In this document: piece after piece, positions 1-35,202 of the stretch
How the letters are laid out: every line of letters starts with the position of its first letter
How positions within the stretch are numbered: the stretch's first letter is position 1
Source: Thermoleophilia bacterium
Lineage (GTDB): Bacteria > Actinomycetota > Thermoleophilia > Miltoncostaeales > Miltoncostaeaceae
DNA length: 35,202 nucleotides
NCBI GenBank assembly: GCA_025455865.1
Contig: JALOLS010000018.1
Coordinates: forward strand, 1-35,202
Reading direction: 5' to 3'
Translations under genes and position numbers: made by a program
The notes under the pieces: generated by a model
What the model was told of the DNA's origin: nothing
The model's input: the letters and a program-made list of their open reading frames with translations, nothing else
Databases searched by the model: none

Positions 1-1087
1 CCCCCGCCTCGGCCGCGTGCGCCCGGGCCGCCTCGGCGCGGCGCGCCCCGGCCGCCTCCCGGGCCGCGCCGAGCGCCGGGCCCGCCGAGGCCTCCCGCGC
101 CTGCGCCGCGGCCCGGGTCGCCGCCGCGGCGGCGAGCGCCGCGAGCAGGGCCTCATCCCCGCCCTCGGCGATCGTCGCGGCCAGGGCCGCATCCGCCCCG
201 GCCCGGTCGGCGTCGGCACGAGCGCAGGCGGCATCGGCCTCGGCCAGGGCCCGCAGGGCCGCCTGCCGGCGGGGCTCGAGCACCACCAGCGCCCCCGTCG
301 CGTCGGCCAGCTCGCCGGCCACCGCCACGAGGGCGCCGCCCGCGCGCCCGGCCGCCTGCGCCGCGGCGGTGGCCGACGCGCCGGCGCCGGCGAGGTCCAC
401 CACCCGGTCGCGGAGGGCCGCGAGGGCCGCCGCCGCCCCGGCGGCGGCGGCCGCGGCGCGCTCGGCGCCGGCGAGGGCGTCGGGGGTGACCCCGGCGTAC
501 TGGCGCTCCAGGATGCCGTCCAGGGTCGCCGCGTCGCGGCCGTGGTCGCGGGCCCCGCCGCGGGCCCGCTCGCCCGCGCGCCGGTAGCGGTCGAGGTCGA
601 GCAGGCGCGAGAGGATGTCGCGCCGCTGGCTGGGGCTTCCGGTCAGGAGCTCGGCGAAGCGCCCCTGGGGGAGCATGGCCGCCCTGGTGTAGAAGTCGAA
701 GCCGAGGCCCACGATCCGCTCGACCTCCTCGGCGACCGCACGCACGCTGCCGGCGAGCGGCGTCGCGGACCCGTCGGGGGCCAGCCGCTCCAGCAGCGGC
801 CGCTGCCCGGCGGCGGTGAGCCGGCGGGTGATGCGGTAGCGGTCCTCGCCGGCCGCGAAGTCGAGGCGCACCCGCGCCTCGGTGCACCCGTTGGCGATGA
901 GCTGGGACACGCGCCGGCCCACCCGGGGCGCCTGCCCGTAGAGCGCGAAGGTGATGGCGTCGAACAGCGTGGTCTTGCCCGCCCCGGTGGGCCCGGTGAT
1001 GCAGAAGAGCTCCAGGTCCTCCAGGTCGACCTCCTGCGGCTCCCGGAAGGCGGTGAAGCCCGCGAGCTCCAGGCGGGTGGGCCTCAC
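1..1087 (-). CDS. sbcC: SbcC/Rad50-family exonuclease ATPase, N-terminal part (runs off left edge)
   Basis: This is the N-terminal 362 residues of the ATPase subunit of the SbcCD (Rad50-Mre11) complex, which opens hairpins and processes double-strand ends. I translated the frame by hand and found no stop down to base 1, so the C-terminal half, with Walker B and signature motif, lies outside the window. Residues 31-39 form the Walker A motif GPTGAGKTT, followed by LFDAITFALYG. A Q-loop-like AAMLPQGRFAELL and the QRRDILSRLLDLDRYR segment are typical of SbcC. After about residue 190 the sequence becomes Ala/Arg/Glu-rich, as expected for the ascending coiled coil. The start is GTG at 1087, sharing GTGA with the sbcD stop, which implies translational coupling. 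It is the last visible gene of the nurA-herA-sbcD-sbcC operon. Identity is confident; total length is unknown. Confidence 0.93.
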   Translation of the reverse strand, partial: MRPTRLELAGFTAFREPQEVDLEDLELFCITGPTGAGKTTLFDAITFALYGQAPRVGRRVSQLIANGCTEARVRLDFAAGEDRYRITRRLTAAGQRPLLERLAPDGSATPLAGSVRAVAEEVERIVGLGFDFYTRAAMLPQGRFAELLTGSPSQRRDILSRLLDLDRYRRAGERARGGARDHGRDAATLDGILERQYAGVTPDALAGAERAAAAAAGAAAALAALRDRVVDLAGAGASATAAAQAAGRAGGALVAVAGELADATGALVVLEPRRQAALRALAEADAACARADADRAGADAALAATIAEGGDEALLAALAAAAATRAAAQAREASAGPALGAAREAAGARRAEAARAHAAEAG

Positions 1088-2262
1088 GGGCCGTCCTCCC
1101 CCGCCCCGCCGTCACCGCCGAGCAGGCGGTCGAAGCGGTCGAGCAGCGCGGCGTCCGGGTCGGCCATGTCCTCGCGCTCGGCCAGGTAGCGGGCGAACAT
1201 CTGGCGCGGGGAGAGCCCGGCCAGCGACGCTAGGCGCGGCGGGCGATCCCGCTCGGGCACCTCCAGGCGCACCTTCACGCAGTCGGGGAACGCCTCGCGC
1301 ACGCGGTCGCCCAGGGCCGGGTGCGGGGCGTCGGTGCGCACGGTCACCTCGATCCAGCCCGCCGGGGCGCGGTCCTCGGCGGCCATGCGCAGGAGCTCCT
1401 CGAGGGTCCCCGCGATGCGGACGAGCGGCCGCCCGCGCTCCAGGGGCACCCGGCTCACCCCGGCGATCCCGGGGCCCACCTCGGCCAGGAGGATGCCCTT
1501 GCGGTCGGAGTGCTCCCCGAAGTCGAGCGCGAGGGGCGATCCCGCGTACCAGGCCGACGCCGCCCCGGGCGCCTGCTGGCCCCGGTGGACGTGCCCGAGC
1601 GCCGCGTAGGGCACCGACGGCGGGATGGCCTGCCCGGGCACCGCGTAGGTCTGGCCCACGGTGAGGTCGCGCTCCCCGCCGCCGAGCAGCGAGTCGGACA
1701 CGAACAGGTGGCCCACCAGGACCTGGGGGACGCCCTCGCGCCGGGTCTCATCGAGCACCAGGCCGATGAGCGCCTCCATGCGATCGGCGTAGGTGTCCTC
1801 GGGCCCGCTCTTGGCGACCACCAGCTCACCCCGCAGGAACCGGTGCTCGGGCACCCAGGGCAGGCACACCAGCTGGACCCGCCCGCCGCCGGCGCCCTCG
1901 ACCTCCACCGTGAGGTCACCCAGGGAGCGGGAGAGGTCGCCGATCACGGTGACCCGGGCGGCCTCGGCGAGGGGCGCGAGGGCCTGGAAGCGCCGGGGCG
2001 AGTCGTGGTTGCCGGCCACCACCACCACGCGGCCCGCGGCCTGGGCCAGGTCGGCGAGCGCCCGGAAGGCCACCCGCTCGGCGTCGGGGCTCGGGTTGTG
2101 CTGCTCGAAGACGTCCCCGGCGACCACCGCGACGTCCGGGCGCAGGCGCGCGGCCGCCTCGACGATCTCGCCGAGCACCGCGCGGTGCTCGTCCAGGCGC
2201 GAGTGCCGCGCGATGCTGCGCCCGACGTGCCAGTCGGCGGTGTGGAGGATGCGGACGGCCAC
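1084..2262 (-). CDS. sbcD: SbcD/Mre11-family DNA double-strand-end nuclease
   Basis: This is the metallophosphoesterase nuclease subunit of SbcCD, 392 aa and of normal family length. The five phosphoesterase motifs are visible: D10 and H12 in TADWHVG, D50 in VVAGD, N85-H86-D87 in GNHDSPRR, H185 in VGHLF, and H224-H226 in ALGHVHRGQ. The C-terminal 100 residues form the capping region, ending in an acidic Gly-rich tail. The ATG at 2262 lies 6 nt after the herA stop, and the gene ends in a GTGA overlap with sbcC, so the two subunits are probably made from one mRNA. In family terms it would resect or nick ends together with SbcC. Its placement beside herA and nurA matches archaeal mre11/rad50/herA/nurA operons more than the usual bacterial sbcDC pair. 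Confidence 0.95.
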   Translation of the reverse strand: MAVRILHTADWHVGRSIARHSRLDEHRAVLGEIVEAAARLRPDVAVVAGDVFEQHNPSPDAERVAFRALADLAQAAGRVVVVAGNHDSPRRFQALAPLAEAARVTVIGDLSRSLGDLTVEVEGAGGGRVQLVCLPWVPEHRFLRGELVVAKSGPEDTYADRMEALIGLVLDETRREGVPQVLVGHLFVSDSLLGGGERDLTVGQTYAVPGQAIPPSVPYAALGHVHRGQQAPGAASAWYAGSPLALDFGEHSDRKGILLAEVGPGIAGVSRVPLERGRPLVRIAGTLEELLRMAAEDRAPAGWIEVTVRTDAPHPALGDRVREAFPDCVKVRLEVPERDRPPRLASLAGLSPRQMFARYLAEREDMADPDAALLDRFDRLLGGDGGAGEDGP

Positions 2263-2268
2263 CGCGGG

Positions 2269-4107
2269 TCAGTCCGGATCGGGCGGGAGGGCCTCCTCCA
2301 GCGCGCGCCGGCGGGCCTCCGCCTCCACGTCGGTGCCCCGGGTCTCCTCCTTGCGGGTGGCCCAGGACGGGAACGGGAAGGTGACCTCCAGCGGCACCGG
2401 GACCCGCGGCTGCAGCACCAGCATGGACCCGGGCCTGAGCAGGATGGCCCGCTGGCGGGCGGTGGGGTCCATGTAGCCGTACTCCGGGCGCTCGACCTCG
2501 GCGGCGTCGAGCCGGCCGACGACGCGCACCGAGCAGTTGGCGACCACCCGCCGCTCGACCTCCGACGCGGTCTGCTGGGCCCCGACCAGGATCAGCCCGA
2601 GGGACCGGCCGCGCTCGGCGATGTCGAGCAGGACCTCCTTGATGGGCGACCACCCCTGGCGCGGGGCGTACTTGTTGAGCTCGTCCAGCATCAGGAACAC
2701 CAAAGGCTCGCGTTCGCCGAGGTCGGCCTTCTGCTGGAACAGCGTGCGGATGACCGCGCCCACGACGAACCGCTGGGCGATGTCGTGCAGGCGGTGGATG
2801 TCGACCACCACCACCTGGTCGGCGGCGCGCTGGAGCACCTCGTCGCCGCCCGCCGCGTCGGTGCGCAGGAGCCGGACCGAGTGGCGGTCGATCTCCGCGC
2901 GGGTGAGGCCGGCGCCGCGGACCAGGTGGCCGCAGTGGGCCGCGGCGGCGTCCAGCCGCCGCAGGAACGACCCGACCGTGCCCGGGGCCATGCCGGCGCG
3001 CCACTCGTCCCCGTCGTGCTCGAGACGCGAGCGGATGACGTCGACCAGCAGGTCGAAGTCGTCCACCCGCTGGGGGACCAGCGCCTCCTGCCCGGGGTCC
3101 CAGCGCTCCAGCCAGACCACCCCGGGCTCGGCCGGCCGCCCGGAGGGGTCGCAGTCGCGCGCCTCGCGCGCCAGGCGCGCCTCGACCCGGGTGACCAGAT
3201 AGCTCATGAGGCTGCGGGCGTCCTCGCCCTCCTCGCCGAACAGGAACCGGAGCAGCCGGTCGCGGCAGAAGTCGCGCACCGTCCACAGGTACGCCACCAC
3301 GCCCTCGCGCCGGCCGGAGGTGTCGGGCGAGAGCTCGGTGCGGGCCCGGACCGGGGCGTGGATGCGGGCCGGGAACGTCCCCGGGGCGAGGCCGAGGCGC
3401 CGGTACACCGCCCGGTCCTCCTCCGGCAGGCGGCCGTTGGGGTGGTCGAGCCAGAGCAGGTCCTCGCCCTTGACGTTGAAGACCACCGCCCGGGGCCGGC
3501 GCGCGGCCACCGCGGGGTTCTGGAACACCGCATACAGCAGGAAGAGCGCGTAGCTGGTCTTGGTGGCGACCCCCGAGATGCCCGAGATGTTCAGGTGGGC
3601 GCCGCGCCGGCCGTCGATGAACGACAGGTCGGCGAGCACCTCGCGCCCGTCCCGCCCGATCCCCACCGGCACGCGGTCCTCAGGCTCCACCTCGTCCAGG
3701 TGCAGGGCCGCCGCGCGCTCGGCGTCGTCGGCGCGGCGCACCACCTCCCCGGGGTTGGGGGGCACCCCGACCTCGGGGCTGACCCTGGTGGTGCGCACCC
3801 GGGCCGAGCGGGCGAGCTCCAGCGGGAGCACGTCGCGCGCGGCCAGGAAGACATCGCCCTGGAAGCGGGCGCCGTCGTGGCGCGACTCGACCCGGGTGAC
3901 CACCCCGGAGATCTCCACCCGGCCGCCGGCGAAGTCGAGCCCCGGGACGTCGGTGGTCACGCTGACCACGTCGTCGAGCTGCAGGTAGGCGTCGTCGCCG
4001 ATGGCCACCCAGAAGTCCAGCGGGCTCGCGGGCTCGGTGCCGAGCACGGCCCCGACCGGGCCGGTGCGGGCGGGCGGCGGGGTGCGGGGGCGCGGCGGGT
4101 CAGGCAT
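2269..4107 (-). CDS. herA: HerA-like DNA translocase ATPase
   Basis: This 612-aa protein is built like HerA, the hexameric FtsK/HerA-superfamily pump that works with NurA in end resection. An N-terminal HAS-barrel-like beta region (about residues 15-105) precedes the ATPase core. The P-loop at 174-185 reads ISGISGVATKTS, which has the Lys-Thr but not the usual GxxGxGK(S/T) spacing. Walker B is LVFLMLDELNKY with D475-E476. A sensor-like stretch, LILVGAQQTASEVERRV, follows at about 505-520, then a conserved segment (VVGRLDAAEVERPEYGYM). ATG at 4107 overlaps the end of nurA by 8 bp. I infer that it forms a complex with the adjacent NurA-like protein. Another plausible label is the broader 'HerA/VirB4-type ATP-binding protein'; the nurA and sbcDC neighbours favour HerA. 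Confidence 0.88.
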   Translation of the reverse strand: MPDPPRPRTPPPARTGPVGAVLGTEPASPLDFWVAIGDDAYLQLDDVVSVTTDVPGLDFAGGRVEISGVVTRVESRHDGARFQGDVFLAARDVLPLELARSARVRTTRVSPEVGVPPNPGEVVRRADDAERAAALHLDEVEPEDRVPVGIGRDGREVLADLSFIDGRRGAHLNISGISGVATKTSYALFLLYAVFQNPAVAARRPRAVVFNVKGEDLLWLDHPNGRLPEEDRAVYRRLGLAPGTFPARIHAPVRARTELSPDTSGRREGVVAYLWTVRDFCRDRLLRFLFGEEGEDARSLMSYLVTRVEARLAREARDCDPSGRPAEPGVVWLERWDPGQEALVPQRVDDFDLLVDVIRSRLEHDGDEWRAGMAPGTVGSFLRRLDAAAAHCGHLVRGAGLTRAEIDRHSVRLLRTDAAGGDEVLQRAADQVVVVDIHRLHDIAQRFVVGAVIRTLFQQKADLGEREPLVFLMLDELNKYAPRQGWSPIKEVLLDIAERGRSLGLILVGAQQTASEVERRVVANCSVRVVGRLDAAEVERPEYGYMDPTARQRAILLRPGSMLVLQPRVPVPLEVTFPFPSWATRKEETRGTDVEAEARRRALEEALPPDPD

Positions 4108-5110
4108 GGGTGGCCTCCATCCGGCGGTCGATCTCGACCTCGAGCGATCGGCGCACCAGCGCGCGGTCGCCGAGGCGGCGGTGGAGCTGGCGCTCGAGCT
4201 CGCCCACCGGGTACAGGTTCTGCGGGGCGCGGGGGTCGCGCATGCGGTCGCTGGCGAACCGCGGGAGCAGCGCCCCGGCCAGGTCGGCCAGCCGGCGGGC
4301 GGCGGCCAGGTCGCACCCGGCCGAGACCTCCAGGCGCACGACGCCGGCCATGTGGCCCTCGACGCGGCGCGGGCGGGCCAGGCGGAGGTACCAGGTCCAG
4401 CGCTCGGGGCCGCGGATGCGAAAGAGCGGGGTGCGCTCGCCCACCCCCAGGCGCGCGAGGATTCCGGCGCGCTCGGGCGGCAGGTACGCGCGCATCGCCC
4501 GCTTGACCAGGCCGAGCGCCGGCGGCCGGGTGCCGAAGCTCAAGGGCCCGTCCATCACCACCAGGTCGTGGGCGCCGCCGGCGAGCAGCCGGTCGGCCAG
4601 ACGCGCCTCGGCGCGACGCATGGCCGCCTGCAGCGCCCCGAGCTCGTCCGGCTCGCCGTCCCGGCCGGCGGGCTCGAAGATGAGCAGCGCCCGGCCGCAG
4701 GGCACGGTGAGCGGGGGCACCTCGGCCATGCCCGCCGCGTCCTCGCCGAGGGTGCCGCCCACCACCAGCAGCCGCGCGACCTCGATGTCGGCCTCGTCGC
4801 AGAGCCGCACCCCGCCCGGCCCGGCCAGCACCGCGCCGACCGCGAGGGTGCCGGCGACGGCGGGGCCGGCCAGGTCGGGCCCGGGGCCCGCCCGGCGCGC
4901 GGTCAGCCGCAGCTCGGCGCGGCGCACGCCGTCGACGAAGGCGAGCGCGGGCGTGCCCGGCGGGGCGGGCGGCGCGGGCCGCGGCACGTCCCAGTCGGCC
5001 CCCGGCTCGACGTCCAGGCGCACGCCGGCCAGGTCGTCCGCCGCCTCGGCCTCGGCCAGGGGCGACGCGCCGTACTCGGGGTCCCACGGGTCGATGCGGA
5101 GCTCGATCAT
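4100..5110 (-). CDS. nurA: NurA-domain nuclease
   Basis: This 336-aa protein has the layout of a NurA nuclease, the partner that HerA activates for 5'-end resection. The first catalytic-type Asp is D60 in ALAFVDGVRRAELR. A second lies in DLVVMDGPLS (D187) after a helical stretch. Near the C-terminus, PQNLYPVGELERQLHRRL resembles the family's closing motif. The reading frame stays open upstream to 5371, but that extension is low-complexity and overlaps the divergent cyclophilin gene. I chose the ATG at 5110 because it opens the coherent MIELRIDPWDPEYG sequence and leaves a 76-bp divergent promoter region. The gene ends 8 bp inside herA, so translation is probably coupled. Sequence divergence within this family is high, so the call rests on the motifs and on herA being adjacent. 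Confidence 0.82.
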   Translation of the reverse strand: MIELRIDPWDPEYGASPLAEAEAADDLAGVRLDVEPGADWDVPRPAPPAPPGTPALAFVDGVRRAELRLTARRAGPGPDLAGPAVAGTLAVGAVLAGPGGVRLCDEADIEVARLLVVGGTLGEDAAGMAEVPPLTVPCGRALLIFEPAGRDGEPDELGALQAAMRRAEARLADRLLAGGAHDLVVMDGPLSFGTRPPALGLVKRAMRAYLPPERAGILARLGVGERTPLFRIRGPERWTWYLRLARPRRVEGHMAGVVRLEVSAGCDLAAARRLADLAGALLPRFASDRMRDPRAPQNLYPVGELERQLHRRLGDRALVRRSLEVEIDRRMEATHA

Positions 5111-5122
5111 CAGGGACGGCCG

Positions 5123-5128
5123 AGGGTA
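5123..5128 (-). promoter_or_regulatory. Possible -10 box for the nurA-herA-sbcDC operon
   Basis: On the minus strand the hexamer TACCCT lies 12 nt before the nurA ATG, which would give a 5' leader of only about 5 nt. It fits the TAnnnT pattern seen in front of other genes here. No clear -35 is visible, so this is a weak call. Confidence 0.35.
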
Positions 5129-5173
5129 TCGGCCGGCCCGGACGCCCCCGGGTGCCCCGCGGGCCGCGCCGGG

Positions 5174-5179
5174 TAAGAT
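5174..5179 (+). promoter_or_regulatory. -10 box for leaderless cyclophilin mRNA
   Basis: TAAGAT is followed by 7 nt (CCCGGCG) and then the ATG of the cyclophilin gene. A start site 7-8 nt after the hexamer would coincide with the ATG, so the transcript should be leaderless. No Shine-Dalgarno sequence precedes the ATG, which agrees. Confidence 0.55.
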
Positions 5180-5186
5180 CCCGGCG

Positions 5187-5891
5187 ATGCGCCGCCGGCT
5201 CCGACTCGTCCCCCTGGCCCTGGTCGCCCCGCTCTGCGCCCTCGCCCTCGCCGGGTGCGGCGGCTCCGACGACGGCGGGACCACCTCGGCGGCCACCGCC
5301 CAGACCACCGCCGCGGCGACCACCGCGGGCGGGGGCGGGTCCACCGACGCCGCCGGCTGCAGCACGCGCACGCCGCCCGAGGCGTCGCCGAAGACCTACG
5401 ACGCCCCGCCGCCGATGACCATCGACACGTCCAAGCGCTACCGGGCGACGCTCGAGACCAGCTGCGGCGACATCGTGATCGACCTGGACGCCAAGGCCGC
5501 GCCGACGACCGTGAACAACTTCGTGTTCCTCGCGCGCGAGGGCTTCTACGACGGGCTGACGTTCCACCGGGTGGTGCCCGGCTTCGTCATCCAGGGCGGC
5601 GACCCGGCCGGCGACGGGACCGGCGGGCCCGGGTACCAGTTCGAGGACGAGCTCCCGAGCGACGGCTACCCGCAGGGCGCGGTCGCCATGGCCAACGCCG
5701 GCCCGAACACCAACGGCTCGCAGTTCTTCATCGTCACCGGCGAGGCGCCGCTGCCGAACGACTACAGCCGCTTCGGCCAGGTGGCGAGCGGGCTGGACGC
5801 CGCCAAGCGCATCGAGGCGCTCGCCGAGCCGGGCACCGAGCGGCCCTCACAGCCGGTCTACATCTTCGGCGTCAAGGTCACCGAGGGGTGA
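5187..5891 (+). CDS. Cyclophilin-type peptidyl-prolyl isomerase lipoprotein
   Basis: This 234-aa protein isomerises Xaa-Pro bonds and is predicted to be anchored outside the membrane. The N-terminus MRRRLRL plus a hydrophobic stretch ends in a lipobox L21-A-G-C24, then a Ser/Thr/Ala/Gly-rich linker to about residue 75. The cyclophilin domain follows, with FHRVVPGFVIQGGDP, a GTGGPGYQFEDEL segment, the hallmark GPNTNGSQFFIVTG, and YSRFGQV. The ATG at 5187 was chosen because it begins the signal peptide and sits directly after a -10-like box; the frame is open further upstream, but that sequence lies antisense to nurA. The gene ends in a GTGA overlap with the downstream hydrolase. Cyclophilin lipoproteins are common in Actinobacteria and help fold secreted proteins. 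Its client is unknown. Confidence 0.95.
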   Translation: MRRRLRLVPLALVAPLCALALAGCGGSDDGGTTSAATAQTTAAATTAGGGGSTDAAGCSTRTPPEASPKTYDAPPPMTIDTSKRYRATLETSCGDIVIDLDAKAAPTTVNNFVFLAREGFYDGLTFHRVVPGFVIQGGDPAGDGTGGPGYQFEDELPSDGYPQGAVAMANAGPNTNGSQFFIVTGEAPLPNDYSRFGQVASGLDAAKRIEALAEPGTERPSQPVYIFGVKVTEG

Positions 5892-6781
5892 CCTGGGCGG
5901 GCGCCGCCCGCCGGCGCGTCCCCACCGGGGGCGCCACGATCAACGTCCGCGTGCTCGGCGAGGGCCCCCCGGTGCTCCTGCTGCACGGCTACCCGCAGAC
6001 CCATGCGATGTGGCACGCCGTCGCCCCCCGGCTCGCCGAGCGGCACACCGTGGTCGCCGCGGACCTGCGCGGCTACGGCGACTCCGACAAGCCGCCCGGC
6101 GACCCCGCCCACGCGGCGTACGCCAAGCGCACGATGGCCCGCGACCAGGTCGAGATGATGGACGCGCTCGGGTTCACCCGCTTCGCGGTGTGCGGTCACG
6201 ACCGCGGCGGGCGGGTGGGGCACCGCATGGCCCTGGACCACCCCGACCGGGTCGAGCGGCTGGCCGTGCTCGACATCGTCCCCACCGCGCACGTCTTCGC
6301 CACCACCGACCAGGCCCTGGCGACGGCCTACTACCACTGGTTCTTCCTCATCCAGCCCGACGGGCTGCCCGAGCGGATGATCGGCCACGACCCGGGGTGG
6401 TACCTGCGCGAGACGCTCCGCCGCTGGGCCGCGCCGGGCTTCGCCTTCGACCCGGCCGCGCTCGCCGAGTACGTGCGCTGCTTCAGCGCTCCCGAGGCCG
6501 TCCACGCCGCCTGCGAGGACTACCGGGCGGCGGCGTCCGTCGACCTGGCCCACGACGCCGCCGACCCGGGCGCCCGCATCCGCTGCCCGCTGCTGGTGCT
6601 GTGGGGCGAGCGCGGGGCCATGCACCGCATCTATGACGTGGCGGCCACGTGGGCCCCGCGCGCGGCGGGGCCCGTCACCGCCCGGTCGCTGGACTGCGGC
6701 CACTTCCTGGCCGAGGAGGCCCCCGAGGCGACGGGGGCCGCGCTGCTCGGGTTCCTCAGCGGCGGGGCGCCACCAGCCTGA
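5888..6781 (+). CDS. Alpha/beta hydrolase, fluoroacetate/haloacetate dehalogenase-like
   Basis: This 297-aa alpha/beta hydrolase carries what looks like the full active site of fluoroacetate dehalogenases. HGYPQTHAMW provides the oxyanion region. GHDRGGRVGHRMALDHP gives the nucleophile D105 with the carboxylate-binding arginines R106 and R109. LDIVPT gives the acid D129, YYHWFF gives the halide-pocket pair H150-W151, DYRAAASVD gives Y212, and CGHFLAEEAPE gives the base H272. From memory, the Burkholderia FA1 enzyme uses D104, R105, R108, D128, H149, W150, Y212 and H271, a near one-to-one match. The start is GTG at 5888 (GTGA overlap with the cyclophilin stop). The 3' end overlaps the convergent gene by 26 bp. 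An epoxide hydrolase is the main alternative, but the H-W pair and R-x-x-R argue for dehalogenase. The natural substrate is not shown by context. Confidence 0.85.
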   Translation: MTWAGAARRRVPTGGATINVRVLGEGPPVLLLHGYPQTHAMWHAVAPRLAERHTVVAADLRGYGDSDKPPGDPAHAAYAKRTMARDQVEMMDALGFTRFAVCGHDRGGRVGHRMALDHPDRVERLAVLDIVPTAHVFATTDQALATAYYHWFFLIQPDGLPERMIGHDPGWYLRETLRRWAAPGFAFDPAALAEYVRCFSAPEAVHAACEDYRAAASVDLAHDAADPGARIRCPLLVLWGERGAMHRIYDVAATWAPRAAGPVTARSLDCGHFLAEEAPEATGAALLGFLSGGAPPA

Positions 6782-9700
6782 GGCCGGCGTGGGCGCGCTG
6801 GGGGCCGCGCCGGCACTCCCACCGCCCGCGCAGGGTGACCGCCGTGCCGCGCGCCGTGGGCCGGCCGGGCGGCCGCAGCCGGAGTGTGGTGGTCAGGGTC
6901 ACCCGGCGGGCGCCCTTGGTGCAGGCCTCCGGCGCGCCCACCCGGACGCCCCGGACGCGCAGGACGAGGCGCGAGCGGGTCATCGTCAGGCTCGCCCGCT
7001 GGGTGCCGGAGCGGCCGCGGAACGTGGCGCGGACCGGGTTCGGGCGCCGGGCCATGGCGGTCCGCTCACCCGACCCCTGGGACCCGGCGGAGGGCCGGGC
7101 GGTCGGCGTCATCCGGAGCGGCTGGTGCTCCAGCCCGGTCGGCTGCGTGGCGAGCTCGCGGTCCTCCGGCGGGCGCGTGGTGGACTCGACCAGCAGCGAC
7201 TCGGCCGTGACCGTCCCCGCCGCCGGCGCGAGCGCGCCCAGGTCGTGGGTCGCCTGGAGGGTCACCGTCCCGGCCGCGGCCCCCGCCGGCACGCTGCCGC
7301 GGACGACCGTGTTCGCGGGGTCGTCGGGCTTGCAGGGGTCGAACCCCATGTTCGCGGCGATCACCACGCAGGTGAAGCCGGTGAAGGCCCACCCGTCCCG
7401 CCCCTGCGCGATATCGGCCTGGTCGGCGCCGATGCTGCAGCGCCCGAAGTCCCACGCGCCCGTCCGGGCGACCGGGTCGTAGACGCACGCCGGGTCCCGG
7501 GCCGCCCAGATGAACGGCTTGAGCGAGCTCACGTCGGCGAAGTCACAGCCCTGGGTGAAGGTGTCGACCCAGCACTCGGTGCCGTCGGGGTCGGTCACCG
7601 TCGCCAGGTCCCAGCCGTCGGTGTCCCCGGCCGAGAACGAGGAGTAGATGTACGTCGGGCTCGTCCCCCTGGGCGGTCCGCACTCCAGCCCCAGCCCCGT
7701 CTGGCAGTCGGGCACCCGGTAGCGGTTCCAGTGGGCGGGCAGGAGCGACTTGAAGGCCCACTCGGCGAACGCCCGGCGCCCCGCGTTCTGGACCGCGGCC
7801 CGGTTGACCGGCATCACCCCGGCGTACTGCATCGACCCGAGCGCGCCGCGCAGGCCCGGGTCGCCCAGGGCGTAGGCGCGCCGCACGTCGAGCCCGTCCT
7901 CCATCGCCTGCTGGACCTGCGCGACCTGCGTGGTCACCTGGGCCCAGGTCGACGCCTCCGACCTGCCCCCGCCCGGGGAGCTGGTCCCGTCCACCACCGC
8001 GCCGAGCGAGTCGGCGGCCGTGTAGAGGAACTGCGACGCCGCGGCCGCCGCCTCGCCGCCCTCGCCCACGCCGGGGATGCCGACGAGATCGGCCAGCACG
8101 AAGATGACGTCGTCGAGCAGGGCGGCCCAGTCGAAGCTCGTGCCCGTCGCCTTCGGGGGGATGTCGGTGAGGGCCTTGACCGCCTGGAGCTCGCTGTTGG
8201 AGTCCACCAGCAGGTCCTCCAGCGCGGCGTCGAGCGCGTCGAAGTGCCGGTTGGCCTGGATGGCGGACTGGAGCTCGCCGTTGATCTGGTTGACCACCCC
8301 CGTCCAGGTCGGCCCGTCGGCGCCGGACCCGGCCGGCGCCGGGCAGGAGGCGTAGCGCGCCGCGCCCGCCACCCCGACCCCGGCCTCGCGGACGCAGCCG
8401 GCCACCAGGTTCTGCTGCCAGCTGCCCAGGTTGGCCTTCTCGTCGGGGTCGGCGATGCGGGCGCGCAGGTCGCCCGGCGCGAGCGCGAGGTAGGTGGGCA
8501 GGAAGCGGTAGGCCGCGGCCGCCGGGCCCTCGAAGGCGGGGAAGGCGCCGTAGGGCCGCGGCCGCACGAACGCGCGGGTGCCGGGCTCCAGGCGGAAGGT
8601 GCGGATGCCGTACACCCCGCGCACGACCAGCTCGTCCCGGCCGTCCCCGTCGACGTCGCCGGCCTGGATCGTCCTGTAGTGCTGGGCTTCGCGCCAGTCG
8701 CCGCCGGTGAGGCTGATCCTGGCGTTCGGGAGCGGGATCCAGGCGCTCTGGGCCACCGACCACGACCAGGCCCGGATGCCGGCGGCGGTCCGCGCGATGA
8801 CCTCGGCGCCGCCCTCCCCGTCCAGGTTCCCGGTCACGATGGTCGCGTAGTGCTGCGGCAGCGTGAAGCCGTTGGCGTCGGAGAGATCCGTGAGCACCAC
8901 CTCGGCGCCGTTCGCGTCGGTCAGCGGCGTCCACCCGCTCCCGCCCCACCGGTACGCCAGCAGGCCCGACGCCGCGCGGGCGAGGAGCTCGGCCCGGCCG
9001 TCGCCGTCGAGATCCGCGGTCTGGATGGTGGTGTAGTAGGCCTCCTGCCCCCAGCCCTCGGCGTCGGAGAGGTCACCCACGACGCCCCCGGGCAGCGGGT
9101 CGAACGTCCTGGTCGCGGGATTCCAGGTGGAGGTGACCAGGCCCCCGGCGGAGCGGGCCAGGAGCTCCGCCCCGGGCCGCCCGTCGACCTCGGCGGTCTG
9201 GATGGTCTGGTAGTAGCGCGGCTGCGCCCAGCCCTCGGCGTCGGAGAGGTCCGCGAGCGCCCCGCCGAGCGGGACGAAGGCGCCCGCCGAGGAGCTGTAG
9301 GCGTAGGTGAGCAGGCCCGAGCCGCCCCGGGCGATCAGCTCCCGCGGGCCCGCCCCGTCGAGGTCCGCGGTCTGGATCGTCTCGAAGAACTGGGGCTGGT
9401 CCCAGCCCGCGGCGTCCGACAGGGTGCCCTTCGCGGCGTCGACCCGCCGCAGGGTGCCGCCCGTGGCATCCCAGCCGTAGACGCGCATCCCGCCCGGTCC
9501 GCGCACGAGCACCTCGGCGGCCGGACCCCCCGTCACGTCCGCGGTCTGCAGGGTGGCCGCGTAGCCGGGCTCGTCCCACCCGCCGACGTCCTGGAGGTTG
9601 GCCACCGGCCGCCCGGTCCCGCGCTGCACCCACTGGCCCAGGCCGGCGTCGAAGCCGTGCATCCACAGGCCGAGCCCGTTGCGGCCGAGCAGATCGGCGC

Positions 9701-9905
9701 CCGGGACGCCGTCCACGTCCCCGAGTTGGATCGTCGACCAGGCGCTCTCGGCGCCCCATCCCGCCGAGTCGCTCCAGCGCGGCAGGGTGACGATGGGCCC
9801 GCACGCGCTGGTGTCGGTGGGGCTCTGCTCGGGGCAGGCCGCCGCGGCGAGCCCGGGAGCGAGCAGGACCAGGATCGCGGCGATGGCGAGGCGCAGACGG
9901 GTCAC
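6756..9905 (-). CDS. Secreted protein with seven FG-GAP/VCBS-like propeller repeats and a long unknown C-terminus
   Basis: This 1049-aa exported protein starts at GTG 9905 behind GAGGG and has a signal peptide ending near AAA-ACPEQ (about residue 23). Residues 41-453 contain seven repeats of 55-62 aa, of the form LSDAxGWxxPxYYxTIQTADLDGDGxxELLAR followed by a small beta segment. This resembles FG-GAP/VCBS repeats, and seven copies would close a seven-bladed propeller, with the DLDGDG loops as calcium sites. Residues about 454-890 match nothing I know; they contain several Cys, Trp-rich stretches and long helices. The last 150 residues are basic and beta-rich (TLTTTLRLRP, TAVTLRGRWECRR), a style seen in secreted actinobacterial proteins. 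The role may be surface binding or adhesion, but no enzyme motif is seen. It is encoded alone and overlaps the hydrolase gene tail to tail. Confidence 0.85.
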   Translation of the reverse strand: MTRLRLAIAAILVLLAPGLAAAACPEQSPTDTSACGPIVTLPRWSDSAGWGAESAWSTIQLGDVDGVPGADLLGRNGLGLWMHGFDAGLGQWVQRGTGRPVANLQDVGGWDEPGYAATLQTADVTGGPAAEVLVRGPGGMRVYGWDATGGTLRRVDAAKGTLSDAAGWDQPQFFETIQTADLDGAGPRELIARGGSGLLTYAYSSSAGAFVPLGGALADLSDAEGWAQPRYYQTIQTAEVDGRPGAELLARSAGGLVTSTWNPATRTFDPLPGGVVGDLSDAEGWGQEAYYTTIQTADLDGDGRAELLARAASGLLAYRWGGSGWTPLTDANGAEVVLTDLSDANGFTLPQHYATIVTGNLDGEGGAEVIARTAAGIRAWSWSVAQSAWIPLPNARISLTGGDWREAQHYRTIQAGDVDGDGRDELVVRGVYGIRTFRLEPGTRAFVRPRPYGAFPAFEGPAAAAYRFLPTYLALAPGDLRARIADPDEKANLGSWQQNLVAGCVREAGVGVAGAARYASCPAPAGSGADGPTWTGVVNQINGELQSAIQANRHFDALDAALEDLLVDSNSELQAVKALTDIPPKATGTSFDWAALLDDVIFVLADLVGIPGVGEGGEAAAAASQFLYTAADSLGAVVDGTSSPGGGRSEASTWAQVTTQVAQVQQAMEDGLDVRRAYALGDPGLRGALGSMQYAGVMPVNRAAVQNAGRRAFAEWAFKSLLPAHWNRYRVPDCQTGLGLECGPPRGTSPTYIYSSFSAGDTDGWDLATVTDPDGTECWVDTFTQGCDFADVSSLKPFIWAARDPACVYDPVARTGAWDFGRCSIGADQADIAQGRDGWAFTGFTCVVIAANMGFDPCKPDDPANTVVRGSVPAGAAAGTVTLQATHDLGALAPAAGTVTAESLLVESTTRPPEDRELATQPTGLEHQPLRMTPTARPSAGSQGSGERTAMARRPNPVRATFRGRSGTQRASLTMTRSRLVLRVRGVRVGAPEACTKGARRVTLTTTLRLRPPGRPTARGTAVTLRGRWECRRGPQRAHAGLRLVAPRR
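8547..9785 (-). repeat. Seven tandem coding repeats (about 58 aa each)
   Basis: These are the DNA for the seven propeller repeats in the secreted protein. Phrases such as YYQTIQTAEVDG, YYTTIQTADLDGDG, HYATIVTGNLDGEG and HYRTIQAGDVDGDG recur at about 175-bp spacing. Repeats 3, 4 and 5 are the most alike (LSDAxGW...TIQTA), which suggests recent duplication or local homogenisation. Repeats 1, 2 and 7 are more diverged. Confidence 0.8.
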
Positions 9906-10002
9906 GGGGCCCTCGTTCCGGATGCGGGCGCCCGATGCTTTCAGATTCGCCGATGCGGACGGGGCGGCGGGGGTCGCCGGGCGACCGGCGCGCCGTGGCC
10001 GG

Positions 10003-10197
10003 TCAGCAGGAGGCGCGGGCGCGGGGCCGGGCGGCCTCCTCGCGCATGCGGGCCGCGAGCGCCTCGGCCAGCGGGCGCACCGACTCGTCGGCCACCTCGA
10101 TCACCGGGTGCCCGCCCGGCCCCAGGATGATCGTCGCGCCCACCCCGCCGCCGGGGGACCGGACGGTCACCACCGGGCTGCTCGCGTCGCCGGACAC
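10003..10197 (-). CDS. Small hypothetical protein (64 aa)
   Basis: I do not recognise this gene. Reading from GTG at 10197, it gives 64 residues, with a beta-rich, Gly-rich first half (VVTVRSPGGGVGATIILGPGGHPVIEV) and a helical second half (RPLAEALAARMREEAARPR) that ends in Cys. The balanced composition is more protein-like than the surrounding shadow frames, but there is no strong ribosome site. It lies between the promoter side of the secreted propeller gene and the divergent first response regulator. The frame is open further upstream, but that stretch is antisense to the regulator. Treat it as a plausible but unproven gene. Confidence 0.45.
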   Translation of the reverse strand: MSGDASSPVVTVRSPGGGVGATIILGPGGHPVIEVADESVRPLAEALAARMREEAARPRARASC

Positions 10198-10305
10198 GGG
10201 ATCGAGGGTAGCGGGCTTCGGCCTTCCCGCGCGGTGACCTGCGGCGATGCCGGGACCCCGGTTCCGCGTGCGCCCGGATGCCGGCCCGGCGCCCGGGCCG
10301 CGAGG

Positions 10306-10959
10306 ATGCCGGCCGTGGGGACCCCGGCCACGCGCATCCTGATCGTCGACGACCACGCGGTGCTGCGCGCCGCCCTCCGGGCGGTGCTGGAGCGCGAGCC
10401 GGGCCTCGTGGTGCGCGGCGAGGCATCGAGCGCCGAGGGCGCACTGGCCGCGCTCGCCCGCTCGCCGGCCGACGTCGTGCTCATGGACCTGGACATGCCG
10501 GGCATGGGCGGGCTGGCGGGCACCGCCGCGGTGCGCCGGGCCCATCCGGCGACCCGCGTGGTCGTCCTGTCGCTGCACGCCGACGCCGACGACGCCCGCC
10601 GGGCGCACGCGGCCGGGGCGTCGGCCTACGTGGTGAAGACCGCGGCCGACGAGGACCTGGTGGAGGCGCTGCGCGAGCCGGGCCCCGCGCCCGCGCCGCC
10701 CCCCGGCGACGGGGCCCCCGGCGGCCTGCCCCCGCTCGACGGGACCGACCGCGACCTGTTGTGCATGCTCGCCGGGGGGGCGACGCGCGGGGAGATCGGC
10801 GCGCGCCTGGGGCTCGCCCCCCAGGCGGTCGAGGAACGCCGGGCGCGGCTGTCGGACCGGCTCGGGGTGCGCGGCCGTGCGGGCCTCGCGCTCGCGGCCC
10901 GGCGGGCCGGGCTCGTCCCCCGCCCCGCCGACGCGGCTGCCGTCGGGCCCCCGCGGTAG
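10306..10959 (+). CDS. NarL/FixJ-type response regulator with diverged HTH (orphan, first of pair)
   Basis: This 217-aa protein has a receiver domain with acidic pair D15-D16, phospho-acceptor D61 in VVLMDLDMPGMGG, switch S89 and K111 in YVVKTAADE. A short Pro/Gly linker leads to a C-terminal helical region (about 142-205) aligning with a LuxR-type HTH, LDGTDRDLLCMLAGGATRGEIGARLGLAPQAVEERRARL. That region lacks the family's usual LSPREREVL opening and TVExH recognition helix, so its DNA binding may be altered. The next gene encodes a close paralogue with the same MPGMGGLAG and KTAADE strings, so the two probably arose by tandem duplication. No histidine kinase is present nearby. ATG at 10306 is preceded by a weak GAGG; a GTG three codons later is an alternative start. 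Confidence 0.87.
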   Translation: MPAVGTPATRILIVDDHAVLRAALRAVLEREPGLVVRGEASSAEGALAALARSPADVVLMDLDMPGMGGLAGTAAVRRAHPATRVVVLSLHADADDARRAHAAGASAYVVKTAADEDLVEALREPGPAPAPPPGDGAPGGLPPLDGTDRDLLCMLAGGATRGEIGARLGLAPQAVEERRARLSDRLGVRGRAGLALAARRAGLVPRPADAAAVGPPR

Positions 10960-10962
10960 GCT
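10957..10962 (+). promoter_or_regulatory. Possible -10 box for the second response regulator
   Basis: TAGGCT overlaps the stop codon of the first regulator (its TAG is the first three bases). A start about 7 nt later (near 10970) would give a leader of roughly 46 nt before the GTG at 11016. This would let the second regulator be made independently of the first. There is no obvious -35. Confidence 0.35.
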
Positions 10963-10969
10963 TCCCCAC

Positions 10970-11005
10970 GTGCCCGGGCCGCGACTCGCGCCCCGGGGCC
11001 CGCAC
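10970..11005 (+). other. Inverted repeat in the leader of the second response regulator
   Basis: GTGC-cc-GGGCC at the left pairs with GGCCC-GCAC at the right, a 9-bp stem with a 2-nt bulge and a 16-nt loop. It ends 10 nt before the GTG start, next to the GGGGAG ribosome site. It could modulate translation, or partly terminate read-through from the first regulator. In DNA this GC-rich it may also be chance. Confidence 0.3.
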
Positions 11006-11015
11006 GGGGAGCGCA

Positions 11016-11660
11016 GTGAGCGGCGAGCGGATCCGGATCCTCATCGTTGACGACCACGCCGTCCTGCGCGCGGGACTCCGGCTCCTGCTGGACCGCGAGG
11101 AGGACCTCCTCACCGTCGGCGAGGCGACCAGCGCCGAGGAGGCCATGCGCCTGCTCGAGCAGACCGAGGCCGACCTGGTGCTGCTCGACATCGAGATGCC
11201 GGGCATGGGCGGGCTGGCCGGCGCCCAGCGCATCCGCGAGCGCTGGCCCACCCTCCCCATCCTGGTCCTCTCCATGCACTCCGAGGCCGACGACGTGCGC
11301 CGGGCGTTCTCGGCCGGGGCCGGCGGCTACGTGCTGAAGACCGCGGCCGACGAGCAGCTCGTGCAGGCGGTGCGGGCGGTGGCCTCCGGCGAGCGCTACC
11401 TGCACCCGGCCCTCGGCGCGGCGCTGGCCCAGCCCATGCCCTCCCGCGGCCCGATCGACGACCTCTCCCCCCGCGAGCGCGAGGTCCTGCGGCTCCTGGC
11501 CCTCGGCTACACCAACCAGGAGATCGCCAACGAGCTCGTGGTGAGCGTGCGCACGGTGGAGAGCCACCGGGCCCACGTGATGGCCAAGCTCCGGGCCTCC
11601 TCCCGGGCGGCCATGGTCAAGTACGCCCTCGCGGCCGGCCTGCTCGACGAGACCCGCTAG
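11016..11660 (+). CDS. NarL/FixJ-family response regulator (orphan, second of pair)
   Basis: This is a complete 214-aa two-domain regulator. The receiver shows D12-D13, phospho-acceptor D58 in LVLLDIEMPGMGG, switch S86 and K108 in YVLKTAADEQ. The output domain is a classic LuxR-type HTH from about residue 146: LSPREREVLRLLALGYTNQEIA, then VSVRTVESHRAHVMAKL. GTG at 11016 follows a GGGGAG ribosome site. It is a DNA-binding transcription factor controlled by an unlinked histidine kinase, as none is encoded in the window. Its stop codon touches the stop of the convergent GerW-like gene with no base between them. The targets cannot be read from the sequence. Confidence 0.94.
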   Translation: MSGERIRILIVDDHAVLRAGLRLLLDREEDLLTVGEATSAEEAMRLLEQTEADLVLLDIEMPGMGGLAGAQRIRERWPTLPILVLSMHSEADDVRRAFSAGAGGYVLKTAADEQLVQAVRAVASGERYLHPALGAALAQPMPSRGPIDDLSPREREVLRLLALGYTNQEIANELVVSVRTVESHRAHVMAKLRASSRAAMVKYALAAGLLDETR

Positions 11661-12017
11661 CTAGCGCAGGAGCCGGCGCACGAGCAGGGCCACCACGGCC
11701 AGGGCCAGGAGGGCCCCGGGGATCACCCGGAGCGGGTCGCGGATGGGCCGGTAGCGGGCCCGGCCCTCCGACAGCTCGATGTAGCCGATGGGGCTCACCA
11801 CCACGCCGCCCCCGCCGCCCGAGCCCTCGCCCTGGGCGCCTGCGGGGTCGCCGCCGTGGCCGCTGCCGCCCCCGAAGCCCCACCGGGTGCGGGCCACCGG
11901 GATCACGGTGACGCCGTCGCGCTCGACCGGCACGCCGTAGGCCACCTGCGCGCCCGCCCGTGCGCCGACGCGCTCGGCGAGGCCGCCGATGCCGTCCAGG
12001 TTCCCGTCCTCCGCCAC
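11661..12017 (-). CDS. GerW/YtfJ-family (sporulation-type) membrane-anchored protein
   Basis: This 118-aa protein matches the GerW/YtfJ family by its core GVPVERDGVTVIPVARTRWGFGGG and the later GGGGGVVVSPIGYIEL, separated by a Gly-rich loop. In Bacillus the family is linked to spore germination, while in Actinobacteria members occur widely, also in organisms not known to sporulate. A C-terminal hydrophobic helix (PGALLALAVVALLVRRLLR) suggests a membrane anchor, which the Bacillus protein lacks as far as I recall. The start is GTG at 12017 behind GGGAGG. The gene diverges from the enolase-like gene and is convergent with the response regulator. I would not infer sporulation from this gene alone. 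Confidence 0.85.
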   Translation of the reverse strand: MAEDGNLDGIGGLAERVGARAGAQVAYGVPVERDGVTVIPVARTRWGFGGGSGHGGDPAGAQGEGSGGGGGVVVSPIGYIELSEGRARYRPIRDPLRVIPGALLALAVVALLVRRLLR

Positions 12018-12058
12018 GTCGCCTCCCGGTCGCCGGCCCGACGTCTGCGCCCCGCCGA

Positions 12059-12065
12059 TAGGCTA
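12059..12065. promoter_or_regulatory. Shared -10 region between divergent GerW-like and enolase-like genes
   Basis: On the plus strand TAGGCT is followed by 6 nt and the ATG of the enolase-like gene, implying a leaderless mRNA. The same 7 bp read on the minus strand gives TAGCCT, 42 nt before the GerW-like GTG, which has its own ribosome site. The symmetric TAGGCTA could therefore serve as a bidirectional -10 element. The forward use is better supported than the reverse. Confidence 0.45.
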
Positions 12066-12070
12066 GCCCC

Positions 12071-13138
12071 ATGAGCGCCGACGCCGGCACCTACGCACGG
12101 ATCCGTGACCTGCCCCTGACGATCGAGGCCGTGCGCATCGATCGCCACGCCCGGGAGGTCTCGAGCGGCTTCGAGCGGGTGACGACCGTGGTCACCCTGT
12201 CCGGCGCCGGCCATTCCGGGCTGGGCGAGGACGTGGCCTATGAGGCCGAGGAGCACGACCGCCTGCACGCCGCGGGCCTGCCCGACCTGACCGGGGCGAC
12301 GACGATCGGCGGCTTCGCGGCGCGCCTGGACGGGCTCGACCTCTTCCCCACCCCGCCCGAGCGCGAGGTGAGCCGCAACTTCCGCCGCTGGGCGCTCGAG
12401 AGCGCCGCGCTGGACCTCGCCCTGCGGCAGGCCGGCCTGCCCCTGCACGAGGTGCTCGGCCGCACGCCCCGGCCGGTGCGCTTCGTGGTCTCGACGCGCC
12501 TGGGCGAGCCCGCGACGACGGCCCCCGTCGAGCGGTGGCTGGCCATCGACCCGACGCTGCGGTTCAAGCTCGATGCGACGCCGGACTGGGACGACGATCT
12601 CATCCGGCGCCTGGATGCCACCGGGGCCGTTGACTCGGTCGACCTCAAGGGGATGTATGAGGACACCGTCGTGGACCGGGGGGCGGACCCGGCGCTCTAT
12701 CGCCGGGTGGCCGAGGGTCTGCCCGCGGCCTGGATCGAGGACCCGCGCCTCACCCCCGAGACCCGGGCCGCGCTCGCCGGCCACGAGGACCGGATCACCT
12801 GGGACGCCCCCATCCACTCGGTGGCCGACGTCGAGGCGCTGCCCTTTCCGCCCCGCACGGTGAACGTCAAGCCCTCCCGCTTCGGCTCGCTCCAGGCGCT
12901 CATGGCCGGTTACGACCACCTGGAGGCGCGGGGCATCGGGGCCTATGGCGGCGGCCAGTTCGAGCTCGGGCCCGGCCGCGGGCAGATCCAGTACCTGGCC
13001 TCGCTCTTCCACCCCGACGGCCCGAACGACACCGCCCCGGGTGGCTACAACCTGCCCGACCCCGCCCCCGGGAACCCGCCGAGCCCGCTGGACCCGGCGC
13101 CCTCGCCCACCGGCTTCCGGTGGGGCGAGGGCGCCTGA
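12071..13138 (+). CDS. Enolase-superfamily protein (MLE/OSBS-like), substrate unknown
   Basis: This 355-aa protein has the residue ladder of the muconate-lactonising/o-succinylbenzoate-synthase branch of the enolase superfamily. It shows K166 in RFKLD, D191 in VDLKG, E223 in WIEDP, D245 in TWDAP, and K267 in NVKPSRFGS. The last spacings (22 residues each) match the family barrel. The second strand reads K-L-D where the family usually has K-x-K, so one catalytic Lys position is Asp. The end is also unusual: AYGGGQFELGPGRGQIQYLASLFHPDGPNDTAPGGYN, then a Pro-rich tail. Menaquinone or muconate genes are not nearby, so no pathway can be assigned. It sits alone, 12 bp from the convergent secreted-protein gene. 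Confidence 0.8.
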   Translation: MSADAGTYARIRDLPLTIEAVRIDRHAREVSSGFERVTTVVTLSGAGHSGLGEDVAYEAEEHDRLHAAGLPDLTGATTIGGFAARLDGLDLFPTPPEREVSRNFRRWALESAALDLALRQAGLPLHEVLGRTPRPVRFVVSTRLGEPATTAPVERWLAIDPTLRFKLDATPDWDDDLIRRLDATGAVDSVDLKGMYEDTVVDRGADPALYRRVAEGLPAAWIEDPRLTPETRAALAGHEDRITWDAPIHSVADVEALPFPPRTVNVKPSRFGSLQALMAGYDHLEARGIGAYGGGQFELGPGRGQIQYLASLFHPDGPNDTAPGGYNLPDPAPGNPPSPLDPAPSPTGFRWGEGA

Positions 13139-13150
13139 CGGGCGAAGGAC

Positions 13151-15493
13151 CTACCGCACCCGGACGACCACCGGCGGGAGCTCCCGCCGTCCGGCCCAGA
13201 GGCGCACGGCCCACGCACCCCGCCGGCGGCCCGGGCTGCTCAGCCGGGCGACGATCGCGGTCGCGCCCTTCGGCACCTTCCCCCGCAGGGTGACGGCCCG
13301 TCCGCGTGGCGGCGTCATGGTGAGCCGGAGCGCCGACGTCGCGCCGACCCGGACCGGCCAGGTCACCCACACCTCGCGGCGACCGAGCCGGACCACGCTC
13401 ACCGCCCGCCCGCGCCGGGTGAGCGACACCCGCGGCCGGCCCCGGGCGACCACCGCCGACCGCGGCAGGGCCAGGGCGGCGCGGAACGGCGAGAGCACCG
13501 CCCCGGCGGCGTCCGCGGAGGCGCCGACGGTGTAGGCGCTCGGGCCGTCGGCCACCACCAGCACCTGCACCGGGCCGGCCGCCCGGGGCGCGAAGCGCAG
13601 CGTCACCGGGGCCCCGGGGGATGCGCTCGCCGCCGACGCCGCCCCGCCGCCGGCGTCGAGGACCTGGACGGTCGCGGCCCGTCCGGCGGCCGGCGTCACG
13701 GTCAGCGCCACCCCGGCGCCCGGCGTGCCCGGGAGCGTCCAGGTGTGCCCGTCGAGGGCGTCGTCGAGCGTCTCGGAGACGGTCAGCCCGAGGGCCAGCG
13801 GGCCGCCGCCGCCCGTGCCGGCGGCCGACCGGTCGATGCCGGTCAGGCCGCGTGCGGTGACCAGGTCGGTGAAGGTCTGCTGGTCGGCCGCGGTCGCGAT
13901 GGCGGCGAACAGGCCGCCGCTGCGCGCGATGGCGGCCTGCACCGAGGCGGAGACCTCGTGCGCGGTGTGCGCGCGCTCGTTGGCGACCCTGGGCGGGCTC
14001 AGGAACCCCTGGTGCACCTGGATCCCCTGCGCCGCGGCCTCGTCGATGGCCTGGGCGAGCGCCTGCTGGTCTGAGTCCTCGCCGTCGGTCAGCACCACGA
14101 TGGCCGCGCGGCCGGGCACCGGGCCCGTGGCGATGATCGCCGACGTGGCGGTCCGCACCCCGCCGGCGATGTGGGTGCCGCCCGCGGAGTCGATGCCGGC
14201 GATCGCGGCGCCGGCGCCGTCGGGATCGCCCAGGGGGTAGACGACCGACGCCGAGTCGTCGAAGTCGACCACCACCAGGCGGTCGGGCACCCCGCCGGCC
14301 GCGGCGGCCTCGGCGGCGCTGGTCAGGCTGCGGGCCACCGACGCGGCGGCGGTCCGCCGCAGGCCGGCCGGGTCGGTGGTGGTGTTGCTGCCCGAGGAGT
14401 CGATGACCAGGGCCACGACCCGCCCCTGACAGTCGCGCACCGGGTCGTCCCGGGTCAGCGCGCACCAGACCATGTCGGCCCGCCGGGGCTGGCCGGGGTA
14501 CCTCGCGTCGATCCACTCGTGCAGCTGGGCCCACTTGTCGCGCGTGTCGAGCACCGCGGCGGTGACCGCCCGGGCGAAGTTGGCGTTCACCGGGCCGCGG
14601 CCGCTGGTCCCGGCCCCGAGCGCCGGGTCGATCTGGCCGTTGTCCTTCTGGATCCACATGTGCTTGGCGCGGTGGAGCGCGCCGGCCGCGCCGTAGTTGC
14701 ACTGGCTCGCCTCACGCTGCCAGGCGTTCTCCAGGCAGCCGGTGACGACGCCCGCCGGCAGGGCCGCGCCGGAGCGGTAGTTCATCCACGGGATCGGGGT
14801 GCTGCGCCCATAGCCGGGGACGTTCTCGGGCCCGAGCGGACGCGTGGCGTCGGCGCGGTCGGTCCAGTTGGAGTGCGCGTAGAAGTCCTGGAGCACGTGC
14901 ATCGCCGCCCCGAACTCGTACAGCGCCCGGCACTTGGCCGTGGCCGCCGGGTCGATCCGGTCCGGGCAGGAGGAGATGTCCACCGCCGCGGGCACGATCG
15001 CCAGCGTCCGGGGGTCGACGGTCGCGTCGGCGGCGTCGCGGGCGATCTCGATGTGCTCGCGCACGAGCGCCTTGGCCTGCTCCAGGGTCCGCACCGCGGC
15101 GGCGCGGGTCTGGGGGTAGGCGGTTGCGGCGGCCCGCGCCGCGACCGGCGTCCAGACATCCGAGTCGCCGCCCAGGAAGTGCCACTCATGCCCGGCGAAG
15201 AAGGGGCCGCGCGGGTTGTCGGGCGTGCCGACCCCGCCCCACGACCCGGAGACGCCGGCCACCCGGTCCAGCGTGGCCGGCTCGATGCAGAAGCCGTCGC
15301 TGACCACCCGCGCGCCGGCCGTTGCGGGCGCGGGGCACTGGAGGGCGTGGCGGGTGATCCGCATGTGCTCGCCGTTCTGGCCCAGCGTGATCCCGACCAG
15401 CGGGCCCATCGCGGTGCCGAACGCCCCGGCGCCGGCCGGCAGGAGGGCCAGCGCCGCCAGCGCGGCGGCCGCGAACCGTCGTGCCCACCCCAT
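13151..15493 (-). CDS. Secreted Het-C/VWA7-like protein with von Willebrand A domain
   Basis: This 780-aa exported protein has a signal peptide ending near AGA-FG (residue 24). The N-terminal domain (about 25-345) is helical and His-rich: H43 in GEHMRITRHAL, H102/H105 in GHEWHF, and HVLQDFYAHSNWTDR with H199, D203 and H207. That last motif is the signature of Het-C/VWA7 proteins and recalls zinc-dependent phospholipase C/P1-nuclease folds. Residues 357-560 form a vWA domain with an intact MIDAS: D365-S-S-G-S369, T440 in GGTHIAGG, and D470 in TDGED. Beta-rich domains and a basic tail follow. ATG at 15493 is preceded by GGGGAGGGG; the frame is open upstream to 15604 but has no better start. A secreted metal-dependent hydrolase or adhesin is the best guess. 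Confidence 0.84.
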   Translation of the reverse strand: MGWARRFAAAALAALALLPAGAGAFGTAMGPLVGITLGQNGEHMRITRHALQCPAPATAGARVVSDGFCIEPATLDRVAGVSGSWGGVGTPDNPRGPFFAGHEWHFLGGDSDVWTPVAARAAATAYPQTRAAAVRTLEQAKALVREHIEIARDAADATVDPRTLAIVPAAVDISSCPDRIDPAATAKCRALYEFGAAMHVLQDFYAHSNWTDRADATRPLGPENVPGYGRSTPIPWMNYRSGAALPAGVVTGCLENAWQREASQCNYGAAGALHRAKHMWIQKDNGQIDPALGAGTSGRGPVNANFARAVTAAVLDTRDKWAQLHEWIDARYPGQPRRADMVWCALTRDDPVRDCQGRVVALVIDSSGSNTTTDPAGLRRTAAASVARSLTSAAEAAAAGGVPDRLVVVDFDDSASVVYPLGDPDGAGAAIAGIDSAGGTHIAGGVRTATSAIIATGPVPGRAAIVVLTDGEDSDQQALAQAIDEAAAQGIQVHQGFLSPPRVANERAHTAHEVSASVQAAIARSGGLFAAIATAADQQTFTDLVTARGLTGIDRSAAGTGGGGPLALGLTVSETLDDALDGHTWTLPGTPGAGVALTVTPAAGRAATVQVLDAGGGAASAASASPGAPVTLRFAPRAAGPVQVLVVADGPSAYTVGASADAAGAVLSPFRAALALPRSAVVARGRPRVSLTRRGRAVSVVRLGRREVWVTWPVRVGATSALRLTMTPPRGRAVTLRGKVPKGATAIVARLSSPGRRRGAWAVRLWAGRRELPPVVVRVR

Positions 15494-15549
15494 GACCCCT
15501 CCCCTCGCGACACCCGGCGCCCGCGGAGCGGGGCCCCGACACCGCGATC

Positions 15550-15604
15550 GTGGCGGATCGCCGGAATCTTCCCACCCGGAGAGATCACGGACCCCGTCCG
15601 CCAC
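15550..15604. other. Inverted repeat upstream of the vWA protein gene
   Basis: GTGGCGGA at 15550-15557 and TCCGCCAC at 15597-15604 are perfect complements separated by 39 nt. They lie in the 146-bp gap between the vWA gene start and the end of pyruvate kinase, about 55-110 bp upstream of the vWA ATG. This could be a paired operator, or chance in GC-rich DNA. The gap is locally less GC-rich around ACATATCGG. Confidence 0.25.
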
Positions 15605-15620
15605 ATATCGGACCTCGGCA

Positions 15621-15635
15621 GCGGGGTTTTCCCGC
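15621..15635 (-). terminator. Short hairpin after pyruvate kinase
   Basis: On the minus strand the sequence 4 nt after the pyk stop reads GCGGG-AAAAC-CCCGC, a 5-bp GC stem with an A-rich loop. No U-tract follows, so if it terminates transcription it would do so weakly or with Rho. Confidence 0.3.
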
Positions 15636-15639
15636 GGGG

Positions 15640-17055
15640 TCAGCGCAGGCGGCGGGCCACCACCATGCTGTCGCCCTCGGCCGGGGCTCCCGAGGGGCCC
15701 ATCGCCACCACCACGGTGTCGCCGGCGACCATGCCCACCACCTCACGGGCCCGGGCCTCGCAGGCGTCGACCAGCGGCTCGACCTCGTCGATCTCGGGGA
15801 TCACCAGCGGGATCACGCCCCACTCCAGCGCGAGCTGGTCGGCGACCTGCGGGTCGTGGGCGAGCGCGACGACGGGCCGCCGCGGCCGGTGGGCCGAGAG
15901 CGCCCGGGCCGACGCGCCGCCGTGGGTGGGGACGATGAGCGCCCGGGCGCGCAGGCGCTCGGCCAGGAGCGCGGCGGCCTGCATCACCGCCCGGTGCCCG
16001 GTGGCGGGTCCGGTGAGCGGGACGGCGCGGGGCTCACCGGCCTCGGCGGCCAGGGCGATCTCGGCCATCCAGCGGACCGGGGCGACCGGGTCGCGCCCCA
16101 CCGCGGTCTCGGCCGAGAGCATCACGCAGGAGGTCCCGTCGAGGATCGCGTTGGCCACGTCGGCCGCCTCGGCCCGGGTCGGCTCGGCCGAGGTCACCAT
16201 CGACTCGAGCATCTGGGTCGCGGTGATCACCAGCCGGCGGGCGGCGAGCCCGGACCGGATGATCTCCTTCTGCAGGAGCGGCACCCGCTGGACGCCCACC
16301 TCCACCCCGAGGTCGCCGCGGGCCACCATGACCCCGTCGGCCACCGCGAGGATGTCGGCGAGGCGCTCGCAGGCCTCGGCCTTCTCGACCTTCGCGACCA
16401 GGCGCGAGCGCATCCCGCGGCTGAGCGTCTCGGCGCGGAGCAGGGTGACGTCCTCGGCCTGGCGCACGAACGAGAGCGCGACCAGGTCGGCCCGCTCCTC
16501 GGCGGCCACGTCGAGCGCGTGGCGATCGGCATCGGTGAGGGCGGGGAGGTCGGTCCGGGCGTGGGTGAGCGCGGCCCCCTTGCGGGGGGCGATCTCCCCC
16601 GGCTCGACGCACTCGCCGAGCACGCGGCCCCCGGCGACCGGCCCGTCCGGCAGCCCCACGACGCCGAAGCGCGGCGTGCCGTCGCCGATGACCAGCTCCG
16701 AGCGGCCGGGCACCGCCGCCCGCGCGAGGTCGGGCCAGGCCACCGGCACCTCGCCGTCCCGCGGGTCGCCACCCGCAAAAAGCAGCCGGTCGCCCGGCTC
16801 GACCCGCCGGGCGGCGACCGCGGCGCCCAGGCGGACCTTCGGCCCCGGCAGATCGAACAGCACCGCGATCCGGCGGCCGGCGGCGGCGGCCGCCCGCCGC
16901 GCCCCGGCCACCCGGGCCCGCCACTCGTCGGGGGTCCCGTGGGCGCAGTTGATCCGCACGCCGTCCAGCCCGGCGGCCACCATGCCCTCGACCACCCCGG
17001 GCGCGTCGGTCGACGGGCCCAGCGTCGCGAGGATCTTGGTGCGGCGCCCGGTCAT
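15640..17055 (-). CDS. pyk: Pyruvate kinase, predicted K+-independent type
   Basis: This 471-aa enzyme transfers phosphate from PEP to ADP in the last step of glycolysis. Family marks include TKILATLGPS, VRINCAHGT, DLPALTDADR, VALSFVRQAEDV, the catalytic KVEKAEA, VMVARGDLGVEV, TATQMLESM and SCVMLSAETAVG. At the monovalent-cation site the usual RxNFSH is R34-I-N-C-A38-H, and DTKGPEIR is D68-L-P-G-P-K73-VR. Lys in place of Glu117 (rabbit muscle numbering) marks K+-independent enzymes, and the lost Ser and Thr ligands agree. ATG at 17055 lies 30 bp after a 75-aa small gene in the same direction, so the two are probably co-transcribed. No other glycolytic genes are adjacent. Confidence 0.94.
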   Translation of the reverse strand: MTGRRTKILATLGPSTDAPGVVEGMVAAGLDGVRINCAHGTPDEWRARVAGARRAAAAAGRRIAVLFDLPGPKVRLGAAVAARRVEPGDRLLFAGGDPRDGEVPVAWPDLARAAVPGRSELVIGDGTPRFGVVGLPDGPVAGGRVLGECVEPGEIAPRKGAALTHARTDLPALTDADRHALDVAAEERADLVALSFVRQAEDVTLLRAETLSRGMRSRLVAKVEKAEACERLADILAVADGVMVARGDLGVEVGVQRVPLLQKEIIRSGLAARRLVITATQMLESMVTSAEPTRAEAADVANAILDGTSCVMLSAETAVGRDPVAPVRWMAEIALAAEAGEPRAVPLTGPATGHRAVMQAAALLAERLRARALIVPTHGGASARALSAHRPRRPVVALAHDPQVADQLALEWGVIPLVIPEIDEVEPLVDACEARAREVVGMVAGDTVVVAMGPSGAPAEGDSMVVARRLR

Positions 17056-17085
17056 CGGGGGGCGCCGCCCCGGCCCGCCGCGGGG

Positions 17086-17313
17086 CTAGCCCGCCCCGCC
17101 CGCCTGACCGGCGCCCGCCGGGTCGGCGGACTCGCGCTCGACCGCCTCACGTGCGGCCTGCAGCCGCTCCCACGCCGCCTGCTCGGCACGTTGGTGCTCC
17201 TCGGGGCTCGCGAACAGGTGCCCGCCCCGGGACACGCTCAGGTAGTCGGCCGTCGCACGATCGAGGTCCTCGGCGGGCGACAGGTCCCGCCGGGTGGGAA
17301 CGCCGCTGCTCAT
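17086..17313 (-). CDS. Small hypothetical protein (75 aa) upstream of pyk
   Basis: I do not recognise this gene. It encodes 75 residues that are charged and mostly helical, SPAEDLDRATADYLSVSRGG then SPEEHQRAEQAAWERLQAAREAVE, and ends in a flexible Ala/Gly tail. ATG at 17313 follows the strongest Shine-Dalgarno site in the window (AGGAGGTGG), which supports translation. It is the first gene of a probable two-gene unit with pyruvate kinase, 30 bp apart. No Cys or metal motif is present. It could be a small regulatory or structural protein; nothing in the sequence decides this. Confidence 0.72.
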   Translation of the reverse strand: MSSGVPTRRDLSPAEDLDRATADYLSVSRGGHLFASPEEHQRAEQAAWERLQAAREAVERESADPAGAGQAGGAG

Positions 17314-17341
17314 CTCGCCACCTCCTGGGCCGACGCGCCGA

Positions 17342-17347
17342 ACCGTA
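17342..17347 (-). promoter_or_regulatory. -10 box for the small gene and pyk
   Basis: On the minus strand TACGGT lies 28 nt before the ATG at 17313. This would give a leader of about 20 nt that contains the AGGAGGTGG ribosome site. Confidence 0.45.
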
Positions 17348-17373
17348 GCGGCCCCGCCGCGTGCGCGCCCAAG

Positions 17374-17418
17374 GCCGGGTGACGGCGATGACGCACGGTG
17401 CGCGCATCCGTCACCGGC
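17374..17418. other. Nested inverted repeat in the divergent pyk/monooxygenase promoter region
   Basis: GCCGGGTGACGG and CCGTCACCGGC pair with a single G bulge. Centred between them, CGCAC-G-GTGCG forms a second perfect palindrome. The nested symmetry sits between the two divergent promoters, about 50 bp upstream of the SOS-type box. It may bind a dimeric regulator or form a cruciform or hairpin. Confidence 0.4.
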
Positions 17419-17470
17419 TGCGTCGGCGGGCCGGGGCCGGACCTGAGCGGCCGGGCGGCGCGGTGATGTG

Positions 17471-17484
17471 CGAACACATGTTCG
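17471..17484. promoter_or_regulatory. LexA/SOS-type operator
   Basis: CGAACACATGTTCG is a perfect fit to the CGAAC-N4-GTTCG box bound by LexA in Gram-positive bacteria and Actinobacteria, and the flanking G/C extends the symmetry by one base pair. It abuts the -10 hexamer TAGGAT (17486-17491), so a bound repressor would block polymerase. The controlled gene is most likely the monooxygenase starting at 17498. Confidence 0.72.
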
Positions 17485-17485
17485 C

Positions 17486-17491
17486 TAGGAT
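17486..17491 (+). promoter_or_regulatory. -10 box for leaderless monooxygenase mRNA
   Basis: TAGGAT is followed by GGACGC and then the GTG at 17498, so transcription would begin on or next to the start codon. No ribosome site precedes the GTG. This placement supports using the upstream GTG rather than the internal one at 17765. Confidence 0.55.
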
Positions 17492-17497
17492 GGACGC

Positions 17498-18865
17498 GTG
17501 GACGGCGTCGACGGGCTGGTGCGGACGGTGGGCGTGCACCTGAGCGAGGGCGAGGCCGACGCGCTGCTCGGCTGGCTCGCCCGGCGCCTGGGGCGCAGCA
17601 AGGCGCTGGCCCGGGGTGACGGCCCGCTCGACCGCCTCGAGCACGTCTTCGCCCACTGGATGGACGACGCGCAGCGGGCGCACCTGGAGGAGTGGCTCGC
17701 CCGGCGCATCGCGCTCGGCGACTCGCCGGTTCCCGCGGCGCGCCCGCGCTGGCATCCTTCCGGCGTGCTCGTTCCGGCCCTCCGGACCCCGCTCTGCGAC
17801 CTGCTCGGCATCCGGATCCCGGTGCTCCTGGCCGGGATGGCCAACGGGCCCACCACCCCGGAGCTGGTCGGCGCGGTCTCGCGGGCCGGCGGCCTCGGGA
17901 CGTTCGGCGTGGCCGGCATGAGCCTCGAGGGGGTCCGCGCGGCGGTGCGGCGGGCCGCCGAGATCGCCGGCGGCGCCCCGGTCGGGGTCAACGTGCTGGT
18001 GCCGCCGCCGCTCGCCGCCGACGGCGACCCCGAGCGGGTGCGGGCGGTGCTCGCGCCGCTGCGCCGGGATCTCGGGCTGCCCGAGGACCCCCCGCCCGGG
18101 GCCGGGCCGCCGCCGCCCCCGTCGGAGCTCGTCGCGGCCGGGCTCGAGGCCGGTGCGCGCGTCGTCTCGGTGGGCCTCGGCGATCCCTCGCCGCTGGTGC
18201 CCCTGGCCCGGGCCGCCGGGGCGCCGGTGGTCGCGATGGCCGCGACGGTCGAGGAGGCCGTGCGCTGGGCCGCGGCCGGGGCCGACGTCGTCGTGGCCCA
18301 GGGCGCGGAGGCCGGCGGGCACCGCTCGACCGCCGAGGTCGCCCCCGACGGCTCCGTCCCCCTGGTGGGGACCATGGCCCTGGTCCGGCAGGTGGTGCGA
18401 CGCGTCGACGTCCCGGTGGTCGCCGCCGGGGGCATCATGGACGGCGCCGGCATCGCCGCCGCGCTCGCCCTGGGCGCGCAGGGGGCGCAGCTCGGGACCC
18501 GCTTCCTGGTCGCCCGGGAGGCCGGGGTGCCGGCATCGTGGCGCACGGCGCTCCGCACGGCGCGCGACACCGACCCGGTCATCATCCGCTCCGTCTCCGG
18601 CCGGCCCGCCCGGGGGATCCGCAACCGCCTCACCGAGGCCCTCGACGACGCCGCGCCCGGCCTGGGCTGGCCCCGTCAGGCGGCGGCCACCGGCGACCTG
18701 CGGCGCGCGGCGGCCGAGCAGGACCGCGGCGAGATGATGGCGCTGTGGGCCGGGCAGGCGGCCGCGCTGGCCGGCGACGACCAGCCGGCGGCGGAGATCG
18801 TGGACGCCCTGGTGGCCGAGACGCGCGCGGAGATCGCCCGCCTGGCCGCCCTCCTTCGCGGCTGA
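17498..18865 (+). CDS. Nitronate monooxygenase (FMN-dependent) with an extra N-terminal helical domain
   Basis: The core (about residue 90 to the end) is a nitronate monooxygenase/2-nitropropane-dioxygenase TIM barrel: LRTPLCDLLGIRIPVLLAGMANG at the start, the catalytic H275 in QGAEAGGHRS, and the FMN-phosphate region GGIMDGAGIAAALALGAQGAQLGTRFL. It would oxidise alkyl nitronates with O2. The first 88 residues are not usual for the family and look helical (HLSEGEADALLGWLARRL, then AQRAHLEEWLARRIALG). Family members commonly begin near the internal GTG at 17765, but that codon has no ribosome site, while the GTG at 17498 sits right after a -10 box. The adjacent LexA-type box suggests induction by DNA damage. 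The gene is followed by a membrane-protein gene with its own promoter-like box. Confidence 0.88.
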   Translation: MDGVDGLVRTVGVHLSEGEADALLGWLARRLGRSKALARGDGPLDRLEHVFAHWMDDAQRAHLEEWLARRIALGDSPVPAARPRWHPSGVLVPALRTPLCDLLGIRIPVLLAGMANGPTTPELVGAVSRAGGLGTFGVAGMSLEGVRAAVRRAAEIAGGAPVGVNVLVPPPLAADGDPERVRAVLAPLRRDLGLPEDPPPGAGPPPPPSELVAAGLEAGARVVSVGLGDPSPLVPLARAAGAPVVAMAATVEEAVRWAAAGADVVVAQGAEAGGHRSTAEVAPDGSVPLVGTMALVRQVVRRVDVPVVAAGGIMDGAGIAAALALGAQGAQLGTRFLVAREAGVPASWRTALRTARDTDPVIIRSVSGRPARGIRNRLTEALDDAAPGLGWPRQAAATGDLRRAAAEQDRGEMMALWAGQAAALAGDDQPAAEIVDALVAETRAEIARLAALLRG

Positions 18866-18882
18866 GGGCCCGGGTGCGACGG

Positions 18883-18888
18883 TAGGGT
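18883..18888 (+). promoter_or_regulatory. -10 box for leaderless membrane-protein mRNA
   Basis: TAGGGT is followed by GCGCGG and the GTG at 18895, the same spacing as at the two other clear leaderless starts. No Shine-Dalgarno sequence is seen. Confidence 0.5.
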
Positions 18889-18894
18889 GCGCGG

Positions 18895-19425
18895 GTGAGC
18901 ACCGGCCCCTCCCTCCTGCCCGGTCCCCGCAAGTGGTGGCACCCCCGGGTCGCACGGACCTCCGGGAGCGTGACCGAGGCGATCTACGGGCTCATCCTCG
19001 CCCTGTCGGTCGTCGCCGTCTCGCAGGAGTACGACGACAGCGACGCGGGCCTGATCGCCGCGAGCGTGCTGATCACCGGGGTCGTCTTCTGGCTCGCCCA
19101 CGTCTACTCGCGCATGCTCGCGGCGTCCATCGAGCGGCGCCGGCGCCTGGAGCACTCGGAGATCCGTGACGTGCTCCGCCACGACTGGCCGCTGGTGCAG
19201 GTGACGGTGCCGCTGGTCGTGGCGCTCGTGCTGGGCGCGCTGGGGATCCTGGCCGACGGCACCGCGATCGTCATCGCCATCGGGCTCGCGCTGTTCGAGC
19301 TCGCGCTGACCGGCGCCTACGCGGCGCGGCTGCGGGGCGCGCGCCTGCCCGGGGTCATCGCGTCGGCGACGATCGCGACCGCCCTCGGGGCGGTGACGGT
19401 GGCGCTCAAGGCCATCGTTCACTGA
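18895..19425 (+). CDS. Uncharacterised membrane protein (about four helices)
   Basis: This 176-aa protein has about four hydrophobic segments: IYGLILALSVVAVS, LIAASVLITGVVFWLAHVY, VTVPLVVALVLGALGI with AIVIAIGLALFELALTG, and ASATIATALGAVTVAL. A charged loop (ASIERRRRLEHSEIRDVLRHDW) separates the second and third. Acidic and His residues near the membrane (EYDDSD, HDW) could be functional, but I do not recognise a family. GTG at 18895 is chosen from the promoter spacing. Its last 7 bp overlap the convergent small gene. It lies 29 bp after the monooxygenase gene and could also be read through from it. Confidence 0.8.
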   Translation: MSTGPSLLPGPRKWWHPRVARTSGSVTEAIYGLILALSVVAVSQEYDDSDAGLIAASVLITGVVFWLAHVYSRMLAASIERRRRLEHSEIRDVLRHDWPLVQVTVPLVVALVLGALGILADGTAIVIAIGLALFELALTGAYAARLRGARLPGVIASATIATALGAVTVALKAIVH

Positions 19426-19658
19426 TCCCCGGGCGGGTCGACCAGCCGGGCCATCCCGTGGGCCCGGTCGGCCAGGGCGCGGAGCGCGCGGGCAAGCGCC
19501 AGGGCGTCGCGCCGGGCGGCCGCCGCGGTCTCGGGGTCGACCGCCTCGCCCGGGTCCTCCGCCCGGGCGGCCAGGTCCAGGGCGAGGTCCAGCGCCGCGT
19601 CCACGGCGGCCTCGGCGCGGCGGGCGGCGGCCCGCAGGTCGTCCGCCGCCTGGTGCAT
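19419..19658 (-). CDS. Small helical protein (79 aa), second gene of a coupled pair
   Basis: I do not recognise this gene. Its 79 residues are nearly all helix-forming (DDLRAAARRAEAAVDAALDLALDLAARAED, then ETAAAARRDALALARALRALADRAHGMARLV), suggesting a two-helix coiled coil. ATG at 19658 overlaps the upstream gene's stop by one base (TGATG), a typical coupling arrangement, so it is probably translated together with the Cys-rich protein. That coupling is the main evidence that it is real, because Ala/Arg/Asp-rich frames are easy to find in DNA of this composition. Confidence 0.6.
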   Translation of the reverse strand: MHQAADDLRAAARRAEAAVDAALDLALDLAARAEDPGEAVDPETAAAARRDALALARALRALADRAHGMARLVDPPGDQ

Positions 19659-20047
19659 CAGGCCGCCTGACCCGGGGGCGCCGGCGCCCGGGCGGCCGCG
19701 GGAGGCGCGGAGTGGAGGAAGCCCGGATTGCGGCAGGGCCCCACGGCGCGGTGCTCGAAGGTGCGGTCGACGGCCACCGAGCACTGGGCGAGCGGCTCGC
19801 CCACCACCCGCAGGCCGCCGAACCCGTGGCGGGTGAGCTCGGCGTCCTCGAGGCGGGCGAGGTCGATCTCGACCGCGAACACCTTGGCCAGGCACCCGAC
19901 CCAGGTGGTCCCGTGCTCGGAGTAGGCGTAGAGCCGCGGGCATCCGGAGTCCACGCACCCGGCCGGGTAGACGACCCGGTCGCAGCCCACCGCGCAGCGC
20001 CGGCAGCCGCCGGCCTCGGTCTCGCGGGGGAGGCGGATCAGCGCCAC
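19658..20047 (-). CDS. Cys-rich hypothetical protein (129 aa)
   Basis: I do not recognise the family. The N-terminal third has clustered cysteines, GGCRRCAVGCDRVVYPAGCVDSGCPRL (C15, C18, C22, C31, C36), with a later C52 and more in AQCSV and GPCRNP. This is consistent with a zinc or iron-sulphur site. A well-ordered beta/alpha segment follows (TTWVGCLAKVFAVEIDLARLEDAELTRHGFGGLRVVGEPLAQC), then a Pro/Ala tail. The start is GTG at 20047, with no clear ribosome site. It couples by TGATG to the 79-aa helical protein, so the two may act together. The 207 bp between it and dnaE hold no gene I can support. Confidence 0.7.
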   Translation of the reverse strand: MALIRLPRETEAGGCRRCAVGCDRVVYPAGCVDSGCPRLYAYSEHGTTWVGCLAKVFAVEIDLARLEDAELTRHGFGGLRVVGEPLAQCSVAVDRTFEHRAVGPCRNPGFLHSAPPAAARAPAPPGQAA

Positions 20048-20240
20048 GGATGACGCCGGCGGGTGCTGGGGGTGCGCATGGGGGTGCTCATCGGCCGCGC
20101 CGGATTGAAGCCGCAGCGGCGGCCCGGATCAAGCGCCGCCCACCCCCGGGCACGAAGCGTTCCGGCCCGGGGCGCGAGGTCCGCCCTCGCGCACCCTCTG
20201 ACACGGTGACGGTGCCCGCGCCGCCGGCCTCGTTCCCCGG

Positions 20241-20254
20241 GCCCGGATCCGGGC
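20241..20254 (-). terminator. Palindrome right after dnaE
   Basis: GCCCGGATCCGGGC is a perfect 14-bp palindrome immediately after the dnaE stop codon. As RNA it would form a 5-bp stem with a GATC loop. It may help end or stabilise the dnaE transcript; no U-tract follows. The 207-bp gap it lies in (20048-20254) also contains short GGGGGTGC repeats, but nothing else I can interpret. Confidence 0.35.
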
Positions 20255-23200
20255 TCAGGCCACGCAGCGCTCCCCGAACATCGACTTCAGCGAGGCGATG
20301 AGGCCACCGTCGCGCGGGTCGACCTTCCAGTCGTCGCCGAAGCGCATCCGCACGTTGCCCTCCTCGGTGAGGAGGTCGAGCACCACCGACGCCTCGCCGC
20401 GGTGATCGGCGATCAGCTTCTTCAGGCTGCCGAGGTGCTGCATGTGGTTCAGCGCCAGGCGCCCTGCCTCGACCCGCAGCAGCAGCCGGTCCTCCTCGTC
20501 CACCGGGTCCGGGATGAACGCCGTCACGACCTGGGCGACCAGCTTGGTCTCACCCTCGCCCTTGTGGTCGATGCGGCCGCTGATCGTCACGATCGCGTCG
20601 GGCAGCAGCACCTCGCGGGCCTCGGTGTAGACCGCCGGCACCACCACGACCTCGATGGAGCCCTCCAGGTCGTCCAGGCGCACGAAGAGCATCTGCTCGC
20701 CCCGGCGGGTGGTGATCGGCTTGACCGCGCCGATCATGCCGCCGAGGGTCACCGCCTCGCCGTCGGCCTTCTGCGCGACGTCGCCCAGGGTGCAGGAGGT
20801 GGCCCGCCGGAGCTGCAGGCGGCAGTCCTGCAGGGGGTGGCTCGAGACATACAGGCCGAGCGCCTCCTTCTCGGCCCGCAGCAGGTCGTCCTTGGCCATC
20901 TCCCCGAGCGTGATGGCCGGGTCGCTCTCGACGCTCGCGGGCCCGCCCTCGAGCATGCCGAAGAGCGACTCCTGGCCGGCGGCGGCGTCGCTGCGGCGCC
21001 GTGCGGCCTGCGCGAGCGCCTGGGGGAGCGCATCGAGCATCCCGGCGCGGGTCGCCCCGGTGCAGTCGAGCGCCCCGCCGCGGATCAGGCTCTCGAGCGC
21101 CCGCTTGTTGAGCTGGGCCTGGTCCAGGCGCCGGCAGAAGTCCCAGATGGAGGTGAAGGGACCGTCGCTCTCGCGCTCGGCCACGATCGCGGTGACCGCG
21201 CCCTCCCCCACGCCCTTGACCGCGGTGAGCCCGAAGCGGATCTCCTTCTCCCCGGTCACCGCGAAGCCGCCCTCGGAGCGGTTCACGTCGGGCGGGAGCA
21301 CCTCCAGGCCCATCTCGGCGCAGGCCGCCACGTAGAACGGCACCCGGTCCTTGGTGTCCATGACCGAGGTGAGCACCGCGGCCATGTACTCGGCCGGGAA
21401 GTTGGCCTTGAGGTAGGCGGTGCGGTAGGCCAGCAGCGCGTAGCAGGCGGCGTGGCTCTTGTTGAAGGAGTAGTCGCCGGCCGCCTCGCACAGGCCCCAG
21501 AGCTTCGCCGCGAGGTCCGGAGAGGTGCCGTTCTGCCGGCAGCCCTGCACGAACTCCTCGCGCAGCGAGGCCATGAGCTCCTTGTCCTTCTTGCCCACCG
21601 CCTTGCGCAGGTCGTCCGCGCGGGAGGGCGAGAAGCCGGCGATCGCCCGGGAGATCGCCATGAGCTGCTCCTGGTAGATCGCGACCCCGTAGGTGGGGCC
21701 GGTGATCGGCTCCAGGCGGGGGTCGTCGAAGCTGACCAGGCCGGGCTGGCGCTTGTTGCGCGCGTAGGTCGAGATGAAGGCCATCGGCCCGGGGCGGTAG
21801 AGGGCCACCAGGGCCACCAGGTCGGCGAACTCGGTGGGGCCCACCTCACGCAGCGCCTCGCGCATGCCGCTCGACTCGAACTGGAACACCCCGAGCGCGT
21901 CGCCCTTGGCGAGCATGCGGTAGGTGGCCCGGTCGTCCAGGGCGATGGCCTCGATGTCCACCTGCTCGCCCCGGGTGCGCTCGATGAGCCGGAGCGTGTC
22001 CTGGATGATGTCCAGGTTGCGCAGGCCCAGGAAGTCCATCTTGAGCAGCCCGAGGGCCTCGACGTCGTGGTCGGGGACCTGGGTGACGACGTTGCCCTCG
22101 TCGTCGGTCCGCACCGGGATGTAGTCGGTGACCGCCCCGGGGGCGATGACCACGCCGGCCGCGTGCACGCCCTCGTTGCGGGTGAGCCCCTCCAGGGGCC
22201 GGGCGACCTCGATGATCTTCTGGGCCGCCTCGTCGGTCTCGACCGCGGCGGCGAGCTCCGAGCCGGGCGCGAGCGCCTGCTCCAGGCGGATGCCGATGGG
22301 CCGCTCCGGGACCAGCTTGGCGATGCGGTCGACCTGGCCGTAGGAGAAGCCGAGCACCCGGCCCGCGTCGCGCACCACGGCGCGGGCCAGGAGCTTGCCG
22401 AACGTGCCGATGCGGGCCACCGCGTCGGAGCCGTACTTCTGGGTGACGTAGGCCACCACGCGGTCGCGCCCGCCCACCGAGAAGTCGGTGTCGATGTCGG
22501 GCATGCTCTTGCGCCCCGGGTTCAGGAAGCGCTCGAAGAGCAGCCCGTGCTCGAGCGGGTCGAGGTCGGTGATCCGGAGCGAGAAGGCGACCAGCGACCC
22601 GGCCGCCGAGCCGCGGCCCGGACCCACCGCGACCCCGTTCTCGCGGGCCCAGCGGATGTAGTCCCAGACGATCAGGAAGTAGCTGGCGAAGCCCATCTCG
22701 TCGATGGTCGCCAGCTCGAAGCGCAGGCGGTCCTCGGCCCCCTGGGGCCACTCGCCGGCGCCGTAACGGCGGTCGAGGCCCTCGCGGCAGAGGCGCTCGA
22801 GGTAGGCCTCGGGGCTCTCGCCGGTCGGCACCGGGAAGCGCGGCAGGCGCGAGTCGCCGAGCGGGAGCTCCAGGCCGCCGCAGCGCTCGGCGATCTCGAT
22901 GGAGGCCTCGAGCGCCTCGGGGAACTCCGGCAGCGCCCGGAGCATCTCCTCGCCGCTCTTGAGGTAGAACTCCTTGGTGTCGAACCGGAACCGCTTGGGG
23001 TTCGACAGCACGTCGCGGGTCTGGATGGCCAGCAGCGCCTCGTGGGCGTCGGCGTCCTGGTGGCAGACGTAGTGCACGTCGCCGGTGGCCACCATCGTGC
23101 GCCCGGTCTCCCGGGCCAGCCGGGCCAGGTGCTGGTTGATGCGCCGCTGGGACTCGATGCCGGAGTCCTGGAGCTCCAGGTAGACGTCCTCGGGCCCGAA

Positions 23201-23695
23201 GATCTGGCACAGCGTGTCGAGCTCGCGCCGCGCGCCCTCGGTGTCGTCGTGCTCGAGCGCCGAGCAGATCGTGCCCGACAGGCAGCCCGAGAGCACGATG
23301 ATGCCGTCGGCGTGCCGCTGCATGAGCTCGTGGTCGATGCGGGGCTTGCGGTGGTAGCCCTCGAGGTAGCCGGCCGAGCAGAGCTTGATGAGGTTGTAGT
23401 AGCCCTCGGTTGAGGCGGCGAGGAGCGTGAGGTGGTTGCGCTTCTCGCGGGAGGGCCGCTCGCGGTGGTCGGGCACCACGTAGGCCTCGAGGCCCACGAT
23501 CGGCGTGATGCCACGCTTGCGGGCCTGCTTGTAGAGGTCCACCGCCCCGCTCATCACCCCGTGGTCGGTCAGGGCGACCGCGGACTGGCCGACCTCCTCG
23601 ACCCGGTCGAGCAGGCGGGGGATCTTGCACGCCCCGTCCAGGATCGAGTAGTCCGAGTGGACGTGCAGGTGCGCGAAGCGGGGACCGGCGCTCAT
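20255..23695 (-). CDS. dnaE: DNA polymerase III alpha subunit (replicative DnaE)
   Basis: This 1146-aa protein is the catalytic subunit of the replicative polymerase. The N-terminal PHP domain retains metal-type residues (H11/H13 in LHVHSDYS, TDHGVM, RNHLTLLA, GDVHYVCHQDADAH), so a PHP proofreading activity is possible. The polymerase core has GPGRGSAAGS (about 358-367) and the catalytic PDIDTDF with D400 and D402, then IGTFGKLLARAVVRD and KMDFLGLRNLDII. A helix-hairpin-helix region (LTAVKGVGEGAVTAI) and an OB fold (RRGEQMLFVRLDDLEGSIEVVV) follow. The length and the complete PHP match DnaE1 rather than the mutagenic DnaE2/ImuC. ATG at 23695 follows a TAGCCT box by 9 nt. argG lies upstream in the same direction, separated by a hairpin. 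Confidence 0.97.
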   Translation of the reverse strand: MSAGPRFAHLHVHSDYSILDGACKIPRLLDRVEEVGQSAVALTDHGVMSGAVDLYKQARKRGITPIVGLEAYVVPDHRERPSREKRNHLTLLAASTEGYYNLIKLCSAGYLEGYHRKPRIDHELMQRHADGIIVLSGCLSGTICSALEHDDTEGARRELDTLCQIFGPEDVYLELQDSGIESQRRINQHLARLARETGRTMVATGDVHYVCHQDADAHEALLAIQTRDVLSNPKRFRFDTKEFYLKSGEEMLRALPEFPEALEASIEIAERCGGLELPLGDSRLPRFPVPTGESPEAYLERLCREGLDRRYGAGEWPQGAEDRLRFELATIDEMGFASYFLIVWDYIRWARENGVAVGPGRGSAAGSLVAFSLRITDLDPLEHGLLFERFLNPGRKSMPDIDTDFSVGGRDRVVAYVTQKYGSDAVARIGTFGKLLARAVVRDAGRVLGFSYGQVDRIAKLVPERPIGIRLEQALAPGSELAAAVETDEAAQKIIEVARPLEGLTRNEGVHAAGVVIAPGAVTDYIPVRTDDEGNVVTQVPDHDVEALGLLKMDFLGLRNLDIIQDTLRLIERTRGEQVDIEAIALDDRATYRMLAKGDALGVFQFESSGMREALREVGPTEFADLVALVALYRPGPMAFISTYARNKRQPGLVSFDDPRLEPITGPTYGVAIYQEQLMAISRAIAGFSPSRADDLRKAVGKKDKELMASLREEFVQGCRQNGTSPDLAAKLWGLCEAAGDYSFNKSHAACYALLAYRTAYLKANFPAEYMAAVLTSVMDTKDRVPFYVAACAEMGLEVLPPDVNRSEGGFAVTGEKEIRFGLTAVKGVGEGAVTAIVAERESDGPFTSIWDFCRRLDQAQLNKRALESLIRGGALDCTGATRAGMLDALPQALAQAARRRSDAAAGQESLFGMLEGGPASVESDPAITLGEMAKDDLLRAEKEALGLYVSSHPLQDCRLQLRRATSCTLGDVAQKADGEAVTLGGMIGAVKPITTRRGEQMLFVRLDDLEGSIEVVVVPAVYTEAREVLLPDAIVTISGRIDHKGEGETKLVAQVVTAFIPDPVDEEDRLLLRVEAGRLALNHMQHLGSLKKLIADHRGEASVVLDLLTEEGNVRMRFGDDWKVDPRDGGLIASLKSMFGERCVA

Positions 23696-23704
23696 CGGCG
23701 ACCA

Positions 23705-23710
23705 AGGCTA
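23705..23710 (-). promoter_or_regulatory. -10 box for dnaE
   Basis: On the minus strand TAGCCT, preceded by AT, lies 9 nt before the dnaE ATG. The leader would be only 2-3 nt, and no ribosome site is present, so the transcript is effectively leaderless. Confidence 0.45.
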
Positions 23711-23761
23711 ATGGGGTCCCCGGACGGCCCACAACCGCCGTCCACGCAAGATGCGGCGTTT

Positions 23762-23807
23762 GCCCCCGCCGGCCACCACCACATCTGGGGTGGGGGCCGG
23801 CGGGGGC
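23762..23807 (-). terminator. Strong hairpin between argG and dnaE
   Basis: A perfect 13-bp inverted repeat (GCCCCCGCCGGCC and GGCCGGCGGGGGC) encloses a 20-nt loop with a further CCACC/GGTGG pairing. It starts 15 nt after the argG stop on the minus strand and lies before the dnaE promoter box. It is the most stable stem-loop I found in the window. It lacks a U-tract but is well placed to separate argG from dnaE. Confidence 0.55.
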
Positions 23808-23822
23808 GGCCGGGATGGACGG

Positions 23823-25085
23823 CTACCCCAGGTCGCGGGCCTCGGCGATCTGGTGGGCCATGCGGCTCTGCAGGCTGAACAGCTCGATGAAGCCGGGGCT
23901 CGCGTGCTGGGAGAACGACGGGTCGGCGTCGAAGGTCGCCAGGCTGCGGTCATAGAGCGCGAGCGGCGAGCTGCGGCCGATCACCGTCGCGTTCCCCTTG
24001 TAGAGGCGCACCGTGATCTCGCCCTCGACCTTGCGGTTGACCCGGTCCATGAAGGCGTTCAGGTCGCCGAGGAGCGGCTCGTACCACAGGCCCTCATAGA
24101 CCAGCTGGGCCCACAGGGAGTCCAGCTGCGGCTTGAGCGCGTTCTCCCGGCCGGTGCACACCAGCTTCTCGAGCTCGCGGTGGGCGGTCAGGATGACCTC
24201 GGCCGCCGGGACCTCGTACACGTCGCGGACCTTGAGCCCGACCACCCGGTCCTCCAGATGGTCCAGGATCCCCACGCCGTTGCGGCTCGCGATCTCGGCC
24301 ACCCGCTGGATGAGGGCGACCAGCGGGAGCTCCTCGCCGTCCACGCTGATCGGCAGGCCCTCGCGGAAGCCCAGGACGACGTCCTCGCTGCGGTCCGGCG
24401 CCCGGTGGGGCGGGGTGATCAGCTGGAAGACGTCGTCGGGGATCGCCTGGGCCAGGTCCTCGATGACCCCGCCCTCGCTCGAGCGGCCCCACAGGTTGTC
24501 GTCGATCGAGTAGGGCCGCTCGACGGTCGAGGAGACCGGGATGCCGTGCTCCTTGGCGTAGGCGATCTCCTCGTCGCGGCCCATCTGCCACTCGCGCACC
24601 GGTGCGATGACCTTGAGCTCGGGGGCCAGCGTGGCCACCGTGGCCTCGATCCGCACCTGGTCGTTGCCCTTGCCGGTGCACCCGTGGGCGATGGTGTCGG
24701 CGCCGTGCTCACGCGCGGCGGCCACCGCGAGCTTGGCCAGCAGCGGCCGGCCGAGGGAGGTGAACAGCGGATAGCCGCCCTGGTAGCGGGCGTTCGCGCG
24801 GATGGCCGGGGCCACGTAGTCGCGGGCGAACTCCTCCTTGGCGTCGACCACCAGGCTCGCCACCGCACCCAGGTTCAGGGCCTTCTGCCGGATCGCGTCG
24901 AAGTCGTCCTCGGGCTGGCCGAGGTCCACGCAGAGCGCCACGACCTCCGCGTCGTGCTGGTCCTGGATCCACTTGAGCATCACCGAGGTGTCGAGCCCCC
25001 CCGAGTACAGGAGCACCACGCGGTGCACCTCGTGGGGGCGGGCCAGGTAGCCGGCGGTGAGCGGGGCGGGCTGGATCTCGGACAC
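23823..25085 (-). CDS. argG: Argininosuccinate synthase
   Basis: This 420-aa enzyme joins citrulline and aspartate using ATP, the seventh step of arginine synthesis. The N-type ATP pyrophosphatase P-loop is S28-G-G-L-D-T-S34 in LLYSGGLDTSVML. HGCTGKGNDQVR, the substrate-binding segment SVERPYSIDDNLWG and a C-terminal SPGFIELFSLQSRMAHQ complete the family pattern. GTG at 25085 follows a GGAGGA site; residues 1-20 are a short extension before the usual start. The gene is apart from argD (34011-35189) and is not in an arginine operon. A promoter with a -35-like box is visible upstream. Confidence 0.97.
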   Translation of the reverse strand: MSEIQPAPLTAGYLARPHEVHRVVLLYSGGLDTSVMLKWIQDQHDAEVVALCVDLGQPEDDFDAIRQKALNLGAVASLVVDAKEEFARDYVAPAIRANARYQGGYPLFTSLGRPLLAKLAVAAAREHGADTIAHGCTGKGNDQVRIEATVATLAPELKVIAPVREWQMGRDEEIAYAKEHGIPVSSTVERPYSIDDNLWGRSSEGGVIEDLAQAIPDDVFQLITPPHRAPDRSEDVVLGFREGLPISVDGEELPLVALIQRVAEIASRNGVGILDHLEDRVVGLKVRDVYEVPAAEVILTAHRELEKLVCTGRENALKPQLDSLWAQLVYEGLWYEPLLGDLNAFMDRVNRKVEGEITVRLYKGNATVIGRSSPLALYDRSLATFDADPSFSQHASPGFIELFSLQSRMAHQIAEARDLG

Positions 25086-25118
25086 GCGGGGTCCTCCGGT
25101 CGCGATCGGAACGGACGG

Positions 25119-25147
25119 AGTGTCGTCTGCGTGTCAGGACTTCACAA
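25119..25147 (-). promoter_or_regulatory. Promoter of argG
   Basis: On the minus strand TTGTGA (25147-25142) and GACACT (25124-25119) are separated by 17 bp, a good housekeeping sigma spacing. The start would be near 25112, giving a leader of about 27 nt that includes the GGAGGA site. It is one of the few -35-containing promoters I can read here. I see no clear ArgR box. Confidence 0.5.
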
Positions 25148-25196
25148 GTTGCCGGATCACCCTGCAGCCGGGGGCCGGGCGTCCGATACCTGTGGT

Positions 25197-25634
25197 GTGG
25201 GCACCTCGACCCCCCGGACCGAGCACCATCTGCGCGTCGCCGCCGAGGACGGCGCGGTGGTCGGCGTGCGCGACGACCTCGCCCGCGCCCTGGCCGAGCT
25301 GGGCTGGGCCGACGCCTGCCGCACCCGGGTGCTGCTCGCGGCCGACGAGGCGGTGGCGAACGCGGTGCGCCACGGCTCGCGTCCCGGCGGGCAGGTGGAC
25401 GTGGGCTTCCGGGCCGACGCGAGGGCGGTGCTGGTCCGCGTGGTGGACCGCGGCAGCCCCGAGGGCACCCGCCCGGCCTTCCCCCCCACCGCCCCGCCGG
25501 ACCCCACCGCCACGCACGGGCGGGGGCTGCTGCTCATGTGCGCGCTCTGCGACCGCCTGTCGGTGAGCGCCTACGGGCCGGGCACGCGGGTGGAGATGGC
25601 GTTCCGCCGCGCGGAGGGCGCGCTGGCGGCGTAG
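25197..25634 (+). CDS. RsbW-like anti-sigma factor ATPase/kinase domain protein
   Basis: This 145-aa protein is a single HATPase_c (GHKL) domain of the anti-sigma/serine-kinase type. The N-box is LLAADEAVANAVRHG, the G1 box is VVDRGSP and the G2 box is THGRGLLLMCALCD. Relatives bind sigma factors or phosphorylate anti-anti-sigma (STAS) proteins; no STAS or sigma gene is next to it, so its partner is unlinked. The start is GTG at 25197, where similarity to the family begins. The last 64 bp overlap the end of the convergent cbiO gene. It diverges from argG across a 111-bp promoter region. Confidence 0.85.
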   Translation: MGTSTPRTEHHLRVAAEDGAVVGVRDDLARALAELGWADACRTRVLLAADEAVANAVRHGSRPGGQVDVGFRADARAVLVRVVDRGSPEGTRPAFPPTAPPDPTATHGRGLLLMCALCDRLSVSAYGPGTRVEMAFRRAEGALAA

Positions 25635-26374
25635 GGGCGGGTGGCGACCAGGCCCAGGTCGAACCCGCACGGGAGCTCCAGGTCGTGCGCGGCGAGCAGC
25701 GCCCGGTCGGCCAGCACCTCCCGGCAGGGCCCGTCGGCCACGATCCGCCCGGCGGCGAGCACCACCGCCCGGTCGCACATCTCGGCGGCGAAGGGCAGGT
25801 CGTGGGTCACGACCAGCATGGTGGCCGGCAGCGGGTCGAGCACCTCGGCCAGCTCGCGCCGCGCGCGGGGGTCCAGGTTGGCGGTCGGCTCGTCCAGCAC
25901 GAGCAGGTCCGGGCGCATGGCGAGCACGGTGGCGATGGCCACCCGGCGCCGCTCGCCCATGGAGAGCTGGTGCGGGGCCCGGCCGGCCGCATGGGCCATC
26001 CGCACGGCCCCGAGCGCCTCCGCCACCCGCGCGGCGGCGCGGTCCTCGTCCAGGCCCATGTTGCGGGGCCCGAAGGCCACGTCCTCCCGGACCGTGGGCA
26101 TGAAGAGCTGGTCGTCGGGGTCCTGGAAGACCAGGCCGACTCGCTCGCGGACGGCCCGCAGGGTGTCGCGCCCGAGCCGCAGCCCGGCCACCTCGACCTC
26201 GCCCTCGCCCTCCAGCAGCCCGTTCAGGTGCAGGGCCAGCGTGGTCTTCCCGGCGCCGTTCGGGCCGAGCACCGCCACCCGCTCGCCGCGGGCGACCGCG
26301 AGGTCCACCCCATCCAGCGCGAGGCGGCCGGCCGGGTAGCGGTGGCGCAGGCCCGCGATCCGCAGGGCGTCCAT
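25571..26374 (-). CDS. cbiO: Cobalt/nickel ECF transporter ATPase
   Basis: This 267-aa ABC ATPase energises the importer. It has Walker A G37-PNGAGKTT, the Q-loop FQDPDDQLF typical of ECF ATPases, signature LSMGERRRVAIA, Walker B LLVLDEPTANLDP and the switch His in VVTHDLPF. The last 25 residues (ATRPYAASAPSARRN...) lie in DNA that overlaps the RsbW-like gene, so the tail is probably not conserved. ATG at 26374 overlaps the cbiQ stop by one base. A single ATPase gene with cbiM and cbiQ is normal for group I cobalt/nickel ECF systems. Confidence 0.94.
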   Translation of the reverse strand: MDALRIAGLRHRYPAGRLALDGVDLAVARGERVAVLGPNGAGKTTLALHLNGLLEGEGEVEVAGLRLGRDTLRAVRERVGLVFQDPDDQLFMPTVREDVAFGPRNMGLDEDRAAARVAEALGAVRMAHAAGRAPHQLSMGERRRVAIATVLAMRPDLLVLDEPTANLDPRARRELAEVLDPLPATMLVVTHDLPFAAEMCDRAVVLAAGRIVADGPCREVLADRALLAAHDLELPCGFDLGLVATRPYAASAPSARRNAISTRVPGP

Positions 26375-27153
26375 CAGGCCACCTGCGCCCAGACGCTCAC
26401 GGGGACCACCAGCGCCCCGAGCGCAGCGAGGAAGCCGGCCTCGGCCCGGCCCAGCCGGCCCGGGGCGCCGGCGGGCATGACCCCGCAGAAGCCGCGGGCG
26501 CACATGGCCAGGTACACCCGCTCCCCGCGGGCGTGGCCGCGCAGGAAGAGCGCGGTGGCCAGCCGGCCCACCGCCGCCGCGCCGAGCGCGGTGCGGGGGC
26601 GGAAGCCCCGGGCGGCGAGCGCCGCGCGCATCCGGCCGACCTCCTCGCCCAGCACGAAGAGATAGCGGTACATGAACGCGCAGGTCAGGGTGAAGGCCCG
26701 GGGCACGCGCAGGCGCTCGAGTGCCCGCAGCACGTCGGGGAACGCCGTGGTGGCGGTCAGCAGCACCGCGCTGAGCGTGCCCACGGTCGCCGCCGCGGCG
26801 ACCGCGCCGAACGTGCGAAGGCCCTCCACCGAGAGGTGGACGGGGCCGACGGCGACCGACGGCCCGCCGCCCACGAAGGGCACCACCGCCGCGGCCAGGA
26901 GCACCAGGGGCAGCACGACCCGCGCCCGGCGCCACACCACCGTGGCGGGCACCCGCGCCCACCAGGCCACGCCGGCGAGCGCGACCAGGCAGGCGGCCGG
27001 GACCACCCACGCCCCCCGGGGGGCGACGGCCGCGGCGAGGGTGATCCCCAGCAGGCCGACGACCTTGGCCCGGGGGTCGAGGCGGTGGACCACGCTCCCC
27101 GGGCGGCCGGCGGTGCCGGCGTGGTCGAGCGCGTGGACCCCGAGGCCGCCCAT
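26374..27153 (-). CDS. cbiQ: Cobalt/nickel ECF transporter transmembrane component
   Basis: This 259-aa membrane protein is the T component that couples the ATPase to the substrate-binding subunit. It shows HRLDPRAKVVGLLG near the start, several hydrophobic helices, and the coupling motif MRAALAARGFRPR (the family's A-x-x-x-RG). ATG at 27153 was chosen because it starts the family-like N-terminus and lies 5 nt after the PDGLE gene stop; the frame is open further upstream. It ends in a TGATG overlap with cbiO. Confidence 0.92.
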   Translation of the reverse strand: MGGLGVHALDHAGTAGRPGSVVHRLDPRAKVVGLLGITLAAAVAPRGAWVVPAACLVALAGVAWWARVPATVVWRRARVVLPLVLLAAAVVPFVGGGPSVAVGPVHLSVEGLRTFGAVAAAATVGTLSAVLLTATTAFPDVLRALERLRVPRAFTLTCAFMYRYLFVLGEEVGRMRAALAARGFRPRTALGAAAVGRLATALFLRGHARGERVYLAMCARGFCGVMPAGAPGRLGRAEAGFLAALGALVVPVSVWAQVA

Positions 27154-27158
27154 CGCCC

Positions 27159-27458
27159 TCAGCCCCCCGGCCGGCGCACGACGCGGACGAGGCCCCAGCC
27201 GAGCGCCAGCACCGCGAGCGTCCCCGCCAGGCCCGAGAGCCCGGTGGCCAGGCGCGGATCCCCGATGCCGGGGAAGGCGTAGTCGGGCACCGGGGCGGCC
27301 TGCTGCACGGGATGCAGGCCGCCCTGCCCGGCGAAGCCGTGGTCGTCCGCCACGCGCTCCAGGCCGTCCGGCGAGGAGGAGGCGAGCGGCGAGAGCCCCA
27401 TCGCCAGGCCCACCGAGACGGCGAGGCACAGGGCGAAGAACAGGCGCATGCGGGTCAC
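27159..27458 (-). CDS. PDGLE-domain protein (CbiN-like subunit)
   Basis: This 99-aa protein has an N-terminal membrane helix (LFFALCLAVSVGLAMGLSPLAS), the motif SSPDGLERVADDHGF that names the PDGLE domain, a 40-residue outer loop, and a second helix (LAGTLAVLALGWGLVRVV). In nickel/cobalt ECF operons such a protein takes the place of CbiN/NikN and is needed with CbiM for transport. The start GTG at 27458 shares GTGA with the cbiM stop; an ATG three codons on is an alternative. It lies between cbiM and cbiQ, as expected. Confidence 0.88.
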   Translation of the reverse strand: MTRMRLFFALCLAVSVGLAMGLSPLASSSPDGLERVADDHGFAGQGGLHPVQQAAPVPDYAFPGIGDPRLATGLSGLAGTLAVLALGWGLVRVVRRPGG

Positions 27459-28141
27459 GACGCCCTCCCGGAGACGGCGGTGGGCACGACCAGCGGGGCG
27501 AGCCCCCGCGGGCGGATCGCGACGAGGTCCGGCCGGGTGGCGAGCACCGCGCCGAGCGCGGCGACGGTGACCACCGCCTCGCCCACCCCGATCAGCGCGT
27601 GGACCGAGAGCATGGGCGGCAGGACCACGCCCAGCGGGACGGTGCCCGAGAGCCCGAGCTGGATCGCGGTGGCGAGCGCGCCGAGCATGACCGCCCCCCA
27701 GGCCGCGATCCCGGCCAGGGCGAGGAACGCGGTGCGGCCGAGCGGCAGCAGGCGGACCGCGAGCGCAAGCCCGAGGCCGGCGCCGACGGCGCCGATCACG
27801 CCCATGTTCAGCACGTTCGCGCCGAGGGCGGTCACCCCCCCGTCGGCGAAGAGGAACGCCTGGGCGGTGAGCACCACGGCCATGGCCACGCAGGCGAGCC
27901 ACGGCCCGAGCAGCACCGCGCAGAGCGCGGCGCCGAGCAGGTGGCCGCTGGTGCCCCCGGCCACGGGGAAGTTCAGCATCTGGGCGGCGAAGACGAACGC
28001 CGCGGTGAGCCCGAGGAGCGGCACCCGCCGCTCGTCGAGCCGGGACCGGGCGTGGCGCAGGCCGTAGGCCACCGCGCCGGCCGCCGGCACCGCGGCGGCG
28101 GCGGCGACCCCGGGGGTCAGGAAGCCGTCGGGGATGTGCAT
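27455..28141 (-). CDS. cbiM: Cobalt/nickel ECF transporter substrate-capture protein
   Basis: This 228-aa membrane protein binds the metal. Its N-terminus MHIPDGFL is the family hallmark: after Met removal, the free amino group and His2 bind Co2+ or Ni2+. LNFPVAGGTSGHLLGAALCAVLLGPW and SVHALIGVGEAVVT are further conserved segments, among about six or seven hydrophobic helices. The sequence cannot tell cobalt from nickel. ATG at 28141 overlaps the regulator's stop by one base, so the importer is translationally coupled to its likely regulator. Confidence 0.93.
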   Translation of the reverse strand: MHIPDGFLTPGVAAAAAVPAAGAVAYGLRHARSRLDERRVPLLGLTAAFVFAAQMLNFPVAGGTSGHLLGAALCAVLLGPWLACVAMAVVLTAQAFLFADGGVTALGANVLNMGVIGAVGAGLGLALAVRLLPLGRTAFLALAGIAAWGAVMLGALATAIQLGLSGTVPLGVVLPPMLSVHALIGVGEAVVTVAALGAVLATRPDLVAIRPRGLAPLVVPTAVSGRAS

Positions 28142-28668
28142 CAGGGGTCCTCCGGGAGACGGGGGCGGACGGCGGCGCGGCGGGCGGTGATGGCCCGCCG
28201 GCAGGGGGCGCAGACCGCGGGGACGGTGATCTCGCGGCCCTGCACGAGCACGTGGCCGGTGGCCTCGGCGAGGGCCTCGGCGAAGCCGCGCAGGGTGTCG
28301 GAGTGGAAGTGGGCCACGGCCCCGCACGCGGCGCAGACCGCGTGGTGGTGGGGGTGCTCGTGGGCCAGCTCGTAGTGGCGGGAGGGCCCGCCGAGGTCGG
28401 TGCGGCGGGCGATGCCCGCCTCGACCAGGGCGTCGAGGGTGCGGTAGACGGTCGAGGGGTTGATGGCCGGGTAGCTCGCCCGGGCGTGCTCGAGCGCCCG
28501 CTCGGCGGTGACGTGCCCGCCCCGGGCGAGCGCCTGCAGCACCAGCAGGCGCTGCGGGCTCGGGCGGCAGCCGGCCCGGCGCAGCAGCTCGGCGGCCTCG
28601 GGGCCGGCGTCCCGGGCGGCGCGGATGTGCGAACGACTTGCGGGTGCCGCTGGATGGCGAGGGCTCAT
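28141..28668 (-). CDS. Fur-family metal-responsive repressor (Zur/Nur-like)
   Basis: This 175-aa protein has the Fur-family winged helix (RRAGCRPSPQRLLVLQAL, then AINPSTVYRTLDALVEAGIARRTDLGG) and a dimerisation domain with HEHPHHHAVC-AAC and VPAVCAPC. The two CxxC pairs form the structural zinc site, and the His cluster belongs to the sensing site. Position at the head of a cobalt/nickel importer operon makes a nickel or cobalt sensor (Nur-like) likely, though Zur cannot be excluded. I prefer ATG at 28668, because the GTG at 28704 would put the start inside an 18-bp palindrome and a TAGGGC box lies just before the ATG. It probably represses its own operon. Confidence 0.88.
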   Translation of the reverse strand: MSPRHPAAPASRSHIRAARDAGPEAAELLRRAGCRPSPQRLLVLQALARGGHVTAERALEHARASYPAINPSTVYRTLDALVEAGIARRTDLGGPSRHYELAHEHPHHHAVCAACGAVAHFHSDTLRGFAEALAEATGHVLVQGREITVPAVCAPCRRAITARRAAVRPRLPEDP

Positions 28669-28673
28669 GCCTG

Positions 28674-28679
28674 GCCCTA
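28674..28679 (-). promoter_or_regulatory. Possible -10 box of the regulator-cbi operon
   Basis: On the minus strand TAGGGC lies 5 nt before the ATG at 28668. It is one base off the TAnnnT pattern. It places the 18-bp palindrome over the -35 region of the same promoter. Confidence 0.35.
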
Positions 28680-28702
28680 CGGGCGGCGCGCCCGGGCGGA
28701 TC

Positions 28703-28720
28703 ACCGCATGCCCATGCGGT
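28703..28720. promoter_or_regulatory. 18-bp palindromic operator upstream of the Fur-family gene
   Basis: ACCGCATG-CC-CATGCGGT is a perfect inverted repeat with a 2-bp centre, located 35-52 bp upstream of the regulator's ATG and about 105 bp before the divergent secreted-protein gene. Fur-family dimers bind sites of this size and symmetry. It is a good candidate for autoregulation, and possibly for control of both divergent operons. Confidence 0.6.
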
Positions 28721-28823
28721 TCCCCGGCCGCCGGGCCGCCCGGCGGGGGTCGCGGCCCGGCCGGCGCCGGTGATCCGCCCGCCGCCGGGGCCCGAACCTC
28801 CGGGCGATCCCGAGGAGGACCCC

Positions 28824-29732
28824 GTGCCCGCCCCCGCCGTCACCGTCACCGCCGCCCTGGCCCTGAGCGCCGCCCTGGCCGGCCCCGCCCTCGCCGACGT
28901 CGAGGTCGCGGTGCCGATCCGCTTCCTGGGCGGCCCCATCGCCGCCCCGCTCGCGGTCCCGGCCGCGCTCGCCGGCACTCCGGCCGGCCGGCCGTCGACC
29001 GCCCCGCCCCCCGACTCCTGCCGCGGCGAGGCGCCGGGCGACTGCGTGGTCATCGGCCCGGATGCCGAGCTGGAGCCCGCCCCGGACCCCGAGCCCGGGC
29101 CCGGGCCCGGTGAGGACGCCCCCGAGGACCCGGACACCCCGGAGGACGGGGAGCAGGCGCAGGCGGCCCGCCCGGCGCCGCTCGACCCGCCCGCCCCGGC
29201 CGCCGCCCCCGCGCTCGCGGGCGGCCTGGTCCGCCCGGCGCCGGCCGGCTGGCTCCCGCGCCAGACGCCGCTGCTCGCCTGGCGCCCGGCGCCGGGGGCC
29301 GCCTTCTACAACGTCCAGGTCTTCCGCGGGCCGCGCCGGGTGGTCAACGCCTGGACCTCCCGCACCCGCCTGCGCGTGCCCCGCGGCGCCCTGGAGCAGG
29401 GCCGGGTCTACGCCTGGAGCGTCTGGCCCGGCCGCGGCCCCCGTCGGGCGGCCCGCTACGCCGCCCCGCTCGGCCGCTCGGTCTTCCAGGTCACCCTCCG
29501 CCCCCGCATCGTGCTGCGCGCCCGCGGCGGGGGCGGCGTGGTGGGTGAGCTGCGCCCCCACGTCCCCGGGGCCCTCGTGGCCCTGCGCGGGCCGGGCGGC
29601 GCCCGGCGCGTCGTCACCGACGCCCGCAGCCGCATCGCCCTGTCCCTTCCCCGCGCCACGGCCGAGCGGCTGCGCGCGCGCCTGGTCACCCGGGGCCCCC
29701 GGCCTCCGATCGGCCTGCGGGGCGGCCGGTGA
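28824..29732 (+). CDS. Secreted Pro/Ala-rich protein with an Ig/fibronectin-like region
   Basis: This 302-aa protein starts at GTG 28824 behind GAGGAGG and has a signal peptide (VTVTAALALSAALAGPALA). A Pro/Glu/Asp-rich linker (about 75-135) is followed by a beta domain, QTPLLAWRPAPGAAFYNVQVFRGPRRVVNAWTSRTRLRVP, whose strand pattern and closing YAWSVWPGRG resemble a fibronectin-type fold. A basic C-terminal part may form a second beta domain (VLVALRGPGGARRVVTDA-like). I do not know the family. It is the first gene of the unit divergent from the cobalt/nickel importer, 56 bp before the DUF4331 gene, so it may be an outer or cell-wall component of that locus. Confidence 0.82.
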   Translation: MPAPAVTVTAALALSAALAGPALADVEVAVPIRFLGGPIAAPLAVPAALAGTPAGRPSTAPPPDSCRGEAPGDCVVIGPDAELEPAPDPEPGPGPGEDAPEDPDTPEDGEQAQAARPAPLDPPAPAAAPALAGGLVRPAPAGWLPRQTPLLAWRPAPGAAFYNVQVFRGPRRVVNAWTSRTRLRVPRGALEQGRVYAWSVWPGRGPRRAARYAAPLGRSVFQVTLRPRIVLRARGGGGVVGELRPHVPGALVALRGPGGARRVVTDARSRIALSLPRATAERLRARLVTRGPRPPIGLRGGR

Positions 29733-29788
29733 CCGCGCCCCCGTCCCGTCCGTCCCACCCCCCGTTCCCGCCAAGGAGAGAACCCGCC

Positions 29789-31243
29789 ATGACCCCACGC
29801 ACCCGCCACGTCGCCGCCCTCGCCCTCGCCGGCGCGGCCGCCGCGGCCATCACCGTCCCCACCCTGCTCACCGCGTCGAGCCACCGCGAGGCGCCGCGCA
29901 TCACCCAGGACCCCACCGCCGACAACACCGACGTCTACGCGTTCACCAGCCCCGACGCGCCCGACACGGCCACGCTGATCGCCAACTACATCCCCTTCGA
30001 GGAGCCCTCGGGCGGCCCGAACTTCCACGCCTTCTCCGACCAGGTCCGCTACGGGGTGCACGTCGACAACACCGGCGACGGCGAGGCGGACGTGAGCTAC
30101 CTCTTCCGCTTCAAGACCCAGGTCCGCAACCCCGACACCTTCCTCTACGCCACCGGGCCGGTGCGCGTCGACGCCGGCGCCTACACCAACCTCAACGTCG
30201 TCCAGACCTACACCGTCCAGCGGGTGACCCGCGGCACGGGCGGCCGCCGGGTCGTCAGGACCCTCGGCCGGGGGCTGCTCACCCCGCCGAACAACGTCGG
30301 CCCCAAGACCACGCCGGACTACGCCGCGCTGGTCGCCCCGGCGATCCACACCCTGCGCGACGGGACCCGGGTCTTCGCCGGGCAGCGCGACGACCCGTTC
30401 TTCGTGGACCTGGGCTCGGTCTTCGACCTGGTCAACATCGACGCCCCCGGCCGGCCGGGCATCGGCATCGGCAACCAGGGCGGCGGCGACGACGGCGTGA
30501 CCGGCTTCAACGTCCACTCGATCGCCATCCAGGTGCCCAAGCGCCTGCTCACCCAGACCGGCCGGACGCCGGCCGATGCGTCCGACCCCCGCTCGGTGGT
30601 CGGCGTGTACGCGACGGCCGAGCGCCCGGTGCTGACCTTCCGGGAGGGCCGGGGGCAGGTCGGCTGGAAGCAGGTCTCGCGCCTGGGCCAGCCGCTGATC
30701 AACGAGGTCGTGATCCCGCTGGGCCGCAAGGACCGCTGGAACGCGGGCGACCCGGCCGACGACCGGCAGTTCGCCTCCCACTACCGCGCCCCGGAGCTCG
30801 CGCGGGCGCTGAACGCGCTCTTCCCGGGGGTCGTGAACGCCCCCGAGCAGGACCGCGACGACCTGGTGAGCGTGCTGCTCACCGGCCTGCCGCCCGGCAA
30901 CCCGTTCGGCCTGGTCACCCAGGTCGGCACCGGCCGGCCCGCCAAGGCCGACCTCCTGCGGCTGAACCTGGCCGTCCCGCCCACGCCGCCCGCCCAGCAG
31001 GACCGCATGGGCGTGCTCGCCGGGCAGGCCGACGGCTTCCCCAACGGGCGGCGCCTCGTCGACGACGTCGTCGACATCGAGCTCCAGGCGATCGCCGGCG
31101 TGCTGGTGCGCCCGGCCGGCCAGACCCCGGCCCTCGGCGACGGGGTCGATGACAACGACCTGCCCTTCCTGTCCGCCTTCCCCTACGTCCCGGACCCCAC
31201 GAGCGGCTTCGGCAAGCGCCACCCACGGCCGTCCGCGCCGTGA
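29789..31243 (+). CDS. DUF4331-family secreted protein
   Basis: This 484-aa protein has a signal peptide (HVAALALAGAAAAAITVPTLLTA) followed at once by SSHREAPRITQDPTADNTDVYAF, the defining start of the DUF4331 family. Later conserved pieces include DGEADVSYLFRFKT, GQRDDPFFVDLGSVFDLVN, GFNVHSIAIQVPKRLL, and LINEVVIPLGRKDRWN. The family's biochemical role is not known to me. ATG at 29789 follows AAGGAG. The mature N-terminal Ser-Ser-His-Arg-Glu could be a metal or carbohydrate site, but that is a guess. It lies between the secreted protein and TPR genes, in line with the NicO permease gene, so a link to metal handling is inferred from context only. Confidence 0.93.
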   Translation: MTPRTRHVAALALAGAAAAAITVPTLLTASSHREAPRITQDPTADNTDVYAFTSPDAPDTATLIANYIPFEEPSGGPNFHAFSDQVRYGVHVDNTGDGEADVSYLFRFKTQVRNPDTFLYATGPVRVDAGAYTNLNVVQTYTVQRVTRGTGGRRVVRTLGRGLLTPPNNVGPKTTPDYAALVAPAIHTLRDGTRVFAGQRDDPFFVDLGSVFDLVNIDAPGRPGIGIGNQGGGDDGVTGFNVHSIAIQVPKRLLTQTGRTPADASDPRSVVGVYATAERPVLTFREGRGQVGWKQVSRLGQPLINEVVIPLGRKDRWNAGDPADDRQFASHYRAPELARALNALFPGVVNAPEQDRDDLVSVLLTGLPPGNPFGLVTQVGTGRPAKADLLRLNLAVPPTPPAQQDRMGVLAGQADGFPNGRRLVDDVVDIELQAIAGVLVRPAGQTPALGDGVDDNDLPFLSAFPYVPDPTSGFGKRHPRPSAP

Positions 31244-31250
31244 GCCCCCG

Positions 31251-31279
31251 GCCGGCCCGGGCCCCGCGCCCGGGCCGGC
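31251..31279 (+). terminator. Hairpin after the DUF4331 gene
   Basis: GCCGGCCCGGG and CCCGGGCCGGC form a perfect 11-bp stem with a 7-nt loop, starting 7 nt after the DUF4331 stop. There is no U-tract. It may partly terminate, or protect the upstream mRNA, so that secreted-protein/DUF4331 and TPR/NicO levels differ within one unit. Confidence 0.5.
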
Positions 31280-31313
31280 TGATCCACCCGGCCTCCCCGC
31301 ACGAATCCCAGGC

Positions 31314-32522
31314 ATGCCCCGCCACCTCCTCCCCGCCACCGCCGCCGCCGTCGCCGCCCTCGCGGTCGCCGCGGCGCTCCTGACCACCCGGGGCGCGGCC
31401 CCCGCCGCCCCGCCCGCCACCGCCGGCGAGGCCGCCCTCGCCCTCCAGCAGGCCCGGGAGACCGGCGACCCGGCCTGGTACGCCCGGGCCGAGCGGGCCG
31501 CCCGCGCCGTCCTGGCCCGGCGGCCGGCCGACCCCGAGGCGCTCGACGCCCTGGGCGAGCTGGCGCTCGCGCGCCACCGCTTCGCCGACGCCCTGGCCCT
31601 CGCCCGCCAGAGCCGCGCCGCCGGGCCCGAGCGGCTCGCCCCCCTGTCGATCGCCGGGGACGCGTTGATCGAGCTCGGCCGCCACCGGGAGGGGTTCGCC
31701 GTCGTGCAGCGGCGCCTCGAGCTGCGCCCCGACCTCACCTCCTACAGCCGGGCGTCGTACGTGCAGGAGCTCACCGGCAACCGCGCGGGCGCCGTCCGGC
31801 TGATGGCCCTGGCCGCCGACGCGGGCCGCCCCGGCGGCGAGCCCCGCGCCTGGGCACGGGTCCAGCTCGGGCTCCTGCGCCTCGGGGGCGGCGACCACCC
31901 GGGCGCCGAGCGCGAGCTGCGCCGGGCCCTGGCCGAGCGGCCGGGCGATCCCCGGGCCGAGGCCGGGCTCGCCCGGGTGCTCGCCGCCCGGGGGCGGCTC
32001 GCCGCCGCCGACCGGCTGCTGGCCCGGGCGCTCGCCCGCCAGCCGCTGCCCGAGCACGCCGCGCTGCGCGCCGAGGTGGCGGCCGCCCGCGGGCGCCCCG
32101 CCGAGGCGCGCGAGCACCTGGCCCTGGTCCACGCGATGGGCCGCCTGATGCGGGCCAACGGCGTGCGCACCGACCTGGACCTCGCGCTGATCGAGGCCGA
32201 CGTGCGCCGGCCCGACGCCGCCGCCGTGGCCCGCGCCCGCCTGGCGTGGCGCGAGCGCCCGGGGGTGGTCGGCGACGGCGTGCTCGGATGGGTGCTCACC
32301 CGCGCGGGCCGCTGCCGGGAGGGGCTCGTGCTGGCCCGCCGGTCGCTGCGCCTGGGCACCGACGACCCGCTCATGCGCTTCCACGCCGGCATGGCCGCGG
32401 CGTGCGCCGGCGAGCGGGATGAGGCCCGCCGCCAGCTCTCCCGGGCGCTCGCCCTGAACCCGCGCTTCTCGCTGCGCTGGGCCCCGGCCGCCCGGGCGAG
32501 CCTTCGTGAGGTGTCACGGTGA
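31314..32522 (+). CDS. Exported TPR-repeat protein
   Basis: This 402-aa protein has an N-terminal signal or anchor helix (LLPATAAAVAALAVAAALLTT) and then helical repeats of TPR type: PEALDALGELALARHRFADALALARQSR, PRAWARVQLGLLRLGGGDHPGAERELRRALAERPGD, PRAEAGLARVLAARGRLAAADRLLARAL, and GMAAACAGERDEARRQLSRALALNP. TPRs form protein-binding scaffolds. ATG at 31314 was chosen for the signal sequence; only a weak AGG precedes it. The stop overlaps the NicO start as GTGA, so the two proteins are probably made in step and may interact. The substrate or partner is unknown. Confidence 0.86.
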   Translation: MPRHLLPATAAAVAALAVAAALLTTRGAAPAAPPATAGEAALALQQARETGDPAWYARAERAARAVLARRPADPEALDALGELALARHRFADALALARQSRAAGPERLAPLSIAGDALIELGRHREGFAVVQRRLELRPDLTSYSRASYVQELTGNRAGAVRLMALAADAGRPGGEPRAWARVQLGLLRLGGGDHPGAERELRRALAERPGDPRAEAGLARVLAARGRLAAADRLLARALARQPLPEHAALRAEVAAARGRPAEAREHLALVHAMGRLMRANGVRTDLDLALIEADVRRPDAAAVARARLAWRERPGVVGDGVLGWVLTRAGRCREGLVLARRSLRLGTDDPLMRFHAGMAAACAGERDEARRQLSRALALNPRFSLRWAPAARASLREVSR

Positions 32523-33934
32523 CCGTCCGGCGACGCCTCCTGCTCGCGCTCGTCGGGGTGCTGCTCGTGCTGGCCCCGGCGGCGGCCTCGGCCCACCCGC
32601 TCGGGAACTTCAGCGTGAACCGCTACCTGCGGGCCGAGGCGAGCGGCGGGAGCCTGTACCTGCGCCACGTCGTGGACCTGGCCGAGATCCCGGCCTTCCA
32701 GGAGCGCGGGCGGGTGGACGCGGCCGGGGGCCTTCGCCCGTGGGCCCGGGCACGGGCCCGCGAGCAGGCCGGGGACCTGGTCGTGACCGCCGGCGGCCGG
32801 CGCCTGGACGCGGTGCCGGTGTCCTGGGCCGCCCGCTGGGCGCCCGGCGCCGGCGGCCTGCGCACGCTGCGCCTGGCGGCCTGGTACCGGGTGCCGGCCC
32901 CGGGGGGGCTCCCGCCGGGACCGCTGCGGCTGGTGGCGGAGGACCGCACCCACGCCGGTCGCCTGGGCTGGCGCGAGGTGGTGCTCCGCGCCTCGGGCGG
33001 CGCGCGCCTGGCCGGGGCCGGGGCCGCGGGCACCGACCGGAGCGCCGAGCTCACCGACTATCCGCCCGACCGCCTGGCGCGCCCGCTCACCGTCTCGCGG
33101 GCGGACGCCGAGTGGACGCCGGGGCAGGGCGCCGGCCCGGTCGCCGCGGACATCACCGACGCGGGCGAGTCCCCCGCCGCCGACCGGCCCGACGGGCTGG
33201 CCGGCCTGGTCACCGGCGACCTGTCGGCCGGGGTGGTGCTCCTCGCCCTGGTGCTCGCCATGGGGTGGGGCGCCCTGCACTCGCTCTCACCCGGGCACGG
33301 CAAGTCGATGGTCGCCGCCTACCTGGTCGGCACCCGCGGCACCGCCCGCCACGCGCTGCTCCTGGGGGGCGTCGTGACCGCCACCCACACGGCCGGGGTC
33401 ATCGCCCTCGGGCTGGTGACCCTGGTCGCGTCCCGGTACGTCCTGCCGGAGACCCTCTTCCCCTGGCTGAACCTGGTCGCCGCGCTCATGGTGCTGGGCG
33501 TGGGGGCGTGGGTGCTCGGCGGGCGCCTGCGCCGGGCGCGGAGCCACCATGCCCACCATCACCACCACGGCCACCACCACGGCCACCACGGCCACGGCCA
33601 CCATCACGCCCCGCCCGCCGACCTCTCGCCCCGCGGCCTGCTCGCGGTCGGCGCCGCCGCCGGGATCGTGCCCTGCCCGTCGGCCCTGGTCCTGCTCCTG
33701 GGGGCGATCTCGATCCACCGGGTCGGCTACGGCCTGGTGCTCGTGCTCGCCTTCTCGGCCGGGCTGGCCGGGGTGCTCTCGCTCATCGGCCTGCTCGTGC
33801 TCCGCGCCCGCCGGCTGATCGACCGGGTGCCCATGGACGGGCGGATCGCCGCCGCGGTGCCGGTCGCCTCGGCCGTGGTGATCCTGGTCCTCGGCGTCGT
33901 CCTGACCGTCCGCGCGGTGCCCGGGATCGCGTAG
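32519..33934 (+). CDS. NicO-family nickel/cobalt permease with exported N-domain and His-rich loop
   Basis: This 471-aa protein has a signal peptide ending ASA, followed by a mature start HPLGNFSVNRYLRAE and a roughly 200-residue extracytoplasmic domain. About six membrane helices then carry the NicO/RcnA motif WGALHSLSPGHGKSMVAAYLVG and ATHTAGVIALG. A cytosolic or periplasmic loop coded by 33544-33606 has 16 His within 21 residues, and the next helix contains GIVPCPSALVLLLG. The family includes RcnA-type nickel/cobalt exporters and relatives of unknown direction. Set opposite the CbiMQO importer, an exporter role would balance uptake, but direction cannot be read from the sequence. GTG at 32519 overlaps the TPR gene stop. 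Confidence 0.88.
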   Translation: MTVRRRLLLALVGVLLVLAPAAASAHPLGNFSVNRYLRAEASGGSLYLRHVVDLAEIPAFQERGRVDAAGGLRPWARARAREQAGDLVVTAGGRRLDAVPVSWAARWAPGAGGLRTLRLAAWYRVPAPGGLPPGPLRLVAEDRTHAGRLGWREVVLRASGGARLAGAGAAGTDRSAELTDYPPDRLARPLTVSRADAEWTPGQGAGPVAADITDAGESPAADRPDGLAGLVTGDLSAGVVLLALVLAMGWGALHSLSPGHGKSMVAAYLVGTRGTARHALLLGGVVTATHTAGVIALGLVTLVASRYVLPETLFPWLNLVAALMVLGVGAWVLGGRLRRARSHHAHHHHHGHHHGHHGHGHHHAPPADLSPRGLLAVGAAAGIVPCPSALVLLLGAISIHRVGYGLVLVLAFSAGLAGVLSLIGLLVLRARRLIDRVPMDGRIAAAVPVASAVVILVLGVVLTVRAVPGIA

Positions 33935-34010
33935 GGGCCACGCGGCCCAGGCCTGCGCCGGGTCGCGAGGCGGTCCGGGTGCGGAGCGCGCCCACTCGAC
34001 CGGACGCCGG

Positions 34011-35189
34011 TCAGACCTCGGCGAGCACCTCGCGCAGCGCCGCGACCAGGCGCTCGAGGTCGGGCTCCGCGACCACCAGCGGGGGCAGGAAGCGGATGGT
34101 CCGGGCGGAGGTGTTGTTGACCAGGAAGCCGCGTTCCAGGAGCGCCTGCACGGCCTCGGCGGCGCGTGCACGGGGGAGGTCGACGGCGCACATCAGGCCG
34201 CGGCCGCGCGCCTCGACCGCCAGGCCGTCGGCCACGAGGGACTCGAGGCCCGCGAGCAGGCGGGCGCCGGCGCGCCGGACGTGGGCCTGGAGCGCGGGGT
34301 CCTCCAGCACGGCGCACGCGGCGAGGCCCGCCGCGCAGGCGAGCGGGCTGCCGGCGAAGGTCGACCCGTGGTCGCCGGGCACGAACGTGTCGTCGACGCC
34401 GGGGCGGGCCACGATGGCCCCGATCGGCACCCCGCCGCCCAGGCTCTTGGCCAGGCACATGACGTCGGGCTCGACCCCTGAGTCCTGGTAGGCGAAGAGC
34501 GGGCCGGTGCGCGAGAGGCCGGTCTGGATCTCATCCAGGATGAGGAGCGCCCCGTGCCGGTCGGCGAGGTCCCGGGCGAGGTGCAGGAACCCGGTGTCGA
34601 TCGGGTACACGCCGCACTCGCCCTGCACGACCTCCAGGATGATCGCGCAGGTGCCATCCCCCACCGCGGCGGCGAGCGCGTCGGGGTCGTTGCGCTCCAC
34701 GTGGCGCACGCCGGGCACCAGCGGCCGGAAGGGCTCCTGCTTGGCCGGCTGGCCGGTCATCGAGAGCGCGCCCATCGTGCGCCCGTGGAAGCCGTCGGCG
34801 AGCGCCACCACCTCGGTGCGCCCGGGGCCGCCGCGCTTGCGGGCCAGCTTCAGCGCCGCCTCGGTGGCCTCGGCGCCCGAGTTGCAGAAGTAGACCCGGC
34901 CGCCGATCGAGTGGTCGCGGATCCACTCGGCCAGCGCGATCATCGGCTCGGTGTAGTAGAGGTTCGAGGTGTTGATGAGCCGCGCGGCCTGGTCGGTGAT
35001 GGCCGCCACCACCGCCGGATGGCAATGGCCCACGTTGCTCATCGAGATGCCGGCCATGCAGTCGAGGTAGGCCCGGCCGTCGGCGTCGTACAGGTGCGCG
35101 CCCTCACCGCGCACGAAGGCGACCGGCTGCCGCGCGTAGTTGCGCATGAGCGCGGCGGCCTCGCGCTCCACCGTCCGCTCGTCGATCAC
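34011..35189 (-). CDS. argD: Acetylornithine aminotransferase
   Basis: This 392-aa PLP enzyme converts N-acetylglutamate semialdehyde to N-acetylornithine in arginine synthesis. Marks include YLDCMAGISMSNVGHCHP, the cofactor-phosphate motif NSGAEATEAALKLARK, D219 in LLILDEIQTGLSRTG, and the PLP lysine K248 in CLAKSLGGGVPIGA. GTG at 35189 was chosen. The 13 bases upstream read as the end of another frame (GTC CAG GCG TGA), making a GTGA overlap, so an arg operon (perhaps argB) probably lies just outside the window. The 76-bp gap to the convergent NicO gene shows no gene. A succinylornithine or GABA transaminase is less likely, given the family motifs. Confidence 0.93.
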   Translation of the reverse strand: MIDERTVEREAAALMRNYARQPVAFVRGEGAHLYDADGRAYLDCMAGISMSNVGHCHPAVVAAITDQAARLINTSNLYYTEPMIALAEWIRDHSIGGRVYFCNSGAEATEAALKLARKRGGPGRTEVVALADGFHGRTMGALSMTGQPAKQEPFRPLVPGVRHVERNDPDALAAAVGDGTCAIILEVVQGECGVYPIDTGFLHLARDLADRHGALLILDEIQTGLSRTGPLFAYQDSGVEPDVMCLAKSLGGGVPIGAIVARPGVDDTFVPGDHGSTFAGSPLACAAGLAACAVLEDPALQAHVRRAGARLLAGLESLVADGLAVEARGRGLMCAVDLPRARAAEAVQALLERGFLVNNTSARTIRFLPPLVVAEPDLERLVAALREVLAEV

Positions 35190-35202
35190 GCCTGGACGAC
35201 CT

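Follow-up and report, generated by a model that had tools for sequence, protein, structure and literature searches.

We propose that four consecutive genes of a Thermoleophilia bacterium, nurA, herA, sbcD and sbcC, encode a DNA-end-processing (end-resection) module that is coupled to SbcCD and works beside RecBCD and AddAB, a reading to which we give a probability of roughly 0.6. As had been predicted from the DNA, the cluster looks like an end-resection machine by protein family, fold and the active-site residues that are kept; the function itself is predicted. In the proposed scheme, SbcCD (Mre11-Rad50) would open blocked or hairpin ends, and a HerA hexamer might take the end and pump the duplex with ATP towards a NurA dimer. 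The NurA dimer could split the duplex on a pin and degrade the 5' strand, so that RecA would be left with a 3' tail. The module may complement RecBCD and AddAB, perhaps by taking on ends that are poorly handled by those enzymes.

Architecture of the locus

The window, the whole 35,202-nucleotide stretch that was analysed, is a complete contig (G000:C181). It carries the predicted bacterial nurA-herA-sbcD-sbcC cluster as four consecutive ORFs, the last of them partial, which run on the minus strand from position 5110 down to 1; the original prediction had given no strand. The first gene, nurA (4100..5110, minus strand; ATG start), encodes a 336-aa nuclease of the bacterial NurA type, recognized by PF09376, by similarity to Deinococcus radiodurans NurA (DrNurA, 7f6d_H) and by Foldseek. 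It is followed by herA (2269..4107, minus strand; ATG start, 612 aa), encoding a Deinococcus-type ATPase (a hexameric DNA translocase) that is matched by D. radiodurans HerA (DrHerA, 7f6d_B) and, in Foldseek, by 7wrw_A. The Mre11 homologue sbcD (1084..2262, minus strand; GTG start, 392 aa; TIGR00619, PF12320, PF00149) and the N-terminal 362 codons of the Rad50 homologue sbcC (1..1087, minus strand; GTG start; TIGR00618, AAA_23) complete the set. The ORF coordinates agree with the predicted junctions, namely an 8-bp nurA/herA overlap (4100-4107), a 6-nt herA/sbcD gap (2263-2268) and an sbcD/sbcC overlap with the sequence GTGA (1084-1087). An alternative herA start about 50 nt inside the ORF suits the family N-terminus equally well or better, and with this start the 8-bp overlap would become a gap of about 50 nt. 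The short gaps and overlaps suggest that the four genes form one transcript. A promoter and terminator scan found nothing and is uninformative on co-transcription, and an Rfam search across the window gave no match.

NurA and HerA belong to the Deinococcus type

The NurA assignment held up against PF09376, which the protein passes narrowly (4e-5; 23.7 bits, cut-off 21). A six-frame PF09376 search of the same genome missed nurA, a false negative in view of this protein-level match, and in the E. coli control the PF09376 search gave no NurA match. Sequence alignment pairs the protein with DrNurA (7f6d_H, 3.1e-25) and, weakly, with T. maritima NurA too. Its predicted model (pLDDT 86.9) matches 7f6d_G in Foldseek (4.6e-18) and also retrieves 1zup and S. 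solfataricus NurA. Key residues of both proteins were chosen from D. radiodurans mutation or structure data (PMC9960219, PMC4663267). By alignment, DrNurA W8, D53, K201 and R309, in a numbering that presumes a 20-residue tag in 7f6d_H, correspond to W9, D60, K203 and R294 here, all invariant in the aligned relatives. D60 (4931..4933, minus strand) is the counterpart of catalytic D53, whose exchange in D53A leaves DrNurA catalytically inactive (PMC4663267), and W9 (5084..5086, minus strand) is the counterpart of W8, which adjoins the duplex-splitting pin. The basic interface residues of DrNurA are kept only in part.

HerA matched no Pfam family. Its residues 15-591 align with residues 12-603 of DrHerA (7f6d_B, 2.6e-119) across the barrel, the RecA-like core and the helix bundle, which marks the ATPase as HerA, as predicted, rather than a VirB4-like protein. 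The HerA model matches 7wrw_A in Foldseek (9.1e-57, TM 0.81-0.85), and 7wrw, 7wrx and 7f6d head the fold search, with archaeal HerA far lower. In alignments, DrHerA K175, T176, D220, D487, E488, R495 and R552 correspond to K183, T184, D216, D475, E476, R483 and R540, all of them invariant; DrHerA R154 is not conserved (S162 here). K183 and T184 lie in the P-loop GISGVATKT (3556..3582, minus strand), whose S/G/K/T pattern is invariant in 16 relatives, and D475 and E476 lie in the Walker B strand (2674..2703, minus strand). R483 (2659..2661, minus strand) and R540 of the TR motif (2488..2490, minus strand) are the counterparts of DNA-pumping arginines. The unusual P-loop is a family trait and no defect, because it is common to DrHerA, whose K175 and T176 bind nucleotide and metal.

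Families, P-loop and fold are the same as in D. radiodurans NurA-HerA (PDB 7F6D, 7WRW, 7WRX), and the key residues are kept. Sequences and predicted models place NurA and HerA in the bacterial (Deinococcus) type, and, by analogy, the two may share the 2:6 NurA:HerA complex with mutual stimulation that is a trait of this family. In D. radiodurans, nurA and herA are treated as their own operon (PMC9960219), whereas here they are joined to sbcDC. The archaeal mre11-rad50-herA-nurA operon, found in Sulfolobus and others, provides the same four functions in one same-strand cluster (PMC2288612, PMC4351679). Unlike that operon, the gene order in the window begins with nurA, and archaeal NurA and HerA form another subfamily, with 11-14% identity to the present proteins in matches that came by fold search only. 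An assignment to archaeal-type NurA and HerA was rejected on these values and on the HerA match to DrHerA. Since the best sequence matches are bacterial and the archaeal ones come by fold, the predicted ‘archaeal-style resection machine’ is an apt description of the gene content but not of the NurA and HerA proteins.

SbcD and the split sbcC gene

The phosphodiesterase SbcD matches TIGR00619 (2.9e-50; 171.4 bits, cut-off 77.65), PF12320 and PF00149, and it is the sole SbcD of the genome. The N-terminal half of SbcC matches TIGR00618 (3.5e-36) and AAA_23 (2.6e-21); the gene is cut after 362 codons because the window is the whole contig and the contig end is reached. The genome's only SbcC_Walker_B match (PF13558) falls in an ORF of 299 codons, open at its 5' end, that lies at the right-hand edge of a separate contig, C29, in an orientation that fits the rest of sbcC, and this ORF is probably the missing C-terminal part. 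Because an exact overlap shared by the ends of C29 and C181 was looked for and none was found, the join of the two contigs is one that we infer. E. coli-type SbcCD is likewise encoded by an sbcD-sbcC pair of overlapping genes of the same families. Bacterial SbcCD usually occurs without nurA-herA.

Distribution, gene order and history

A HerA scan with one genome per GTDB species returned 210 relatives, the best 80 of which were examined. In raw counts that, like those for the phylum below, ignore kinship, all four genes are present in 57 of these best 80 loci, 32 of them in the order nurA-herA-sbcD-sbcC and 25 in the order herA-sbcD-sbcC-nurA; many of the remaining loci are cut by contig ends. 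Where at least 6.5 kb flank herA on both sides (n=31), 28 loci have the complete set inside 9 kb. The HerA, NurA and SbcD trees each place one change between the two orders. The four-gene set, originally ascribed to this lineage, is more widely borne: by title, with bins that may be mislabelled, the relatives among the best 80 of 210 span seven or eight phyla (Actinomycetota, Chloroflexota, Acidobacteriota, Deinococcota (Truepera), Gemmatimonadota, Armatimonadota, Deltaproteobacteria and one ‘Proteobacteria’ bin). The Deltaproteobacteria relatives are Myxococcota in NCBI's ranks. Among 296 genomes drawn from the phylum Actinomycetota, 55 carry this HerA and 8 further ones a divergent HerA; NurA is present in 53 of the 55, and 46 of 52 placeable nurA-herA pairs are adjacent or at most 8 kb apart. 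No case of this NurA type without HerA was found among the 296 genomes.

In the class to which the bacterium belongs, one family alone carried the system in the sample. Three genomes of the same family as the window (G075, G186, G252) have the four-gene operon, and their HerA and SbcD group with Acidimicrobiia. Two others (G137, G319) have sbcDC, with an SbcD closely related to that of the window, and no HerA match; several small same-family genomes have neither a HerA nor a full SbcD match. The window's SbcD clusters with the standalone SbcDs of same-family genomes (support 97 and 96), and its HerA clusters with neither same-family set in the HerA tree. A loss of nurA-herA and a gain beside resident sbcDC both fit. 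In the HerA tree, the placement suggests that the genome acquired the operon recently by horizontal transfer; the AU tests do not discriminate, since a single clade with same-family genomes is not rejected (p 0.18, 0.26 and 0.31).

Proposed function and rival readings

SbcCD opens blocked ends, and in this organism it would act jointly with HerA-NurA. Support for the resection reading comes from the linkage of the four genes (57 of the best 80 loci, 28 of 31 long ones), in two orders that are one change apart. In D. radiodurans, duplex DNA is pumped by HerA and split by NurA, which cuts the 5' strand (PMC9960219); in archaea, HerA and Rad50-Mre11 co-precipitate (PMC2288612). Other observations count against resection. 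Deletion of nurA and herA raises the MMC and UV resistance of D. radiodurans (PMC9960219), and a 2026 study on HerA-NurA from T. kodakarensis questions whether the pair acts in resection (PMC12977600). Presence in the bacterium's own class is patchy, and closely related SbcD genes are found in G319 and G137, which lack HerA. Published work openly disagrees on whether HerA-NurA serves in resection, in defence or as a brake.

The main rival, which we consider unlikely, is the destruction of foreign DNA, where HerA-NurA would be an antiviral DNA-pumping nuclease and SbcCD would cut foreign ends or hairpins, with repair as a secondary role. HerA acts against phages with other nucleases (SIR2-HerA, DUF4297-HerA), an antiviral role is proposed by the T. 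kodakarensis study (PMC12977600), the fold neighbours of the present HerA include antiphage HerAs and TdpAB, and a patchy distribution in the class could fit such a role. SIR2-HerA, DUF4297-HerA and TdpAB likewise combine a HerA-type ATPase of similar fold with a nuclease, but they have other nuclease partners, other HerA subfamilies and no SbcCD. Membership in the antiphage HerA families was rejected, given about 15 bits against cut-offs of at least 800 (15.2 against 800 and 12.4 against 850 in the two models). Defence genes do not adjoin the operon in the portion examined, and the system is single-copy and coupled to housekeeping SbcCD in many phyla, with a stable gene order, all of which speaks against a primarily antiviral task.

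A second rival, to our minds quite improbable, follows a proposal made for D. radiodurans: HerA-NurA would act as a brake on repair by contending for ends with RecJ-RecQ or RecBCD, and SbcCD would only be co-regulated. Such a role would suit the better survival of damage by D. radiodurans nurA/herA mutants (PMC9960219, PMC4663267) and the presence of several other resection enzymes in this genome, but all catalytic residues are kept and the long-conserved linkage to SbcCD suggests a positive joint role. That NurA-HerA lies beside SbcCD by chance, without a functional tie, is very improbable: sbcDC does stand alone in the same-family genomes G137 and G319, but the complete set is retained in 28 of the 31 long loci, in two orders.

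Coexistence with RecBCD and AddAB

The end-resection reading places the module beside other resection enzymes, for which the genome was searched. Contig C23 encodes RecB (TIGR00609, 2.9e-189) and then RecD (TIGR01447, 459.8 bits, cut-off 310), the end of contig C151 encodes RecC (PF04257, 1.8e-66), and contig C51 carries an overlapping gene pair for AddA (1.8e-94) and AddB (1.5e-21). A solitary 965-aa UvrD-PDDEXK protein is encoded on contig C74; the enzymes identified in the genome do not include an AdnAB pair. The AddA, AddB and RecB scores lie under the NCBIfam strict cut-offs, as is expected of a distant lineage, yet far above chance. In the sample of 296 genomes from the phylum, those with HerA have RecC more often, not less (18 of 55, against 39 of 241 others), and 54 of these 55 carry a PDDEXK_1 match. 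The suggestion that this lineage runs NurA-HerA-SbcCD in place of RecBCD, AddAB or AdnAB, in keeping with D. radiodurans, which has the same HerA type and is described without RecBCD and AddAB (PMC9960219), has next to no probability in the face of these enzymes, whose presence refutes it in this genome unless the contigs with RecBCD and AddAB are contaminants (genome contamination 0.72%). Archaea are without a RecBCD homologue (PMC2288612), whereas the present genome has RecBCD. A division of labour between the four-gene module and RecBCD and AddAB would fit this coexistence.

Significance

Bacterial NurA-HerA is said to occur in few bacteria only, such as Deinococcus-Thermus, and its connection with SbcCD has been left open (PMC9960219, PMC4663267); a review names Actinobacteria among the carriers (PMC8708640). 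The proteins are of a known family with solved structures, and archaea are known to carry the same gene set. In the literature examined, little seems to have been written on the bacterial four-gene operon, the two orders in which it comes, how widely it occurs or its presence alongside RecBCD and AddAB, although the founding papers may hold an earlier mention; the original label of an under-described system would suit the operon and not its proteins. Tentatively, and with the odds against it, the operon might be a widespread bacterial unit with direct transfer of ends from SbcCD to HerA-NurA. It would then be a third resection route, found together with RecBCD and AddAB, that has stayed intact across several phyla with only a single change of order. 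The four-gene unit is present in many bacteria, some of them cultured (Nocardioides, Amycolatopsis, Frankia), which offer hosts for testing the disputed role of HerA-NurA. Such hosts would allow its tie to Mre11-Rad50 to be tested with and without RecBCD and AddAB.

Genes around the operon

Upstream of nurA, an ORF for a cyclophilin-like peptidyl-prolyl isomerase lies on the plus strand of the window (5187-5891), and since its start is only 76 bp from nurA on the opposite strand, both promoters would fall in the short intervening region. Further along, on the minus strand, a 1049-aa ORF (window 6756-9905) has a signal-peptide-like start and recurring 'ADLDGDGRAELLAR'-like units similar to FG-GAP repeats; its product is probably exported. 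On contig C29, the probable C-terminal part of sbcC is followed by two further ORFs in the same orientation, one phosphoribosyltransferase-like and the other for a sigma-70-family factor (locus L099, G000:C29:28326-30582). Some relatives carry approximately 2.5-2.8 kb of extra sequence between herA and sbcD, or between sbcD and sbcC (L009:9500-12320; also loci L012 and L022).

End-processing enzymes in G000 and family f18

The single 3.2-Mb genome G000, from which the window derives, encodes RecBCD, AddAB and a solitary UvrD-PDDEXK helicase-nuclease (contigs C51, C23, C151 and C74; loci L085-L087 and L105) together with NurA-HerA-SbcCD, numerous end-processing enzymes for one cell. Within the phylum sample, a divergent HerA was found in 35 of the 39 genomes of family f18 (G011, G026, G164, G208, G232 and others; loci L127-L129), with E values from 1e-19 to 1e-55, and a divergent NurA in several. 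Approximately half of the f18 genomes sampled gave no match to PDDEXK_1. Family f18 could represent a genuine case of HerA-NurA operating instead of AddAB/RecBCD.
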